Below are positions 1 through 64,000 of a stretch of DNA of 64,000 nt, one piece after another; position 1 is the stretch's first letter, and each line of letters starts with the position of its first letter. The DNA is from Methanococcoides vulcani (GTDB lineage: Archaea > Halobacteriota > Methanosarcinia > Methanosarcinales > Methanosarcinaceae): assembly GCF_900111645.1 (NCBI RefSeq), contig NZ_FOHQ01000001.1, positions 62,001 to 126,000 of the forward strand, given 5' to 3'. The translations under genes and the position numbers were made by a program. The notes under the pieces were generated by a model. The model did not search any database. It was given only the letters and a program-made list of their open reading frames with translations, and was not told the origin of the DNA.

Positions 1-941
1 TCAAGATGCTGGTAATCCTGTCTTAGCATATCCCTGAAATGTTCAGGTTCTATCTTCTCCCGAAGATGTTCCAGATGCTTCTTTCTTTCAGACATGAGGT
101 GTCGCATTTCGCTCTCCATCCTCATGGACAGGTTCGTGAGGTGCCTTTTGACCTCCTTCTGGTCGGGTACTACAAGTTCTGCAGCTGCAGAAGGCGTTGG
201 TGCCCGAAGGTCGGATGTAAAGTCAGATATGGTATAATCAGTTTCATGGCCCACTGCTGAAACAATGGGCTTTTCTGAATTGAAAATAGCTCTTGCGACC
301 GCTTCCTCATTAAAGGACCAGAGGTCTTCAAGGGAGCCGCCACCACGACCCACTATTATCACATCCACATCGGTCCTGTTCAGTAATTCTATGGAATGTA
401 CGATACTTTCCGCAGACTTTTCTCCCTGTACGATGGTAGGTGAGAGCAGTATGTCAACAGGGTATCGGCGCCCGATCACATTAAGTATGTCATGTATTGC
501 AGCACCGGTGGCAGAGGTGGCAACACCGATCTTTTTCGGGAATTTCGGTATGGTTTGCTTGTGGATATCGCTGAAAAGTCCTTCCTTTTCCAGTCTCTCC
601 TTAAGCTGTTCGTAAGCTTTGTACAATTCCCCGATCCCATCCGGGCGCATGTCCATCACACGCAGCTGGTACTGGCCTCGGATGGTATATACGTCCACAG
701 ATCCGAAAACAAGGACCTTCATGTTCTTTTCAGGTTCGAACCGAAGCGTCCTGTTCACGGACCTGAAACTAACACAGCTTATCTGGCTCTTTTTGTCCTT
801 GATGGTAAAATAATAATGTCCTGACCCATGCTTTGTGAGGTTTGATATCTCTCCCTGTACCCAGACATTGTTCAGATTCGGGTCAGTTGTCAGTATATTT
901 TTGATAAAATTGTTCAGTTCCGTAACGGTATAGGCAGGCAT
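1..941 (-). CDS. xseA: Exodeoxyribonuclease VII large subunit, 3' end outside window
   Basis: This is the N-terminal part of the large subunit of exonuclease VII, which with the small subunit XseB degrades single-stranded DNA in both directions. The reverse-strand reading from the ATG at 941 begins MPAYTVTELNNFIKNIL and runs through the OB-fold (VWVQGEISNL, GHYYFTIKD) and then the catalytic-domain signatures GVATSATGAA, VDVIIVGRGGGS, EDLWSFN and VSAVGHETD. The frame stays open to base 1, so the C-terminal coiled-coil half is cut by the window edge. The family is mainly bacterial and is present in Methanosarcinales, probably by old transfer. No xseB is visible on this side. Confidence 0.9.
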   Translation of the reverse strand, partial: MPAYTVTELNNFIKNILTTDPNLNNVWVQGEISNLTKHGSGHYYFTIKDKKSQISCVSFRSVNRTLRFEPEKNMKVLVFGSVDVYTIRGQYQLRVMDMRPDGIGELYKAYEQLKERLEKEGLFSDIHKQTIPKFPKKIGVATSATGAAIHDILNVIGRRYPVDILLSPTIVQGEKSAESIVHSIELLNRTDVDVIIVGRGGGSLEDLWSFNEEAVARAIFNSEKPIVSAVGHETDYTISDFTSDLRAPTPSAAAELVVPDQKEVKRHLTNLSMRMESEMRHLMSERKKHLEHLREKIEPEHFRDMLRQDYQHL

Positions 942-1080
942 TGACACTTTCTCCAACTTCGCATAACGTTATATTGTACCTATTATTTGTACCTGCTGTG
1001 AGCATATTGAAAGTAATAACAGAAAGTATCACTGCGAGCAAAAACTATCAGGCGGTGATGCCTGATAGGCAGATCCTGAT

Positions 1081-2097
1081 TTATACTCTCCTTTTCGCCT
1101 TTTTGTTCGCAAGGGTTTCTATGGGTCGCAGGTCCACCTCATCTGATACCACAAGTTTTTCTTCATCAACAGCGCTCCTGAAGAACTTGTTCCCTACAGG
1201 TGTGCGTATGATAAGTGTGGTCTGGTCCTGCGGACTCCCAATGGACCCGGCAGAAATATCCGCATCAAGTGCTGTCAGGTCTGTACAAATGGCACAACCC
1301 GGACGTATGCAGTCATCAAGTTCGGAAAGCGGGATCGTGTGAATTTCTCCGTTCTCGGTGGTGATCTCCAGTTTTCCCGTAACATCAAGGTGCTTGATCT
1401 GCCATGGGTCGATACCCAGTTCATTTTTGAGCTTTCCTTCAACCATTTTCTCATAGTCAAATGTCTCTGCACAGAAAAGACCGATCATCAGCCGGATGGA
1501 ATCCCTGAACGGTCGTATAAGGTCATGCTCACTTTTGCGCATCTCGCTGATCGCCTGGACCACGCAGGGTACACCTACTATCGCTACATTGCGGTATTTT
1601 TTGGTTATGACAGCTTCCTTTAATGCCCATAATAGGGGTACCCACCAGTTGTACCGGCTTCCGGCCTGTCTGGTTAGCATCTCACTGGAAGTTATGATCG
1701 TTGACCTGGGCTTGAGGCTCCATGGATCTTCGGCAACAGTGATGACCGCATCCACAAGACCCTGTTCCAGTGCGTTCATAAGAATGGCAGTGACCGCACC
1801 TCCGCTTTGCTTCTTCTCAACATCGAAGTTTGCCGAGGCGGATACTATATCGATCGAATTTCCAATGGTCTGAATCTCCCTTTCATCTATCCTCGGGCAA
1901 ACCTCATGGCAGGCGCCGCAGGGCACTCCGTCAACAGCTGATTTGCAGTATCCGTCATTCATCGGGTGTGTGGAATTCTCTCCTGTTTCAAAGAAAAGTG
2001 AGTTTGCCGGGCATACTGCAACACAGGCGCCGCAACATGCACATTTTCCTGTATGCCACACGTTGTTCTCAAGATCAGTATAATTCTTGTCATACAT
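1081..2097 (-). CDS. FrhB/FpoF-like coenzyme F420 oxidoreductase, glutamate-synthase associated
   Basis: The 338-aa protein belongs to the F420 hydrogenase/dehydrogenase beta-subunit family, which moves electrons between reduced F420 (via FAD) and Fe-S centres. Two cluster motifs lie at the N terminus: CACCGACVAVCP (about residues 19-30) and a second cysteine group, CGACHEVCP (about 60-68). The usual FrhB Rossmann-like middle follows (SASANFDVEKKQSGGAV, VGVPCVVQAI). It is the last gene of the gltB1-gltB2-gltB3 block, four bases after gltB3. Bacterial glutamate synthase takes electrons from NADPH through a separate small subunit. None is present here, so I infer that this protein supplies electrons from F420H2. 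Family assignment is firm; the partner assignment rests on gene order. Confidence 0.85.
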   Translation of the reverse strand: MYDKNYTDLENNVWHTGKCACCGACVAVCPANSLFFETGENSTHPMNDGYCKSAVDGVPCGACHEVCPRIDEREIQTIGNSIDIVSASANFDVEKKQSGGAVTAILMNALEQGLVDAVITVAEDPWSLKPRSTIITSSEMLTRQAGSRYNWWVPLLWALKEAVITKKYRNVAIVGVPCVVQAISEMRKSEHDLIRPFRDSIRLMIGLFCAETFDYEKMVEGKLKNELGIDPWQIKHLDVTGKLEITTENGEIHTIPLSELDDCIRPGCAICTDLTALDADISAGSIGSPQDQTTLIIRTPVGNKFFRSAVDEEKLVVSDEVDLRPIETLANKKAKRRV

Positions 2098-2101
2098 GTT
2101 A

Positions 2102-2845
2102 TCACTCCCATGTGTACTTTCCTGCGAACGGTCTGGTGCTTGCAGGTACTATGCAGGTATAGTTCGTATCCAGCAATCCTGAGGGTTCCGTATCGAAATG
2201 TTTGCAGAACTCTTCCACATATGGGGTGATCATTTCAAGTTCCTTTTCTCCGAATTCCATTTTTCTGGCACCAACTCCCAGAAGCTCATCCTTCACTTCC
2301 CCGCGGATAACTATCATACCTCCGTGGATACCACTGCCGATCCCACGGTCCATTACCGGATTTTCCTGTCCGATACCCAGCACAATGATCAGGCCTCCGG
2401 CCATATACTCTCCCAGGAATGCATGTGAAGCGCCACCTACGACCAGTGCAGGGCGGCGATCTTCCTCATACTGCTTCATGTGGATGCCTCCGCGATAGCC
2501 GATGTTCTTTTCCACGAACAGTTTTCCGCCGCGCATACTATGTGCTACGGCATCTCCTGCACTTCCGTGGATAACAATTGTTCCTCCATCCATGGTATTG
2601 CCAGGGGCATGGTCGCAATTTCCGTTCACTATGCAGGTGGGGCCGTTCATGAACATTCCAAGGTCCCCTCCGGCAACTCCATTGATCCGGATGGTGACAT
2701 CACCTTTCAATCCATCAGCAATGAACCGCTGGCCTATCACATTGTCCAGGATTATCTCTTTTGCACCGTTTTTGACCGCCTCTCTTATCATTTTATTGAG
2801 GGGGGTATAGTGCATGCCTTTTGCATCGATCTCTACTTTTTTCAT
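2102..2845 (-). CDS. Glutamate synthase GXGXG domain subunit (archaeal GltB3)
   Basis: This is the separate C-terminal GXGXG domain of the glutamate synthase large subunit, encoded as its own gene as is usual in archaea. The protein shows the right-handed beta-helix repeats of the family (GGDLGMFMNGPTCIVNGNC, GNTMDGGTIVIHGSAGDAV, MRGGKLFVEKNIGYRGGIH, GIGSGIHGGMIVIRGEV). In the fused bacterial enzyme this domain is structural and positions the ammonia tunnel. I place the start at the ATG at 2845 (MKKVEIDAKG), four bases after the stop of gltB2; an upstream in-frame start at 2881 would overlap gltB2. About 247 aa. Confidence 0.88.
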   Translation of the reverse strand: MKKVEIDAKGMHYTPLNKMIREAVKNGAKEIILDNVIGQRFIADGLKGDVTIRINGVAGGDLGMFMNGPTCIVNGNCDHAPGNTMDGGTIVIHGSAGDAVAHSMRGGKLFVEKNIGYRGGIHMKQYEEDRRPALVVGGASHAFLGEYMAGGLIIVLGIGQENPVMDRGIGSGIHGGMIVIRGEVKDELLGVGARKMEFGEKELEMITPYVEEFCKHFDTEPSGLLDTNYTCIVPASTRPFAGKYTWE

Positions 2846-2849
2846 GTTC

Positions 2850-4361
2850 TCAGGCCCCCACCGGCTTGACCTGCAGGACATCCAGGGTCCCTTCGTCCAG
2901 CATGTATCCTCGCAGACGGCTTCTGTTGCTCCTCAGGCTTTCAATACTATTGATCCCGGCAGCACCCATCAGCTCGCTAAGCTCAAGTGTCCATGAGCGG
3001 ATGAGGTTTGCCACATGCTCGGATTCGATCTCCGGATCGAGGCGATCGACCAGTTCCTGTCTCTGGGTTGCGATACCCCATGGGCACATGCCTCTGTAAC
3101 ACTGGCCACAAACACGGCAGCCCATTGCGATAAGTGCTCCTGTGCCAATATAGACTGCATCTGCTCCGAGTGCGATCGATTTTGCAATATCTGCACTGTT
3201 GCGGATACCGCCACTTGCAATGACCGAGATCTTGTTCCTGATACCCTGGTCCTTTAGCTTCTGGTCAACACTTGCAACAGCTGCCTCGATAGGAATGCCT
3301 ACATTGTCCCTGAAGACCTTTGGTGTTGCTCCGCTACCTCCGCGGAATCCGTCTATTACCACAGCGTCTGCCGAGGAACGTGCAATACCTGCTGCAATTG
3401 CCGCAGCATTGTGCACAGCTGCTATCTTTACGAACACGGGTTTCTTCCACTCGGTAGCTTCCTTAAGGCTTCTCACAAGTTGTGCGAGGTCCTCTATGCT
3501 GTATATATCATGATGCGGTGCAGGGCTGATAGCATCACTTCCAAGGGGTATCATACGGGTGCAGGACACATCCTGGCACACTTTTTCCCCTGGAAGGTGG
3601 CCTCCAATACCGGGCTTTGCACCCTGTCCGATCTTTATCTCTATGGCAGCTCCTCTTTCGAGGTAGTTGATGTCCACGCCAAAACGGCCGGATGCCACCT
3701 GTACTATCATATTTTTCTGGTATGGGTAGATAGCCTCATGAAGACCTCCTTCTCCGGTTCCCATGAATGTTCCTGTCTTTTCCACAGCTTTAGCAAGGCT
3801 TAGCTGTGCGTTCAGGCTGATAGCACCATAGCTCATGTGTCCGATCATGATGGGGGTTTCAAGCTTGAGATTAGGGGTAAGTTTGGTGAGCATCTCGATG
3901 TCACCGTTATCCTTCTTGTCTATCTCAAGCCTTGGTGGCTTCTTTCCAATATATGTCCGAAGCTCCATGGGTTCACGCAGCGGATCGATACTTGGATTTG
4001 TTACCTGGCAGGCATCGAGGACAAGCCTGTCGAAGATCACCGGATAGGGTTTTGCATTTCCCATGCCCGCAAGAATGATCTTCCCTGTACGTGCCTGGTT
4101 GATGATATCCTCGCGTGCCTCAGCTGTCCAGAGCGGATGGCTGCGGTAATCCACAGGTCTTTCCTGCAGTGATATGGCGTCCCTCGGGCACATGGAGATG
4201 CAGTGATGGCAGGCTGTACACTTTCGGGAATCGATGATTATCCTGTCATCTTCCCTGTGGAATACGCCATATGAACAGTTATTGATACATCGCATACAGT
4301 GCATGCACTGCTCGCGGTCGATGGTAACCTTGTATTTAAGGGGTACACTTCCAAGGCTCAT
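2850..4361 (-). CDS. gltB: Glutamate synthase FMN/Fe-S catalytic subunit (archaeal GltB2)
   Basis: The 503-aa protein is the synthase domain that combines 2-oxoglutarate with ammonia and two electrons on FMN. At the N terminus is an added two-cluster ferredoxin module (CMHCMRCINNCSYG and CTACHHCISMCP, about residues 19-60), typical of archaeal GOGAT and absent from the bacterial domain. The FMN-binding TIM barrel follows (MIGHMSYGAISLNAQ, GTGEGGLHEA, VIDGFRGGSGATP, ISVIASGGIRNSADIAKSIALGADAVYIGT) with the cysteine cluster CRVCGQCYRGMCPWG near residue 430. It overlaps gltB1 by 4 bp (ATGA), so the two are translationally coupled. Confidence 0.93.
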   Translation of the reverse strand: MSLGSVPLKYKVTIDREQCMHCMRCINNCSYGVFHREDDRIIIDSRKCTACHHCISMCPRDAISLQERPVDYRSHPLWTAEAREDIINQARTGKIILAGMGNAKPYPVIFDRLVLDACQVTNPSIDPLREPMELRTYIGKKPPRLEIDKKDNGDIEMLTKLTPNLKLETPIMIGHMSYGAISLNAQLSLAKAVEKTGTFMGTGEGGLHEAIYPYQKNMIVQVASGRFGVDINYLERGAAIEIKIGQGAKPGIGGHLPGEKVCQDVSCTRMIPLGSDAISPAPHHDIYSIEDLAQLVRSLKEATEWKKPVFVKIAAVHNAAAIAAGIARSSADAVVIDGFRGGSGATPKVFRDNVGIPIEAAVASVDQKLKDQGIRNKISVIASGGIRNSADIAKSIALGADAVYIGTGALIAMGCRVCGQCYRGMCPWGIATQRQELVDRLDPEIESEHVANLIRSWTLELSELMGAAGINSIESLRSNRSRLRGYMLDEGTLDVLQVKPVGA

Positions 4362-5410
4362 ACGATCACCCTCCCTATCACAGGTTCCCCTGCCCTTGGC
4401 ATGTGTATGTTCTGTACCTCAGGGTCCATGACGCGGATGGCAGCTTCTTCGCTTGAGATGTAAAGCCGGTCTTCGTTCTCCCCGATGACCAGTGGTCTGA
4501 GCTTGATCCTGTCAGTAAATCCTACGATCCCTTCATGGGTTGCCACTACTATTGCAAACGGTCCGTTCATGAGAGCAGGTCCGTAGGTCAGGCGGATCGC
4601 GTGGTTGAGTTCCTGTTCCTTTTCGGGCATATTGTCTATCTCATCCCAGAAAGGCGGGGCAAGTGCTTTTACCACAACGTCCTCCGGAAGTCCATGCCTT
4701 CTGCCGAGAAGATCGAAAAGATATGCGACTACTTCGGTATCGGTGAACATGCTGCAGGTGTATCCATTGCTTTCAACATAACGTCTGTTCGTACCGTATG
4801 AGGTGATCTCTCCGTTGTGCACTACTGCCCAGTCAAGAAGATTGAACGGATGTGCTCCTCCCCACCATCCGGGTGTATTGGTGGGATAACGGTTGTGGGC
4901 AAGCCAGATGTACCCTTTGTAGTCTTCAATGCGGTAGAAGTTGGCAACATCCTCAGGCCAGCCGGAAGCTTTGAAAACTCCCATGTTCTTTCCGGATGAG
5001 AATATCAGTGCTCCCTGTATGTTGGAATTTGTTTCCATGACAATGTACTTCATGACATCGTCTTCTGGAGTTGTACTTCCTGCCATCAGGTCGCTGTAAG
5101 GCTTGAAGAAGTATCTCCAGGGGATATGACTTCGTTTAAGTCCGTCCTGCTCATATGTTGGTATGGCTTCCTGATGCACGATTCGTCCCCATTTATGGAG
5201 CATATGATCGACCCGGGACTTTGGTTCCACAAGGTTGTCAAAGAATACGTGTATGGCATAGCAGTCCTGGAAATCAGGATATATGCCGTATGCGGCATAA
5301 CCTGCACCTTCTCCACTTCCCCTTTCATTCATAAGACTTAGTGCATCGCGAATACTGGAGCCATCCATTAGTGCTCTTTTCCTGTCGATCACACCTATTA
5401 TTCCACACAT
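4358..5410 (-). CDS. Glutamate synthase glutaminase subunit (class II amidotransferase, GltB1)
   Basis: Class II (Ntn) glutamine amidotransferase that releases ammonia from glutamine for the synthase subunit. I choose the ATG at 5410 because it gives Met-Cys-Gly (MCGIIGVIDRK): the cysteine becomes the catalytic N-terminal nucleophile after Met removal. An AAGGTGAT ribosome site lies just upstream; a GTG at 5419 is in frame but would add three residues before the Met-Cys. Other family motifs are WLAHNRYPTNTPGWWGGAHPFN and VVHNGEITSYGTNRRY. It is the first gene of the gltB1-B2-B3-frhB-like unit. Confidence 0.93.
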   Translation of the reverse strand: MCGIIGVIDRKRALMDGSSIRDALSLMNERGSGEGAGYAAYGIYPDFQDCYAIHVFFDNLVEPKSRVDHMLHKWGRIVHQEAIPTYEQDGLKRSHIPWRYFFKPYSDLMAGSTTPEDDVMKYIVMETNSNIQGALIFSSGKNMGVFKASGWPEDVANFYRIEDYKGYIWLAHNRYPTNTPGWWGGAHPFNLLDWAVVHNGEITSYGTNRRYVESNGYTCSMFTDTEVVAYLFDLLGRRHGLPEDVVVKALAPPFWDEIDNMPEKEQELNHAIRLTYGPALMNGPFAIVVATHEGIVGFTDRIKLRPLVIGENEDRLYISSEEAAIRVMDPEVQNIHMPRAGEPVIGRVIV

Positions 5411-5481
5411 TTTTATCACCTTGTTAAATTTATATGGACAGCATATTGCTGCCAGGGAGTAAGATCCTGAGGGAAAACCCC

Positions 5482-5673
5482 TTAGAGTATGCTAAGGTAC
5501 GTGCCAAGTTCCCATTGATGTACACGTGCCTTGTAGTCATCCCATTCCACAGTCTTTGCAGCGAGATAATTTAGGAATACATGGTCTCCAAGAGCGTTTC
5601 TCACGAATCATCACATTTGGTAACTGCTTCAATAACTTCTTTCCGGAAATTTATGCTACCTTATGCTGCTCAT
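5482..5673 (-). pseudogene. glnA: Decayed glnA: start context plus 3' end, middle deleted and frameshifted
   Basis: Reverse-strand reading of 5607-5482 gives VRNALGDHVFLNYLAAKTVE, continuing WDDYKARVHQWELGTYLSIL and a TAA. That matches the conserved C terminus of type I glutamine synthetase (ALGEHVF...AK..EWD.Y..QVH.WEL..YL). Two in-frame TGA codons precede it, but the similarity continues in another frame from about 5660 to 5608 (GSINFRKEVIEAVTKCDDS), so there is a frameshift near 5607. Upstream is an ATG at 5673 with a GGGGG ribosome site, which is followed after a few codons by a stop. The simplest reading is a glnA that kept its start region and tail and lost the body. It sits directly upstream of glutamate synthase. 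Confidence 0.7.
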
Positions 5674-5686
5674 TTTATCCCCCTTG

Positions 5687-5726
5687 TGAGCAGTCATATT
5701 GACGGGTACACTCTGAATATATAAAT
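5687..5726 (-). promoter_or_regulatory. Putative promoter and leader for the glnA-relic/glutamate synthase unit
   Basis: On the reverse strand ATTTATATATTC (5726-5715) is a good archaeal TATA box. A start about 25 bases on (near 5690) would give a short leader with a GGGGG ribosome site at 5683-5679 and the ATG at 5673. A 7-bp inverted repeat, CTGCTCA (5666-5672) with TGAGCAG (5687-5693), encloses that ribosome site and start. The transcript would cross the glnA relic and run into gltB1. Seen by eye only. Confidence 0.4.
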
Positions 5727-5766
5727 CTTATAAATGTACTCGAATATAACTATTGCTTTTCATGGT

Positions 5767-5801
5767 TTGCACCAAAGTGTGCAATGGCATCTTTTATAAT
5801 G
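5767..5801 (+). promoter_or_regulatory. Putative hdrC promoter with small inverted repeat
   Basis: CTTTTATAAT at about 5791-5800 resembles a TATA box placed 24-33 bases before the hdrC ATG (5824), with no ribosome site between, so the message may be leaderless or have a very short leader. Immediately upstream, TTGCAC (5767-5772) and GTGCAA (5779-5784) form a 6-bp inverted repeat that could bind a regulator. Confidence 0.35.
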
Positions 5802-5823
5802 TATGAAAAGATAACTCCCTTTG

Positions 5824-6318
5824 ATGTCTGTCAGAAATGAACCGAATGTACTTTCCCGCATGGAAAAGACCGGCTCTACCATTCTAAAATGCATGCATTG
5901 CGGTGTCTGCAGCGGTAGCTGTCCCTCGGGAAGGCATACAAGCCTGAATGTCAGAAAGCTCCTGAGGAAGGCATGTAATGATCCGGCAGTACTTTCTGAT
6001 GATTCCCTCTGGATGTGCACTACCTGCTATAATTGCCAGGAGAGATGTCCGCGGGGGATAGACATCGTTGATGCTATATTTGAGATGCGTGCACTTGCTG
6101 TTCAAGAAGGTATCATTTATCCGGAGCACAGGAAGGTCGGTGAGCTACTTCTGGAGCACGGACATGCCGTTCCAATTAACGAAGAGAATAGAACAAAGAG
6201 GGAAGCTCTGGGACTTGATCCGCTACCACCCACTGTTCACAGTTTCCCTGAAGGACTGGAAGAGGTAAAGAAGCTGCTGACATCATGTGGGTTCGATGAA
6301 CTGATGTCCGAAGAATGA
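5824..6318 (+). CDS. hdrC: Heterodisulfide reductase subunit C (cytosolic HdrABC type)
   Basis: Electron-carrying Fe-S subunit of the soluble heterodisulfide reductase, which reduces the CoM-S-S-CoB disulfide formed in the last step of methanogenesis. Two [4Fe-4S] motifs are visible: CMHCGVCSGSCP (about residues 22-33) and CTTCYNCQERCP (about 62-73), followed by the conserved RGIDIVDAIFEMR. Length 164 aa is normal for a HdrC without a membrane segment. hdrB follows after 25 bases. No hdrA is in the window, so the flavin subunit must be encoded elsewhere, as in other Methanosarcinales. Confidence 0.93.
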   Translation: MSVRNEPNVLSRMEKTGSTILKCMHCGVCSGSCPSGRHTSLNVRKLLRKACNDPAVLSDDSLWMCTTCYNCQERCPRGIDIVDAIFEMRALAVQEGIIYPEHRKVGELLLEHGHAVPINEENRTKREALGLDPLPPTVHSFPEGLEEVKKLLTSCGFDELMSEE

Positions 6319-6343
6319 TGCTTCATTTCCGGGAGGAATAAAT

Positions 6344-7225
6344 ATGGCAAATGTATCACTTTTTCTGGGATGTGTGATCCCTAATCGTTATCCGGGTATA
6401 GAAAAGAGCACAAAGCTCTGTCTCGATAAACTCGAAGTAGACTGTATTGATCTGGAAGGCGCATCATGCTGTCCTGCACCAGGGGTGCTCCGTTCATTTG
6501 ACAAAGCTACATGGCTTGCCCTGGCCGGCAGGAACATTGCTTTATCCGAAGAACTGGACCGCGACCTGCTAACGATCTGCAATGGTTGTTATGGCTCACT
6601 TGCTGATGCAAATTATGAGATCAAAGCAGACGAGCAGGTTAAAAAAGAAGTTAACTCTCATCTTGGCCTGATAGGAAGGAACATCAAAGGCAGCCACGAT
6701 GTTCGCCACATCACTGAATTTTTGCACAAAGAGGTTGGTCCCGGGAAGATCCGTGATGTTATCACCCGGCCGCTGGAGCTGAGGGTTGCTGTGCACTATG
6801 GCTGCCACCTTTTGAAACCGTCTAAGGGACGTGTAGGTTCAAGTGTGGAGAGACCATCGTTCTTTGATGAGCTTGTGGAAGCTACAGGTGCGGAAAGTGT
6901 CGAATATCCCGATAAGATGGAATGCTGCGGAGCTGGCGGTGGAGTTCGTTCTGCATTGCCTGATGAAGCTCTTGCACTCACCGGCCACAAATTGTCCATG
7001 ATCGAATCCGTGGGTGTTGATTGCATTGTGAATGCATGTCCTTTCTGTCATATGCAGCTGGATGCCGGGCAGGTGGACCTTAATGGGCGTGATGGCACCT
7101 CACACAACATTCCTGTGCTTCACTACACACAGCTTCTGGGACTGGCACTTGGTTTTTCAGTGGAGGAATTGGGGATCGATCTGAATGAGATGAAGAACTT
7201 AGAGTTCTTTAAGAAATTCGTATAA
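6344..7225 (+). CDS. hdrB: Heterodisulfide reductase subunit B
   Basis: Catalytic subunit of soluble heterodisulfide reductase, carrying the two non-cubane [4Fe-4S] clusters where CoM-S-S-CoB is cleaved. Both CCG-domain motifs are visible: LEGASCCPAPG with CNGCYGSL downstream, and HYGCHLLKPS...MECCGAGGGVRSA...NACPFCHMQLD. Length 293 aa is typical. It is co-directional with hdrC (25-bp gap) and converges on mtrH, with about 110 bp between the two stops. The ribosome site GGGAGG lies 9-14 bases before the ATG. Confidence 0.95.
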   Translation: MANVSLFLGCVIPNRYPGIEKSTKLCLDKLEVDCIDLEGASCCPAPGVLRSFDKATWLALAGRNIALSEELDRDLLTICNGCYGSLADANYEIKADEQVKKEVNSHLGLIGRNIKGSHDVRHITEFLHKEVGPGKIRDVITRPLELRVAVHYGCHLLKPSKGRVGSSVERPSFFDELVEATGAESVEYPDKMECCGAGGGVRSALPDEALALTGHKLSMIESVGVDCIVNACPFCHMQLDAGQVDLNGRDGTSHNIPVLHYTQLLGLALGFSVEELGIDLNEMKNLEFFKKFV

Positions 7226-7304
7226 TATTTCCTTATTTTTCTATCTTTATCTTTTTGACCATATGGCCAAAGCCACAGCTACAGGTTCGTTGCTTCTGGT
7301 TATA

Positions 7305-7349
7305 TTAATAAAAAAGAGAAAAAAGAAACTGGTTTGTTTAAACCAGTTT
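7305..7349 (-). terminator. Hairpin terminator of the mtr operon, overlapping the mtrH stop
   Basis: On the reverse strand AAACTGGTTT (7349-7340) pairs perfectly with AAACCAGTTT (7335-7326) around a four-base loop. A T-rich run (CTTTTTTCTCTTTTTT, 7325-7310) follows. The mtrH stop codon TAA (7340-7338) is inside the hairpin. This is the form of an intrinsic terminator, well placed to end an eight-gene, highly expressed operon. Confidence 0.7.
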
Positions 7350-8294
7350 GTTGATTGGGTGGTTCTCATCCATGATCTCAAGACCGAGCTCTTTTGCGGT
7401 CTCAGCAAGGATGATGTCTACCAGTGCGGTTGCAGGATAGACTGTGTCAGTGTTCTCGATAGGACCGAACAGCTGGAAGTTTGAACCAAGTGTCTGTGGG
7501 ACAAGGTTTGTTCCGATATCTGCTGGCATGTAAACTGCCTTGCGCTGTTCCTTTGTCTCGAAGGATTTCTTGTATTCCTTCATCCAGTCCCATGCGGATG
7601 CAAGGTTGTGGTATCCACCACCAACAGGGAGACCGAAGTGTCCCTTTACAGCAACGACTGCTCTCATGGATGCACCTGCGCCTGCTCCGAGTGGAGTTGC
7701 AGCTACATCGACGAGTGGCTTTGTGATTCCACAGTCCTTTGCGATGTCGAGCATACCCATGCTCTGACCTGGACCACCGGACTCAAGAACCTCGAGCTTT
7801 CCTTTGACGGTTGGGTCTGTTGCGTTGAATGCAAGGACAATTGAAGCATCGATGTCACTCTTTCTGATAGCTTCGATCTCATCGTCGTGGATACTACCGT
7901 TGATAGAGTTGTAGATAGCCCTGTCAGCTACACCGATCTCTGTTACGTAATCTGCTGCTGCAGCACGTACTTCACCTGCGGAAGAGTCGATAAGGAATGG
8001 TGTCTTATCATCTTCTGCAACGAACCAGTCGATGTACTTCTTGATTGCCTGTGGTGTTTCACCGACGATCTGGTTAACACATGGGTTACCTGTTACGTCT
8101 GCCATCTCACGCATGTGGTTCCAGAGATTGTCTGCTGCTTCCTTGTCGAAAACTCCCTCATCTTCATCGGTCACGATGTTGTGTCTGTTGTAGAACATTG
8201 AACCGATCAGAATTGTTGGGTACTGGCCAGGCTGACCGCCGAACTTGACGCCACCAACCTCGAATACTTCCTGTTTCTTGTCAAATTTAAACAT
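7338..8294 (-). CDS. mtrH: Tetrahydromethanopterin S-methyltransferase subunit H
   Basis: Soluble catalytic subunit that transfers the methyl group between tetrahydrosarcinapterin and the corrinoid carried by MtrA. The 318-aa protein begins MFKFDKKQEVFEVGGVKFGG and keeps the methyltransferase TIM-barrel motifs GQPGQYPTILIGSMFY, DVTGNPCVNQIVGET, PFLIDSSAGEVR and NSINGSIHDDEIEA. It is the last gene of mtrEDCBAFGH, 14 bases after mtrG. In methylotrophic growth the complex runs in reverse and consumes sodium-motive force. Full length, no irregularity. Confidence 0.97.
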   Translation of the reverse strand: MFKFDKKQEVFEVGGVKFGGQPGQYPTILIGSMFYNRHNIVTDEDEGVFDKEAADNLWNHMREMADVTGNPCVNQIVGETPQAIKKYIDWFVAEDDKTPFLIDSSAGEVRAAAADYVTEIGVADRAIYNSINGSIHDDEIEAIRKSDIDASIVLAFNATDPTVKGKLEVLESGGPGQSMGMLDIAKDCGITKPLVDVAATPLGAGAGASMRAVVAVKGHFGLPVGGGYHNLASAWDWMKEYKKSFETKEQRKAVYMPADIGTNLVPQTLGSNFQLFGPIENTDTVYPATALVDIILAETAKELGLEIMDENHPINKLV

Positions 8295-8308
8295 GTTATT
8301 ACCTCTTA

Positions 8309-8536
8309 TCAGATGAGTATCGGGGATATTGAAATGTAGATGAGGAACATCAATATACCTGCTACTGCTCCGTATATTATTCCTATGTCTCTTCCTACTT
8401 TCTTTCCGATCCTCTGTGCGATCTCACTGTTTACGAATTCGATCTTTTCGTCGATCTCATTGAGCTTCTCAAGAACCTCGTTGAAATCTGCAGGGTCTGT
8501 TACAACACTTGGTGTTGTGTTTTGTCCATCGCTCAT
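8309..8536 (-). CDS. mtrG: Tetrahydromethanopterin S-methyltransferase subunit G
   Basis: 75-aa small subunit with a hydrophilic helical N-terminal part ([20 protein letters not shown]) and one C-terminal membrane segment ([19 protein letters not shown]). It anchors in the Na+-pumping methyltransferase. Its start overlaps the end of mtrF by 4 bp. Confidence 0.94.
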
Positions 8537-8772
8537 ATTACACCACCTACCTGCCAGATGATCAGTGGGAGTATCAGTACCATCAGCACTGCGAATGCGA
8601 AACCGACAATGAAACCGGTTGCAGCTGTGGCATTAACTCCGGAATCGAGCTTCTGGTTCCTTGCGATAAGCTGAGCCCTGTATCGAATTCTTTCGACAAC
8701 GTTTTCAATGGCACCCATCTGTGGGCTGATGACCATTGGGACTCCCTGTCCGGATTCTATTTCTTCTGCCAT
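8533..8772 (-). CDS. mtrF: Tetrahydromethanopterin S-methyltransferase subunit F
   Basis: 79-aa small subunit with a single C-terminal membrane helix ([20 protein letters not shown]). The N-terminal part ([30 protein letters not shown]) resembles the soluble stretch of MtrA and MtrB partners. It lies between mtrA (five bases away) and mtrG (4-bp overlap). Confidence 0.94.
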
Positions 8773-8777
8773 GTCAA

Positions 8778-9503
8778 TTACCTCCCGAATAACAATAGGC
8801 CAAGTAGTGACAGCGTAATTGCAAGACCGATCATAATACCTTCGACCTTACCTGCGTGTACACCTGCGTGGTACTTGTTCCAGTTACCGGCAATGACCAT
8901 TTCCCTGTCAATATCAAGGATCCTGTGCCTGACTGTAGCGAGCTCTGCTGCCATTGGCTTAAGTCCGCCAGCCTCTTCTTCCTCTTCGCCGCCACCTTCG
9001 CCTACTTCGACGACCATAGGATCGGCATCAAAGGCACCAGGGTCTTTTGCTACACATTCCTTGATCTTTGCAACGATCTGTCCCATATCTTCGGTACCGA
9101 CCATGTCTATAGGCTCTACCTGCTGCTGGAGCCTTTCGACTGCTTCATCGGTCAGGTTCTCAACATAAGGTATCGCACCTGTTGCTCCAACAATACGGTT
9201 GTCACTGACACCGTTCTTGTGGATCATCATGAATGCTTCACCGGTAATGTGTCCCTTTACTTCAGATCCTGTTACAATGAGGAATCTGATGTTAGGGTTT
9301 GAGATGATCTGTGCAACTACTTTTTCCAGACCAAGGTTCTCTGTTTTACATGGACCTGTGATAGCAGCTCCTGCTTCTAATTGAGGTGCGCCTGGCAGGT
9401 GTGATCCAAGGGTGATGACTGCGACGCAGTTCTTTACGTCTCCTACTTCATATTCACCTTTCAGGGTTGGCCAGCCATCTGCTGGTTCTCTTTTATCTGC
9501 CAT
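8778..9503 (-). CDS. mtrA: Tetrahydromethanopterin S-methyltransferase subunit A (corrinoid protein)
   Basis: 241-aa corrinoid-binding subunit; the prosthetic group is held on the cytoplasmic domain through a histidine ligand and the protein is anchored by one C-terminal helix ([19 protein letters not shown]). The conserved core is visible ([58 protein letters not shown]). A glutamate-rich linker ([13 protein letters not shown], about residues 169-181) joins domain and anchor. mtrB ends one base before its start. Confidence 0.96.
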
Positions 9504-9504
9504 A

Positions 9505-9828
9505 TTAGAATCCTCCGATCAGACTGAGTATGTAAAGGGCCAGTGCGACCATACCTGAGAATACAAGACCGACAACAACTCCGTAGAAAGTGTTTCCGTA
9601 GAAACCTGCTTTGAGTGATGTCTGCTCCCTTCCTGGGTATGAGCTCAACAGCTTCCTGTCAGGTGCGAGTGAATTGATAAGATCGTCAGCGATCTTGTCA
9701 AGCTCATCGATCTGTTCCATGATAGGGTCCATTGAGTAACAGATGATGTCTTCACGCTCTTCTGCAAGGACTGATGTAAGTGGGTCCAGTACAAGATGTG
9801 CTTCTGGTGCTACATGTACCATGCTCAT
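9505..9828 (-). CDS. mtrB: Tetrahydromethanopterin S-methyltransferase subunit B
   Basis: 107-aa subunit with a helical soluble part ([22 protein letters not shown]) and a C-terminal membrane helix ([23 protein letters not shown]). It overlaps mtrC by 4 bp and precedes mtrA by one base. Typical length and sequence. Confidence 0.95.
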
Positions 9829-10637
9829 TCTAATTCCTCCTCAGTTGGCAGGAGACCCGTTCCAATTACCTTGTAAGCGTCCCTGTTAACGAGCTCAACG
9901 TATTTCCTGAATGCAACATACCACAGGGCAAGACCGATCATGATCGTTGGTATGGCTGATGCATCTTCTGATACAGTTGCAACGATACCTGCAACGACCA
10001 TTGCGATCGCAGCCTTCTCAACACCTGTTGTGAGTGTTCTGTCCTGCTGTTCATCAGGGCCAAGGTTTGCATTGAATGGGTGCAGAATTGCCATACCGCC
10101 TGCGATGAAGATCACAGCGATGTATCCTGTTGCGACAACGGTTTCCAGTACAGCATCGAACATGAAAGTTCCTGTCATTGCGACACTGAGTCCGATGATG
10201 GTAAGTGCGCCTGCACCAGCGATCTCTGTCATGGACTGCTCCATAATAGGAATGCCCATTCCAAGAACCTTGTTAGCGAGTGCACCAATGACGAGTCCAA
10301 TGATGGATGCTGTTATGAATGCGACGATAGGTCCGGCAATGCCACCAACGGCAAGTCCGAACAGAGATGCAACGACTCCCATACCAAGTGCCATCATACC
10401 GATGGATGGTACACCGGTACCAAGACCGTAGCTTGCTACACGTCTTACTGCTGCGCAGCCCCACACGATCGCACAGATTGCTCCAAGAGCACCAATAAAT
10501 GCGAATGCTGGTCCTGCAGCCTGTACAAGGAAATGTCCTGCGTATGCTGCAATAAGTCCGCCAAGTACTCCGACAGCGATTAATTTGTTCTGTGGAATTC
10601 CTCCGGTGGCTTCTCCACCAGCTCCTCCTGCTGACAT
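9825..10637 (-). CDS. mtrC: Tetrahydromethanopterin S-methyltransferase subunit C
   Basis: 270-aa integral membrane subunit, with glycine- and alanine-rich helices through nearly its whole length ([39 protein letters not shown] and others, about seven segments). MtrC, MtrD and MtrE form the membrane part that couples methyl transfer to Na+ movement. It lies one base after mtrD and overlaps mtrB by 4 bp. Confidence 0.96.
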
Positions 10638-10638
10638 C

Positions 10639-11358
10639 TTATAGACCTCCTATTGCCAGTACACCAACAAATGCGCACATCAATGTTGCTACAAAGGATG
10701 CGAAAACTGCCTTTGGCCATTTCTTGAACTTAGGGTCGTGGAATCCTTCGATGGTTCCTCCAATGTTGTATGAAGGGATTACCGCATTCACGAAGAAGAT
10801 ACCTACTGCGAATATACTTGCGAGTGCTACAAGGTCACTCTGGCTCAGGCCTGTGCTTGTGTTCATAAGTGAGTAGTATATGGTCGCTCCACCAATACCT
10901 CCGAGAGCTCCACCGATAACACCACTTACGTATGATACGGTTGGAAGTCCGTGTCCCTCTGTACCCTGGGATACATAGAGGTCCTGCCTGTCCTTTGTGA
11001 TCGGGTCATAGTCTACCTTTGCAGATGCCGGTGGTACACCAACACCATAAACGTATACCAATGTACCAACGATCATTGTCACAGCGATCATGATCATTGC
11101 ACCGACCGCGCCTGATGCGACCACCAGTGCAAAACTGTCACTGACGTTCATAACTGCTCCTGCGGTGACAAGTCCGGTAAGACCTGCTCCTGCAGCCAGC
11201 TGGACAGTACCGGTACCAATACCTGTTGCCTGTGCCATAGCTGCAGGTGCTCCACCTACAGGTACGAAGTGAACACTCCATGAAATTAACATGCCACCAA
11301 GGGTGACCATTACTATGTATAATATATTCTCTGCGAGAATTCCTGCTATATCTATCAT
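10639..11358 (-). CDS. mtrD: Tetrahydromethanopterin S-methyltransferase subunit D
   Basis: 239-aa membrane subunit with about six hydrophobic segments and the conserved MtrD stretch SWSVHFVPVGGAPAAMAQAT followed by GIGTGTVQLAAGAGLTGLV. The cytoplasmic loop DPITKDRQDLYVSQGTEGHG is typical of the family. It overlaps mtrE by 4 bp. Confidence 0.96.
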   Translation of the reverse strand: MIDIAGILAENILYIVMVTLGGMLISWSVHFVPVGGAPAAMAQATGIGTGTVQLAAGAGLTGLVTAGAVMNVSDSFALVVASGAVGAMIMIAVTMIVGTLVYVYGVGVPPASAKVDYDPITKDRQDLYVSQGTEGHGLPTVSYVSGVIGGALGGIGGATIYYSLMNTSTGLSQSDLVALASIFAVGIFFVNAVIPSYNIGGTIEGFHDPKFKKWPKAVFASFVATLMCAFVGVLAIGGL

Positions 11359-12260
11359 GCAGCGACCTCCTCGTCTTCCTTGTAAGGTCCGTATGCCTCA
11401 CGTGCTGCTACTTCGATCCTTCTGTTCCAGATGATCATAAGTAGTACAAGAACTACTCCTGCTACAACTGAAAGCCATCCCCATGTGATGCTTATTGCAG
11501 GATCAAATACGGCTGTTACCCAACCGCTTAAGAAAACGGTCATACCGAATGCGAGACCCGTTACTGGTCCTCCGAACTTTGCACAGAACCATGAGTTGTC
11601 GATACCGTTACGAAGTCCTGATTCTGCTTTCCTCACAATGTTACCGGAGTTTGCAGCGTTAAGACCTGATCCGAACTCGACGTTCTGGAATTCACGTTCT
11701 GCACCATAGTGAACATCACCAGTTGATGAACCGATAGCTCCGACAGTGATTCCCCAAATGAATGCAATTAGTGCAAGTGGGAATGGATGCCCGAGAACAG
11801 CTACCATGATGTATGATACAACAAGGATACAGAATGTTGTAATGAATGCATATCCCATGATCACCGGCGTGTGTGATCGGATAATATCAAGATATATTGG
11901 TTGTTTGAAACGCTTCTGACTTGCAGTACGTCCCATGTAAGACGTAATAGCATATGTTCCATGTACTGCTGTAGCAATGAGCGCACCAACAGCGATAGCA
12001 AAGACCACGGACAGACCAGCGGTCATCAATACAGATGCCACGGTTCCGCCAATAGCGCAGATCAATGCATTCGATGGTGGTTCACCGGATATTGCTTTGT
12101 TATAGATCCTGTGTGGGTACATCATCTGGGGTGCTAATTGCACTTGTGAATTAGGGTTACTCTGAGATCCGACATCAGATTCAAGATCCTCAGTTGTGCC
12201 AGCAATAGTTGCGGCAGCACCCATAAGTGCTAAAACACCCATGCCCATGAGTGGTTCCAT
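11355..12260 (-). CDS. mtrE: Tetrahydromethanopterin S-methyltransferase subunit E
   Basis: 301-aa membrane subunit and first gene of the mtr operon. It has about six or seven membrane segments and the family motifs MYPHRIYNKAISGEPPSNAL and GSSTGDVHYGAEREFQNVEF. The start at 12260 is fixed by a strong ribosome site (GGAAGGAGG) about 8-16 bases upstream on the reverse strand. Confidence 0.96.
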   Translation of the reverse strand: MEPLMGMGVLALMGAAATIAGTTEDLESDVGSQSNPNSQVQLAPQMMYPHRIYNKAISGEPPSNALICAIGGTVASVLMTAGLSVVFAIAVGALIATAVHGTYAITSYMGRTASQKRFKQPIYLDIIRSHTPVIMGYAFITTFCILVVSYIMVAVLGHPFPLALIAFIWGITVGAIGSSTGDVHYGAEREFQNVEFGSGLNAANSGNIVRKAESGLRNGIDNSWFCAKFGGPVTGLAFGMTVFLSGWVTAVFDPAISITWGWLSVVAGVVLVLLMIIWNRRIEVAAREAYGPYKEDEEVAA

Positions 12261-12445
12261 TTATTTATCCTCCTTCCTAGTTCTAAATCGATATGTATAA
12301 GTGCGAAATACTGCACGTCCTTCGATAATTCAGCCATGTCTATAATTATGGCATAGACTAACGTAAGATGGTGGGGATTATCTGAAATCCTTCATAAACC
12401 TTTCGGAACTTTCCTGAAAAAAGGCGGTGCTGACAGGAGGGATCC
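12261..12445 (-). promoter_or_regulatory. mtr operon leader and likely promoter region
   Basis: The 185 bases between the small Cys-rich gene and mtrE hold a strong ribosome site next to mtrE. A candidate BRE/TATA pair (CGAAAGGTTTATGAAGG on the reverse strand, about 12404-12388) would give a leader of roughly 100 bases. A second AT-rich candidate (CATAATTATAGAC) lies nearer the gene at about 12350-12338. Which one is used cannot be told from sequence. Confidence 0.35.
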
Positions 12446-12832
12446 TCATTCCCTTCTGTCAAATCTCATTATGTAAATGTCAGGCCTTGGCTGTTTTCCA
12501 CTTCCTCTTCCAAAGTCCATGTAGCAGCTGTTACAAAGTACACGTGCATTGATCGAAGCGATCTCTGATGTGCCGGGAATTAGGCGCGCAAAAAGAAAAG
12601 ACGGTTCAATATCAAGTGAAGTCACCGTATCCGTAAGGTACTTTAGTATGTGTTCCTCAAAGACCTCCAGGTCATCCAGTTGAAGTCCTCTTGTGTTGAT
12701 CGTGACTCCTCCGCATCCGCATGGGAGTGCGAAAGCATCCATCTCTATCAGGAACACAGGGACCCCTAAAAGTTCCCGCAGGTTGTTTTCCAGGGATGTG
12801 CGCGCTTTCAGCAATTCTTGTGTCATGCTCAT
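12446..12832 (-). CDS. Small Cys-motif protein upstream of mtr, function unknown
   Basis: 128 aa, mostly soluble alpha/beta. Two cysteine pairs stand out: PCGCGG (about residues 37-42) and CNSCYM (about 103-108), which together could bind zinc or an Fe-S cluster. I do not recognise a named family with certainty. Its start overlaps the upstream U32 gene by 4 bp (ATGA), so the two are coupled, and it points towards mtrE 185 bases on. This suggests, but does not show, a job connected with the methyltransferase or its cofactors. Confidence 0.75.
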   Translation of the reverse strand: MSMTQELLKARTSLENNLRELLGVPVFLIEMDAFALPCGCGGVTINTRGLQLDDLEVFEEHILKYLTDTVTSLDIEPSFLFARLIPGTSEIASINARVLCNSCYMDFGRGSGKQPRPDIYIMRFDRRE

Positions 12833-13863
12833 GTTCTATCTCCTATTGATCCCAGTGGAATTTTCCGGATCTCCTCTCCACTTCCGGAATATGTATATAT
12901 CACCTTTTCAGCAAGGCGCTTGCAGTAGCCGCATTTGTGGCATACCTTATCACATTTTTTCCATTGCTCGATGGCACCGTCCAGTTCCCTGTTTGGTATG
13001 TAAAATGTGTCTTTGAGATCCTTTATGCTGTCCAGCAGGTCCATAAGATTGCCATCATATCTTTCATTTGCGTACGCTTCCACATTATTGAGGATCCAGT
13101 TAACGAAATGAGTGCGCCCTCCGATCTTGAAGGTATCAGTGATATGTTTGTATTCTTTCAGGTCCTCGGGCCTGATCCATGGTGATTTAATGATCTGCTG
13201 TGGGTCCTTTATCCTCAGGGAAAGGCACTTGTAGTAATAATAATCGTCAAGGACGTTCGGCTTAGGTCCGGGTCCGTTGGCATGTGAAAAGAAATTGAAG
13301 TGGGCGTACCTGAAAGGGCACTGGTAAAGGCATGCTTCGTTGACGAGCAGCTTGAGCTTGCATGAGACCGTATCCCTTATAGCTTCCAGCTTGTCGAAAT
13401 GCCTGTTCACCGCAGGGTCCACTACAATGGTCGTAGCTCCCAATTGCTCATAGAACTCTGCCTTTTGCGGTGTGTCCACGAATGAAAGTACTGAGACCAC
13501 TACATCCATGTCATAATCCTTTGCCAGCATTTCCACAAGGTATGGGTCGGCAACGGTTATCGAATCGATCCCGATGCTGTTCAGCTTATCGAAATACCAG
13601 TCTATAGCGCGGTAACCTTCAGGGGTAAGGTGCTGTCCACCCATGCAGGAGCTGTTCAGCACGATCTCCATTTTGACGCCTTTTGAATGTGCGTACTCGG
13701 TCTGTTGCGCTATCTCCTCGAGTTTCGGGGCACTCAGGTTTGTCCTGCCGGTCCCTACATATTCGGGGGATCCCGCCATGTATACTGCGTATATATTATC
13801 AGAGCCCGCTAAAAGCTCCTCAAGTCCTTCAAAATGACCGATGTGTGGTACATACAGCTTCAT
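12829..13863 (-). CDS. Peptidase U32-family protein (Fe-S type)
   Basis: Member of the U32 family, many of which are not proteases but Fe-S enzymes in RNA or cofactor hydroxylation. Family features seen: N-terminal strand MKLYVPHIGHF, EIVLNSSCMGG, VADPYLVEML, LLVNEACLYQCPFRYAHFNF, and a C-terminal cysteine cluster (CDKVCHKCGYCKRLAEK). I place the start at the ATG at 13863 because family proteins begin at this MKL strand; an in-frame ATG at 13941 would add 26 unconserved residues and leave only 16 bases to the divergent gene. It is coupled by a 4-bp overlap to the small Cys protein upstream of mtr. Substrate unknown. Confidence 0.85.
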   Translation of the reverse strand: MKLYVPHIGHFEGLEELLAGSDNIYAVYMAGSPEYVGTGRTNLSAPKLEEIAQQTEYAHSKGVKMEIVLNSSCMGGQHLTPEGYRAIDWYFDKLNSIGIDSITVADPYLVEMLAKDYDMDVVVSVLSFVDTPQKAEFYEQLGATTIVVDPAVNRHFDKLEAIRDTVSCKLKLLVNEACLYQCPFRYAHFNFFSHANGPGPKPNVLDDYYYYKCLSLRIKDPQQIIKSPWIRPEDLKEYKHITDTFKIGGRTHFVNWILNNVEAYANERYDGNLMDLLDSIKDLKDTFYIPNRELDGAIEQWKKCDKVCHKCGYCKRLAEKVIYTYSGSGEEIRKIPLGSIGDRT

Positions 13864-13896
13864 TGGAACTTTGTTATCGGGTGACTTTAGATAAGG

Positions 13897-13925
13897 ATTT
13901 TGGTTTGTTCGTCCCGGACCAAAAT
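13897..13925. promoter_or_regulatory. 8-bp inverted repeat between divergent genes
   Basis: ATTTTGGT (13897-13904) and ACCAAAAT (13918-13925) are exact inverted copies 13 bases apart. They lie between the U32 gene (reverse, from 13863) and the isomerase-like gene (forward, from 13958). TTATTAAA just to the right (about 13928-13935) is 24-30 bases before the forward ATG and could be its TATA box, so a protein on the repeat could control both genes. Confidence 0.4.
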
Positions 13926-13957
13926 AGTTATTAAAGCCCATTTTCGTTCTAATTGAT

Positions 13958-14767
13958 ATGATGATAGGTGCGTCTTCCTTTGCAGGTGAGCTAAGGGAAC
14001 TGGATGGTCATGTACAGTCAGTTGAGCTTTATATGCCAAAACTTGGTGTCTATGAAGGTTCAAAACTTCAAAAGGGCAGGCTGGAGATGATCCTGGATGA
14101 GCTTTCAACATGTGACCTTCAAACATCCATGCATGCACACTATTTTGCGGATGTTCCCACGTATCCTAAAGAACTTGTTGTGGACACTGCTTCAATGGAC
14201 AAAACACACTTCTCCTTGATGGAGGAATGTATAGGACTTGCAGGTAAACTTGGTACAAAAGCTGTGGTACTCCATCCCGGAAGGGTCGGTGATGACAGGG
14301 AAAGATCACTGGGGAGGATGACGTCCAATCTCCGGCAGCTTGCAGCATTTGCATCTGAGAACAATGTAATGCTCGGACTTGAGAACAAGGAAGCGACCGA
14401 TCCCGGGAACCTTTGCTGTGAGGCAGAAGAACTGTTAAGGGTGGTCGATGCTGTGGATTCTCCAAACCTCGGTGTGACCTTTGATGTAGGGCACGCAAAT
14501 CTGACCTGTGGCGGTGATCCTGAAAAACTGGCTGATTTTGTGAAAACCATCTCGGAACACGTGGTTCATGTACACTTACACGATAACTACGGTTTCTGGA
14601 CTTCCAATTATGACGGTGATGAACACATGGCACCCGGAAGCGGTACAATTGATTACTCGGTCCTGAAAGGACTCAAAGAATACAATGGGATATTCAATCT
14701 GGAAGTGTTTTCCCTGGATGATGTTCTTGCCGGGAAAAAAGTGATAGATAAATACGTGAGGCCGTAA
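13958..14767 (+). CDS. Xylose-isomerase-like TIM barrel protein (sugar phosphate isomerase/AP endonuclease 2 family)
   Basis: 269 aa, single TIM barrel of the AP_endonuc_2 family. Metal-ligand motifs are visible in order: SMHAHYF, AVVLHPGRVG, LGLENKE, GVTFDVGHANL, VVHVHLHDNYG and GSGTIDY, consistent with a divalent-metal isomerase or epimerase; the substrate cannot be read. There is no ribosome site before the ATG pair at 13958/13961, so a leaderless message is likely. Transcribed away from the U32 gene. Confidence 0.82.
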   Translation: MMIGASSFAGELRELDGHVQSVELYMPKLGVYEGSKLQKGRLEMILDELSTCDLQTSMHAHYFADVPTYPKELVVDTASMDKTHFSLMEECIGLAGKLGTKAVVLHPGRVGDDRERSLGRMTSNLRQLAAFASENNVMLGLENKEATDPGNLCCEAEELLRVVDAVDSPNLGVTFDVGHANLTCGGDPEKLADFVKTISEHVVHVHLHDNYGFWTSNYDGDEHMAPGSGTIDYSVLKGLKEYNGIFNLEVFSLDDVLAGKKVIDKYVRP

Positions 14768-14844
14768 AAATTAGTTTAAGTTACAATCTTTAAAGAACTG
14801 TTTTAAATAACGGTTAATGTCACAATGATTCATTCTTTAGAACT

Positions 14845-15255
14845 TTATATCTTGTAATCAGGTGGCACTACAAGAACAAGGATGTCGGACATCTGAAGCA
14901 CTTTCTGTGTGACAGAACCCATTATCTTCTTGATACCGGTCTGCCCGCGTGTCCCAATGATTATCCTGTCAACTTTATGGATCCTTGCAGTTTTGACTAT
15001 CTTTTCCGGCGCATTGCCATCCACGATCTCGGCGTGAAGCTTTGATCCTTCACATCCCATTGAGACCAGTTCCTCTTTTATGGAACTTATGACCTGTTCT
15101 GCACCGGTCTCACGCCAGGTCTTCCTTCCAAGCCCTTTATCTTCGACCACATGGACTATTACTATCTCTGCATTATGTTTCGTTGCGATCCTGCCCGCAA
15201 CTTTTGCTGCGTTCCTTGAATATGTGGAACCGTCCGTGGGTAGTAATAGTTTCAT
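14845..15255 (-). CDS. Universal stress protein (UspA family)
   Basis: About 136 aa from the ATG at 15255 (MKLLLPTDGSTYSRNAAKVA). It has the ATP-binding Usp signature GTRGQTGIKKIMGSVTQKV near the C terminus, so it is probably of the nucleotide-binding type. An earlier in-frame start at 15273 adds six residues before the beta-1 strand and is less likely. Converges with the isomerase-like gene; the 77 bases between the stops show nothing notable. Confidence 0.9.
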   Translation of the reverse strand: MKLLLPTDGSTYSRNAAKVAGRIATKHNAEIVIVHVVEDKGLGRKTWRETGAEQVISSIKEELVSMGCEGSKLHAEIVDGNAPEKIVKTARIHKVDRIIIGTRGQTGIKKIMGSVTQKVLQMSDILVLVVPPDYKI

Positions 15256-15427
15256 ATAATTTTGGGTTAGCATTGAATGTATTTAAGTTATTGGATTTCA
15301 CATTCATGGCAATTTCTTCCGAATGTTTCCCGGACCGGTCAATGCTATTACTTATGCACATCAGCATATGAAAAAGTGTAAAGCGGATGGATCTTTCATC
15401 CTCTATGTGTCGTATTTGTGTGAGCTA

Positions 15428-15871
15428 TCACAATATATCCATTTCCATAACGATATTTCCATCTGAAACTGTAAAAGGTATGCTCTCTTTTGGATAATCG
15501 ACACACGCTCCCTGTATGCCTTGCCCACTCCCCGCATCAAAGGTTGTCCGGCATCTGTCACAAATAAGAATGTCATTGTCAAGGCTAAAACCAATTGATC
15601 CGCAGGGAGGGCAAACATTAGATCGGACCATGATGTCGTCCCCAAGCCTGTAAGCCATGACTGCTATCTCCCCGGTTGTTGTTTTCACTTTGAAGTGCGT
15701 ATTTATCTTTTCATCTATGGTCTGAACAGGGATCACAACCGTATTATCGATCACCTGTGGTTCTATCCATGTCGCAGTAACAGGGATCGTCGAGGTTGTT
15801 GCCTGTGCATCATTATCAAGACATTCGGCAGTATCTCTTCTATCTGCCGACTCATTTCCGATACAGGACAA
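15428..15871 (-). pseudogene. DUF2318 C-terminal domain, probably a relic without its signal peptide
   Basis: The C-terminal half matches DUF2318 Fe-S/metal membrane-associated proteins: RSNVCPPCGSIGFSL, LICDRCRTTFDA and GIQGACVDYPKESIPF. Family members normally start with a signal or anchor sequence. Here the first 35 residues (MSCIGNESADRRDTAE...) are instead an out-of-frame reading of the permease relic it overlaps. The reading frame is intact from about residue 35 on, so a truncated product is possible, but I read it as one side of a deletion junction. Confidence 0.6.
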
Positions 15872-16194
15872 TCATTACATAGGGCACGGATCTCGATACT
15901 GCTGACCTTGCCTTCCTTGTCAAGAAGTTTCTGCGAGACCAGAAGAGGCATTATAATATAGCCATCTTCTTCCCCGCCGGTACTCTCAATAATACCTTTT
16001 ACTTCAAGGTCCATAACAATTCCATTTCTTTCAAGCGCAAGGGTCGATCCGGTAGCGAGGCCAAGCGGAGTTGCGATATCCTGTCCCAGTAGAATTTCCA
16101 TGCCTTCGGGATCAGAAAGCCATTCCCCGTTTATATTCCACCATGATTTGAGTATTTTCTCTTTTGAAATTGATCTCATCTCATTGTGACTCAT
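15763..16194 (-). pseudogene. Relic of an FtsX/MacB-type ABC permease (periplasmic domain only)
   Basis: The 143-aa reading resembles part of the extracytoplasmic domain of FtsX/MacB-like permeases: WWNINGEWL, EILLGQDIATPLGLATGSTL, VKGIIESTGGEEDGYIIMPL and SSIEIRALCNDCPVSEMSRQIEEILPNV. None of the four membrane helices of a permease is present, and the last 17 residues (LIMMHRQQPRRSLLLRHG) look like frameshifted sequence. It runs into the DUF2318 relic in another frame. ABC permeases of this kind often neighbour DUF2318 genes, so one deletion through a former transporter locus explains both. Confidence 0.55.
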
Positions 16195-16319
16195 GATATG
16201 TGATTGAAAATAATTTTATACGCTTCTAATATCTCCTTTATTGTGCTAAGCTTAACCACCATAAGAAAGTATTTATCTGGTTGCAATACATTTATGTTAC
16301 CGGTCATTGAGGGAATGAA

Positions 16320-16784
16320 ATGAACAAATATGAGAAATTCACAAAACTGGAGCATAAGAGCTATTCAGATGTGACACGCTTCCTGAAACAGACCACTCAT
16401 CTGACTGCACGTGAATGGATCATTGCCCGCTTATGTGCAGACTTCAAGAATCTTTCAAACCGTTCCGAAATGACCTGGATTGGTCAGAACCTACCTGATC
16501 TGGTCCCATTCGTGGATGAGCCGTACACAAGGCAGGAGGTCTCTAATGCACATGCTGCTTTCAAGCATAAGGTCCAGCGCAGTGGAACAACCTTCTTTTA
16601 TGCTTATTATGCCGGACTTATCAGTAAAGAGGAAATGATCCTGATCATCCATAAGATCGTGACAGACCTCCAAAAACTGATCGAGACCGAGAACGGGGAA
16701 GTGTCCGATGAGCATATGACCGATGTGCAAATGTTGGTGGCAGATGCGTTGCACAGGATCAATGAGTCTCTTGATCTGGATTGA
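16320..16784 (+). CDS. DUF5806-like conserved archaeal protein
   Basis: 154 aa, soluble and helical. The stretches YSDVTRFLKQTTHLTAREW, IARLCADFKNLS and MTWIGQNLPDLVPFVDEPYT resemble a conserved euryarchaeal family that I recall as DUF5806; function unknown. The start at 16320 has a GAGGGA ribosome site. It stands alone, followed by the hairpin elements. Confidence 0.7.
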   Translation: MNKYEKFTKLEHKSYSDVTRFLKQTTHLTAREWIIARLCADFKNLSNRSEMTWIGQNLPDLVPFVDEPYTRQEVSNAHAAFKHKVQRSGTTFFYAYYAGLISKEEMILIIHKIVTDLQKLIETENGEVSDEHMTDVQMLVADALHRINESLDLD

Positions 16785-16854
16785 TGTGCTGTCCACAATT
16801 CATTGCAAAGCATATTATCATTTTAAATAAGGTTTATTATTCAAACCCATTATT

Positions 16855-16965
16855 ATTTATGCTATGAACCTTTCTATGGTTTGTGTTACAACCGCTCCCA
16901 TCGTACTTCCTTTCCATCTGATTCCCAACCTATTCACTTTAGATGGGAGCACCTCCTGTTTCTAA
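16855..16965 (+). ncRNA. Putative small RNA, copy 1 of a tandem pair
   Basis: A 9-bp perfect inverted repeat, GCTCCCATC (16894-16902) and GATGGGAGC (16942-16950), encloses a 39-base loop and is followed by ACCTCCTGTTTCT, with exposed ACCTCC and a short T-rich tail. ATTATTTATGCTATG (about 16853-16867) is a TATA-like element at the distance expected for a start near 16882. The same arrangement recurs at 17.14-17.28 kb. There is no convincing reading frame. Strand is chosen from the TATA position and T-rich end. Confidence 0.5.
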
Positions 16966-17136
16966 TCACAAATTTTGTAAGTGTTAAATGGTTTTCATGT
17001 TTTGCATGTTTTTCACTTCAAAAAAATTGTCCGTACTTACTATATAGGTCGTTAGATGCCGATATCGTTCAGATGTGCTTATCTCTAATCACATCAACTT
17101 ATCCCTTAGAATAATATAACTTATCTAAAAGCATTA

Positions 17137-17284
17137 CTATTTATACTATAATGCATTTCTATGTGTAGTTCTATGTGTTGTCTTCCAACAGCTCCCATCA
17201 GGCTTCCTTCAGTTCTGATTTCCAAACCCATTTTCATCACCGATGGGAGCGACTCCTTTTCTTGAAGACAGCTTTCTTTTTTTA
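17137..17284 (+). ncRNA. Putative small RNA, copy 2 of a tandem pair
   Basis: The same 9-bp stem, GCTCCCATC (17191-17199) and GATGGGAGC (17242-17250), is separated by 42 bases and followed by GACTCCTTTTCTTG and a T run (TTTCTTTTTTT, 17273-17283). Upstream, CTATTTATACTATAATG (17137-17153) closely matches the TATA-like element of copy 1. Loop bases such as CTTCCTT and TCTGATT-CC-AACC are conserved between copies although the linkers differ. Between the copies (about 16985-17130) no gene is seen; TCTAATCACA occurs at 16971 and again at 17084. Confidence 0.5.
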
Positions 17285-17359
17285 TGCACTTATAAAGAAC
17301 TGAACGTAAAAAAGACGACAATGTATTTATCGAGAGACCCTTTTTACTATATCGATACA

Positions 17360-18625
17360 ATGAGTTTCAGAGATTTTATCGATCATTTAAGGGCAAGCGA
17401 CAGGCTTGTTGAGATCACTGATCCTGTTTCGAAGGTCTTCGAAGCACCAAGACTTGCAAAAAAGAGCAATGGTCCAATACTTTTCCATGACATTGACGGA
17501 CAGAAGGCCATCATGAACCTTCTTGGTTCCAGGGATGAGCTTGCTGATATGTTCGGTGTGCCAAAGGATGGTATTATCCGAAGGCTTTCTGAAGTTCGCC
17601 CGGATGGGGAAGTTAAGATCGTCGCCTCATCTCCGACACAGGAGGTCATAACTGAGGATGTCGATCTTTCAAAGCTGCCCCTTATGACACACTTTGAGAA
17701 GGATGGCGGACCTTACATCACTGCAGGTGTTGTGGTTTCTGAGTACGACGGGATGATGAATGCATCTATCCACAGGCTCATGATAGTAGGAAAGGACAAA
17801 CTGGCTGCACGCCTTGTTCCACCGCGTCATAGCTTCGTCCTGCACAAGAAGGCATCCGAGAACAACGAACCTTTGCCAGTGGCAATTGTCCTTGGTGCAG
17901 ACCCTGTCATCACTTTTGCTTCCACCACCCGTGTGCCTGCAGGAAAAGAGTTCGAATATGCAGCAGCCCTTCGCGGTGCTCCTGTGGAACTGTTCGAATG
18001 TGAGAACGGTGTCAAAGTGCCGCATGCAGAGATCATACTCGAAGGTTACATCGATCCTGTGGAAAGGGTGGATGAAGGTCCTTTCGTGGACATTACAGGA
18101 ACATACGACCTTGTGCGCAAGGAGCCGGTGATCCGTATCACAAAGGTAATGCACAGACATGACCCTATCTATCATGGCATACTGCCAGCAGGTCCGGAAC
18201 ATCTTCTCATGATGGGCGTGCCCTATGAGCCTAAGATATACAATGCTGTCTCCGAGGTAACTACTGTAAAGAACGTCGTGCTCACAGAAGGCGGTTGCTG
18301 CTACCTGCATGCTGTTGTCCAGATCGAAAAGCAGACCGAAGGTGATGCCAAGAATGCTATTATGGCGGCATTTGCAGCGCACACAAGTCTTAAGCATGTT
18401 GTAATTGTGGACGAGGACATTGACATCTTCGATATGCAGGATGTGGAATTTGCTATCGCAACACGTGTGAAGGGTGATTCTGATATGATGATCATCCCGA
18501 ACGTTCGCGGCAGTTCACTTGATCCCAGAGGCGCACCTGATGGCACTACTACCAAGGTAGGTATCGATGCCACGAAAGTGCTTGCAGAGAAAGAGAATTT
18601 TGAACGTGCGAAGATGCCAGAGTGA
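17360..18625 (+). CDS. UbiD-family decarboxylase, probable anhydromevalonate phosphate decarboxylase
   Basis: UbiD-type prenylated-FMN decarboxylase. From the ATG at 17360 (MSFRDFIDHLRASDRLVEI) it is 421 aa; the frame is open 39 codons earlier but that part overlaps the hairpin element. Family motifs: GPILFHDIDG, LPLMTHFEKDGGPYITAG, NASIHRLMIVGKDKLAARLVPPRH, CENGVKVPHAEIILEGYI and GPFVDITGTYD. The next two genes encode both subunits of phosphomevalonate dehydratase. In archaea with the modified mevalonate pathway these enzymes act in series to make isopentenyl phosphate, which makes this role much more likely than a ubiquinone-type one. Confidence 0.88.
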   Translation: MSFRDFIDHLRASDRLVEITDPVSKVFEAPRLAKKSNGPILFHDIDGQKAIMNLLGSRDELADMFGVPKDGIIRRLSEVRPDGEVKIVASSPTQEVITEDVDLSKLPLMTHFEKDGGPYITAGVVVSEYDGMMNASIHRLMIVGKDKLAARLVPPRHSFVLHKKASENNEPLPVAIVLGADPVITFASTTRVPAGKEFEYAAALRGAPVELFECENGVKVPHAEIILEGYIDPVERVDEGPFVDITGTYDLVRKEPVIRITKVMHRHDPIYHGILPAGPEHLLMMGVPYEPKIYNAVSEVTTVKNVVLTEGGCCYLHAVVQIEKQTEGDAKNAIMAAFAAHTSLKHVVIVDEDIDIFDMQDVEFAIATRVKGDSDMMIIPNVRGSSLDPRGAPDGTTTKVGIDATKVLAEKENFERAKMPE

Positions 18626-18643
18626 ATCTTAAGCGGATGTAAC

Positions 18644-19831
18644 ATGTATCTTACAAAAGAAGAAGAACGGACCTTGAATGGTGAGGACGGGGAAACCTTG
18701 CAGAAAGCAATGGAGATCCTTGTCGCACTTGGTGATATCTATGGTGCGGACAGTTTGATCCCTGTCAAGAGCGCACAGATAGCAGGAGTTTCCTATAAGA
18801 CCATAGGGGGTGCGGGACTTGAATGGATATCTGACCTTGATGGCAAGGTAAAAGTGCCTTCCATCCTGAATCCGGCGGGCATGGACATGCAGCGCTGGCG
18901 AGACATGGGCATTGAACCGGATTTCGCTGAGAAACAGGTGGAGGTCATCAAGGCATACGAAAGCCTTGGTATCCGTTCCATGTGCACATGCACACCATAT
19001 TATCTTGAAGGTTTTTCAGCCACCTATGGTGACCATCTGGCATGGAGTGAATCCTCTGCTGTATCCTATGCAAATTCAGTGATAGGCGCACGCACAAACC
19101 GTGAAGGCGGTCCGTCTGCACTTTCCGCAGCACTTGTGGGAAAGACAGCGAACTATGGTTATCATCTTGATGAGAATCGTGTGCCCACAGTTTCCGTGAC
19201 CGTTGAATGTGAACTAACAGGGTCTGATTACGGTGCACTGGGCTATCTTGCAGGAAAAGAAGTGGGTAACAGGGTCCCTATTTTCTACATGGCCTCCACT
19301 CCGTCATCTGACAACCTCAAAGCACTGGGTGCAGCAATGGCAGCATCCGGAGCAGTTGCATTGTATCATGTGGAGGACATAACACCTGAAGCACAAAAGG
19401 TCGGTTTTGCGAACCCCGAAGAAAGGATCGTGATCGAACGCAGCCAGATAGATGAGGTCTACGAAGAAGTCATCGGAGGTACCGATGATCTGGAGTGCGA
19501 TATTGCGGCAGTTGGCTGTCCGCACTGTTCAGCGGATGAGCTGGAGGACATTGCCCGGCTTCTGGAAGGAAAAGGAATTGAGAAGGAACTATGGGTATGT
19601 ACTTCAAGAGAAGTTGCCGAAAAGAACGCTGAACTTGTAAAACGAATAGAACAGAGTGGAGCAAAAGTGCTCTGTGACACATGTATGGTCGTGTCTCCTG
19701 CTACGGAAGGACATAATTGCATGATGGTGAACTCAGGAAAAGCGCTCGCATATGTTCCGGGAATGTGCAAGGTTGCCGCAAAGATCGGCAGTCTTGAAGA
19801 ATGTATCAACAAGGTAGGTGGTGACAATTAA
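18644..19831 (+). CDS. Phosphomevalonate dehydratase large subunit (aconitase X type)
   Basis: 395-aa aconitase X catalytic subunit (DUF521). In the archaeal mevalonate pathway it dehydrates 5-phosphomevalonate to trans-anhydromevalonate 5-phosphate with an Fe-S cluster. Seen: MYLTKEEERTLNGEDGE at the N terminus, CTCTPYYLEG, WSESSAVSYANSVIGARTNREGG, AAVGCPHCS and LCDTCMVVSP, which include the likely cluster cysteines. It follows the decarboxylase by 18 bases and overlaps the small subunit. Confidence 0.88.
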   Translation: MYLTKEEERTLNGEDGETLQKAMEILVALGDIYGADSLIPVKSAQIAGVSYKTIGGAGLEWISDLDGKVKVPSILNPAGMDMQRWRDMGIEPDFAEKQVEVIKAYESLGIRSMCTCTPYYLEGFSATYGDHLAWSESSAVSYANSVIGARTNREGGPSALSAALVGKTANYGYHLDENRVPTVSVTVECELTGSDYGALGYLAGKEVGNRVPIFYMASTPSSDNLKALGAAMAASGAVALYHVEDITPEAQKVGFANPEERIVIERSQIDEVYEEVIGGTDDLECDIAAVGCPHCSADELEDIARLLEGKGIEKELWVCTSREVAEKNAELVKRIEQSGAKVLCDTCMVVSPATEGHNCMMVNSGKALAYVPGMCKVAAKIGSLEECINKVGGDN

Positions 19832-20231
19832 GATCAAATGTCGTACTATCTCAAGGGGTGTCGCAGAAGGTGAGGTACTCCTATCAACTGACGCTCTCTC
19901 ATTTTTAGGTAATGTTGATCCAAAGACCGGAGTGGTGGTCGATCCTTCACATGCCATCTATGGTCAGTGTATCAAGGACAAGATCCTGGTGTTCCCTCAT
20001 GGGAAAGGCTCTACTGTCGGTTCCTATGTGATCTACCAACTGAAAAAGAACAATGTGGCGCCAGCAGGCATGATCAACATAGATTCCGAACCGATAGTAG
20101 CAGTTGGTGCTATCATATCAGATATTCCTCTTGTGGACAGGCTGGAAGAGGACCCATATAAGGTCCTTTCAGACGGTGATCATATCAGGGTCGACAGCAG
20201 CAATGGATACATTGACATCCCGGATAAGTGA
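19818..20231 (+). CDS. Phosphomevalonate dehydratase small subunit (aconitase X swivel domain)
   Basis: 137-aa swivelling domain (DUF126): KCRTISRGVAEGEVLLSTDALSFLG, VDPKTGVVVDPSHAIYGQCIKDKILVFPHGKGSTVGSYVIYQL. It starts at GTG 19818 or the next GTG 19821; AAGGTAGGTG provides the ribosome site, and the gene overlaps the end of the large subunit by 11-14 bases, which fits coupled translation of a 1:1 heterodimer. Confidence 0.88.
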   Translation: MVTIKIKCRTISRGVAEGEVLLSTDALSFLGNVDPKTGVVVDPSHAIYGQCIKDKILVFPHGKGSTVGSYVIYQLKKNNVAPAGMINIDSEPIVAVGAIISDIPLVDRLEEDPYKVLSDGDHIRVDSSNGYIDIPDK

Positions 20232-20249
20232 AATCATTAGTGTGGCATA

Positions 20250-21368
20250 ATGGAAAAAAACGACTCTCATCCGGGGCATCTGGACGATCAACAAATAGAA
20301 GCTTTGGTCATGGGCCTTTACGGGGATGTCCATCCCTTTTTTAAGGTATATGAAGTGGGATATGTTGATGGGGACATATACTTCTATGGCGTTCCAACCG
20401 CGGATAAGCGGATCATTAACAATAGCTTATGGGGCAAATTTGCAGCAAAAGGATATCGTCTTGCTCTGGTCTCCGAGCTTGGTGAGGATGTGCTGATCGC
20501 ATCTCCTATTCATGATGTTCCCGAACGCATCTGGATCAATGTGGTGCTGGCAATAGCTACTGTATTCACAACGATGTTCGCCGGTGCAGCAATGTTCGGG
20601 GTGGATATATTCAGCGAACCTTCCGGTTTCATAAAAGGTCTGCCTTTCACCCTGGCGATAATGTTCGTATTGGGTTCCCATGAGATGGGGCACTATATGG
20701 CTGCAAAGATGCATGGTATGCGAACTTCGCTTCCGTATTTCATTCCCTTTCCTACTTTTATCGGAACCATGGGCGCCGTTATAAAACACAGGGGTATCAT
20801 CCCTAACCGCAGGGCATTGTTCGATGTAGCAGTTGCAGGTCCGCTTGTGGGCATTGTGGCATCTGTGATCGTGACCTTCATAGGCCTTTCACTGCCGCCG
20901 GTGGAGTTTACTTCCGATCCCGGAACTATCATGATAGATATCCAGACACCGCTGCTGTTCGATTCGATAACTAAGATAATGGGCAGTACATCCGAAATGA
21001 TGCATCCGGTTGCATTTGCAGGATGGGTGGGCATGCTGGTAACGGTTCTTAACCTGTTACCATCAGGGCAGCTTGATGGCGGTCATATCATGCGTGCCAT
21101 GCTGGGTGAGCGTGCTAGGAAAGTATCCCTCATGATGCCGATGGTATTGGGCGCTCTTGCGTTGTATGTGATCTTTGTTCTCGAGCAAAATGGAGGCATC
21201 TGGTTGTTCTGGTCATTCTTCCTTTTACTCTTTGCTCTGGCCGGTCATCCAAAACCCTTAAATGATGAAATAATACTTGACAACAAAAGGATGGCACTTG
21301 GAATTCTCACTTTTATACTGGGGATCCTGTGTTTCACATTGGTGCCGTTAACTCTGGTTATGAATTGA
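20250..21368 (+). CDS. Site-2 protease-type membrane metalloprotease (M50)
   Basis: 372-aa polytopic protein with zinc motif HEMGH (in LGSHEMGHYMAAKMHGM, about residues 149-153) and the second metal-site motif LNLLPSGQLDGGH (about 267-279). A soluble N-terminal domain of about 90 residues precedes the membrane part, and four or more further helices follow. Members cut transmembrane substrates such as anti-sigma factors or signal-peptide remnants; the substrate here is unknown. It follows the mevalonate genes by 18 bases and may be transcribed with them. Confidence 0.9.
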   Translation: MEKNDSHPGHLDDQQIEALVMGLYGDVHPFFKVYEVGYVDGDIYFYGVPTADKRIINNSLWGKFAAKGYRLALVSELGEDVLIASPIHDVPERIWINVVLAIATVFTTMFAGAAMFGVDIFSEPSGFIKGLPFTLAIMFVLGSHEMGHYMAAKMHGMRTSLPYFIPFPTFIGTMGAVIKHRGIIPNRRALFDVAVAGPLVGIVASVIVTFIGLSLPPVEFTSDPGTIMIDIQTPLLFDSITKIMGSTSEMMHPVAFAGWVGMLVTVLNLLPSGQLDGGHIMRAMLGERARKVSLMMPMVLGALALYVIFVLEQNGGIWLFWSFFLLLFALAGHPKPLNDEIILDNKRMALGILTFILGILCFTLVPLTLVMN

Positions 21369-21378
21369 GGTGAGATGT

Positions 21379-22485
21379 ATGGATATTTGTTTTAGGTGGA
21401 TGCAGAAGAACACTTACAGCCTTGCATCACTTGTACCTCTTGTTCCCGGGAACATGGTTGTGAAGCAGTCTCATGATGGTATCATGATATACAGCTTTGC
21501 CACAAAACAGAAAGAAGACATCTTCGCAGAAGTCGACAATTCATCCACCGATTCCATTTACATTGCAGGAGGTCCCCATCCATCCGGTTCTGTGGAGGAT
21601 ACCCTTGAGCATTTCGATTATGTTGTTATCGGGGAAGGGGAGGAAACGCTTCCGGAACTTGTAAGGACACTTCTTAGCGGAAACAGTCCTTCTGATGTGA
21701 GGGGAATCGCATATCGAAGGAACGGTAATGTGGTGTATACTGAAAAACGTGAACCCGTGAATCTTGATGCTTATCCATGCTTTGATCCGGAAGGCATACG
21801 TGCTCCTATCGAGATCAGCAGGGGTTGCCCGTGGCGATGCAAATACTGCCAGACACCCCGGTTATTTGGCAATCGAATGAGGCACCGTAGCATTGATTCC
21901 ATATTGAGGTTCGCAAAACACTACAGCGACCTGCGTTTTACTTCATCGAATGCTTTTGCTTATGGGGGCGATGGTGTCCATCCACGTTTTGATAAGGTGG
22001 AGAAACTTCTGTCACAGCTACACTCAATGGAAGGTAAAAAGATATATTTCGGTACCTTTCCCTCAGAGATCCGCCCGGAATTCACAACTCATGAAGGTCT
22101 GGACCTGATCGACAGGTACTGCACCAACAGAACGATCAGCATGGGTGCACAATCCGGCAGTGACAGGATATTGAAAGAAATGCTCCGCGGCCATACTTCG
22201 GATGATGTCACGGTTGCAGTTGAACGCTGCTTTGAGCATCAAATAACCCCGATCGTGGATTTCATCTTTGGTTTTCCGGATGAGCGTGAAGAGGATCAGC
22301 AGAGTACACTTGAACAGATCAAATGGATATGTCGCAAAGGTGGAAAAGTAAGGGCACATTACCTGACCCCGCTACCATCCACTCCCTATGAGAACATCGT
22401 TCCGTCGGCGATCAGTGACCCGGTCCACAAGGTACTGGGAAGAATGGCAAGGGACGGCAAGCTCAACGGCAACTGGGATAAATAA
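21379..22485 (+). CDS. Radical SAM protein with B12-binding-like N-terminal domain
   Basis: About 368 aa from the ATG at 21379 (MDICFRWMQKNTYSLA), preceded by GAGGTGAG; a GTG at 21370 is in frame. The N-terminal 130 residues look like a truncated cobalamin-binding-type domain (YIAGGPHPSGSVEDTL, YVVIGEGEETLPELV) and are followed by the radical SAM motif CPWRCKYC (in EISRGCPWRCKYCQTP) and SMGAQSGSDRILKEMLRGHT. It resembles the archaeal B12-binding/radical SAM family of unknown function, possibly a methyltransferase or methylthiotransferase. Confidence 0.85.
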   Translation: MDICFRWMQKNTYSLASLVPLVPGNMVVKQSHDGIMIYSFATKQKEDIFAEVDNSSTDSIYIAGGPHPSGSVEDTLEHFDYVVIGEGEETLPELVRTLLSGNSPSDVRGIAYRRNGNVVYTEKREPVNLDAYPCFDPEGIRAPIEISRGCPWRCKYCQTPRLFGNRMRHRSIDSILRFAKHYSDLRFTSSNAFAYGGDGVHPRFDKVEKLLSQLHSMEGKKIYFGTFPSEIRPEFTTHEGLDLIDRYCTNRTISMGAQSGSDRILKEMLRGHTSDDVTVAVERCFEHQITPIVDFIFGFPDEREEDQQSTLEQIKWICRKGGKVRAHYLTPLPSTPYENIVPSAISDPVHKVLGRMARDGKLNGNWDK

Positions 22486-22491
22486 AAATAT

Positions 22492-23193
22492 TCAGTCATC
22501 AACGGATATTCGTGAAAGTTCGAGTTCGTCCTTGTAATATACGTAAACTTCGATCTCTTCGCCTCTGCCAAAAGCACGCATCTTCCTGTCATAGGTGGAT
22601 TTGACATGGCGAAGCCCGTTCTTTTTGAAGTGATCCCTGACCTTCCGGAAGAACCTGATCTGCTGACGAAGGTATGCTTCCTCATAAGCCTTTGTGTCGG
22701 CGGCTATCTTTTCAGCTTCATCTTCCGATATTTCGGAGTGGTAACACCCGTGCTCATTAAGTCCGGATATCTGTCTCCAGTCAAGGTTTCCTTCCTCATC
22801 CGTTTCCCTGTGGAGCATGTAAGGATAAAGCCGGCATATAGTGAGCCTTCTGTCATACATGGTACATCTTTTGCCCTCAAGCATGACACAACTTCCATCT
22901 TCCTTTGTTCTCAGTGCATATCCTGAAACATAGAATCGCCCGTTCTGGTCGCAGAACTCGTAATAAGGTGCAGGTTTGATAAGGCCTAGGTCAATACTTT
23001 TAATGAACTCTGTATCCTTGTCGAGCAGGAACACATGGTCGTTGAACTCTTTAGTACAGCACCTTGCACAGAGGTCACATTCGAACCCTACTTCCTTGAT
23101 GATATCGATCAGCTTCTCATCAGGGTATGCAAGCATTGCCTCAAGTTCCTTCTTTGTATCCTTGATCTGTTCGTCTATAGAATTAACTTCCAT
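22492..23193 (-). CDS. YkgJ-family cysteine-cluster protein
   Basis: About 233 aa. The cysteines occur in the YkgJ pattern: FECDLCARCCTKEF (about residues 34-47), GSCVMLEGKRCTMYDRRLTICRLYPYML (about 93-120) and a later C (HGCYHSE), which should bind a metal or Fe-S cluster. The N terminus is a charged helix. Start at ATG 23193. It converges with the radical SAM gene, only six bases between stops. Role unknown. The 164 bases between it and uvrC show no gene. Confidence 0.8.
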   Translation of the reverse strand: MEVNSIDEQIKDTKKELEAMLAYPDEKLIDIIKEVGFECDLCARCCTKEFNDHVFLLDKDTEFIKSIDLGLIKPAPYYEFCDQNGRFYVSGYALRTKEDGSCVMLEGKRCTMYDRRLTICRLYPYMLHRETDEEGNLDWRQISGLNEHGCYHSEISEDEAEKIAADTKAYEEAYLRQQIRFFRKVRDHFKKNGLRHVKSTYDRKMRAFGRGEEIEVYVYYKDELELSRISVDD

Positions 23194-23357
23194 CACCTTT
23201 TGCTGTTCTGTATGTAATATCCAGTTTCGACATTAAGATACTTCGGTAATAAAATACTATCTCAGTTTCAAAGCCTGAGTTCAGTGTGTCTCTTTTTCAT
23301 CTGTCCGGGAATAACGCCTGAGGCTGTATTAGTATCGAGTTTGGATATTTTCCATGT

Positions 23358-25163
23358 TCAATCCCGCTTGCTCTTGAAATGGTCTGCGATCTTCTCAGCA
23401 AGCCCTTTGCTGATACCTTCCACTTCCGCAAGCTCCTCTACAGAAGCACGTCTTATCTTCTCAATAGACCCAAAATGGTTCAGCAGGGCTTTCTTCCTGG
23501 ATGAACCGATGCCGGGTATTGAATCCAGTTCGGAATGGGACAACCTTGCAGTACGTCTTCTTCGATGTGAAGAAACTGCAAAGCGATGTGATTCATCCCT
23601 CACCTGCATGAGCATCCTGAGCGCATCAGATGTATGTGGAAGTATGACAACCTCATCCTCCCTTTCCTTCGGGACGATGATGTGCTCGAACCGTTTCGCC
23701 AGTCCAACCAGTGGGATATCAAGTCCCAGTTCCCTGAGCGATCCCATTGCTGCACCAACCTGCCCCGGTCCACCGTCGATGAGGATCAGGTCAGGTAGTT
23801 TGTTATCCTCATTTTTCTGTTTTTTGTACCGGCGCTTGACCACTTCTGCCATCATGGCAAAGTCATCGATACCCTTTACGGTCTTAATGTTGAAATGCCT
23901 GTACTTGTTCTTTGCAGGCATGCCGTTGTTAAATACCACGAGTGATCCTACCGCATCAGTTCCTGAGATGTTGGATATGTCAAAACCCTCGATGTGTACA
24001 GGAAGGGTCGACAGTGAAAGTTCATCACGAAGCTGTACCAGTGCCTGCAGGGCATTCTCCCGGTCACTTCTCTTGATGTGGGATTGTTCCATTGTCATGA
24101 CCGCATTCCTTGCAGCCATGTCAAGCAGTTTTTTCTTGTCTCCTCTTGCAGGCACCTGTACATGGACGCTTCTGGATGCTTTTTCGGATAGCCATTTTGT
24201 GATAAGTTCCTTCTCAGGTATGGGATACTGCACAAGGATCTCCGGAGGTACCGGTGCATCCTGGTAATATTGCTTGATGAACTCCGCGACGATCCTGGGG
24301 ATGTCTCCCGCTGCATCTCCCCATGAAAGTGAGAAGTCGGCCTTACCTACCATGTTCCCGTCACGGATATAGAAGATCTGCACGAAAATATTATCCTCAT
24401 CGGCTGCCGTAGCTATCAGGTCACTGTCATTGTTGCCGGCGGTGGCGGTCTGCTGCTCGGACAGGCTTTTGAGAGCTTCTATCTGATCACGCACCGCAGC
24501 AGCAGCTTCGAACTCCTGTGCTTTTGCATGCTCCTGCATCTTTTGCTGGAGGGAATTAAGAATGCTCGAGGTGTCTCCTTTGAAGAACTTCACTGCCTCC
24601 ATAACGTTCCTGCGATATTCTTCTTCGGAAATGGATCCATTGCAGGGCGCATAGCAGCGATCGATGTGATAATTAAGACACGGCCGCGTTCTCTTTCCGT
24701 CTACCTTCCGGTTACACCTCTTGATCCTGAATACCTGCGATATCATGTCAAGTGTACGGCGTACAGGCTTAACGTTGGTATAGGGCCCGAAATAAAGTGC
24801 TCCGTCCATGAGCCTCTTGCGTGTTATGAATATCCTCGGGAATTTCTTGTTGATCGTGACCTTTACGTAAGGATACCGTTTGTCATCCTTCAGGTCGATG
24901 TTGTAATGGGGACGGTTCTTCTTTACAAGATTGGCCTCTAGTATCAGTGCCTCAACTTCGGAATCGGTGACAATGTAATCGATGTCCTCGATCTTCCTGA
25001 CCATTGCCCTGGTCTTTGATGAATGGTTCTTTCCGGACTGGAAGTACTGGCTGACCCTTTTCTTCAGGGATTTTGCCTTTCCTATGTAGATTATGTTGTC
25101 GGAGCCATCCTTCATCAGGTAGACGCCCGGCAGGTTAGGTATGCTGGATATGTCCGGTTTCAT
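23358..25163 (-). CDS. uvrC: UvrABC excinuclease subunit C
   Basis: 601-aa nucleotide-excision-repair nuclease that makes both incisions around a UvrAB-marked lesion. Domains in order: GIY-YIG nuclease (LPGVYLMKDGSDNIIYIGKA, about residues 10-95), cysteine region (NRKVDGKRTRPCLNYHIDRCYAPC), UVR motif (near 200-235), RNase H-like nuclease (EGFDISNISGTDAVGSLVVF, DLILIDGGPGQVGAA) and C-terminal helix-hairpin-helix (LDSIPGIGSSRKKALLNHFG, LAEVEGISKGLAEKI). A bacterial-type gene found in Methanosarcinales. Confidence 0.97.
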   Translation of the reverse strand: MKPDISSIPNLPGVYLMKDGSDNIIYIGKAKSLKKRVSQYFQSGKNHSSKTRAMVRKIEDIDYIVTDSEVEALILEANLVKKNRPHYNIDLKDDKRYPYVKVTINKKFPRIFITRKRLMDGALYFGPYTNVKPVRRTLDMISQVFRIKRCNRKVDGKRTRPCLNYHIDRCYAPCNGSISEEEYRRNVMEAVKFFKGDTSSILNSLQQKMQEHAKAQEFEAAAAVRDQIEALKSLSEQQTATAGNNDSDLIATAADEDNIFVQIFYIRDGNMVGKADFSLSWGDAAGDIPRIVAEFIKQYYQDAPVPPEILVQYPIPEKELITKWLSEKASRSVHVQVPARGDKKKLLDMAARNAVMTMEQSHIKRSDRENALQALVQLRDELSLSTLPVHIEGFDISNISGTDAVGSLVVFNNGMPAKNKYRHFNIKTVKGIDDFAMMAEVVKRRYKKQKNEDNKLPDLILIDGGPGQVGAAMGSLRELGLDIPLVGLAKRFEHIIVPKEREDEVVILPHTSDALRMLMQVRDESHRFAVSSHRRRRTARLSHSELDSIPGIGSSRKKALLNHFGSIEKIRRASVEELAEVEGISKGLAEKIADHFKSKRD

Positions 25164-25212
25164 TATATTTTGTCATCCTCTGTATGTTGCAGGAAAAGAA
25201 CGACGCTTTGTC

Positions 25213-25974
25213 TCATTTTCCGAGGGTTTTCTGGAATGTCCTTTCGATGAACTGTGGGTATGTTTGCATGATAATTGTCTTCAGGTTGACAATATCTTCC
25301 CGGTTGTATTCAAGAAGAAGGTCCAGTGCTTCCTCACTTCCGCGCTCGTATTCATGCCAGAGCCTGACCGCATCGAATCCGGTAATGTCGACCGTTTCAT
25401 CAGTTCGCTGTATCCCCAGCTTTTTCTCGATGGCCTTAAGTCCTCCTGTGAGCCCAATGCGGCGCAGCGGATACATAAGGTCCACGTGGAGCTGGTTGAA
25501 ATTTATCTCAGGGAATTCGTGCTTGATGAACGGCAGGTCGAAACGTGCCCCATTGAAGGAGGCCAGAAGCTCGTATTTTTCCAGTTCTTCGACGATGTCA
25601 TCAAGGTCAATGCCTTTTACATACGTTTTAGCATCCTTCCCGTCGTAGATCCCGACCACGGTAATGTAAGAACTGTTGGCAGACAGGCCGGTCGTCTCAA
25701 TATCAACATAAGCGACAGAATCCGAGAAATGCTCAAAAGCTCTCCAGTGTTCTGCACCCGGGAGACAGTTCGCGAAGTATTCGAAGTCCCTCATCTCAAG
25801 GTGCTCTTTCGATTCACTGATCCCCTTTTCGATCCTCTCTTTTCTCGTTTCCGGTATTGAAATGCAGTCCTGATGTTCCAGGTATTCGTCCCACTGGCAG
25901 TGTCCGCTCTCCCATATTCGTTTTTCAATTGTTTTCCCTATGCCGGGAATATGTATGTAGGTGCTTGTAAGCAT
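25213..25974 (-). CDS. RNase H-like 3'-5' exonuclease domain protein (YprB type)
   Basis: 253 aa. An N-terminal helical part (STYIHIPGIGKTIEKRIWESG) resembles a helix-hairpin-helix, then comes an RNase H-fold nuclease with acidic motifs VAYVDIETTGLS (DxE, about residues 83-94), LASFNGARFDLPFI (D) and the late YNREDIVNLKTI (D). These fit a DEDD exonuclease, acting on DNA or RNA. It sits 49 bases upstream of uvrC in the same direction, which suggests, weakly, a link to repair. Confidence 0.82.
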   Translation of the reverse strand: MLTSTYIHIPGIGKTIEKRIWESGHCQWDEYLEHQDCISIPETRKERIEKGISESKEHLEMRDFEYFANCLPGAEHWRAFEHFSDSVAYVDIETTGLSANSSYITVVGIYDGKDAKTYVKGIDLDDIVEELEKYELLASFNGARFDLPFIKHEFPEINFNQLHVDLMYPLRRIGLTGGLKAIEKKLGIQRTDETVDITGFDAVRLWHEYERGSEEALDLLLEYNREDIVNLKTIIMQTYPQFIERTFQKTLGK

Positions 25975-26090
25975 GTTCTTTTGCCCCTTCGAACCTTTCA
26001 GCTATACTTCTATTTAATTATGGTGCGTTGGATGATGCGTTGTTAATATAAGGCATTTAGAAGGATTTAAGGCGTAAGAGTACGCATTTT

Positions 26091-26123
26091 ATATATATCA
26101 TCAACATGTAAATCATATTTACA
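26091..26123 (+). promoter_or_regulatory. TATA box and 17-bp palindrome upstream of the PRC-barrel gene
   Basis: TTATATATATC (about 26090-26100) is a strong TATA box. Just downstream TGTAAAT (26107-26113) and ATTTACA (26117-26123) form a perfect 7-bp inverted repeat around CAT. Its position over the expected transcription start is typical of a repressor site. The start codon is at 26155. Confidence 0.5.
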
Positions 26124-26154
26124 ATTTTAATAGATCAAAACAACAGGGGCTATC

Positions 26155-26427
26155 ATGCGCGCAGATATAACATCACTGTTTGGATTAAATGTGTATACGA
26201 ATCAGGGTACGTATGTGGGAAAAGTGAACGATCTCGTTTTTGATGTGGATGAGAGGGTCGTTTCCGGCCTTGCTCTTTCAGACATCAACCGTGACATCTT
26301 CGATGTTGCAACAAGAGGGGTCATCCTTCCATACCGCTGGGTGGTAACCACAGGGGATATTGTCCTCATACGTGATATCGTTAAAAGGTTCAAGAAACCT
26401 GCAAAAGAGGAAGAAAAAGAAGACTGA
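26155..26427 (+). CDS. PRC-barrel domain protein
   Basis: 90 aa, a single PRC-barrel beta domain: SLFGLNVYTNQGTYVGKVNDLVFDVDERVVSGLAL followed by RGVILPYRWVVTTGDIVLI and a lysine/glutamate-rich tail. Small PRC-barrel proteins are common in archaea and are thought to act as adaptors in RNA or membrane processes. Nine bases before thg1, so probably co-transcribed. Confidence 0.88.
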   Translation: MRADITSLFGLNVYTNQGTYVGKVNDLVFDVDERVVSGLALSDINRDIFDVATRGVILPYRWVVTTGDIVLIRDIVKRFKKPAKEEEKED

Positions 26428-26435
26428 TCCTTCTC

Positions 26436-27167
26436 ATGAAACAGCGGGAGATCTATTCAGATCTGCGCTGCATTCCTCCTGTGATCATACGTGTTGATGG
26501 CAGGACATTCAAACATACGCTATCGCGGCTTGGTTGTGAAAAGCCGTATGATGAAAGGTTTGCATCTGCCATGGCAGATTCTCTGGAACTTTTTTTCAAA
26601 AAAAGCGGAATGAGTGCAGCGTTAGCATATACTTTTTCTGACGAGGCGAGCATTCTCTTCTTCGACCTGCCTTTTGATGGCAGGGTGGAGAAACTCGATT
26701 CAGTGGTCGCCAGCTACCTTAGCAGCGCTTTTACCATTAAGATGGGTCTGGATGAGCCTGTATCCTTTGACTCCAGGATTATTCCCATCGAAAAAGGGCA
26801 GGTTCCTGAGTATCTGGTCTGGCGCCAGGACGAGGCATGGAGAAACTGTGTAAGTTCATACGGATATTACACACTGCGTTCAGAAGGCCTGAGCGAAAGG
26901 GAAGCTGCAGCTGCTATCAAGGGCAAGAAAGCGCAGGACATACATGAGATGCTGTTCCAGCGTGGCATAAACCTTGATAAGGTTCCGGCATGGCAAAAAA
27001 GGGGTGTTGTCATACATAAGACCGAGTACCATAAGACCGGTTTTGACCCTGTGAAAAACGAAAGGACCCGAAGTAAAAGGAGCAAAGTGGTCCAGGATTG
27101 GGATATTCCTATGTTCTCATCCGATGATGGGACAGATTTTTTGAAAAAATATATTATGGGTCACTGA
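26436..27167 (+). CDS. thg1: tRNA-His guanylyltransferase-like protein (Thg1/TLP)
   Basis: 243-aa member of the family that adds nucleotides in the reverse 3'-5' direction. The metal-binding carboxylates are in VIIRVDGRTFKHTL and YTFSDEASILF; the conserved ARL-like region lies near residues 45-60. Archaeal members repair or edit 5' ends of tRNAs, and some add the G-1 of tRNA-His. In Methanosarcina acetivorans this gene is known to carry an in-frame UAG read as pyrrolysine; here the frame is open throughout with no UAG. Confidence 0.9.
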   Translation: MKQREIYSDLRCIPPVIIRVDGRTFKHTLSRLGCEKPYDERFASAMADSLELFFKKSGMSAALAYTFSDEASILFFDLPFDGRVEKLDSVVASYLSSAFTIKMGLDEPVSFDSRIIPIEKGQVPEYLVWRQDEAWRNCVSSYGYYTLRSEGLSEREAAAAIKGKKAQDIHEMLFQRGINLDKVPAWQKRGVVIHKTEYHKTGFDPVKNERTRSKRSKVVQDWDIPMFSSDDGTDFLKKYIMGH

Positions 27168-27212
27168 TGTACAGTAATCTATATTGGTTACGAATGTACC
27201 GTAACCTATTAT
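27167..27212. repeat. Tandem imperfect 18-bp repeat between thg1 and tyrS
   Basis: ATGTACAGTAATCTATAT (27167-27184) recurs as ATGTACCGTAACCTATTAT (27194-27212). Within this stretch GGTTAC (27186-27191) and GTAACC (27201-27206) also form an inverted repeat. It begins at the thg1 stop and lies about 80 bases before tyrS, so it may be an operator, or part of the thg1 end. Confidence 0.4.
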
Positions 27213-27288
27213 GGTGATGACTTGACTTTAAAGTTCCATCATTCATAGTGATCCGTTTAAATTCTACTATGATATTGAAGGTGAATTC

Positions 27289-28242
27289 ATGGAAAAGATC
27301 GATCTTATAAAAAGAAACGTGCAGGAGATTGTCACAGAAGCGGAGCTTACAACATTGCTGGAGACCAAGGAGCACCCTTCAGCATATGCCGGCTACGAAC
27401 CTAGTGGGAAGATCCACATGGGTCACGTTCTTACTGTGAACAAGTTAATGGACCTTCAGAAAGCAGGGTTTGAGATCACTGTCCTTCTTGCGGATGTCCA
27501 TGCCTACCTGAACCAGAAAGGTACAATGGAAGAGGTGCGCAAGACCGCGGACTACAACAAGGAATGTTTCCTTGCACTCGGACTGGATCCGGAAAGAACG
27601 AATTTCGTATATGGCTCTGATTTCCAGCTTTCTCCTGACTACATGCTCAATGTGCTCAAGCTCACCCAGTCCACTTCACTGAACAGGGCAAAGAGAAGCA
27701 TGGATGAGGTCGGAAGGAAGATGGAAGACCCAAAGGTATCCCAGATGGTCTACCCGATCATGCAGGCTGTCGATATCGCACTTCTCGGAGTTGATGTCGC
27801 AGTAGGTGGCATTGACCAGAGAAAGATCCACATGCTTGCAAGGGAAGGTCTTCCAGGACTTGGTTTCAAGGCTCCGCTCTGTATCCACACCCCGATACTT
27901 CTCGGACTGGACGGTACCAAGATGTCATCATCCAACGAGAACTACATTTCAGTGGACGATGATGAAGCATCCATAAAGAAGAAACTTAAGAAAGCCTTCT
28001 GTCCGGCAGGTGTTGTTGAAGATAATCCGATGCTTGAGCTATTCAAGTATCACATAATGCCTCGCTACGATGAGATCGTCTTCGAAAGGCCGGAAAAGTT
28101 TGGCGGCGACCTTGTGTGCAAGAGCTATGCAGAACTTGAGACAGTATTTGCAGACGGAAGTCTTCACCCAATGGACCTGAAGAACGGTGCCGGCAAGTAC
28201 ATCAATGAGATACTTGACCATGTAAGGGCAGTTCTTGGATAA
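27289..28242 (+). CDS. tyrS: Tyrosyl-tRNA synthetase (archaeal type)
   Basis: 317-aa class I synthetase that charges tRNA-Tyr. HIGH-type motif in YEPSGKIHMGHVL, tyrosine pocket (YGSDFQLSPDYMLNVL, MVYPIMQAVDIALLGVDVAVGGIDQRKIHMLAR) and KMSSS in LDGTKMSSSNENYISVDD. The C-terminal anticodon-binding part is short, as in archaea and eukaryotes. A GAAGGTGA ribosome site precedes the ATG. Confidence 0.97.
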   Translation: MEKIDLIKRNVQEIVTEAELTTLLETKEHPSAYAGYEPSGKIHMGHVLTVNKLMDLQKAGFEITVLLADVHAYLNQKGTMEEVRKTADYNKECFLALGLDPERTNFVYGSDFQLSPDYMLNVLKLTQSTSLNRAKRSMDEVGRKMEDPKVSQMVYPIMQAVDIALLGVDVAVGGIDQRKIHMLAREGLPGLGFKAPLCIHTPILLGLDGTKMSSSNENYISVDDDEASIKKKLKKAFCPAGVVEDNPMLELFKYHIMPRYDEIVFERPEKFGGDLVCKSYAELETVFADGSLHPMDLKNGAGKYINEILDHVRAVLG

Positions 28243-28249
28243 TATGATA

Positions 28250-28272
28250 GGGCAGCAGAATCCCTGCTGCCT
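28250..28272 (+). terminator. Hairpin after tyrS
   Basis: GGCAGCAG (28251-28258) and CTGCTGCC (28264-28271) form an 8-bp perfect GC-rich stem with a 5-base loop, eight bases after the tyrS stop. No strong T run follows, so it may be a terminator or a 3' stability element. Confidence 0.45.
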
Positions 28273-28340
28273 ACGTAATCTATTTAACGTTTGCACTATA
28301 AGAATTAACTCAATAAGAATTAGTCGAATTGGGGAACCGC

Positions 28341-29477
28341 ATGAAATATACATTTCAAGATTCTAATGAATTATCCATCCAGAGAGATGTTATACAGGAT
28401 CTTCAGGATTTTGTTGACACGTCCAGGAAAGTTCTTCCTATTGAGAATGCTTCCATTGAGAAGAATGATGATCTGATCAGCAGGCGAACATCTCTGGAAA
28501 ACGGGTCTGAAGAACTGGAGTCCATCAATAGTAAGATCCTGGATTTCATTGACAGCATCACCGGAGAAGTTGAAGAAAAAGATCTCCTTGATTACAGGAA
28601 CTCTATTCTTGATGCATGTGAAACTTCTTTCAACAAGAGTTCAGGTTCCATGCTTTCCGAGATCGAGATCATTAACAAGGATATAGATGACGGACTGGAT
28701 GATGTGGAAAGACAGATCCTTTCCATACTCGATCCCTTCTTTGAAGGTGGCGTTTATGGCACAACAGAAAAATATTTTGCTTCAATGGACAGAAATGTTC
28801 TGCGAGGTAAGCTGACGTCAACTGTTGTTGGAATGGAATATGAGTCCGAACTGGCCTTCACCGATAATACGATCACCATGAGGGGGCTGTATGGCACTCT
28901 CTTTTTACCGACGTGGACAAGATCCGGTATCATATACAAGGAAGATAAAGTGAAACTGGAAGAAGTTTCCGATTTCCTTCTGTCATCTCTGGATTTTGAT
29001 GATAATCATATTAGTGCTACATTCGTTAACAAGAAATCTACCAAGCGCTTCAAGGTTGACATGAGTGGAGATGCTCTGGAAATATATTATGATGGCAATG
29101 AGGTCACAGCAGACCCCGCACTCATGAACTCTGTCAAAGAAGAGAATGTAAAATCAATGCTGGATGCCCTTAAAGACTATATCAGGTCCCATGTTAAGAA
29201 GAAGACCCTTGTCAGGCTTATGCTTGATGGTGAAGATGCGATTCGTAACAACCAGACATTCGATTGCCTGAAGCTCATAGCTGAGCAGTTCACGGACATC
29301 ATCAACGAATGCATTGGCCGAGGTTATGTTGAAGGTGAGATCACAATAAAGATCGAGCAGAATGACGGAACCCGTACTGAGAAATATGTGGGCAAGACTG
29401 AACTTTTCGACCAGCTTTCAGAGTTTGGAAGTGAAGGTCTGGAACTTGCAAGCCTTCTTGGTGTAGAGAGCTCCTGA
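28341..29477 (+). CDS. Uncharacterised 378-aa protein with helical N-terminal half
   Basis: I do not recognise this protein. The first 150 residues are charged and probably coiled-coil (DVIQDLQDFVDTSRKVL, SLENGSEELESINSKILDFIDSI). A beta-rich part follows (residues 160-250, GKLTSTVVGMEYESELAF, TMRGLYGTLFLPTWTRSG), then a helical C terminus. There is no signal peptide or membrane segment and no cysteine motif. The start at ATG 28341 is preferred to the TTG at 28329. It stands between tyrS and the antiporter gene, each about 100-130 bases away. Confidence 0.75.
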   Translation: MKYTFQDSNELSIQRDVIQDLQDFVDTSRKVLPIENASIEKNDDLISRRTSLENGSEELESINSKILDFIDSITGEVEEKDLLDYRNSILDACETSFNKSSGSMLSEIEIINKDIDDGLDDVERQILSILDPFFEGGVYGTTEKYFASMDRNVLRGKLTSTVVGMEYESELAFTDNTITMRGLYGTLFLPTWTRSGIIYKEDKVKLEEVSDFLLSSLDFDDNHISATFVNKKSTKRFKVDMSGDALEIYYDGNEVTADPALMNSVKEENVKSMLDALKDYIRSHVKKKTLVRLMLDGEDAIRNNQTFDCLKLIAEQFTDIINECIGRGYVEGEITIKIEQNDGTRTEKYVGKTELFDQLSEFGSEGLELASLLGVESS

Positions 29478-29608
29478 TACTTTTAGATCCGGATGGTCCC
29501 TAATATGACCTATCTTTTTATCTGTTTCACTATCTTATTATCTTATATATTACCTGAAACAGAGGTTAACATTAGAACATCTCTGGTATTTATTCGGGGG
29601 AAGGCTGG

Positions 29609-31609
29609 ATGGAATCTTTCATAATAAATAATCTTACCATAATTTTCGGTTTGTCCATCGCCATCCTTTATTTCTGTCACCGTCTTCATATACCCATAAT
29701 CGTCGGATTTCTTTTCACGGGTATGTTATTAGGACCCCATGGTTATGGTCTCATAGATGCCATTGAAGAAGTAGAAGTACTTGCCGAGATAGGTATCGTA
29801 CTGTTGCTTTTTACGATCGGTGTCGAGCTATCGTTAAAGGATCTCTGGAGCATGAAACGGGCTGTTCTTATTGGCGGTTCTATACAGGTGCTGCTTACAA
29901 TAGCAGTTGTCTATTTCATATCTTCCTGGATCGGGTCCGGTTTTGCGGAATCCGTTTTTATTGGTTTTTTGTTCTCTCTTAGTAGTACGGCTATCGTGCT
30001 CAAGCTTTTGCAGAAGAGGGGTGAGTTGCATGCCCCGCATGGACGTCTTTCTCTTGCAATTCTGCTTTACCAGGATGTCATTGTGGTTCCCATGATACTG
30101 GTGACACCGTTCTTAGCAGGTGTGGGTTCTACAGGGGACGCAGCGCTGCTTCCCATAATTGCAAAAGGTATAGGCCTGATCGTTCTGGTCATGGCCAGTG
30201 CGAAATGGGTCGTTCCAACTGTTCTCTATCAGATAACAAAGACCCGTGATTCGGAGCTTTTCTTTCTGAGCATCATTGTTGTATGCCTTTCGGTCGCATG
30301 GCTGACATCCAGCATGGGCCTGTCCCTGGCATTGGGTGCTTTCCTTGCAGGATTGATCATTTCTGAGTCAGAGTACAGCCATCAGGCACTCAGTAATCTC
30401 ATTCCCTTCCGTGATATCTTCATGAGCTTCTTCTTTATCTCCATCGGGATGCTTCTAGACATTGGTCACTTCTTTGAGAATCCGGTGTTGTTCATACTTG
30501 TGGCTGCCGGGGTACTGTTGTTAAAATCAGTTATAGCAGGCCTTGCCTCATACTTACTTGGCTTCCCTATGCGTACTGCGGTTCTGGGCGGACTTGCACT
30601 TGCACAGGTTGGTGAGTTCTCATTTGTTCTGTCCAGGTTCGGTCTGGAATTTGGTATCCTTGATCAGGACGTGTACCAGCTGTTCCTTGTGGTCTCCATC
30701 CTTACAATGGCAGTAACTTCATCTGTCATGTCACTTTCACCCAGGGTCGCAGACCGGGTAGTGAACCTTCCTCTGCCATCAAAGCTCAAATGTGGCTTTC
30801 ACCCCGGGGCGATGATGGATGTTCTGGATAAAAAGACCCATCTTGAAGACCATCTGATCATTGCAGGATTCGGGTTCAATGGTAGAACCGTTGCAAAGGC
30901 AGCAACAGTGGCAGGAATTCCTTATATCATTCTCGATACAAATCCGGAAACGGTGAGAAAGGAACAGCTAAAGGGTGAATTGGTCTATTATGGGGATTCT
31001 TCTCAGAAAGGTGTACTGGAGCATGCGGATATCAAGAATGCAAGGGTACTTGTGGTATGTATATCCGATCCGGCGGGAACCAGAAGAACGGTTGCACTTT
31101 CCCGGAAATTAAATCCCAATCTGCACATTATTACGCGTACACAGTATCTGCAGGAAATGGAACCTTTGTATTCACTGGGTGCAAATGAGGTCATTCCTGA
31201 GGAGTTTGAGACATCCATCGAGATATTCGTAAGACTGATGAAGAGATATCTTATTCCAAAGGATGAGATCGACAAATTAGTTTCAGAGATACGCTCGGAC
31301 GGTTATGAGATGTTCAGGACGTTGTCAGGTACAATGAACATCTATGACATGGAAGTTGATATTCCGGAAATGAACATTACGAATGTAAGGGTGAGGTCAT
31401 CTTCATATGTGGTCGGCAAAACACTTACCCAACTTGGTCTGAGGAAAAAATATGGCGTCACAATACTTGCGATCCGCAGGAACTCGGAAATTCTTGCAAG
31501 TCCGGATGCTAATATCTCCCTGATCTCGGGTGACGTGGTCGTACTGATGGGTACGCCGGAAATGATCTCAAAAGTAGATCCGTTATTTGCAGGCGGGGAT
31601 ATAGAATAA
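29609..31609 (+). CDS. Kef-type monovalent cation:proton antiporter with RCK domain (CPA2)
   Basis: 666-aa protein: about 12 membrane segments in the first 390 residues (IIFGLSIAILYFCHRLHIPIIVG, GIVLLLFTIGVELSLKDLW, LALGAFLAGLIISES), an RCK_N/TrkA-N NAD-binding domain at about 413-530 (HLIIAGFGFNGRTVAKAA, YYGDSSQKGVLEHA) and a TrkA-C domain at the end (VVGKTLTQLGLRKKYGVTILAI). It exports or exchanges K+ or Na+ for protons under ligand control. GGGGGAAGG serves as ribosome site. Confidence 0.93.
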   Translation: MESFIINNLTIIFGLSIAILYFCHRLHIPIIVGFLFTGMLLGPHGYGLIDAIEEVEVLAEIGIVLLLFTIGVELSLKDLWSMKRAVLIGGSIQVLLTIAVVYFISSWIGSGFAESVFIGFLFSLSSTAIVLKLLQKRGELHAPHGRLSLAILLYQDVIVVPMILVTPFLAGVGSTGDAALLPIIAKGIGLIVLVMASAKWVVPTVLYQITKTRDSELFFLSIIVVCLSVAWLTSSMGLSLALGAFLAGLIISESEYSHQALSNLIPFRDIFMSFFFISIGMLLDIGHFFENPVLFILVAAGVLLLKSVIAGLASYLLGFPMRTAVLGGLALAQVGEFSFVLSRFGLEFGILDQDVYQLFLVVSILTMAVTSSVMSLSPRVADRVVNLPLPSKLKCGFHPGAMMDVLDKKTHLEDHLIIAGFGFNGRTVAKAATVAGIPYIILDTNPETVRKEQLKGELVYYGDSSQKGVLEHADIKNARVLVVCISDPAGTRRTVALSRKLNPNLHIITRTQYLQEMEPLYSLGANEVIPEEFETSIEIFVRLMKRYLIPKDEIDKLVSEIRSDGYEMFRTLSGTMNIYDMEVDIPEMNITNVRVRSSSYVVGKTLTQLGLRKKYGVTILAIRRNSEILASPDANISLISGDVVVLMGTPEMISKVDPLFAGGDIE

Positions 31610-31628
31610 GGAACATGGAGGGGTTAAT

Positions 31629-32906
31629 ATGGAACGTAGCATTGAAAGTATAAACGAAAGCATCGGGATAGGTGAAGCTATTGTGCTTACTGCACAGGAG
31701 GTCTGTGAACTTGCAGGCCGCGGGGAAAATATCGAAAAAGTGGATGTTGTGACAGCAGCTACACGTGCTATCATGAGCGGGACATATGCGATCCTCTCTT
31801 TCCCTGTGGACGCACCCTGCAGTTTCCTGCGTGCGAAGGAAGTCTATATGAACGGGGTTCCTGCCCATGTAGGTCCATGTCCCAACGAAAGGCTTGGTAT
31901 CCTTGATCTGATGCTTTTTGGCACCGATCACAGTCTTGATGACCATCATTATGGTGCCGGACATCTCTTCCGTGACCTTGCAGCAGGAAACCCTGTGGAC
32001 GTAAAGGTCGTTACAGATAGCGATGTGACCTTCACAACAAAAGTGACACTTGCTGATATGCCATATGCAATGATGTATGGTACCCGCCACGCTTTCAAGA
32101 ACTATTCTGCTTTTGTTAACACCTCAGATGACCCGGTATCTTCCATATTCCATGCAATGGACTTCGGACCAAGGCTTACAGAGGCCACGATCTCCGGATG
32201 TGGCCAGATAAATCCTGTAAAGAACGATCCGTTGCTGCGATCCATCGGTGTGGGAACACGCATCCTCATGAACGGTTCAGAAGGGTTCATACTGGGACCT
32301 GGGACCCGTAGTGCGAAAGAGAAACCAAACCTGACGGCCTTTGCGGATATGCATGACATGGACCCTGAATACATGGGTGGTTTTTTCACATCAGCAGGTC
32401 CGGAATGTATAGTTTCATGGGCAGTCCCCATAGCTGTGACCGATCCTTCAGTAGTGGATGCAATAGCAGAGCGTGACAGGCAGCTCAAGATGTCAGTAAT
32501 GGCCGTGGACAAAAGGGCATGTGTGGGTTATTCCACTTATGGTGACGTGTGGGAAGATGTGGATCTGGAAGTAAAGTTCGATCCGAAGGAATGCATCACT
32601 TGTGCTGTATGTGAGCCTAAGGAACAATGTCCCATGGCTGCTATAAGCTTTGATGAAGACAAAGTGAGACTTGACAGGTATGCATGCTTTAACTGTGGGC
32701 TATGCACAACGTTGTGTGTGGGAGATGTATTCACCGGTAAGATGGGCTCCATCAATTTCGAGCTCGGTGACCATTCGGCGAACGTTCCTATCGTCCTACG
32801 CCAGTCTGACAAGAAAAGGGCTTTGCAGATGTCAGAAAAATTAAAAGAAAAGATCCTTGAAGGCTCTTTCAGACTTACTCAGATGGTCGAGCACATTCAG
32901 CCATGA
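31629..32906 (+). CDS. Methanogenesis marker 16 protein (DUF39/HcyBio domain plus 2x[4Fe-4S] ferredoxin)
   Basis: 425 aa. The first 310 residues are a DUF39 (homocysteine biosynthesis) domain: VDVVTAATRAIMSGTYAILSF, SFLRAKEVYMNGVPAHVGPCPNERLGILDLML, GFILGPGTRS. A C-terminal ferredoxin follows: CITCAVCEPKEQCPM and CFNCGLCTTLC. DUF39 proteins with a ferredoxin turn aspartate semialdehyde into homocysteine, an aldehyde-to-thiol step. This fused paralogue lies against comE and the cysteate synthase cluster, and coenzyme M is also made from an aldehyde (sulfoacetaldehyde), so a role in the final thiol-forming step is an attractive inference. Its last 32 bases overlap comE on the other strand. Confidence 0.85.
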   Translation: MERSIESINESIGIGEAIVLTAQEVCELAGRGENIEKVDVVTAATRAIMSGTYAILSFPVDAPCSFLRAKEVYMNGVPAHVGPCPNERLGILDLMLFGTDHSLDDHHYGAGHLFRDLAAGNPVDVKVVTDSDVTFTTKVTLADMPYAMMYGTRHAFKNYSAFVNTSDDPVSSIFHAMDFGPRLTEATISGCGQINPVKNDPLLRSIGVGTRILMNGSEGFILGPGTRSAKEKPNLTAFADMHDMDPEYMGGFFTSAGPECIVSWAVPIAVTDPSVVDAIAERDRQLKMSVMAVDKRACVGYSTYGDVWEDVDLEVKFDPKECITCAVCEPKEQCPMAAISFDEDKVRLDRYACFNCGLCTTLCVGDVFTGKMGSINFELGDHSANVPIVLRQSDKKRALQMSEKLKEKILEGSFRLTQMVEHIQP

Positions 32907-33438
32907 AACGCTCGATTATCTCTTCAGGGGACAGGCCGATCACGGGTACAGATGCATTTCCGGCATCCACACGTACAACTATCACTCCCCTGTCAATTTT
33001 TTTGAGTATATGTTCAATCTCATTTTCATTGTCTGCAGTATGAACTTCCTGTACCCCTGCTCCCCTTGCAACAGCACCAAGGTCAGTTCCAAGGGATGTA
33101 GCTGTAGGCTGGTCTCCGGTCGAACCGTATGTGCCGTTGTCTATCACAACAAGCAGGTAGTTCTCAGGTCTTTGGTGTGCAATGGTTGCCAGACTGCCCA
33201 TGTTCATGAGAACAGAACCATCGCCGTCAATTGCAATAATATGTCTTTTTGGAACTGAGAGAGAAAGCCCGAGACCAATGGAAGATGCAAGTCCCATGGA
33301 ACCAAGCATGTAGAAGTTCCCGGTTCTGTCCTTCACGTGGTGCAGTTCCCTTGAAGGTAATCCAATATTGCACACGATGAGGGAATTTTTCTCTTCTGCC
33401 TTTCTGGCGATCATGGAGATCACGTCTATGCGTTTCAT
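32875..33438 (-). CDS. comE: Sulfopyruvate decarboxylase subunit beta
   Basis: 187-aa TPP-binding half of sulfopyruvate decarboxylase, which converts sulfopyruvate to sulfoacetaldehyde for coenzyme M. TPP motif: IAIDGDGSVLMNMGSLATIAHQRPENYLLVVIDNGTYGSTG (GDG to N-N). The N terminus (DVISMIARKAEEKNSLIVCNIGLPSRELHH) is typical. It overlaps comD by 4 bp. Its 3' end overlaps the marker 16 gene, which is transcribed towards it. Confidence 0.93.
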   Translation of the reverse strand: MKRIDVISMIARKAEEKNSLIVCNIGLPSRELHHVKDRTGNFYMLGSMGLASSIGLGLSLSVPKRHIIAIDGDGSVLMNMGSLATIAHQRPENYLLVVIDNGTYGSTGDQPTATSLGTDLGAVARGAGVQEVHTADNENEIEHILKKIDRGVIVVRVDAGNASVPVIGLSPEEIIERFMAECARPSE

Positions 33439-33932
33439 TCTGCCTCCCAGAAACCGATCTCGAGAAGGACTGCAACAGGTCGTCCCTTTTCAGATGCGAT
33501 CGCCCATGCATGAAGTATTGTTTCTTCCACATTGTCTATGGTAGGCACGACATATGGTATATCAAGTGCATCAAGCAAAGAGGTTGTAAGCTGACCCATG
33601 GGTACCTGAGCACAGATAGTTTCACCTTCTACGCCCCTGTGGCTCATGATCAACAGCAGGGGGATGTGGAATAGTTTGTTCAGGGATGCAAGTGCGTTGA
33701 TGGAGTTTCCGAGCCCGGAATTCTGCATGAGCATTGCAGGGATCTTTCCTCCCATGTAAGCGCCGGCACAGATGCCCACTCCTTCTTCTTCACGGGTCAC
33801 AGGCACGTGGATCATGGAAGGATCACTGTCGATCATCGGAAGTATATCCTTCAGGTTGATACAGGGTACACTGACAACAAGGTCGATTCCTGTCATCCTC
33901 ATACCATTGAATACCGATATGCTTGGATCCAT
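33435..33932 (-). CDS. comD: Sulfopyruvate decarboxylase subunit alpha
   Basis: 165-aa PYR-domain subunit of sulfopyruvate decarboxylase. It has the family signatures DLVVSVPCINLKDILPMID, HVPVTREEEGVGICAGAYMGGKIPAMLMQNSGLGNSINAL and LLIMSHRGVEGE. The glutamate in REEEG should activate TPP. It is coupled to comE by an ATGA overlap and follows the Fe-S gene by four bases. Confidence 0.93.
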   Translation of the reverse strand: MDPSISVFNGMRMTGIDLVVSVPCINLKDILPMIDSDPSMIHVPVTREEEGVGICAGAYMGGKIPAMLMQNSGLGNSINALASLNKLFHIPLLLIMSHRGVEGETICAQVPMGQLTTSLLDALDIPYVVPTIDNVEETILHAWAIASEKGRPVAVLLEIGFWEAE

Positions 33933-33936
33933 TTTC

Positions 33937-34563
33937 TCACCATACTTTCAGGTCGATCGCTTCGATCCTGACGTTCCTTTCCTCCACGCCCACGATGATG
34001 CCTGAATGCACTTTCTGCATCATGCAATGCGTGGGGATGAACTTCACGGTCTCACCTACTCTCGGGATGCGTCCCTTTTCGACCTTTCCGTCAAAAGCGA
34101 ATATCAGGCATATCCCTGCATCGAGAAATTCAACATCCTCATTTCCAAGACGCTGCAGAGGTCCCACCATATGGATGGTGTTCATTCCGCGGGATGTTTT
34201 AATGACCTTTGCGAAATGAGTTATAGGGCAACCAAGTGGCCGGTACCTTACGAGATCACCTGCTTTGAGCTCGGTGCCGTCTATAGGATGAATGTCCTCC
34301 CTGCATGATGGTTCGCCGGTCAGTGGTGCAAGGGTGAAGTCTGCTTCGAGACCATCGATCACACCAATAATATTCGTACCGTCAGACCTGTCCTTCAACA
34401 GTTCCTTTAGCTTCTTCCTGTTCTCAGAGAACTGTTGCTTTCCCATGAAAGGGCAGAGGCCTATGTCCTCGGCCTTTCTCATATTCTCTGCAAGATCACG
34501 GCATTGATTGTATCCGCATTTGCCGCAATTATATCCGGGAAGCAGCTCAAGTATCCCTTCCAT
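33937..34563 (-). CDS. Fe-S domain protein of the coenzyme M cluster
   Basis: 208 aa. The N terminus has a [4Fe-4S] FeS-domain motif (GYNCGKCGYNQCRDLAENMR ... GLCPFM, residues about 9-39), the kind found in RnfB and in corrinoid Fe-S proteins. The remaining 160 residues are beta-rich without cysteine clusters (DLVRYRPLGCPITHFAKVIKTS, GETVKFIPTHCMMQKVHSGIIVG) and I do not recognise them. Position between comD and the GTPase, all in one direction with 3-4 base gaps, implies work in coenzyme M synthesis, for example electron delivery; this is inference. Confidence 0.78.
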   Translation of the reverse strand: MEGILELLPGYNCGKCGYNQCRDLAENMRKAEDIGLCPFMGKQQFSENRKKLKELLKDRSDGTNIIGVIDGLEADFTLAPLTGEPSCREDIHPIDGTELKAGDLVRYRPLGCPITHFAKVIKTSRGMNTIHMVGPLQRLGNEDVEFLDAGICLIFAFDGKVEKGRIPRVGETVKFIPTHCMMQKVHSGIIVGVEERNVRIEAIDLKVW

Positions 34564-34566
34564 TGA

Positions 34567-35265
34567 TTACTCCCCCTTATATTCCATGAATCCGTCAAGG
34601 TGGCGAAGAACTCCCATGTGGTATTTGCGTTCAACGCGTTTTTCACCGCTACAAAGGGTACAGATGGCGAGTGGTGGGTTATACCTGAGTACCATATCTT
34701 CTCCTGCTTCAACTCCATCCTCGATGAGCTCTGCAAGTTCGATGGCACCTTTTCCGCTAAGACCGTTAGCTTCTACCACAAGAGAATCGGGGTTAACTTC
34801 CAGTACTCTTTCCCTGAAAACCTCACGTTCTGCCTGTGAGACGATGTCGCCTTTTGTCATGACCACGATATCTGCAGTGGTCAGTAACGGTCCTACCTTC
34901 AAAGGTGTGTTCGGACCGGTGGTCACGTCGATGACACAGACCGCTAAACATGAATCCGGATATGGTGCACATCTTAAGCACAGTCCGGCGGTCTCATTGA
35001 GCAGGACGTTGGCACCTTCTTCTTCTGCCCATTGCAGCATGGGTTCTGTATTATAGATGGTAAAATGGTCAGGGCACATATCCCTTGCAAGACCTACCCG
35101 AATTGGCACATCAAGCCTTCCAAACCTCTTGTCATCATCTGTCCAGAGACAGTCGACCTTGACAACTGCAGGCTTATTGCCACGCCTTTTCAAGGCCTTT
35201 ATGGTATGCAATAATACGGACGTTTTTCCGGAACCAGGGGTTCCTGCAACAACTACGAGTTTCAT
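34567..35265 (-). CDS. HypB/CobW-like P-loop GTPase of the coenzyme M cluster
   Basis: 232 aa, SIMIBI-class P-loop protein. Walker A is [15 protein letters not shown] (residues about 5-19), with the switch region [10 protein letters not shown] and a GTP-specificity-like TKGD. A cysteine group ([23 protein letters not shown]) follows and another pair (CTLCSGEKR) sits near the end, which could bind a metal. HypB, UreG and CobW relatives insert metals or clusters. It overlaps the ABC ATPase gene by 4 bp. Confidence 0.82.
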
Positions 35266-36026
35266 ACAACACCTTCCACGATCTCCCCTCGTCGAATGAT
35301 CTCGCGAAGGTCCATCATCCAGTTATCAACTTCTGAGACACGATTCCCGACATTCTTCTCTTCAGTGCTTGTCGTGATTATATCGGACATTCCTCCGTTC
35401 TTTATGACTATCCTGCGGGATGCCATAAGTGCCAGTACAGGGTCGTGTGTAACTACAACTACGATCTTCCCTTCTCCTGCAAGAAGGGCCAATGCATCCT
35501 GTTTTTTAATTCCTGCGTTCTCGATCTCATCGATAAGCACGATGGGTGAATCGCTGATCACTGCTATATCTGCAGTCATCAGGGAACGTGACTGGCCACC
35601 ACTCAGGACGGTAAGGTGGTCGTCCTCATGGATGGGTTCTCCTGTAAGGATGTTTGCCAGTTCGATGACCTTGTGCATAAGCTCGGGATCTTTTCCCCGG
35701 CTTCTGGCATGCATTTGCAGAAATTCAGAAACGCTCATATCAGCAAGGAAATGCATGTTCTGTGAAAGCTGTGCTATAAGTTTCAGGCGTGGGTCAACCC
35801 TCATTTTTGCATCCGGTTCTTCGTCATTGATAAGTATCCTGCGTTCGGTTGGTGTGTCTCCCTGTGCCAGTTGCTCGATATCATCAATAAGTGTACTTTT
35901 TCCGGAGCCTGTGGGACCGACTATTCCAAGTATGTCTCCGGGATTCACTTCGACCCTGTCCACCGGTTCCTTTGTACCATCCTTGTTAACGCCTCCGATG
36001 ATCGTCAGCTTGATAGAATTGCTCAT
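35262..36026 (-). CDS. Orphan ABC-type ATPase of the coenzyme M cluster
   Basis: 254 aa from the ATG at 36026 ([17 protein letters not shown]), which has a strong AAAGGAGG ribosome site inside the end of cysteate synthase. Walker [11 protein letters not shown], signature [10 protein letters not shown], Walker [13 protein letters not shown] and the switch histidine in [12 protein letters not shown] are all present. No permease or binding protein is nearby, so it probably works as a soluble ATPase, perhaps driving a reductive or cluster-loading step with the adjacent GTPase and Fe-S protein. Confidence 0.88.
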
Positions 36027-36027
36027 T

Positions 36028-37281
36028 TCAGTAACCTCCTTTACTGAAAAGTTCGGAAACCTTTTCCAGTATCTTTTTCTCTGCATCCGGATCTGTTTGG
36101 GATACGGTAAGATCGACGCCCAGTTGCTTTGTAGACAATGCTTCTTGTAATCGTTTTAGCCCCCCTCCGGTTATGTTCAGTACGATCTGCTCATCAGGTT
36201 TGACCTCGCCTGCATCCACTGCCCTGATCAGTGCAGCACAGGCAACAGCTGGTGCTGGTAGTATATCGATACCTTCGCTCTGTTCGAAGAGCTTCTGTGC
36301 GGCCTCAGCTTCCTTGTTAGTGATCCCGTAGATCATCCCGTTCGTGTCATCCAGTGCATCCTTTACCCCGCCGCTGGCTGAATATGGCGGTTTCCTGTTG
36401 TAGAGCACATCATCATGCATTTCTTCAGGACAGCGTCCTGTAAGTTCAATGCCTGTCCATAATGAGTAGAGTGGTGCACATGGCAGGTTCTGTGCAAGAT
36501 GTAATCGCGGCATGTTGTCCCCGAAACGTCCGTCCTCAATGAGCCTCATCGATGCTTCCCAGGCCGAGATCCCTCCGGTTCCGCTGCCCACTGCCTGGAA
36601 ATAGTGTTGTGGCAGGCTTCCGGTCGTAAGTACTGCATCCAGCATCACGGTTCCCATTCCATCCCTTCTGGCAATGTTGCGGGCACCGCCCTCGCTTACA
36701 AATTCATCTCTTGATGCTATCTTTTCTGCCATTACAATAGCCTGATAGTAGTCCCCGTCCACGGTCACCGTGCAGATAGAGGAAGTGTCATCGTTCGTTG
36801 TCCAGACCCGGTGTGTGCTGTTCTTTGGTACTATCAGCAGCAACTTCTGTCCTGTTATGGATGCCACATGTGCAAAGGCCCTGGCAGTGTTGCCGGCAGA
36901 TGCAACCACCATTATCCGGTCTTCATTATTCTCTATTAATCTCTGCATTGTGGGGAATGACTCAAGGTCCTTGAAGCTGCATGTTCTTATGAAAGCCTCT
37001 TTTTCGGGCCAGTAGCCGTTGAAAGTGATGTTCAGGTCCTTTACTCCAAGCTCTTTTGCAAACCCCTCACTTTTGTATGTCACAGGTCTGCCGGAACCTT
37101 CCTCTATAATGCCGTTTACCGGCAGCCAGTCGTAATATCTCCAGATCCCCGGCATGTCTGTCGGTTCTATCTGTTTCTTAGAATACTCTGTACGCAGCAA
37201 TGCATCGTCATTGGGGCAATGTAATGCATACGGATCCCTGACTTGTCCACACTCTGGACATTTCACGACATACTTATTCAT
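36028..37281 (-). CDS. Cysteate synthase (threonine synthase family)
   Basis: 417-aa PLP enzyme. It begins with a zinc-ribbon-like CPECGQVRDPYALHCPNDD and has the PLP lysine in TCSFKDLESFP (Lys104) and the phosphate-site motif VVASAGNTARAFAHVA. In Methanosarcinales a threonine-synthase relative replaces phosphate of phosphoserine with sulfite to give cysteate, the first step of their coenzyme M route. The gene leads straight into the ATPase, GTPase, Fe-S protein and comDE, which favours cysteate synthase over a second threonine synthase. Confidence 0.88.
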   Translation of the reverse strand: MNKYVVKCPECGQVRDPYALHCPNDDALLRTEYSKKQIEPTDMPGIWRYYDWLPVNGIIEEGSGRPVTYKSEGFAKELGVKDLNITFNGYWPEKEAFIRTCSFKDLESFPTMQRLIENNEDRIMVVASAGNTARAFAHVASITGQKLLLIVPKNSTHRVWTTNDDTSSICTVTVDGDYYQAIVMAEKIASRDEFVSEGGARNIARRDGMGTVMLDAVLTTGSLPQHYFQAVGSGTGGISAWEASMRLIEDGRFGDNMPRLHLAQNLPCAPLYSLWTGIELTGRCPEEMHDDVLYNRKPPYSASGGVKDALDDTNGMIYGITNKEAEAAQKLFEQSEGIDILPAPAVACAALIRAVDAGEVKPDEQIVLNITGGGLKRLQEALSTKQLGVDLTVSQTDPDAEKKILEKVSELFSKGGY

Positions 37282-37437
37282 GAGTTCAAGTCGGGGAATC
37301 TGCTTATATACTTTTTCATTAAATGGGCAAAAATTGCCGTTTTAGGTTCATTCTGCTTAATCGTATGGACTATTGGGTGACAAATATACAAAAATGTAAA
37401 ATAAATATTTATGGGCATTTTCAGTCATGCCCTTAAA

Positions 37438-37454
37438 AGGGATCACGTATCCCT
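37438..37454 (-). terminator. Hairpin after the cytochrome b5-like gene
   Basis: AGGGAT (37438-37443) and ATCCCT (37449-37454) form a 6-bp stem with a 5-base loop, 12 bases past the reverse-strand stop at 37467, and lead into TTTTAAGG on that strand. Reasonable as a short terminator. Confidence 0.45.
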
Positions 37455-37466
37455 CAAAAAAGATCT

Positions 37467-37715
37467 TTAATCGATCAATTTCCCGACAACAGTGAAATCT
37501 TCCATAACGTCGTCATCATGGGGTGAATCGTCCATTTCCTCAGTAAGGTCAATGCCACCTTCATGCATTCCCTGGTGATCCCCATCATCCCACAGCATAC
37601 TGTCAGTTACGTCGTAGACTTCTCCCTGATATGCTATGTAGCACTTTGCTCCATCCTTACCGTTGTACTTTGCAAGTTCTTCCTTTGTGAATTCTTCCAC
37701 TTCAATGACCCCCAT
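37467..37715 (-). CDS. Cytochrome b5-like heme/steroid-binding domain protein
   Basis: 82 aa from the ATG at 37715. The single domain shows FTKEELAKYNGKDGAKCYIAYQGEVYDVTDSMLW and HQGMHEGGIDLTEEMDDSPHDDDVM, the HPGG-like and second histidine positions expected for axial ligands. Small soluble domains of this type in methanogens bind heme or another hydrophobic ligand. A TTG at 37721 is a less likely start. Confidence 0.88.
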   Translation of the reverse strand: MGVIEVEEFTKEELAKYNGKDGAKCYIAYQGEVYDVTDSMLWDDGDHQGMHEGGIDLTEEMDDSPHDDDVMEDFTVVGKLID

Positions 37716-37748
37716 TCTCAATATCTGATATTCTGTGTTAATAATGAT

Positions 37749-40499
37749 TTACGCTTTCTTCAACGTTACCCAGAATACGCTGCCAGCCCCATCCGGATTA
37801 TCTTCAACTCCGACTTCCCCGCCATGAATGTCTACTATTCTCCTCACAATTGCAAGCCCAAGCCCACTTCCTTTTATTTTGCAATCCCCCACCGCTCGTT
37901 TGAAACGATCGAATATCATGCTTTTGTCCTCGTCTGCAATACCTTTTCCTGAATCAGTTACTGTGACCTTCCAGTATTCATCTTGATCTTTCACGTCAAT
38001 TTTGATATTTTCGTTTTCAGGACCGTATTTTACAGCATTTGATATCAGATTTGCAAAAACTTCCTCTATCATCGGGTTTACAAGTGCATCATACCTGCCT
38101 TTTGTTTCAAGCACGATCTCCATCTCTTTCTGGGCTGCTTGGTATTCAAAATGAGATCGGCAATCATTCAGGATCTTTGTAATGTCCACTGGTTCGAAAT
38201 CGATCTCATCCGTCGATTCCAATTTGGCAAAAGCTGCCACACATTCGATAACTTCGATGAGCTTTTGATTTGTGTTATCAATTCTGTCCAGTTTCTGTAA
38301 CTTATTTTCATCATCTTCCCCGATAAGCAAAAGATGAGTATATCCGTCTATGACAGTTGCATGGTTCAGAAGATCATGGCTCAGGATATCCGTAAAAATA
38401 CCTTTAAATTCATTTGAGTTCTCAAGTTGCTTTGCATATTTCCTGAGCATTTCCTCAGTTTCCTTGATCTCGGTCACATCAAAAATTGCTCCGACAAGTC
38501 CGGCTTTCTCCCCGTTCAGATCTGTGAATAGCGATTTGTTGAACATCACTCTACGTCTTGAACCATCTGTTATTGATTCGGTCCATGATTCATATACCTG
38601 TATTTCACCGTTTTCGAAAAGTTCATTGTCCTTCTCATAGTATTGTTGTGCAAGATCCTCGGGAGCCAGTTCAAAAACAGTTCTTCCGACGAGTTCTTCT
38701 CTTTTTATTCCTATAAAATCCTCAAATGCTTTGTTGCATCCAAGATACATGCCATCTTTATTCTTGTAGAACACAGGTAAGGGGATAGCATCTAGAAGTT
38801 CCTGCAGGAAATGGAAATATGTTCTCTGGACCTTTTCGGCCTCTTTCCTTTGTGTAATATCATTCCCAATAGCTATAGCCCCAATAACTTCTCTATTTTC
38901 ATTAACAAGGTTTCTCGAGTTCCATGATATTATACGTTCTTCACCATCTTTTCTTGTGATAGTGGTCTCAAGTCCGGCTACTCGCTTACCTTGTTCTAAA
39001 ATAGCTTTAGCTTCTGCAAATACTTCATTACGATATTTTTCATCCGGATACAGTAGATCCCAGATCTTAGTACTGCCAATAATCTCTTCTCTGGCGTATC
39101 CACTTATTTTTTCTGCAGCATTGTTCCATATGACAACCTCTGCATCTTTGTTGAGAACGTCAAGCCATATATCTGCATTTTCAATAACGGTTTGCTGGAA
39201 TTGCGTCAGGTTGCATATCTTTTCATCAGCCAGTAACTTTTCAGTGATATCCTCTACTGTAAAAGTAATTCCTGATGGTGGGTTCTTTGGATCTATAAGG
39301 GCAAAAGTAAAGGCAACGTCAATTTTCTTTCCGTCCTTGCGTATCCATTTTCCCTGTGCCTGGATCGGTTCTTTGTTCTCGACCAGTCCTTTCAATATAT
39401 TGCCGACTCTGTAGTACTCTTCTTCATCAGGATAAAGGAATCTTGAATTAACTCCCACAATTTCCTCTCTTGAATATCCGACCAGTTCGCACATATTGTC
39501 ATTAACATCTCTGAATGCCCTGTCCCAGACCACCCCAATTCCTATCGGTGTTGCAAGGAATACACTTCTGATCTTTGCTTCCTTTTCCTTGATCTCCTTC
39601 TCATAATTATTTTTCTCGGTGATGTCCTGCAATGTATAAATGATCCCTCTGGATGGATCTTCCTTATCCAGAAGTGCAAGTTTCATGGAAATATTAATAA
39701 TTCTTCCGTCTTTGTGCCTGAATCGGGTTTCTGTTGTTCTTGTGCGTTTTTCCCTGATAACGGCCTCCATTTCTTCCCCGACGATCCTGTAACATTCATC
39801 AGATGGATAGAACATACGGGTGTCTTTTCCGATGATCTCCTCTTTTAAATATCCAAGTATGTGAGAAGCTTCTTCATTAGAATCCAATATTTTTCTGTCA
39901 CACGTAACTCCCATTCCGATCGGAGCAACATCAAAAAGACGACTTATATGTTTCTCTTTCTGTTTTAACGTCTCTTCAGCACGTTTTCTTTCTAGTATAT
40001 CTTTTTTGAGCTGTTCATTGGCTTTTTCCAGTTCAGAAGTTCGAAGTTCGACGAGCTCTTCGAGACGGTTACGGTACTTTTTTAGCTCATCTTCCGCGAT
40101 CTTGTATCTGGTGACATCCCGGATCACGCCAATTATTCCCGGGGAATTACCCTCTTTATCGCTCTGGAAGTGTGGGTAGTTCTCGACCCAGTGCACATTT
40201 CCTTCACTGTCGAGCAATCGGAATGTAGTGGAAAATGCTTTCTTTTCCCTCATTCCTTTTTTGAAATCAGCTACTTCCTTTTCACGATCTTCCGGATGAA
40301 TGTAATTCTCAAAATAGTTGTTCACCATCTCTTCAGGATCGATCCCATAGCGTTTAATTTGAGGACTTATGTAAAGTACAACACCTTCTTCATTTATGCT
40401 GTAGATTATATCATTGGTGTTCTCGATCAGGTATCGGTATTTTTCTTCCCCTTTATTCACCAGATCGTCTATGGAAACATAGTCTGCAGTAGCTGTCAT
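37749..40499 (-). CDS. Soluble multi-PAS sensor histidine kinase (five PAS domains)
   Basis: 916 aa from the ATG at 40499 (MTATADYVSIDDLVNKGEEK), which has AAGGGGAC upstream. Five PAS domains follow one another (starting YRYLIENTNDIIYSI, ISRLFDVAPIGMGV, IRSVFLATPIGIGV, FQQTVIENADIWLDV and LQELLDAIPLPVFY), then a dimerisation helix with the likely phosphorylated histidine in TDILSHDLLNHATVIDGY and an HATPase with N box ANLISNAVKYG and G boxes DSGKGIADED and GSGLGLAIVRRIV. There is no membrane segment and no receiver domain or regulator gene nearby. It is a paralogue of the next kinase. Confidence 0.92.
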   Translation of the reverse strand: MTATADYVSIDDLVNKGEEKYRYLIENTNDIIYSINEEGVVLYISPQIKRYGIDPEEMVNNYFENYIHPEDREKEVADFKKGMREKKAFSTTFRLLDSEGNVHWVENYPHFQSDKEGNSPGIIGVIRDVTRYKIAEDELKKYRNRLEELVELRTSELEKANEQLKKDILERKRAEETLKQKEKHISRLFDVAPIGMGVTCDRKILDSNEEASHILGYLKEEIIGKDTRMFYPSDECYRIVGEEMEAVIREKRTRTTETRFRHKDGRIINISMKLALLDKEDPSRGIIYTLQDITEKNNYEKEIKEKEAKIRSVFLATPIGIGVVWDRAFRDVNDNMCELVGYSREEIVGVNSRFLYPDEEEYYRVGNILKGLVENKEPIQAQGKWIRKDGKKIDVAFTFALIDPKNPPSGITFTVEDITEKLLADEKICNLTQFQQTVIENADIWLDVLNKDAEVVIWNNAAEKISGYAREEIIGSTKIWDLLYPDEKYRNEVFAEAKAILEQGKRVAGLETTITRKDGEERIISWNSRNLVNENREVIGAIAIGNDITQRKEAEKVQRTYFHFLQELLDAIPLPVFYKNKDGMYLGCNKAFEDFIGIKREELVGRTVFELAPEDLAQQYYEKDNELFENGEIQVYESWTESITDGSRRRVMFNKSLFTDLNGEKAGLVGAIFDVTEIKETEEMLRKYAKQLENSNEFKGIFTDILSHDLLNHATVIDGYTHLLLIGEDDENKLQKLDRIDNTNQKLIEVIECVAAFAKLESTDEIDFEPVDITKILNDCRSHFEYQAAQKEMEIVLETKGRYDALVNPMIEEVFANLISNAVKYGPENENIKIDVKDQDEYWKVTVTDSGKGIADEDKSMIFDRFKRAVGDCKIKGSGLGLAIVRRIVDIHGGEVGVEDNPDGAGSVFWVTLKKA

Positions 40500-40741
40500 T
40501 GTAGTTTGTCCCCTTGAGCAGTAAAAAAACAAAACAGGTATTATGTATGCCCTGAATCCATATATAACTATATTTGTCAAATCCAAAAAAGTAATACTTA
40601 CCGGTTCAACAATACTTGTAAATTGTTTATCTTAATGATACAATATGATCTATAAAGTTGAAAATGAGTCTACAAAATTTGATAAATGATCGATCTATGA
40701 TCTGACAGCTACTTTTGATCCATAGGATAATTGGAGATATT

Positions 40742-42739
40742 TCATACTTTTCTGAACGTTACCCCGAACACAGTTCCTCTGTTTCCTGGATTGTCCTCCA
40801 CACTGAGATCTCCTCCATGGAGGTCAACGATCCTTTTAACAATAGCAAGTCCGAGTCCGGTACCTTTCACTCCCTTTTTGTCCACACGTTTGAAACGGTC
40901 GAACACCAGTGACTTTTCATCATCCGGTATCCCATCTCCATAATCGGTAACTGTGACCATCCAATCCCTGTCCTTATCCAGGATATTAACAATAACCTTT
41001 GAGTTATCGGGACCATACTTTATGGCATTCGATATCAGGTTTGCAAACACTTCCTCTATCATAGGATTAGCCAATGCATTGTATTCTCCGTGTATCGGAA
41101 GTTCGATATAAACGTTTCTCTGGTTGGCCTGATACTGGAAATGTTTCACGACATCTTTTAACATTCCTGCAAGTTCTATTGACTCGAACTTGATGTCATC
41201 GATGGTTTCGAACTTAGCAAAAGATGCTGCGGATTCTATGAGTTCCATAAGCTTACGGTTACTGAACTCGATGTTCTCCAGCTTCTTTATCTTCTTTTCA
41301 TCCTTTTCCATCTCAAGAAGCATATATGCAAATCCGTTGACCACATTTGCATGGTTCAGGAGATCATGACGCATGATATCCGTGAATATTTCTTTAAGTT
41401 CATTGGAATGCTCAAGTTGTTCAGCATATTCTTTCAGGATCATTTCAGATCTGACGCGATCAGTGATGTCAAGAATTACACTTATAACTCCAAGGATATT
41501 CCCTTTTATGTCAGTAAAAACAGATTTATTGACCATAATGTTGTGCTTTTTCTGATCACTGGCGTAGATGACTTCCTTTTCATAGGTCTTTGATCCGCCT
41601 GTCTCGATGAGTTCCCTGTCCGTGTAATATGATTCACCGGTCGGGTCTTCAACCTGTAGTTCTGAGGTTATTTTTCCAGTTATATCTTCTTTTTTGATAC
41701 CGGAAAAGTTCTCAAATGCTTTGTTGCATCCAAGATAACCCCCATCTTTATCTTTGTAACATATAGGTGCAGGTATGGCATCAATGAGTTCCTGCAGGAA
41801 ATGGACATGCTTTATTTGCATCTCTTCTGCTTCTTTTCTTCTGGTAATATCATTACCGATGCCGATAGTTCCGATGTTCTCGCCTTTTGAGTTCAGGAGT
41901 TTCTTGTAGTTCCATGAAACGACACGTTTTTCCCCATCCTTTCTTGTAATGGTGGTCTCCAGGTCGGATATCTCCGATCCTTTTTCTATGATCCTGGAAA
42001 TTGTTGAAAAGACCTCATCGCGATATTCTTTATCCGGGTATAACTGGTCCCAGATCATCGTGCTGCCGACAACCTCATCCCTTGTGTAACCACTGATCGT
42101 TTCTGCAGCATTGTTCCATATAACGACCTCTACGTCCCTGTTAAGCACATCAAGCCATATGTCCGCGTTCTCAATGACGGTTTGCTGGAACTGGCTCAGG
42201 CTGACGATCCTTTCTTCTGTTCTTTTCAGGTCCTCTATCTCCTGCTCAAGGGGTTCCCTGGACCTTGTAAGTTCCGCATTTCGAAGTACCAGGTTTTCAT
42301 CAAATTCATCACGATATCTCTGCAGCTCTTTTTCCATTGCGATGTGTTCAGTGACATCTTTCATGATGCCGATGATCCTGGAAGGGCTCCCATTTCTACC
42401 GCTCTGGAATTCGGCATGGTTCTCAAGCCAGTGTTCTTTCCCATACTGGTCAAAAACCCTGAGCAATGTGTCAAAAGATGTGTTTTCCGTCATCATCTTC
42501 TGGAATCCGGATGCCAGATTTTCACGGTCTGATGAATTGATATAGTTCAAAAAATGAGTGTCATACATCTTTTCAGAGTCCAGCCCATATTTCCTTATCT
42601 GGGGACTGATGTAATCTATAACACCTTCCGAATCTAAGATATAGGATATATCGCTGATGTTTTCGATGAGGAAGTCGCATCTATTTTCTTCCACATTCAA
42701 TGCATCATGCATGGTGACGCTCTCTATATGACCTGTCAT
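40742..42739 (-). CDS. Soluble multi-PAS sensor histidine kinase (three PAS domains)
   Basis: 665 aa. Three PAS domains (CDFLIENISDISYIL, FQQTVIENADIWLDV, LQELIDAIPAPICY) align with PAS 1, 4 and 5 of the neighbouring kinase, so that gene has two extra PAS units or this one lost them. The phosphoacceptor region is TDIMRHDLLNHANVVNGF and the HATPase is intact (ANLISNAIKYG, DYGDGIPDDE, GTGLGLAIVKRIV). The two genes are tandem duplicates separated by about 240 bases with no visible gene. Confidence 0.92.
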   Translation of the reverse strand: MTGHIESVTMHDALNVEENRCDFLIENISDISYILDSEGVIDYISPQIRKYGLDSEKMYDTHFLNYINSSDRENLASGFQKMMTENTSFDTLLRVFDQYGKEHWLENHAEFQSGRNGSPSRIIGIMKDVTEHIAMEKELQRYRDEFDENLVLRNAELTRSREPLEQEIEDLKRTEERIVSLSQFQQTVIENADIWLDVLNRDVEVVIWNNAAETISGYTRDEVVGSTMIWDQLYPDKEYRDEVFSTISRIIEKGSEISDLETTITRKDGEKRVVSWNYKKLLNSKGENIGTIGIGNDITRRKEAEEMQIKHVHFLQELIDAIPAPICYKDKDGGYLGCNKAFENFSGIKKEDITGKITSELQVEDPTGESYYTDRELIETGGSKTYEKEVIYASDQKKHNIMVNKSVFTDIKGNILGVISVILDITDRVRSEMILKEYAEQLEHSNELKEIFTDIMRHDLLNHANVVNGFAYMLLEMEKDEKKIKKLENIEFSNRKLMELIESAASFAKFETIDDIKFESIELAGMLKDVVKHFQYQANQRNVYIELPIHGEYNALANPMIEEVFANLISNAIKYGPDNSKVIVNILDKDRDWMVTVTDYGDGIPDDEKSLVFDRFKRVDKKGVKGTGLGLAIVKRIVDLHGGDLSVEDNPGNRGTVFGVTFRKV

Positions 42740-42826
42740 TTTGGGCTGCCTACAAAAAAATAAATTATACTTATAATTATGAGTACTTAATTCTATATGA
42801 ATTTTTTTGAGTATGTATTTATTTCT

Positions 42827-43960
42827 TCAGTTCTCAAGTATTTTTGAAACGTGTTTTAACATCTTTTGTATCGAAATATGTTGTGGACATTTCTGTTCAC
42901 AGAGTCCGCATTCAACACATCTGGATGCTCTTTCCTCAGGTGGTACGAACAGATCGTAGTGAAGACGTGCTTTTTCAAGATTTCCGTACATGGAAGCACT
43001 GTTCAGGTAGGTAAATGCAGCAGGTATGTTCACTCCGGAAGGACATGGCAGGCAGTATTTGCAGTCGGTACAATCAACTTCGATCTTTTCAAGATATACA
43101 TCCCGAACATTCCCGATGAGCTCATGCTCTTTCTCAGAAAGCGATCCTGCAACTCCTTCTTCTGCATAGGCGATATTCTGTTCCACCTGCTCAAAATTGC
43201 TCATTCCGCTCAGTACGATGCTTATCTGTGGCTGGTCCCAGAGATACTGCAGACACCAGTTTGCAGGTGTGCGTTTAACATCTGCACTGTCCCATATCTG
43301 CTGCACGCCATCGGGGATCCGGACAAGACTTCCGCCACGCAGTGGTTCCATGATGGCAACACCAAGGCCTTTATCGGCAGCGTACAGCAGACCTTCCTTT
43401 CCTGCCTGGTAGTTCTCATCCATGAAGTTGTACTGTATCATGCAAAAGTCCCAGTCATAGCCATCCACGATCTCCTTGAACACTTCGATATTGTCATGGA
43501 AGGAGAATCCTATATACTTTATCTTCCCGGCTGATATTGCATTTTCAATAAAGTCGAACATTCCCAGCTCTTTCATCTTTTCCCAGTGGCCTCTGGTAAA
43601 TCCGTGCATGAGGTAGAAATCGATGTAGTCTGTCTGAAGCCTGCGGAGTTGCTCGTCAAGGAAGCGGTCCATGCCCTCTCTTTTTTCCACCAGCCATAGT
43701 GGCAGTTTTGTTGCGAGGTAGACCTTTTCACGATAACCGTTGTTCAGCACTTTTCCCACGAAGGGCTCACTTTTTCCTTCATGGTAGGGATAAGCTGTGT
43801 CAAAATAGTTCACACCCTGGTCGATGGCGTATTCTATCATCCTGGTTGCCTGCTCTTCATCGATCTGGTCGTCTTTTCCATCGATGACAGGAAACCTCAT
43901 ACACCCAAAGCCAAGTATTGAAACGTTCTCTCCTGTTCTTCCAAATTTGCGGTATAACAT
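42827..43960 (-). CDS. Aldo/keto reductase with C-terminal [4Fe-4S] domain
   Basis: 377 aa. The N-terminal 280 residues are an AKR barrel (ILGFGCMRFP, YFDTAYPYHEGKSE with catalytic Tyr, LATKLPLW, DFYLMHG). A ferredoxin-type C terminus follows (CTDCKYCLPCPSGVNIP and CVECGLCEQKCPQHI). Such fused reductases are widespread in anaerobes; substrates are usually unknown. Confidence 0.92.
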   Translation of the reverse strand: MLYRKFGRTGENVSILGFGCMRFPVIDGKDDQIDEEQATRMIEYAIDQGVNYFDTAYPYHEGKSEPFVGKVLNNGYREKVYLATKLPLWLVEKREGMDRFLDEQLRRLQTDYIDFYLMHGFTRGHWEKMKELGMFDFIENAISAGKIKYIGFSFHDNIEVFKEIVDGYDWDFCMIQYNFMDENYQAGKEGLLYAADKGLGVAIMEPLRGGSLVRIPDGVQQIWDSADVKRTPANWCLQYLWDQPQISIVLSGMSNFEQVEQNIAYAEEGVAGSLSEKEHELIGNVRDVYLEKIEVDCTDCKYCLPCPSGVNIPAAFTYLNSASMYGNLEKARLHYDLFVPPEERASRCVECGLCEQKCPQHISIQKMLKHVSKILEN

Positions 43961-44088
43961 CTCATCCCTCTATTTTATGTATCATCAGCTATCTCTTGAG
44001 GTTGCACGGTATTGCATCGAAGTTCTTCTACAGTTTTTATGATAGATGTTTACCGCTATTAATATTCACTCGTTGTGCTGGTGATCCT

Positions 44089-44691
44089 TTGTATCGAACG
44101 GTCAGGTCTGATGGTGTTGCCCAAAAGGAGTTCAAGAACTCGGTCTTCATAGGCCATGCTGCTCCTATAAGGGATGAAGCCGCTGCAAAGACCTTTTTGC
44201 TTGCCGTTAAGGAGCGATATGGTGATGCTAACCATAACGTCTCTGCTTATCTGATCAAGAACGGCAGCACCCTTGTGGCAAAGTATGATGATGATGGTGA
44301 GCCCGCAGGCAGTTCCGGGAAGCCGGTCTTCAAGGTGCTGGAGCTTAAAGAGCTGAGCAATGTGGCAGTGGTGGTGACCCGTTATTTCGGTGGCATAAAA
44401 CTGGGATTCGGAGGTCTTTCCAGAGCCTACAGGGAGGCAGCGGTAGCAGCTATCGAGGAAGCCGGTATCATTGAAGTGCATGAGATGACGACCCTGAAAC
44501 TGAAGGTCACCTATTCCGACATCCAGCCTGTGAAGAAACTGATCGAAGAATATGGTAACCTGCTAAATGAGAACTACACCGATATTGTGGAACTATCTGT
44601 TGAAGTGAGAAAAGGCACCGAGGACGTTTTCATCTCACAGATCACGGACCTGACAAGGAACAGGGCTAATGTGGCATATATTAATGATTGA
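44089..44691 (+). CDS. YigZ/IMPACT family protein
   Basis: About 200 aa if started at TTG 44089 (reading MYRTVRSDGVAQKEFKNSVFIGHAAPI), where family homology begins; the frame is open back to 43918 but that part overlaps the opposite-strand reductase gene and its leader. Motifs: RYGDANHNVSAYLI, YDDDGEPAGSSGKPVFKVLE and VVVTRYFGGIKLGFGGLSRAY, then a C-terminal DUF1949-like part. IMPACT proteins interact with translation factors. TATTAATATTC at about 44056-44066 could be the TATA box of a leaderless message. Confidence 0.82.
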   Translation: MYRTVRSDGVAQKEFKNSVFIGHAAPIRDEAAAKTFLLAVKERYGDANHNVSAYLIKNGSTLVAKYDDDGEPAGSSGKPVFKVLELKELSNVAVVVTRYFGGIKLGFGGLSRAYREAAVAAIEEAGIIEVHEMTTLKLKVTYSDIQPVKKLIEEYGNLLNENYTDIVELSVEVRKGTEDVFISQITDLTRNRANVAYIND

Positions 44692-44748
44692 TCCCAACTG
44701 CGAGTAAACTATTTATTTCAGGCAATCTATCTTTTTTGTGGGGATCAT

Positions 44749-45264
44749 ATGCAGATCAGAAAAGAAGAAGATACCGATTATATCGCGATCACAGAGGTGA
44801 ACGATCATGCTTTTGGCCAGGAGTACGAGGGCCAGCTTGTTGTAAACTTAAGGATGCACTCCGATTTTGTTCCTGAGCTTTCACTGGTTGCCGAGGTAGA
44901 TGGCAAGGTTGTAGGGCATATCCTGTTCTTCCCGATCAAAGTTGTTGACGATGGCAAGGAATATGATTCCCTTTCACTGGCACCAATGTCCGTTCTCCCG
45001 GAATTCCAGAAGCAGGGTATTGGCAGTACCCTTGTAAAGGAAGGACTTACTGTGGCTGAGAACCTCGGATACAGTTCGGTCATTGTTCTGGGACATCCCG
45101 AGTACTATCCACGCTTTGGTTTCAGGCCTGCATCTCAGTGGGATATCAGAGCTCCTTTTGAAGATGTGCCGGATGAGGCATTCATGGCAATAGAGCTTGT
45201 TGATGGCGCACTGGATAATGTCAGAGGTGTTGTGGAATATCCTGAGGAATTCTGTGAGGTCTGA
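44749..45264 (+). CDS. GNAT-family N-acetyltransferase
   Basis: 171 aa GNAT protein with the acetyl-CoA motif VLPEFQKQGIGSTLVKEGL and the strand VIVLGHPEYYPRFGFRPA typical of the YhbS/putative acetyltransferase group. Substrate unknown. GTGGGGATCAT upstream supplies a ribosome site. Confidence 0.88.
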   Translation: MQIRKEEDTDYIAITEVNDHAFGQEYEGQLVVNLRMHSDFVPELSLVAEVDGKVVGHILFFPIKVVDDGKEYDSLSLAPMSVLPEFQKQGIGSTLVKEGLTVAENLGYSSVIVLGHPEYYPRFGFRPASQWDIRAPFEDVPDEAFMAIELVDGALDNVRGVVEYPEEFCEV

Positions 45265-45424
45265 AGTTCTTTAAACCAGGCTTTTCCATAATTCAACCCT
45301 CCAGTTATTCTCTCCTCTCCCCTTCTTTATCTATATACTCTATTTATTCTACAGTCCTATCTATATTCTATCCAGACAAGCTCTATATATCCCAATGTCT
45401 ATTCCTCGCCTGAGGGTCGTGAAA

Positions 45425-45910
45425 ATGGCTCCTCCTTCAGGCAACATTATGATAGACAATACAAAAGTATTTAGAAAAATAATCGATTCAATAACGACCC
45501 TTGTCCTGTACATCCTTCTCCTGACACTGGTCGTTGGAATGGCTAAAACAGTGCTGGACCTGAGGTTCACTATATTCTCATCTCTGGATGTTGGTTTTAA
45601 TCACATGGTCTCCAGTGTCCTCACGATCTTCATACTGATCGACCTGTTCAACACTTTTGTAGATTACCACGAGCATGAGCGCATCAAACTGACATACGTT
45701 ACTGACGCCACCATCCTGATCGTGATGCGCGAGATCGCTGTGGGCATGTACGCAAAGGAGTTCGAGTCCGGATTCATCCTTGCTCTTGCAGCACTGATAC
45801 TGGTACTTGGAATTGTGCGTGTGCTTGCGATCAGGTATTCACCTGAGGACCTGCATGATATTGTGCCATCATTTATGACCGGAAAGCAAAAAGAAACAGG
45901 AAATGAATGA
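45425..45910 (+). CDS. PsiE-like four-helix membrane protein
   Basis: About 161 aa with four membrane helices (ITTLVLYILLLTLVVGMA, MVSSVLTIFILIDLFNTFV, ATILIVMREIAVGMY, ILALAALILVLGIVRVLAI), like the phosphate-starvation-inducible PsiE family. I use the ATG at 45425 because a TATA box (CTATATAT, 45382-45389) makes the ATG at 45395 too close to serve; the ATG at 45449 is also possible. Its last about 135 bases recur, altered, at 51063-51209 (see findings). Confidence 0.8.
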   Translation: MAPPSGNIMIDNTKVFRKIIDSITTLVLYILLLTLVVGMAKTVLDLRFTIFSSLDVGFNHMVSSVLTIFILIDLFNTFVDYHEHERIKLTYVTDATILIVMREIAVGMYAKEFESGFILALAALILVLGIVRVLAIRYSPEDLHDIVPSFMTGKQKETGNE

Positions 45911-45951
45911 GGTTTAAGACAACAGGGATGTTTCTATATCTAGACAGGATC

Positions 45952-46536
45952 TCACTTTTCGGACCTATATCTGAACTCAAAACCAAGGTGATTCAACGCA
46001 AACAATGCCATCATCATCACAGCAATGAGATAGAAAACCGCTGCATAGGATGCGAGCATATAATTTATGAGATTACCACATGCCAATCCTACATCCATAT
46101 ACGAGAACACACTGATCGCTCTACTGGATATTGGATAAAAATAATGTATGCCGCCTCTGGCAAGATCATCCAGCAATAGATGCGAAAGGGACGCAGACTC
46201 GGCAAAAAGCCCCATATATACAGCCTTGCCAAATTCCCGATATAGCATATATCCAATAATCGCTCCAAACAGGAGTGCAAAGGAACTGAACAGCAGTGAA
46301 TGCGTTGGGATTGGTCCGATCAGGGTGTGTTCCAGAGTACCATTCACAATGATATTATAACCAGCCGTAATGTCCGGGTACAGTGCAAAAAACGCTCCTA
46401 TAAACAGCAGCAACAGGAGATGCCTGATATCTCTGGATGAAATATCTCTGCGAAGGAGCGCCACAAAGATTGTATAGACTGCTATTGCACAGATGCAGAA
46501 CACGAAGAACATAACATGCGCAACTGGATATGGCAT
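45952..46536 (-). CDS. YdjM-like membrane-bound metal-dependent hydrolase
   Basis: 194 aa with about five membrane helices. Conserved YdjM/DUF457 positions: MPYPVAHVMFF (His near the N terminus), FALYPDITAGY (D), TLIGPIPTHSLLFSS (H) and SASLSHLLLDDLARGG (HxxxD). These form the presumed metal site. Function poorly known. It converges with psiE, about 40 bases apart. Confidence 0.8.
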   Translation of the reverse strand: MPYPVAHVMFFVFCICAIAVYTIFVALLRRDISSRDIRHLLLLLFIGAFFALYPDITAGYNIIVNGTLEHTLIGPIPTHSLLFSSFALLFGAIIGYMLYREFGKAVYMGLFAESASLSHLLLDDLARGGIHYFYPISSRAISVFSYMDVGLACGNLINYMLASYAAVFYLIAVMMMALFALNHLGFEFRYRSEK

Positions 46537-46677
46537 ATTAATAGATAGAACACCTGAGGGTATAAAATTATCTGAGATATGCTGGTGGGGTGTTTAATGG
46601 CTCTACTACTGATCCAATGAAAAGATCATTCTCCAAAATTCCGCTTCACACTCTATGCCCTTTCACCATCACCACAA

Positions 46678-47163
46678 TCACTTCTCCATCCGAATCGTTA
46701 TACTCTCATTAGTATCTTCCAAAACAGAATACATCACAGAACTATCCCATTCTACATGTGAACCATCGGCATTAAAATCCCCGAAAATCATCACATTCCC
46801 ACTCATATTCTCTCTCACAACCAGATACTCCAAATCATAATATTCAATCGTATCATTAGTTATTTTAATCAAAGACTCTTCCTTCTCGAAAACCTCTTCT
46901 TCCAATCTGTCAATCCTCTGGTTATCCTGCATCGTCAGATTCACATGATTGTTCTGAACATCTCCCATCAAAACAATAGTATCCACAACTTCCTCAACAA
47001 GTCCATTGCTCTGCAAAACCATGCCAATAGCCGCCAGCCCAAAGATCAGGCCAACTAGGCCAATACCCACTCCAATCTTTGCAATCTTGACAGCCTCCTC
47101 ATTATCCTCAACACCGACCTCTCTCATTAAGACTCTCATACCTTCTTTTTGCTTATCGTTCAT
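46678..47163 (-). CDS. Uncharacterised single-pass membrane protein
   Basis: 161 aa from ATG 47163 (GTG 47172 is also in frame). After a charged 30-residue N terminus there is one membrane helix (VGIGLVGLIFGLAAIGMVL), a heptad-rich stretch (QDNQRIDRLEEEVFEKEESL) and a small beta domain at the C terminus. No family recognised. Same direction as sufE, which ends 21 bases upstream, so it could be a last gene of that operon. Confidence 0.6.
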   Translation of the reverse strand: MNDKQKEGMRVLMREVGVEDNEEAVKIAKIGVGIGLVGLIFGLAAIGMVLQSNGLVEEVVDTIVLMGDVQNNHVNLTMQDNQRIDRLEEEVFEKEESLIKITNDTIEYYDLEYLVVRENMSGNVMIFGDFNADGSHVEWDSSVMYSVLEDTNESITIRMEK

Positions 47164-47184
47164 CTCAATCACATCCCATCTTAA

Positions 47185-47601
47185 TCAATTTATTTGGGAA
47201 GCCTCTTTTTCAGCTACCTCTTTTATCCTACTGATGATCGACTCCAGTCCATTTGATCTTGCAGGGGAGAGATTTGACTTCAATCCAATTTTGTCAATAA
47301 AATATAGGTCAGCATTTAATATCTCTTGAGGGGCTCGGTTGTTTACTACCTTAGCTACAAGAGCAATGATCCCTTTAGTTATCATCGCATCACTATCGAG
47401 ATCAAAGATCAATTTGCCATCTTTATTATAACTTCTGATCCAAACTTTGGATTGGCATCCGCTGATCGAATTGTCTTCAGTCTTAAACTCTTCATCCATC
47501 GGTTCGAGTTCTTTAGCAAAAGAAATAAGGAGACCATATTTGTCAAACCATTCAAGACCGTCAAATTCTTTTATAATTTCATCCTGAATAGCATCGTTCA
47601 C
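47185..47601 (-). CDS. sufE: SufE-type sulfur acceptor protein
   Basis: 138 aa. The persulfide-accepting cysteine is in NSISGCQSKVWIRS (Cys49), and the family features EEFKTEDNSISGCQS and SNLSPARSNGLESIISRIKEVA are intact. SufE takes sulfane sulfur from SufS and hands it on. It overlaps sufS by 4 bp and is the fourth gene of the eanB-eanA-sufS-sufE unit, where I infer it carries sulfur to the rhodanese rather than, or as well as, to Fe-S assembly. No SufBCD is nearby. Confidence 0.9.
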   Translation of the reverse strand: MNDAIQDEIIKEFDGLEWFDKYGLLISFAKELEPMDEEFKTEDNSISGCQSKVWIRSYNKDGKLIFDLDSDAMITKGIIALVAKVVNNRAPQEILNADLYFIDKIGLKSNLSPARSNGLESIISRIKEVAEKEASQIN

Positions 47602-48779
47602 TTGTACATCATCTCTACTTTATTTATTCCTTCAACCAGCATGTCAACATCTTCTTTTGTATTATACAATGCAAAACTTGCTCTCACTGTGCCTTCTACT
47701 CCGAGGAATCTCATCAGTGGCTGGGCACAATGATGTCCGGTCCTGACAGCAACCCCCATCTTGTCTAATATCAATCCTGTATCATAATGGTGAATATTGT
47801 CCAGATTGAATGAGACAGCTCCGCACATCTCATTAGTATTTCCATAAACTGTCACAATATCCATTTCCAGCAGTTTATCTCTTGCGTAGGAATGGACATC
47901 ATGCTCATGCTTTTTTATTTTATCCATGCCTATTTTTTGCATGTGATCAATTGCTGCACCGATACTTATTGCTCCTGCAATATCTGGTGTGCCTGCTTCA
48001 AACCTCAAAGGAGGATCTAGATAAGTTGTTTTTTCAAGACTTACTTTATCAACCATGCCCCCTCCGCCTATTGCCGGCATAATATCACTGAAGCGATCGC
48101 TTGTATAAAGCACTCCAACTCCGGTTGATGCATACATCTTATGGCCTGAGAAAGCCAAAAAGTCGCAATCGATGTCTTTTACGTCAAGAGGTAAATGCTG
48201 TATTGACTGGGCTGCATCCACCAGAACCGGGATGTCGTGATCTTTGGCAATTTCAGTGATCTCTTTGATCTCATTTACAGAACCAAGAACATTTGAAACA
48301 TGAGCTATCGCTATCAATTTTGTTTTATTCGTGATCTCCATTGAGTCTATCAGCAAATTGCAATCGTCATCCATCGGAATTGCCTTTACTTTTGCTCCTG
48401 CAAGCTGCCATGGTACAATATTTGAGTGGTGTTCCACACCGGTTACCAAAACTTCGTTTCCCCTTAAGGAAGATCCAAGCGAGCGTGCGACCTGATTAAT
48501 GGAACCGGTTGTTCCGGAAGTAAATGTCACTTCACTCGGGTTGCGAGCACCTATGAAGTCACTAACTTTTTTTCTTGCTTCCTCATACCTTTCACTTGAG
48601 ACCTCGCTCAGGTAATGCACGCCCCTATGGATATTACTATAATCTGTCCTATAGAACTCAGATATCGTATCGATCACAGAGTCTGGTTTTTGGGTTGTTG
48701 CTGCATTGTCAAGATAAACCAATCTTTTCCCGTACACCTTTTGTGCAAGTATCGGAAAATCTTTTGCAAAATCTGTCAT
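47598..48779 (-). CDS. sufS: Cysteine desulfurase (SufS group)
   Basis: 393-aa PLP enzyme releasing sulfur from cysteine. PLP lysine in AFSGHKMYASTG (Lys214), cofactor histidine region TGVEHHSNIVPWQ, aspartate in VLVDAAQSIQH, and the short group II catalytic loop with Cys351 in RTGHHCAQPLM. The pairing with SufE fits group II desulfurases, which need an acceptor. It overlaps eanA upstream by 4 bp and sufE downstream by 4 bp. Confidence 0.93.
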   Translation of the reverse strand: MTDFAKDFPILAQKVYGKRLVYLDNAATTQKPDSVIDTISEFYRTDYSNIHRGVHYLSEVSSERYEEARKKVSDFIGARNPSEVTFTSGTTGSINQVARSLGSSLRGNEVLVTGVEHHSNIVPWQLAGAKVKAIPMDDDCNLLIDSMEITNKTKLIAIAHVSNVLGSVNEIKEITEIAKDHDIPVLVDAAQSIQHLPLDVKDIDCDFLAFSGHKMYASTGVGVLYTSDRFSDIMPAIGGGGMVDKVSLEKTTYLDPPLRFEAGTPDIAGAISIGAAIDHMQKIGMDKIKKHEHDVHSYARDKLLEMDIVTVYGNTNEMCGAVSFNLDNIHHYDTGLILDKMGVAVRTGHHCAQPLMRFLGVEGTVRASFALYNTKEDVDMLVEGINKVEMMYK

Positions 48780-49738
48780 CTTTTCACCATTTCAACAAGA
48801 GAGAACCATTTTTTATCATCGCTAAAGATATTCTCTACGGAAAGCCCTGCAGCCTCTGCCATTTTTTTGATACCATCAACAGTATATTTGTGAGAATTTT
48901 CTGTGTGGATCATCTCTCCTTTTTTGAAGATTATTTTCTCATTTAATATGGGGCTTGCTACTTCCTGATCTGTTTTTGCTTTCAGGTGCATCTCGATCCG
49001 GGAATATTCCCTGTTGAAGAATGCAACATGCTCAAATTCCTCCGGATCAAAATCGGTCTCAAGATGATCATTTGCAACCTTCAATATGTTCTTATTGAAT
49101 TCTGCAGTGATCCCCTGGCTATCATTGTAGGCTTTCTCGATGATGCCAATATCTTTTACCATATCCACTCCAAGGAGAAGCCTATCGTTCTCATTCATGA
49201 CCTTGCCGAGATCTGCCATGAATTCAATTGCTTTTTCTTCAGTAAGATTGCCGTTTGTGCTTCCGAAGAAACAGAAGAACCTTTTTCTTTTTCCCGGAAT
49301 CTTTTCAATATGCTCAAGGAAGTCAGCAGTAATACCATGGATTCCCATTTCGGGATATTTATCCTGAAGGTTACAGGCAGATTTCTCTATAGAATCTTTG
49401 CAGACGTCAACTGGATAGTATACTATAGTCTGACGAATCTCTCTTGGCACTTCATCGAGAAATACTGAAATTTTAGAACAGTCCCCACTTCCAAGCTCCA
49501 CAAGATCGCTTTCTTCCAGCTCTTGTTTCAATTTTTGAGCAGTTGACCTAAGCAATGGGATCTCGATCTTTGAAGAATAGTATTCTTCTAACTTAGTGAT
49601 CTTCTCATACAATTCGGATCCATGATGGTCGTAGAAGAACATGGAAGGAAGTGTTTTAGGATCTGATCTCAGGCACGCTGCTAGTTTTTCCCTAATGGAA
49701 CTATCTCCGATCTTTGGCATGAAATCTTCTATGATCAT
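48776..49738 (-). CDS. eanA: Histidine N-alpha-methyltransferase (EgtD/EanA-like)
   Basis: 320-aa SAM-dependent methyltransferase of the EgtD family, which trimethylates histidine to hercynine. Seen: the family N-terminal signature FFYDHHGSELYEKITKLEEYY (residues 34-54, in two blocks), SAM motif VELGSGDC (80-87), YYPVDVCKDSIEKSA, RFFCFFGSTNGNL and DRLLLGVDMVKD. There is no FGE-type EgtB sulfoxide synthase beside it. Instead the rhodanese gene upstream (4-bp overlap) matches the anaerobic EanB enzyme. Other trimethylated-histidine products cannot be excluded. Confidence 0.85.
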   Translation of the reverse strand: MIIEDFMPKIGDSSIREKLAACLRSDPKTLPSMFFYDHHGSELYEKITKLEEYYSSKIEIPLLRSTAQKLKQELEESDLVELGSGDCSKISVFLDEVPREIRQTIVYYPVDVCKDSIEKSACNLQDKYPEMGIHGITADFLEHIEKIPGKRKRFFCFFGSTNGNLTEEKAIEFMADLGKVMNENDRLLLGVDMVKDIGIIEKAYNDSQGITAEFNKNILKVANDHLETDFDPEEFEHVAFFNREYSRIEMHLKAKTDQEVASPILNEKIIFKKGEMIHTENSHKYTVDGIKKMAEAAGLSVENIFSDDKKWFSLVEMVKR

Positions 49739-50997
49739 TGTTTGGGTACTCCCCTTTCAGAAGGAAGATCGTTATTGCTCCATTCAAGCCATCCACCATC
49801 ATAGACTGCTGCTTTATCCCAGCCCATAAGCCATGCGTTAAAGAAAGCTTCACTACCCCTCCAGCCTGTTCCGCAGTAGAATGCGTTGCGCTTTTCGGGA
49901 ACAATTCCGATCTTCTCCCAAATTTCTGCAACTTCCTGAGCTTCGCTCATGGTATGATCCAGGTTCCTGTAGTTTTCCATGTGGTAGGCATCTGTTCCGC
50001 AATCTCCGAATACTGCTCCCGGGATCCTTCCCTTCTCCTCAATATAATGATAACCACTTACTTCTCCAATGTATTCTCTCCAGCTTCTAATGCACACCAG
50101 GTTTTTGTCAGGAGAGGAAAGGATCTCTTTTGCTTCTTCAAGATCAACAAGAATTTCCGGTTTTTGAGGAATGTCAATTCCAAAAGATACTTTATTATTT
50201 TTAGCAGGATCCTTGGTGATCTCATAACCTGAATCAAGCCATGACTGAATACCGCCATTAAGTATGCGAACATCTTTTACGCCGGCATAAAGCATGATGA
50301 ATGCGCACCTCATTGCACCCAGATGGCCTGCGCTGCTTCCTGGAAACGGATCATCATTATTTGGTGAGGAGAATCTTCCATAAAGAATGACTGTGGTATC
50401 ATGTGTTATGCCTGCATTTTCCAGGACTTCCTTTAGTTCTTCAGGCGAGCGGCGATTCCATGTGTCCTCATATTCAAGGGAGTTGGTGTCAATAGATATT
50501 GCTCCCGGAATATGCCCTTTCTCATAATCGGAAGGGTTCCTGTAGTGAGAATGACATAACACGAACTTATTATTGTTATATTCCGGCGCGTTATTTGTAG
50601 TGATCAATTGATCGAGCCAATCCGCTGAGACCAGTTGACTGTATCTTTCAAGATGTTCCATGGGTAGATCTTTTTCCGCCCATTCAAGAAAAGAGTTGAA
50701 AACAGTTACATCAGGGTAGCCGGCCTTTTCAAATTGCCTTGCCACTTCTTCTGTTTTATGCATGTCATACCCATAAATGACCAGAGGATCTTCCGGCAGA
50801 ATTCCTTTATTTCTGACGATCTCTATCCAGTCAATATAGTGTAACCATTTGTACGGTAGCGTTTTTGCACCTTTTATGTGTCCGCCTCTTGCCTCTCCAC
50901 CTTCCTTCCATCCATTATAAGCATCAATAGGCCTGATATCAATTACCTTATACTTATGCAAGTTTTCAGCTAATTCTTTAGTTGTAATTTCCCCCAT
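49735..50997 (-). CDS. eanB: Triple-rhodanese sulfurtransferase, probable ergothioneine synthase (EanB-like)
   Basis: 420 aa in three rhodanese-like domains (about 5-115, 120-255, 285-412). Only the last has a catalytic cysteine loop, YCGTGWRG (Cys375). From memory, Chlorobium EanB uses Cys412 with Cys184, Cys339, Cys370, Tyr353 and Thr414. Here Cys302, Cys333, Cys375, Tyr316 and Thr377 all fall at a constant offset of 37, and Cys148 at 36. EanB puts sulfur from polysulfide directly onto C2 of trimethylhistidine without oxygen. First gene of a four-gene unit with 4-bp overlaps throughout; AATAATATAATAATTAAG lies in the 5' region as a possible TATA. Confidence 0.85.
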   Translation of the reverse strand: MGEITTKELAENLHKYKVIDIRPIDAYNGWKEGGEARGGHIKGAKTLPYKWLHYIDWIEIVRNKGILPEDPLVIYGYDMHKTEEVARQFEKAGYPDVTVFNSFLEWAEKDLPMEHLERYSQLVSADWLDQLITTNNAPEYNNNKFVLCHSHYRNPSDYEKGHIPGAISIDTNSLEYEDTWNRRSPEELKEVLENAGITHDTTVILYGRFSSPNNDDPFPGSSAGHLGAMRCAFIMLYAGVKDVRILNGGIQSWLDSGYEITKDPAKNNKVSFGIDIPQKPEILVDLEEAKEILSSPDKNLVCIRSWREYIGEVSGYHYIEEKGRIPGAVFGDCGTDAYHMENYRNLDHTMSEAQEVAEIWEKIGIVPEKRNAFYCGTGWRGSEAFFNAWLMGWDKAAVYDGGWLEWSNNDLPSERGVPKQ

Positions 50998-51062
50998 ACA
51001 ATATAATTTATCTTAATTATTATATTATTGTTTGGGATTTGACATTGTAATAATCCTTAGAT

Positions 51063-51209
51063 GCCGGATTCATCCTTGCTCTTGCAGCATTGATACTGGT
51101 ACTGGGAATCGTGCGTAGGCTTGCGATCAGGTATTCTCCGGAGGAACTGCATGATCTTGTACCATCATTTATGACCGGGAAGCAAAAAGGAAATGGTGAA
51201 AGCACATAA
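51063..51209 (+). pseudogene. 3'-end fragment of a second psiE copy
   Basis: Reads AGFILALAALILVLGIVRRL then AIRYSPEELHDLVPSFMTGKQKGNGEST and TAA, and matches the psiE 3' end (45768-45903) with about 11 differences in 125 bases by eye. There is no start or N-terminal part. It lies 65 bases upstream of eanB (opposite strand) and directly before the decayed integrase, so together with psiE it brackets the 45.9-51.0 kb block. Confidence 0.85.
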
Positions 51210-51212
51210 GGG

Positions 51213-51920
51213 GATTTTGTCAAGCTGAGTCAGCGTATTATAACGCCCTTCCCGACCCTGTGTACGGTATGTCAGGACAATGGCACTGAGGGTCGGCCCG
51301 ATCCCTCCCAGTGCGAACAGACCGACCACCTCACAATCAACGAGTATCAAACCCTGCTCAGAGCAGTTGAGGTGAAGTATGATGGAATGGAAAGGAAAGG
51401 AAGGCTCTCAGGAACCTTCAGATTAAGGAAAGGAACAAACTCCTCTTGCAGATGATGTGGGTTACAGGAGGAAGGATTAGCGATGTTCTGAGTATCAGGA
51501 CTGAGGATATTGATTTCAACAAACTGACAATCCGCTTCTATGTGAAAAATAGGAGGATTTGGCATACATTGAGTATTGATTCGGATATTGCATTGATTAT
51601 TTCCAATTATATCAGGACATGGAAGGGTTGAAGGCGTGCTTTTCAAGGGCTTTGGCAAGGACGAGAAGGTGATTACGAGGCAGTATGTCAATAGGATGCT
51701 TGAAGAGTACTCGGAAATTGCAGGAATAAGGAAGATTCATCCACACTTTTTCAGGCATGGATTGGCGACGTATTTGCTGTCACAAGGTGTTCCTATGGAA
51801 GTTATTTCGTTCAGGTTGAATCATAGCAGTACGATGACTACTGCGAAGTATTGTGCGAGGATTACACCGGATATTGAAAGAGACTTTATTAAGCAGCATG
51901 TGGGGAGTTTGATGGGGTGA
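51213..51920 (+). pseudogene. Frameshifted tyrosine recombinase (XerCD-like integrase)
   Basis: Three frames join into one integrase. Frame 1 (from about 51213) has a cysteine-containing start (TLCTVCQDNGTEGRPDPSQC) and EYQTLLRAVEVKYDGMERKG. Frame 2 (about 51400-51631) has KERNKLLLQMMWVTGGRISD, which includes the first catalytic Arg. Frame 3 (51636-51920) has IHPHFFRHGLATYLLSQGVP (HxxR) and the nucleophile region STMTTAKYCARI. Two frameshifts (near 51400 and 51625) and no clear start codon make it non-functional. Confidence 0.85.
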
Positions 51921-52161
51921 TGGAAAATAGCTACAGTAGAAGGAGCATCTGTTTGACATTTCCGATTTTGAAGGAATAGGAGGTTCGGATTCCTCCCCCC
52001 ATATTTATTGGTGGATACAATAACAAAGCCGATGTTGGAGGACTCGCATTCGAATGATTTGCTTTTGATTTCCAGTGGAAATGTGGGCAGTCACAACATA
52101 TTAAAATATTAAAAAGTTTATATATGTTTAAAAATCCATTCCGAATATCCGGAATGAAAAC

Positions 52162-52356
52162 TTATTCTTCCTCAGAGGGTGTTTCGATCTCAACTATCTC
52201 GGCATCCATAGCATTGTTCTTGACAGACTCTATACCATTCAAGCAGCCTGCTTTGGTCGAATAGCCCTGACCTGTTGCTATGATTTCTCCATTCCTTGCT
52301 TTGAGCCTGAACCTGTATTTTCCACTCTTGTCAGTATATATCTCAAACTTTGACAT
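52162..52356 (-). CDS. DUF1508 (YegP-like) small protein
   Basis: 64 aa from ATG 52356: MSKFEIYTDKSGKYRFRLKA followed by RNGEIIATGQGYSTKAGCLNGIESVKNNA, a single DUF1508 unit. A GGGGTGAG ribosome site precedes it. YegP-like proteins are often linked with stress or with mobile regions; function unknown. The 240 bases between the integrase relic and this gene hold no gene; TTTATATATG at about 52120-52129 is a TATA-like element on the forward strand. Confidence 0.85.
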   Translation of the reverse strand: MSKFEIYTDKSGKYRFRLKARNGEIIATGQGYSTKAGCLNGIESVKNNAMDAEIVEIETPSEEE

Positions 52357-52480
52357 ATTCTCACCCCTTTCAGTAAAATAATCTATTAACAATGTGTTAC
52401 ACAGCAGCATAACACCGATTATTGACTTCTATTAAATTCTTATGCGGGTTTGACCTAAATACTTTTCGTTCGGAAAGCCT

Positions 52481-53503
52481 TTGTTCGTAATCTCCCTCGA
52501 CGAAAACTTCGATGGCGACATAAAAGTTATACAAAAAACTGACAATTCCGACCTCGAAACAAGAGTAGCTTCACTGGAACAACAGCTAAAATCGCTATCA
52601 GAAACCCATGCGACTGCCGGGATTCGAACCCGGGTTCTAAGCTTGGGAAGCTCCTCGAAAACGAGGTCAGTTGACTCATTTAACTCGTCAAAAATGGTTT
52701 CTGTTGGAGTTCCTAAAATTGATTACACATCTATAAAAATAGATTTTGAAAAATGGGTGTACAATAGAATTGGTGAACCCACTGCAAAATCATATATCAG
52801 ATATTTAGATCGATATCTGAAAGGCGTAGTGATAGAAAATATAGAGGATTTAATTAACATTTCAACCACTGTTAACAAAGGTTGGAATTCCTTTGCTAAA
52901 AGCATAAGAAATCTCATTAATTATTCTATAGAAAAACGTTTGATATCAAAAGAATGGGGCATCGAATTAAAGGAAGTACTTAAAATCAAGAAAAATGGAA
53001 CCGATACCTTCGTACCAAAAGACGAAACGGTTAGGGCTGTTTTAGATAAATGCGACAAAGAAGAAATGAAGTTACTTATGCAACTCATCTACTATAGTGG
53101 AATCAGAATTATAGAAGCAATCAAAATATTAACTGAATTTGACGATAAAAAATTACACTATGAAGAAGGTGTTGCATATTATGATCTTGATTGGGAACGC
53201 GGCAACAAAAAGGCCTTCAAAGCATTTATGCCTACAGATTTTGCAGGGCAATTGATGAAGGTAAACATAAATGAAGGTTATGCGAGAAGATACATTCGGG
53301 AAAGAGGACTTCCACTTAAATACGGACGAAATTTTTTCATAGATAAATGTGTAAAAGCAGGGATCCAAGAATCTCTGATTAAATACATGGTTGGACATTC
53401 TAATGGTTCTGTTTTGATGACAAATTATTTGGATAAGTTAAATAATTCGACTTTAAATTATAAAAAAGTCATTCCTTCTTTAATGGAAATCATAGCTATA
53501 TGA
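52481..53503 (+). CDS. int: SSV-type integrase with internal attachment site, intact
   Basis: 340-aa tyrosine recombinase of the archaeal SSV type. The N-terminal 45 residues are followed by a stretch (ATAGIRTRVLSLGSSSKT) encoded by a tRNA 3' half read in reverse, exactly as in SSV1 integrase where attP lies inside int. The catalytic domain has LIYYSGIRIIEAIKIL (first Arg), AYYDLDWERGNKKAF, YGRNFFIDKCVKAGI and VGHSNGSVLMTNYLD (His/Arg region altered to HSNG; Tyr nucleophile). Start is the TTG at 52481; an in-frame ATG at 52694 would remove the att part. Integration normally splits such genes, so an intact copy is unusual. Confidence 0.85.
   Translation: MFVISLDENFDGDIKVIQKTDNSDLETRVASLEQQLKSLSETHATAGIRTRVLSLGSSSKTRSVDSFNSSKMVSVGVPKIDYTSIKIDFEKWVYNRIGEPTAKSYIRYLDRYLKGVVIENIEDLINISTTVNKGWNSFAKSIRNLINYSIEKRLISKEWGIELKEVLKIKKNGTDTFVPKDETVRAVLDKCDKEEMKLLMQLIYYSGIRIIEAIKILTEFDDKKLHYEEGVAYYDLDWERGNKKAFKAFMPTDFAGQLMKVNINEGYARRYIRERGLPLKYGRNFFIDKCVKAGIQESLIKYMVGHSNGSVLMTNYLDKLNNSTLNYKKVIPSLMEIIAI
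52609..52652 (-). other. tRNA-Gly 3' half: attachment site (attP) inside the integrase gene
   Basis: On the reverse strand this reads anticodon loop TTCCCAA, 3' anticodon stem GCTTA, variable loop, T arm (CCGGG TTCGAAT CCCGG) and acceptor CAGTCGC plus discriminator A, i.e. the 3' half of a tRNA-Gly with anticodon CCC. The 5' side does not continue as tRNA. It is a 44-bp integration sequence, not a tRNA gene. Confidence 0.85.
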
Positions 53504-53516
53504 ATTTAAAAATACT

Positions 53517-53623
53517 GGATACAGGGCTGTGCAGCTACTACTGTTGGAAGCGCTCATTATCTAAATAAAGTGCAGCAGGCAAAAGATGAGTACAGGAGGA
53601 TTATGGGGAAGTTTTCGATATGA
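53517..53623 (+). pseudogene. Integrase C-terminal tail, fragment A
   Basis: Reads IQGCAATTVGSAHYLNKVQQ then AKDEYRRIMGKFSI and TGA, the C terminus of an SSV-type integrase around the catalytic tyrosine (HYLNKVQQA; compare the DFIQGR...QHY region of SSV1). No catalytic domain precedes it. It differs from the C terminus of the intact integrase just upstream, so it comes from another element. Confidence 0.75.
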
Positions 53624-53830
53624 TTCATGTGTGATGTTCACAGTTTCCAAAGATTGAACACATGGAACAGTTGGAACACTTCTCATGTATACAGTGTGAT
53701 GCATGGTATTTGCAAGTACAGTGTATTATTATCAAAAAATGATTTTAATAGAAAGGTAAAAGCGTACCATGTATTCTACTTCTCTGTATCTCTAGAAAGT
53801 GTTCCATGTGTACCAACCGTTCCATTTATG
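53624..53830. repeat. Iteron/inverted-repeat module, copy A
   Basis: The left arm (53654-53681) holds three 9-mers: TTGAACACA, TGGAACAGT, TGGAACACT. The right arm (53797-53825) holds the inverse of three such units (reading TGGAACGGT, TGGTACACA, TGGAACACT on the other strand). About 115 AT-rich bases lie between. The whole stretch, with the integrase tail before it, recurs at 58.6-58.89 kb. The 79-codon frame across it is not conserved as a protein pattern. It could be a replication origin of a former plasmid or virus, or a small inverted-repeat element. Confidence 0.6.
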
Positions 53831-53852
53831 ATTCCCTCTGCTGGGGAAGAAG

Positions 53853-53969
53853 ATGGGGTTCTCTAAAGGTACTCTCCATTACATGAAGCAAAATACAAAG
53901 ACTGATAAGCCGTTTGCTCTCAATGCTCATGTGAAGGAGAGGCTTGGAGTTGGCAGGAGTACGTTTTAG
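53853..53969 (+). pseudogene. Orphan 38-aa fragment, family not recognised
   Basis: An ATG at 53853 opens MGFSKGTLHYMKQNTKTDKP continuing FALNAHVKERLGVGRSTF and stops at 53967. It looks like the end or an internal piece of a larger protein rather than a complete gene. The rest of 53970-54215 shows no gene. Confidence 0.35.
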
Positions 53970-54215
53970 GGCATTAAAAAAAGGATAAGAAAAAGTAGAA
54001 ATTTGATTTTGAATACTCGTGCTGTGAAGAGGTTGGTATGATTGTATAAAATGTAAATGTCACTAACATTAATCACATCGTACATCTTGAAAAGCCACAT
54101 CACAAGTAGAACAAAAAGATTAATAGCTAGGTAAGCAGAGAGTACTCAAAAGAAAAATGTAAGTCCGAGGTATATGAATAACTTAAGTTTTTTTGTTTTC
54201 ATATCATTAGATCCA

Positions 54216-54965
54216 TTATATTTCTTCAAACAGTTTATCAGCTGCAGAACTTCGCGTTCCCGTGAGCTTTTTAAATTCTTTTGTTTTTTCAATATTCCAT
54301 TGTAGCTTTTTTGTATCAGTATCGGCAATGAAGCAGCCATCGACTTGAACACCTGGATTGATTAAGCAAATTAAATTCTCACTGTCAAGGTGATTGTCAT
54401 TTTCGTTATAGACAATTTCTAAACGAAATCTTGCAAGCATAAAAAGCAGAGGTGGACTCTCATTTTGTGCCATTTTAATAGTAAATCGATCAGTTCCATT
54501 TGGCTCAACAACCTGTGAAACATTACACTTTAAAATGCCAGGATTGCTTCCAAACATAACATCATACTCCCATGTAACTGGTTGCATTGAGTATTGTATT
54601 TCTCTGAATTCAATAGGAACAAATACATCTGATACGACAAACCGAACTGATTTTATGTAAGCCGGTTCATCGCCAACATTTCTTATTTTTATGTCTAACT
54701 TTGCATATTCGTCCGTTGATTCATCAAAATCTACTGATACAAGTTCGAGTTTAGAAGGTTGCTTTTTTGAGTTGGCAATCGTTACCCTATGATTGGAACC
54801 TGAAAGTGTCACTACTGTCCCACTTATATCTGCTGCCGCCGTTGTAGCGGAAGATTTCGTTTTTTGCATTTCAAGTTCAGTAGATTTCTTCTTATAAATG
54901 CCTATAGCAGCAGCTAAAACTGTACCAAAAGTTAAAATTATTGCAACTATTATATCTGTTTCCAT
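54216..54965 (-). CDS. Uncharacterised membrane-anchored beta-domain protein
   Basis: 249 aa. One N-terminal membrane helix (IIVAIILTFGTVLAAAIGIY), a short charged helix, a low-complexity linker, then a beta-sandwich-like domain with LDIKIRNVGDEPAYIKSVRFVVSD and FTIKMAQNESPPLLFMLARFRLEIVY, of the kind seen in many archaeal extracellular or cytoplasmic hypothetical proteins. No catalytic motif. It stands alone in the cassette bounded by the two iteron modules and may belong to its cargo. Confidence 0.65.
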   Translation of the reverse strand: METDIIVAIILTFGTVLAAAIGIYKKKSTELEMQKTKSSATTAAADISGTVVTLSGSNHRVTIANSKKQPSKLELVSVDFDESTDEYAKLDIKIRNVGDEPAYIKSVRFVVSDVFVPIEFREIQYSMQPVTWEYDVMFGSNPGILKCNVSQVVEPNGTDRFTIKMAQNESPPLLFMLARFRLEIVYNENDNHLDSENLICLINPGVQVDGCFIADTDTKKLQWNIEKTKEFKKLTGTRSSAADKLFEEI

Positions 54966-55094
54966 AAGTCTGTAATGTTGTAGTGTCTTGGAACGAATCC
55001 ATCAATCTATTGTTTTGTGATTATCAGTATAAGTTTAATGGGATAACAATATAGATAAAACTAATTGTTATGTTGAAATATTTAGAGAGAGAGT

Positions 55095-55211
55095 TTAGCT
55101 GATTTCATACAAGGCCGCGCACCTGCAACTGTTGGATGTGCCCATTATCTCAACAAAGTACAGCAGGCAAAAGATGAGTACAGGAGGATCATGGGGGACT
55201 TTTCAATATAA
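55095..55211 (+). pseudogene. Integrase C-terminal tail, fragment B
   Basis: Reads LADFIQGRAPATVGCAHYLN then KVQQAKDEYRRIMGDFSI and TAA. It is the best preserved of the four tails and shares DFIQGR and the tyrosine region with SSV1 integrase. Nothing upstream in this frame continues the enzyme. Confidence 0.75.
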
Positions 55212-55215
55212 TCGA

Positions 55216-55268
55216 ATTTTGGATCTTAGGATTCATTCTCGTAGGAGGTTGTGAATTCGAATCGCACC
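55216..55268 (+). other. tRNA-Leu-like 3' remnant (possible decayed attachment site)
   Basis: GGATCTTAGGATTC resembles an anticodon arm with UAG, ATTCTCGTAGGAG a class II variable arm, and GTGAATTCGAATCGCAC a T arm with TTCGAAT, followed by CTCTTGCA as acceptor end. The pairing is imperfect (T stem mismatches) and no 5' half exists. It starts five bases after integrase tail B. Confidence 0.5.
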
Positions 55269-55270
55269 TC

Positions 55271-55802
55271 TTGCACTCATATTATTAATTTCTACAAAAG
55301 TGCCTCACGTTTGTCATTAGACGTCTGAGGGCTTTGGTGATGCAGATGGTGTACGAAGTCTTAATCACGACATTGGGCACCTAGGTCAGTGTTCGGACGA
55401 TGGATGTTAATTGTTGTCTACGGTTCCATCATTTTATTACAAGGAAAGCTAAGGATTAATTTATCCTCGCATCTGAAGAAGTATGATCAGCTCGATGATA
55501 CGATCGTTGACCACTACTTGACAGGGATGGCATTATGTAGTCGTTGGATAAGGCATACTGTTAACTGAGATTCGTCTGACATCTGATTTTAATGTTCATC
55601 TCATGTTAAGTAGGAAGGTTGAGATACATGATGAAAATGAGTTTATTTTTGAGTTCTTCTTTTTAATTAAACATTTTGTTGTTTAATATAATTTAGTAAA
55701 GTTAATATTGTCGTATAGCCTTTTAACCAATGATTTTAATGGAATGGTTAAAAAGCTTGAATTGTCACTCTCTCTTTAAAAATTAATCTCGAGGTAATTT
55801 AT
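55271..55802. other. Non-coding stretch with protein scraps upstream of the PHP-ATPase gene
   Basis: No intact gene. A short piece (about 55473-55535) reads HLKKYDQLDDTIVDHYLTGM, which looks like part of a lost protein. Near the right end TTAATTAAA/TTTAATATAA-type AT-rich sequence (55660-55720) could hold the promoter of the next gene, and GAGGTAA (55791-55797) is its ribosome site. Confidence 0.4.
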
Positions 55803-58481
55803 ATGATGGAAGAACTTCAAGATATCAAATCTCACCATTGCGGAAACGGTTTCAGAAAGGTTGACCTACATGTTCATTCTCCGGCTTCTAAAGATGGGGG
55901 TTGGGGAGATATAAATGAATATGAATTCTTAAAATATTTTGAAGATAAAGATTTTGAAATGATAGCTGTTACGGACCATAATAGTGGGCAGTGGATTGAT
56001 AAACTAATAAGTGCAGCTAAAAATCAAAGGAAGAGAAATAATTGGAAAATTCGAATTATACCAGGTGTGGAAGTATCAACTGGAAATATTCATTTAACTG
56101 TACTATTCCCTGAAGACACTGATTCAAAAAAAGTTGGACATTTTTTATCTCAAATTAAAATAGTACCGGATAATTGGGGGAATCCAGAACCTATTTCCGA
56201 ATTAAGTCCTTCTTCTGTATGCGATATAGCCCATAATGAACCTTTTAATGGAATAGTGGTTGGAGCGCACTGTAAATCCGATAAAGGAGTAATTGGGGGT
56301 TTAACTGGCCAAGATCGATTAAAAACACTTGAAAAAATTGATATTTTAGAATTAAATGCTGATTCTGAATCACCAGAGAAAACCATTGAATACGTAAGAA
56401 AAAACCTTAAATTTACAGATATTCCGTTTATCTTTTCATCTGATTCGCATAAACCTGATGACATTTGTTCGAAAACTTGTTGGCTTAAGATGGATGAATG
56501 TAATTTCACAGGAATACAACAGCTTGTTTTTGAACCTAATCTACGATGTTCTTATCTAACCCCTACAGAGCCTTCATTTCTGCATTTAACAGGTATTTCA
56601 ATAATGGGAGGGCTTTATTCAGGTGAACAAATTTCACTAAATCCCAACTTAAATGTCATTATTGGTGGGCGTGGGGCCGGTAAATCCGCATTGATCGACT
56701 TAATTCGATTCACCTTTGGATTTGAGCCCAAGTTAATGGAAGATGAAAAATTATTCATTGATCGAATTACTAGCTTTCTTAACATAGGTGATAAAGTCAA
56801 AGTTTTCCTTTGCTTTAGTGGCAAAGAATATATTATTCAAAGAACCATGGACTTTTCAGAGAGTGGTCCAAAAAGTAAATTAGTTAGAAAACTAGATTCT
56901 GAACCCCAAATTTTTGAAGTAACTCCTATTGAGCCTTTGCGTATAGAAAAGTCCCCAATTGAATTATTTCCAATTGAAATTTTTGCCCAAGGGGAAGTGT
57001 TCGGCTTAACAAAAAGAGTTGATGAACAAAGGAAATTGATAGATGAGTATATCGGGACAAAGCCATACATCAAAGAAGAAGAAGCTATATTGTCGAAATT
57101 AAAGACAAATTCCGAATCAATTATTAAAACTCAAACAACATTAAATGGAGAAATTACAAAAGCTTCTAACGAGGAAGAAATTGTAAAACGTATTTCGGAA
57201 CTTGTAAAACATACAGAAGATGACATTTTTTTACACCAAGATAAATGGGAAGATGAGAAGAGATTCTTTGATTTATCTGAACAAAGAGAAAAAGAGATTT
57301 GCGAATTATCTAAAAATATTATTTATGAGTTGAATTCACTCCCCAACCTTCCTAGTCAAACCCCCAACAATGATGATATTAAACAATATTCTCTATTATT
57401 CAATTCTCTGAAAGACTCTATTAAAGACATGGAAGAAACATTACACAAATCTTTGGTGGAAGAGGTAATTAAGCTAACAAAAATTAGAGATGATTGGAAA
57501 ATAAAATATGATGGTGAATACGACAAGTTGGCCGAAAAATTAAAAGAACTCGGAGTGACTGATAGAGCCGTTATTTTTAAGGAATTACAAGAAAAGAAAA
57601 TGGATTTGAAAATTATTACTGAAGAAATAAAACCGAAGATTGAAAAACTGGGAGGGATAATTCAAGAGCATAAAAAGAATAGAGATGAGCTAATCCAAAA
57701 ACTTGATCAAAATAGAAGTGCCCTCAGTAAAAAACGGTTAGAGTTGGCTAATAATTTCAATGATCAATTAGAAAATAGAGTTAAAATATCTATCGATGTT
57801 GCATCCGATCCTGATCAATTTATTATGAAATTGAATGAAATATATGATGGATCAGGGATAAAAAATCGAGATAGATTGTGGGCAAATTTAATTGACAATA
57901 AGATTACTCCCATGAAGTTAGCTGATTTAATTTTATTGAAAGACAATGCAGCTATAGAAGCTTTGGGGATTACATCGGATGCAACTTCTAAATTAATTCA
58001 ATATCCAGAATTAGAACAGTTATATGAAATTCAAACCATAAAGATGGAAGATGTCCCAAAAATTTGTCTTAAAAAAGAAGGAGAATATGATTTTACTCCT
58101 TTAAACGAACTTTCATTCGGAGAGAAATGCAGTGCCATATTGTCAATTGTTATGTTAAACAAGGAGAAACCATTAATTATTGATCAACCTGAAGATGAAA
58201 TTGATCATGCCTTCATAATTGAAAATATTGTTGAGACTATACGCAAAATAAAACATAATCGTCAGCTCATAATTTCAACTCATAATCCAAATATTCCTGT
58301 AATTGGAGATGCCGAATTAGTGATAAAAGTAAAAAAGATACCAAGAAAAAATACCTGTACTGTTGAAAGAGCTAGGGGTTTAGAAGATAAAGAAATAATG
58401 AAACATTTAAAAGTACTTGAAGGTGGTCCTGAAGCTTTCCAAAAACGTAGTCAAAAATATGGTATAAAAGTCAAGATTTAA
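55803..58481 (+). CDS. PHP-domain plus SMC-like ATPase, probable defence protein
   Basis: 892 aa. The N terminus is a PHP metal-dependent phosphoesterase: VDLHVHS (His23-His25), AVTDHN (57-60), PGVEVS (Glu90), and IFSSDSH (211-216). An ABC/SMC-type ATPase follows: Walker A IIGGRGAGKSALID (287-299), about 350 residues of coiled coil (450-720), signature LSFGEKCSA, Walker B PLIIDQPEDEID and LIISTHNPN. PHP-ATPase fusions of this layout occur in defence islands, and NCBI names some of them TrlF-family. I infer nuclease activity controlled by ATP. Low GC compared with the core genes; bounded by integrase fragments on both sides. Confidence 0.85.
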   Translation: MMEELQDIKSHHCGNGFRKVDLHVHSPASKDGGWGDINEYEFLKYFEDKDFEMIAVTDHNSGQWIDKLISAAKNQRKRNNWKIRIIPGVEVSTGNIHLTVLFPEDTDSKKVGHFLSQIKIVPDNWGNPEPISELSPSSVCDIAHNEPFNGIVVGAHCKSDKGVIGGLTGQDRLKTLEKIDILELNADSESPEKTIEYVRKNLKFTDIPFIFSSDSHKPDDICSKTCWLKMDECNFTGIQQLVFEPNLRCSYLTPTEPSFLHLTGISIMGGLYSGEQISLNPNLNVIIGGRGAGKSALIDLIRFTFGFEPKLMEDEKLFIDRITSFLNIGDKVKVFLCFSGKEYIIQRTMDFSESGPKSKLVRKLDSEPQIFEVTPIEPLRIEKSPIELFPIEIFAQGEVFGLTKRVDEQRKLIDEYIGTKPYIKEEEAILSKLKTNSESIIKTQTTLNGEITKASNEEEIVKRISELVKHTEDDIFLHQDKWEDEKRFFDLSEQREKEICELSKNIIYELNSLPNLPSQTPNNDDIKQYSLLFNSLKDSIKDMEETLHKSLVEEVIKLTKIRDDWKIKYDGEYDKLAEKLKELGVTDRAVIFKELQEKKMDLKIITEEIKPKIEKLGGIIQEHKKNRDELIQKLDQNRSALSKKRLELANNFNDQLENRVKISIDVASDPDQFIMKLNEIYDGSGIKNRDRLWANLIDNKITPMKLADLILLKDNAAIEALGITSDATSKLIQYPELEQLYEIQTIKMEDVPKICLKKEGEYDFTPLNELSFGEKCSAILSIVMLNKEKPLIIDQPEDEIDHAFIIENIVETIRKIKHNRQLIISTHNPNIPVIGDAELVIKVKKIPRKNTCTVERARGLEDKEIMKHLKVLEGGPEAFQKRSQKYGIKVKI

Positions 58482-58550
58482 TTTTTTTTGATCACAATTG
58501 ATTAAAAACTGAATTGAATTGAATTTAAAAATCTCAACGTCATAATAAAG

Positions 58551-58685
58551 GAAGGAGTCAACGAGAGCCTCGCAGACTTCATCCAAGGACGGGGTTCTAT
58601 GACCGTTGGAAGTGCTCATTATCTAAATAAAGTGCAGCAGGCAAAAGATGAGTACAGGAGGATTATGGGGGACTTTTCGATATGA
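58551..58685 (+). pseudogene. Integrase C-terminal tail, fragment C
   Basis: Reads EGVNESLADFIQGRGSMTVG then SAHYLNKVQQAKDEYRRIMG DFSI (read without the gap) and TGA, the longest of the tails. From about 58599 on it is nearly identical to fragment A and leads into the same iteron module. Confidence 0.75.
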
Positions 58686-58892
58686 TTCATGTATGGTATT
58701 CACAGTTTCCAAAGCTTGAACACTTGGATCAGTTGGAACACTTCTTATGTATGGGGTATGATGCAGTGCATTCACCAGTACAATGTATTATTATCAAAAA
58801 ATGATATTAATATAAAGGTAAAAGTGTACCATGCATTCTACTTTACTGTACATCTAGTAAGTGTTCCATGCGTACCAACTGTTCTATTTTTA
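58686..58892. repeat. Iteron/inverted-repeat module, copy B
   Basis: Direct repeat of copy A. Left arm (58716-58743): TTGAACACT, TGGATCAGT, TGGAACACT. Right arm (58859-58887), read on the other strand: TAGAACAGT, TGGTACGCA, TGGAACACT. The central AT-rich part is also alike (GTATTATTATCAAAAAATGA in both). With copy A it brackets a segment of about 4.8 kb containing the membrane protein and PHP-ATPase genes. Confidence 0.6.
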
Positions 58893-58904
58893 TTGTCTAT
58901 TACT

Positions 58905-58976
58905 GAAAGTGTATCTAGCTTCATTCAAGATCGCTCGGCCACAACTGTTGATAATGCACATTTGGTCAGTGTATAA
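58905..58976 (+). pseudogene. Integrase C-terminal tail, fragment D, strongly decayed
   Basis: Reads SVSSFIQDRSATTVDNAHLV SV (no gap) and TAA, aligning with SLADFIQGR.PATVG.AHYLNKV of the other tails, with the catalytic tyrosine replaced. From 58977 to 59184 no gene is seen. Confidence 0.55.
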
Positions 58977-59223
58977 GTCTTCGTACCTACTTTGACAATC
59001 AGGAGTATGATGGAGTTGCCTTTGATGAGTGGTTTCTCGGATAGAAGAGTAGATTGAATTTGTGACATACATGAAGCTGTCACACCGGGATATAACAAGG
59101 AAAGTTGAAATATCGAAAAGCTTATCATTAAAAATACAGTTGTCTATTCTAAGATGTTTTCAATGTATATTTGATGTGAAGTAGGAGAGGGTTTTCATCC
59201 CATGCGAAAAATGTGGCCACGTA

Positions 59224-61047
59224 TTGCTCGTAGGTAAAAGAATAGATGATACGGCATTATGGTGCCCCAGATGTGAAGGTATAGAATTACTGAGCAAAAG
59301 TGAATCGTTAAGTGATAGTGGAAAAACCCTATCAGAAAAGTCAGTTAAGAAAAACAAATTGTTTAAATCATATACTCAGAAATCAATAATTGGTTCTTTG
59401 TGTGCTACTTTAGAAGTAGCGACAATGTTGGTAACTAATCTCCGACATATCTGCTCAACAAGCTATGCCATTAAAGATGTGCTATCTAAAAATTCAAATA
59501 ACTTTGGTCATAAAAAAATTAGTTATGAAGACCTTCAAGAATTACTTCACATTTATGAGTTTGAATTCCAAGAACTGTTTGTTAACCATTCTTTAATACA
59601 AGACGATTATGTAGTTGGTATAAAAATACCTAAAAACAAAATATCAGAATATGCAATGAATGAACATGATTTGCAGCAGCAAAAAGAAATTGCTGTAGGT
59701 AGATTCACCGAAGATTGGAACTTTAATAGACTTGTAGCTATTAGAAATGGTCTATACTCAGATAGAGAAATAATGCTGGAAGAAGGTGGCCCAAAGCAAT
59801 GGTCACAAAAACCATTTTGGAATAGTGATCTAAACCGGTTTAGATATGGCTTCCAATTTGCAGCAGGCACTTCTAAGTTGTCAACAGGCCTAAAATCAAA
59901 TGTTCAGTTCATTGGCGAAATTGAGCATATAGCTAGTATTTTTTCACATCTTTTTGTTCCTGAATTAATAAGTAAAAGTGAAAATTCGGGAAACATAATA
60001 CCAACAACTAAAAATCAAATACTTAATTCGCTATCAGAAATTGATTATAATCAAGATGAAACTTATGATAAATTAGTGAACATAGAATTTCCATTGATTG
60101 TCGAAGTCGAAAACTTATGTTTTGTACTTCCTAATACATGCAAATATTATCTTCAATTATTATATTCACAAAAATATGACAATGAACTTATTCTAGAAAA
60201 AACAAATTTGGGGACTCAATTTGAAGAACTTGTTTTTATGTCTCTTAATTTATTTGGATATGACGTGAATAACCCAAACGACAACAATCCTTTACTTAAT
60301 TTTGATGTTGTTGATGAAAACGATACAATAAATGGAAAAACACGTAGTTTTGAATTAGATGTAGCTGGATTCAATGAAAAAAAATCTGTAATAGTTGAAT
60401 GTAAGCATTGGGATATTGGATATAACTTCTTTAAGAGAAGATCAATTGAAAAAAGAAAGAGAGAATTACAAAAACAATTAGAAAAATTCCACCATAAAAT
60501 TGAATTACTAAAAGTAGATGGCAATTACAATTTTTTAACTGAAGACAAAACTATAGATGCTTATATGGTGACGCTACATCCCGAGCCAATAAACGAATAT
60601 AAGGGTATAAAGGTAATACCTTTCACACAATTTAACTCCGAAAGATTTTGTGAACATTCTGACGATAGACCAATGCAAGAGATAAAGCTCAAAAAAGGAA
60701 ACGTTATTACAACGAGAAAATATCAAGACGGTAAGATTCTAAGTGGAGTGGACTATACAAAGATGATTATGAATCCTTACGGATTAAATAAAATTTGCCT
60801 CGAGCCGGAAAATGAGTTGAAATCGCATGTGTTCATCGGAGATGGAGTGGTTAACCAGTTAGATGAAGACGAGTTGACAATAATCCCACCAGATGGCATA
60901 AAAGTGATAATCGATTTAATTGAAGCTGATATCCCATACCTAAAATCGAAAAAGATAAAAAAAGGGAAAAAGGTTAGATATCAAATTTATACCAAGGACC
61001 CCCTTTTTGGAAGCTATTACTTGCGGTTTATAAAAAGGTTCAAGTGA
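59224..61047 (+). CDS. PD-(D/E)xK nuclease-like protein with N-terminal zinc ribbon
   Basis: 607 aa from TTG 59224. Around residues 330-395 is a restriction-endonuclease fold: GTQFEELVFMSLNLFGYDV, FELDVAGFNEKKSVIVECKHW, with Asp379 and Glu392-x-Lys394 as metal/catalytic residues. The first 20 residues contain only half of a zinc ribbon (CPRC). The other half (PCEKCGHVLL) is read in frame upstream at 59200-59223, so the true start must lie before TTG 59224; the frame is open from 59185 but has no ATG, GTG or TTG there. The middle part (60-330) is helical and unrecognised. Probably a defence nuclease. Confidence 0.75.
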   Translation: MLVGKRIDDTALWCPRCEGIELLSKSESLSDSGKTLSEKSVKKNKLFKSYTQKSIIGSLCATLEVATMLVTNLRHICSTSYAIKDVLSKNSNNFGHKKISYEDLQELLHIYEFEFQELFVNHSLIQDDYVVGIKIPKNKISEYAMNEHDLQQQKEIAVGRFTEDWNFNRLVAIRNGLYSDREIMLEEGGPKQWSQKPFWNSDLNRFRYGFQFAAGTSKLSTGLKSNVQFIGEIEHIASIFSHLFVPELISKSENSGNIIPTTKNQILNSLSEIDYNQDETYDKLVNIEFPLIVEVENLCFVLPNTCKYYLQLLYSQKYDNELILEKTNLGTQFEELVFMSLNLFGYDVNNPNDNNPLLNFDVVDENDTINGKTRSFELDVAGFNEKKSVIVECKHWDIGYNFFKRRSIEKRKRELQKQLEKFHHKIELLKVDGNYNFLTEDKTIDAYMVTLHPEPINEYKGIKVIPFTQFNSERFCEHSDDRPMQEIKLKKGNVITTRKYQDGKILSGVDYTKMIMNPYGLNKICLEPENELKSHVFIGDGVVNQLDEDELTIIPPDGIKVIIDLIEADIPYLKSKKIKKGKKVRYQIYTKDPLFGSYYLRFIKRFK

Positions 61048-61097
61048 TTATATTCTCTAAAACTCTGAACCTCCATCCCCTGCTTTTTATTTCTGGA

Positions 61098-61289
61098 TTA
61101 CATTTTCTCTTTTAACTTTTCTTTTGTCCGTTCTTCAGTTGCCATATGCTCAACTGCTTTTTCAATTGCATCTGTGTGATTCTTTGCTGCACCAACATTT
61201 ACAAGATAGACGAGGTTGTCAATTGTGCGATTGGTCAGCCTATATGACTTGGAGGGTGGAGCTTTTGGGTTGTCAGTTTTCGGACTCAT
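61098..61289 (-). CDS. Small basic protein, possible ribbon-helix-helix regulator
   Basis: 63 aa from ATG 61289 (MSPKTDNPKAPPSKSYRLTN). One strand and two predicted helices (KSYRLTNRTIDNLVYLVNVGAAKNHTDAIEKAVEHM) fit the size and pattern of RHH DNA-binding proteins. It faces the 52-aa zinc-ribbon gene across a perfect inverted repeat, which would be its natural operator. No partner toxin is recognised. Confidence 0.65.
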   Translation of the reverse strand: MSPKTDNPKAPPSKSYRLTNRTIDNLVYLVNVGAAKNHTDAIEKAVEHMATEERTKEKLKEKM

Positions 61290-61290
61290 G

Positions 61291-61345
61291 TATATACTAC
61301 TGTATATACCAACAGGGTTAAACGTTTGCAATACAGTAGTATATA
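61291..61345. promoter_or_regulatory. Divergent promoter with perfect 15-bp inverted repeat
   Basis: TATATACTACTGTAT (61291-61305) and ATACAGTAGTATATA (61331-61345) are exact inverse copies 25 bases apart. Each contains a TATATAC-type TATA element placed 27-41 bases upstream of the gene it faces away from, so the repeat probably combines two promoters and a shared operator. The first arm extends to GTATATAC TACT GTATATAC. Confidence 0.65.
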
Positions 61346-61371
61346 CTAGAGAGTTACAGGGAATTGTTAAT

Positions 61372-61530
61372 ATGACAACAAGAGCAAGATGGATTTGCCT
61401 AAACTGTGGAAAGACTGTCTACTACCCTTCAGTAGACGAGGAAACAAGAAATGTGATATGTACACATTGCAGGAAGCCTGAACTCGTTGAAGTGCCAGCC
61501 GAACAGCTTGCAGCAATGGGGCTGGCATAA
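61372..61530 (+). CDS. 52-aa zinc-ribbon protein
   Basis: From ATG 61372 the product has two CxxC pairs (WICLNCGK and VICTHCRKP) about 19 residues apart, the form of a small zinc ribbon. An earlier in-frame start at 61216 would cross the promoter repeat and overlap the opposite gene, so it is rejected. Possible roles are DNA or protein binding. Its stop overlaps the next small gene (TAATG). Confidence 0.65.
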   Translation: MTTRARWICLNCGKTVYYPSVDEETRNVICTHCRKPELVEVPAEQLAAMGLA

Positions 61531-61655
61531 TGTACATCCCTGTTACAACTTGTGATAATCTGCTTGTGTATGTCAACTTCAAGTTTGGACTGGCTATAAA
61601 GGACGATCGGCTCACTCTTCATATATTGGAGAAAAAACTTGTCGCAAATGCTTAA
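61530..61655 (+). CDS. 41-aa protein coupled to the zinc-ribbon gene
   Basis: Starts within the previous stop (TAATG) and reads MYIPVTTCDNLLVYVNFKFG continuing to ILEKKLVANA and TAA. No family recognised. The start-stop overlap argues for translation. Bases 61656-61781 hold no gene; short GCGACA motifs recur there (61643, 61703, 61727, 61740). Confidence 0.45.
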   Translation: MYIPVTTCDNLLVYVNFKFGLAIKDDRLTLHILEKKLVANA

Positions 61656-61781
61656 TTTTATGGGGATTTTCTGTTGCTTTTGTCGTTTTCCTATAGAAAT
61701 TAGGCGACAATTCCAGGAGACAAATGCGACAAGTGGAAAGCGACATTAAAACGAAAAAATAAGGGCAGCAATCAAATTTTA

Positions 61782-64000
61782 TCAAATATCTAAGGTTATC
61801 TGCCCAAACCGCTGCTGGCGTTTAATTGCGTCCAGTGTTTCGTCTTTTGCCTTTACTTTAATACCTATTCTCGTTCGTCCTGATGCAGATGGTTCAGTGG
61901 TCAGGGTGAAGTGTATGGGGAAATACTTCAGTACATCTGCTTTGATGTTGTGTCCTGGGCATATCAGCTGAACATTGTTCTTTTCAAGGATTGAACCGAT
62001 TGCTTCCCATAGATATGAACCACTGGTGGATCCAAACGGATTGTCAATGATCATCATCTTGGACGTGTTCATATCTTTTCGGTCGATGACAATATCCCTG
62101 ATATATGACATCAGTACGACAAGGAATACGATGAATATCGCATTTGTTTGTCCGTCAGATGCTTCGATCTGTTCCCATCTTAAGAATCTCTGTATACCAT
62201 TCTGATCGATCTTTCGCATTTCCATCTGGATGGCCTTCATATCCAATACCCTGTTTAGCAGGAGTGCTGGGGTTAAGCAATCAACCAGTTTCATCTTATC
62301 GATCTTGTTGTCTTCGATGTCACGTATCAGGTCTCTGATATAATGTTGCATCTCCAATTCAGCCTGTTCATCTGCATATTCGCATTTGTTAAAGTTTATT
62401 CGAATCATGTCATGGGTTTCGTCCTTGAACTTGATCCTTGATAACATGGGGAACTTCTTGATGTGGTCTTTATACATCTTTGCGATTCCCAATGCCTGAT
62501 CCACAACATTTTCTTCGATGTTCTTGAGTGCATCGATCTGTTCCTGCTGGTCCTCCATCCTCTTGAGAAGTATACTTGAGTATTTCTCGAGGGCATTTGC
62601 ATTGAATTTTGCATCTTCGAGAGTATTTGCAACAGACAGCCTGTCTCGGATAGGGGTTTTGAAATATTCTCCCATATCGATGTTACCGATATTGGTCATG
62701 ACCTTGTCTTTAGTGCGTCTGAACCTATCCTTATTCTGTTCGACGTTGGAATGTCTGCTCGTTAACAATGACATTAGTTCACTGTGGTCTTTGAGCTCGA
62801 CATGTGTGTCTATGGTGGTAGTGGTAATGTGATATTGATTGCACAATATCTCATAGTTCTGAAGACTGAACTCGAGATGTTCAAGCTTTTCAGAGTTTGA
62901 CTGGTGTAATGCTTCAATACCAGTGATTTTTTCGACCAGACGGTTGAGTTCTATCTGTTTAGTGTTAATATCACCACGGAACTGGGTTTCGTCCATAAGA
63001 CTGGGATCTGGTACGTATGCTTCAGGTACACGTGCATTGTACTTGCTTACCATCGAATTGAACGTTGCTTTGAGGAGTGCCTGTTTTTCACGTGCTTCCG
63101 ATAGTTTTCCTTCCGCTGTTTTGAGTGTTTCCTTTATATTTTCGATCTGTGTTCCCAGATCACGGATGTACTCTTCACTGAATGGTTGACTGCGACCACC
63201 TGCTTTGATTTCCTCGATGGTTATTTTATCGCGGTTTATTTCATTATACAGACTATTGACGAATCCCCTGTTCTTCTGGATGTTTTCCTGTAATTGTGTG
63301 ACATTGCCAGCCACTTCTTTGATTATATTTTTTGCAGATCCATACTCTGCCCATAGTATAGAGGTGTCTCTTTCATCCAGTATTTCAACATCCATCGTCT
63401 TGAAATCGTTGAGCTCTCCATTTATGTCAGATTCAAGTTTATCTTTCTGCCTGGAAAGTGATGTAACTGCTTCCTCTTTTTCACTGATTTTCACTCTTAT
63501 TTGGTTATTCTCGTTCTTCGTGCTGGTCAGTAGTTCTGAAAGCTCCTTGATCCGTGTGGTATTTTCATCAATACTTGTCTGCAGTTCACCGATCTTTTCG
63601 ATTATCTGTATCAATTCGGTAAGTGCTGTAAGTTTTTCACCGAATGTAACCAGCTTGTTCTTTGTATCGGATAGTTCCGTCCTTGTTTGTTCAAGGGTTC
63701 TGTTATTGTCCTTGATCCTACCAGCTATCTCCGATAGAATGGTGGTATATTCATCCAGATTTGCCTGGTGTTGTTCAAGCTGGTTATGCAGTTCTGCTTC
63801 GCGTCCTTCTGGATACTGTTCAGTGAAGGTTTTCAGTGTACCCCAATCACGTTTTGTAACAGTGAGCGAACTTTCCTGTTTCGTGATCTCCTGTTCGACT
63901 TTCTGTATATCCGAATGGATGCGTTTTATTGTATTGTCCTTATCCAGTATCCTGATATAATGTTCAGTGTCTCTGGATGGTACGAACACATCACCAAGAG
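61782..64000 (-). CDS. Large coiled-coil SMC-like ATPase, 5' end outside window
   Basis: More than 735 aa. Long heptad-rich coiled coil (roughly first 320 visible residues, KRIHSDIQKVEQEITKQES and onwards), then a helical part, and a C-terminal ATPase half with KMMIIDNPFGSTSGSYLWEA as Walker B/D-loop and LICPGHNI as switch. The Walker A half must lie upstream: the reading frame stays open to the window edge (GDVFVPSRD), so the GTG at 63989 is not the start. Proteins like this occur in defence systems and in DNA repair; neighbours outside the window would decide. Confidence 0.75.
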   Translation of the reverse strand, partial: LGDVFVPSRDTEHYIRILDKDNTIKRIHSDIQKVEQEITKQESSLTVTKRDWGTLKTFTEQYPEGREAELHNQLEQHQANLDEYTTILSEIAGRIKDNNRTLEQTRTELSDTKNKLVTFGEKLTALTELIQIIEKIGELQTSIDENTTRIKELSELLTSTKNENNQIRVKISEKEEAVTSLSRQKDKLESDINGELNDFKTMDVEILDERDTSILWAEYGSAKNIIKEVAGNVTQLQENIQKNRGFVNSLYNEINRDKITIEEIKAGGRSQPFSEEYIRDLGTQIENIKETLKTAEGKLSEAREKQALLKATFNSMVSKYNARVPEAYVPDPSLMDETQFRGDINTKQIELNRLVEKITGIEALHQSNSEKLEHLEFSLQNYEILCNQYHITTTTIDTHVELKDHSELMSLLTSRHSNVEQNKDRFRRTKDKVMTNIGNIDMGEYFKTPIRDRLSVANTLEDAKFNANALEKYSSILLKRMEDQQEQIDALKNIEENVVDQALGIAKMYKDHIKKFPMLSRIKFKDETHDMIRINFNKCEYADEQAELEMQHYIRDLIRDIEDNKIDKMKLVDCLTPALLLNRVLDMKAIQMEMRKIDQNGIQRFLRWEQIEASDGQTNAIFIVFLVVLMSYIRDIVIDRKDMNTSKMMIIDNPFGSTSGSYLWEAIGSILEKNNVQLICPGHNIKADVLKYFPIHFTLTTEPSASGRTRIGIKVKAKDETLDAIKRQQRFGQITLDI

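Follow-up and report, generated by a model that had tools for sequence, protein, structure and literature searches.

Organization of the locus

The window, a 64,000-nucleotide stretch of the Methanococcoides vulcani genome (contig NZ_FOHQ01000001.1, positions 62,001 to 126,000), contains four minus-strand open reading frames in the order eanB-eanA-sufS-sufE (Table 1). At each junction the stop codon of one gene and the start codon of the next overlap by 4 bp (ATGA, ATGA and GTGA), as the first-pass annotation had described. The domain matches of all four proteins are far above chance. The operon region is flanked by a 136-bp direct repeat, with copies that are 89% identical and spaced 5296 bp apart.

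Table 1. Genes and repeats of the eanB-eanA-sufS-sufE region (window coordinates).
Feature	Position	Strand	Description
eanB	49735..50997	-	420 aa, three-rhodanese-domain ergothioneine synthase; catalytic Cys375, Tyr316, Thr377, Arg380
eanA	48776..49738	-	320 aa, EgtD-type histidine N-alpha-trimethyltransferase; His-binding Y36, Y53, N164, Y204, E280, S282
sufS	47598..48779	-	393 aa, type II cysteine desulfurase; catalytic Cys in RTGHHC; SufE-type Tyr in HHYDTGLI
sufE	47185..47601	-	138 aa, sulfur acceptor (transpersulfurase); Cys49, Arg115
136-bp direct repeat, copy 1	45761..45896		end of 171-aa gene; far side of operon region
136-bp direct repeat, copy 2	51057..51192		directly upstream of eanB; remnant of gene end

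Identity of the four proteins

The rhodanese has three Rhodanese domain matches in a profile search. Using phmmer, it scores 571 bits against Chlorobium limicola EanB (6ktv), as opposed to 282 against YnjE and at most 81 against thiosulfate sulfurtransferases, siding with the first-pass assignment to EanB. The top Foldseek match of its structural model (pLDDT 88.5) is likewise EanB (6kw0; TM 0.95, versus 0.88 for YnjE). Cys302, Cys333, Cys375, Tyr316 and Thr377 align with residues 339, 370, 412, 353 and 414 of Chlorobium EanB, and the EanB point mutants Y353F and T414A in the PDB map exactly onto the Tyr316 and Thr377 columns. The common spacing earlier claimed for these residues thus holds at every position, but Cys302 is not conserved, being replaced by serine in 18 of 33 close EanBs. 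The equivalents of Chlorobium Tyr353, Cys412, Thr414 and Arg417 (here Tyr316, Cys375, Thr377 and Arg380) are invariant in all 77 EanBs, and of the cysteines Cys412 alone is required for EanB catalysis (PMC9103826, a review of primary work). Judged by its sequence, the operon rhodanese is an EanB.

EanA matches Methyltransf_33 with 345 bits and TIGR03438 with 345 bits, above the cut-off of 290.9. The histidine-binding residues of EgtD (Tyr39, Tyr56, Asn166, Tyr206, Glu282 and Ser284), whose roles are established (PMC8593015), correspond to Y36, Y53, N164, Y204, E280 and S282 of EanA; the whole pocket is therefore conserved. These residues, the EanB active site and the identity scores bear out the EanB/EanA pair proposed in the first pass.

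The operon SufS scores 514 bits against TIGR01979, above the cut-off, and carries the catalytic cysteine in RTGHHC, the PLP lysine in FSGHKM and a SufE-type tyrosine at position X of the HHYDTGLI helix, the position that governs partner specificity (PMC11408855). A second SufS, encoded away from the operon, has a SufU-type histidine at this partner-recognition position. The operon SufE (PF02657, 142 bits) is the sole SufE in the genome, and its Cys49 and Arg115 are the equivalents of Cys51 and Arg119 of EcSufE. No sufB or sufC was found beside sufS and sufE; the only SUFBD match of the genome is on contig C9, while the operon is on C5.

Distribution and inheritance

Among 186 genomes of the order, EanB occurs in 29, all of which carry SufE, and SufE above the cut-off occurs in 30. 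The single SufE genome without EanB (G125) has sufE and sufS on a contig that breaks off inside eanA. SufE was not found in EanB-less members of the same genera, save for one 30-residue scar. In methanogens, operon-type SufE is therefore found only with EanB, and its absence from EanB-less relatives indicates that SufE is dispensable for Fe-S assembly in those organisms. Orthologs of the operon SufS (at least 75% identity) follow the same genomes as EanB; SufS proteins with 40-45% identity are general.

The same gene set, mostly in the same order, is found in about ten other phyla, or about a dozen phyla overall; the bacterial members are mostly metagenome bins. A survey for the four-gene order, as the first-pass annotation had suggested for archaea, recovered it across archaeal and bacterial phyla: it is present in Phycisphaerae, Thermoplasmatales, Aminicenantes, Omnitrophota, Syntrophomonadaceae, Elusimicrobia and Fibrobacter, with the set rearranged in a deltaproteobacterial bin. 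Loci with eanB and sufE but without sufS occur in Caldithrix, Gemmatimonadetes and Ignavibacteriales. There are seven loci of this type; six lack a nearby eanA and one has eanA upstream. The linked SufE is the sole SufE in 17 of the 18 other genomes inspected, the exception being Caldithrix, which has a second, weak SufE.

The operon-linked SufE (31 rows; 100/99), SufS (26 rows) and EanB (33 rows) each form a single clade in our trees, and Chlorobium EanB falls outside. Four Omnitrophota SufE genes from contexts other than eanB loci are positioned outside the linked clade. Because one ancestral cassette would also yield such clades, they are no proof of interaction between the proteins. Bacteroidota-clade EanB loci with sufficient flanks have no adjoining sufS or sufE, indicating that EanB as such is independent of linked partners. 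We conclude that the operon SufS and SufE are a subfamily inherited with EanB, apart from the iron-sulfur machinery. The earlier view of SufS-SufE as a dedicated pair accordingly gains support from the phylogenetic profile, the gene order across phyla and the separate clades.

A cysteine relay through the extra EanB cysteines was considered and set aside: Cys302 is a serine in about half of both EanB groups, and Cys333 and Cys148 are present in both, so no cysteine is diagnostic of the SufE-linked kind. Four columns (Asn299, Asn371, Leu128 and Pro217) are fixed in the SufE-linked group and separate the two kinds, but with only two EanB clades this may reflect ancestry only. No EanB-SufE fusion stood out among the listed open-frame lengths.

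Proposed sulfur supply to EanB

We consider it likely that the operon makes ergothioneine without oxygen, using cysteine sulfur supplied by its own SufS-SufE desulfurase pair. From the identities and catalytic residues of the four proteins, their overlapping frames, their exclusive co-occurrence and their common inheritance, we infer both the reaction and delivery to EanB. EanA would trimethylate histidine to hercynine. SufS would remove sulfur from cysteine and hold it as a persulfide at the GHHC cysteine, from which Cys49 of SufE would accept it for delivery to Cys375 of EanB. The Cys375 persulfide, together with Tyr316, Thr377 and Arg380, would then transfer the sulfur to C2 of the hercynine imidazole.

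The chances are about even that delivery to EanB is protein to protein, the alternative being a small persulfide or polysulfide generated by SufS-SufE. Chlorobium EanB is active with polysulfide alone and its reactive cysteine is buried (PMC9103826), which places direct docking of SufE in doubt. A 13 Angstrom tunnel leads down to Cys412 (PMC9103826), and on this ground it has been argued that polysulfide can reach this cysteine but a desulfurase persulfide cannot (PMC9103826, citing Cheng 2020); SufS-SufE could therefore work by producing a small carrier. Such indirect action, in which a diffusible persulfide or polysulfide enters the narrow tunnel and no SufE-EanB complex forms, is a serious possibility, though one that we place below an even chance. 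The operon EanB has the same active site, and polysulfide is formed in IscS-driven reactions, with K2S4 the best donor (PMC9103826, a review). However, the seven eanB-sufE loci without sufS better fit SufE as a partner of EanB than as a mere activator of SufS, the SufS-SufE persulfide is normally shielded from release (PMC11408855), and the SufE-like Rv3284 of Mycobacterium tuberculosis acts as a binding partner and activator of the rhodanese SseA (PMC12375888). Of the first-pass interpretation, then, the EanB/EanA pair with a dedicated SufS-SufE stands, but the replacement of free polysulfide by a protein persulfide is called into question by the tunnel (PMC9103826).

We consider it very unlikely that SufS-SufE provide sulfur for general purposes, such as Fe-S clusters and tRNA thiolation, and only happen to lie next to eanBA. 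Fe-S assembly is the best-known role of the two families, and gene position by itself is no proof of function, but the phylogenetic profile disfavours general Fe-S genes, as no EanB-less relative has SufE, same genera included. In addition, SUFBD and another SufS are encoded elsewhere, and the linked SufE and SufS clades are distinct from those of the EanB-bearing Bacteroidota and of Thermoplasmatota. Most improbable of all is a YnjE-like protein or thiosulfate sulfurtransferase with another thiolated or methylated histidine as product, since, despite the three-domain fold common to YnjE, the EanB score is twice that of YnjE, the four catalytic residues are invariant and EanA keeps the EgtD histidine pocket.

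The nearest precedents each share part of this arrangement. Chlorobium limicola EanB shares 58-59% identity, the fold and the catalytic residues with the operon protein, and an EgtD-type EanA is encoded in its cluster. However, Chlorobium EanB and its closest relative on the tree (L279, our stand-in for the C. limicola locus) belong to a clade without sufS or sufE at its loci, and the reported donor is polysulfide, whereas here SufS-SufE is encoded in the operon. The metallopterin-dependent ergothioneine synthase (MES) of Caldithrix abyssi is likewise oxygen-independent and takes cysteine sulfur through a built-in cysteine desulfurase (PMC9516567), but in MES a metallopterin module is fused to a NifS/IscS-like desulfurase, whereas the operon encodes a rhodanese, SufS and SufE as individual proteins. 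The SUF pair shares the SufS cysteine, the SufE-type tyrosine at X and the equivalents of SufE Cys51 and Arg119; the operon pair differs in having no SufBCD nearby, in being inherited with eanB and in occurring in methanogens only with eanB. SseA-Rv3284 is similar in that a SufE-type protein is encoded beside, and acts on, a rhodanese (PMC12375888), but SseA is a two-domain thiosulfate sulfurtransferase and the pair has neither hercynine chemistry nor SufS. In Arabidopsis, the ABA3-STR18 pair is a further case of a rhodanese supplied by a desulfurase (PMC8931425).

Ergothioneine synthesis in a methanogen, presented as notable in the first-pass annotation, had been anticipated: a 2020 paper describes EanA/EanB homologues from several methanogens, M. 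vulcani among them, at a time when no archaeal ergothioneine had been detected (PMC7278568). Our literature search, which covered work other than the primary EanB papers, returned no paper tying EanB to SufS/SufE. The genomic evidence is best read as pointing to another type of anaerobic ergothioneine system, one whose dedicated SufS-SufE would pass cysteine sulfur to EanB. Tentatively, and at slightly less than an even chance, we propose two kinds of EanB, one in Bacteroidota and Chlorobium without a linked supply, and another in methanogens, Thermoplasmata and about ten bacterial phyla with a dedicated SufE that docks and passes on a protein persulfide.

As donor for EanB, IscS was used first and polysulfide was then argued for, both with the EanB of one green sulfur bacterium. 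Green sulfur bacteria oxidise sulfide, and this one produces polysulfide in any case. A dedicated supply from cysteine to EanB, which can be purified and assayed, would make the physiological donor directly testable. The operon also points to a SufE subfamily apparently without a role in Fe-S assembly and cautions against taking archaeal SufE for a sign of Fe-S assembly. Ergothioneine would be expected in about a dozen phyla, methanogens among them. If SufE does dock and give EanB a protein persulfide, a protein of Fe-S cluster assembly would have been repurposed for small-molecule biosynthesis.

The genes of the operon

The operon consists of eanB, eanA, sufS and sufE, and at each of its three junctions stop and start codons overlap by 4 bp, as the first-pass annotation had described (ATGA, ATGA and GTGA, in order). 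The assembly is 2.3 Mb in size. Judged by EanB, its nearest named relatives belong to Methanococcoides (94% to M. seepicolus), so the host is probably a methylotrophic methanogen in this or a closely allied genus.

Operon and neighbouring features, in window positions
Feature	Position	Strand	Remark
Four-gene operon (three-domain rhodanese, EgtD-type methyltransferase, SufS, SufE)	50997-47185	minus	
Direct repeat, 136 bp, 89% identical	45761-45896 and 51057-51192		brackets 5.3 kb containing the operon
Tyrosine-recombinase fragment (PF00589)	51636-51920		just upstream of eanB
Archaeal phage integrase (PF16795)	52481-53503		just upstream of eanB

The rhodanese had been proposed to be EanB-like, and against Chlorobium limicola EanB it reaches 571 bits, compared with 282 for YnjE and at most 81 for two-domain rhodaneses; its AlphaFold model (pLDDT 88.5) has a TM score of 0.95 to EanB crystal structures versus 0.88 to YnjE. 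Cys375, Tyr316, Thr377 and Arg380, equivalent to Chlorobium EanB Cys412, Tyr353, Thr414 and Arg417, are invariant in all 77 EanBs compared. Cys302, among the cysteines noted earlier, is a serine in half of them; according to a review, Cys412 is the sole cysteine needed by EanB (PMC9103826).

With 345 bits, the methyltransferase exceeds the NCBIfam EgtD equivalog cut-off of 290.9 and, in agreement with its first-pass assignment as EgtD-like, retains all six residues equivalent to the mycobacterial EgtD histidine site (Tyr39, Tyr56, Asn166, Tyr206, Glu282 and Ser284; PMC8593015). These are fixed in 68 further EanAs, apart from a single Ser-to-Cys exception. A second EanA-like group (loci L126, L142, L152, L165 and others; 30-33% identity) also keeps the histidine pocket, with mostly Ser, not Met, at EgtD position 252.

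SufS has its catalytic Cys and an acceptor-recognition helix, HHYDTGLI, with Tyr at the specificity position, which is Tyr in the SufE-partnered E. coli SufS and His in SufU-partnered SufS (PMC11408855); the genome's other SufS, on contig C8, has His. The operon SufE carries the Cys51 and Arg119 equivalents.

Distribution, loss and ancestry

Among 186 genomes from the order, 29 carry EanB and 30 have a SufE above cut-off; the thirtieth (G125) encodes sufE-sufS and a partial eanA cut by the contig end. None of the other genomes has an intact SufE, which is likewise absent from EanB-less members of three EanB-bearing genera (naive Fisher p 4e-33, inflated by shared ancestry). Near a syntenic ydjM gene, two EanB-less Methanococcoides retain scars: G092 keeps 30 residues of sufE (L184 1-430), and G094 the initial 54 residues of eanB (L224 237-401). 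Because these scars differ, the whole operon appears to have been lost on two or more occasions. Read by eye, the G092 scar follows an apparent 3' part of a tRNA gene. Of the 136-bp repeats, the copy upstream is what remains of the end of the 45395-45910 gene; recombination between the two could delete the operon.

Scanning contigs from 84,980 species yielded 80 EanB loci. The four-gene order recurs, in archaea, in Methanosarcinaceae and Thermoplasmatales and, in bacteria, in Phycisphaerae, Aminicenantes, Omnitrophota, Syntrophomonadaceae, Elusimicrobia and Fibrobacter. Variants include eanA-eanB-sufS-sufE (a deltaproteobacterial bin), eanB-sufS-sufE (a Chitinivibrionales bin) and seven loci with sufE directly behind eanB and no sufS (Caldithrix, two Gemmatimonadetes, Ignavibacteriales and others). 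Of 18 other-phyla genomes searched whole, 17 have no SufE besides the linked one, with that of one, G199, counted as linked from the survey of loci. The exception, Caldithrix, has a second, weak and divergent SufE after a two-domain rhodanese (L306 4281-5630), a pair resembling M. tuberculosis SseA-Rv3284. In 17 loci, mostly of Bacteroidota (including L119, L121, L125, L129, L142, L152 and L164), eanB has a 94-aa DUF427 (PF04248) gene nearby.

All 31 linked SufE rows form a single clade (support 100/99), separate from SufE of EanB-bearing Bacteroidota, Thermoplasmatota and unlinked Omnitrophota; in Thermoplasmatota, the linked SufE is separate from the numerous SufE copies that EanB-less genomes carry. 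In quick trees, linked SufS (26 rows) and linked EanB (33 rows) each form one clade (SH-aLRT 99 for both); background sampling for the trees was limited. Chlorobium EanB, its neighbourhood taken from its closest relative in the survey (L279), lies outside the linked EanB clade, within a set of 44 EanBs belonging to the type that lacks an adjoining sufS or sufE. The simple reading of these unrooted trees is that the cassette came together a single time and has since moved from phylum to phylum, also reaching archaea.

Sulfur supply

Following established EanA/EanB chemistry, EanA would convert histidine to hercynine, and a persulfide on Cys375 of EanB would place sulfur on C2 of hercynine. From the phylogenetic profile, the gene sets in other phyla and the trees, we infer that SufS and SufE are the probable sulfur source. 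Two routes are nearly evenly placed. The SufE persulfide may pass sulfur directly to EanB, as suggested by the loci having sufE but no sufS beside eanB and by the precedents of SseA-Rv3284 (PMC12375888) and of desulfurase-rhodanese transfer (PMC8931425). Alternatively, a small carrier may bring sulfur through the tunnel leading to the catalytic cysteine; in Chlorobium EanB, a 13 Angstrom tunnel is reported to end at Cys412, a geometry that has been used to argue for polysulfide and against desulfurase access (PMC9103826).

EanA/EanB homologues had been noted in methanogens in 2020, when ergothioneine was undetected in archaea (PMC7278568). An anaerobic synthase that brings a desulfurase of its own is already known in MES (PMC9516567). 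Among the papers listed, we found none naming EanB with SufS or SufE, in a search outside which the founding EanB papers fell, so that an earlier mention is possible; matches joining ergothioneine, SufE, operon and anaerobic concerned other subjects. The operon is a real, widespread variant of the EanB pathway and, linked to SufS-SufE, apparently undescribed so far. The type of chemistry is already familiar; the novelty lies in the sulfur supply, which can be tested directly.
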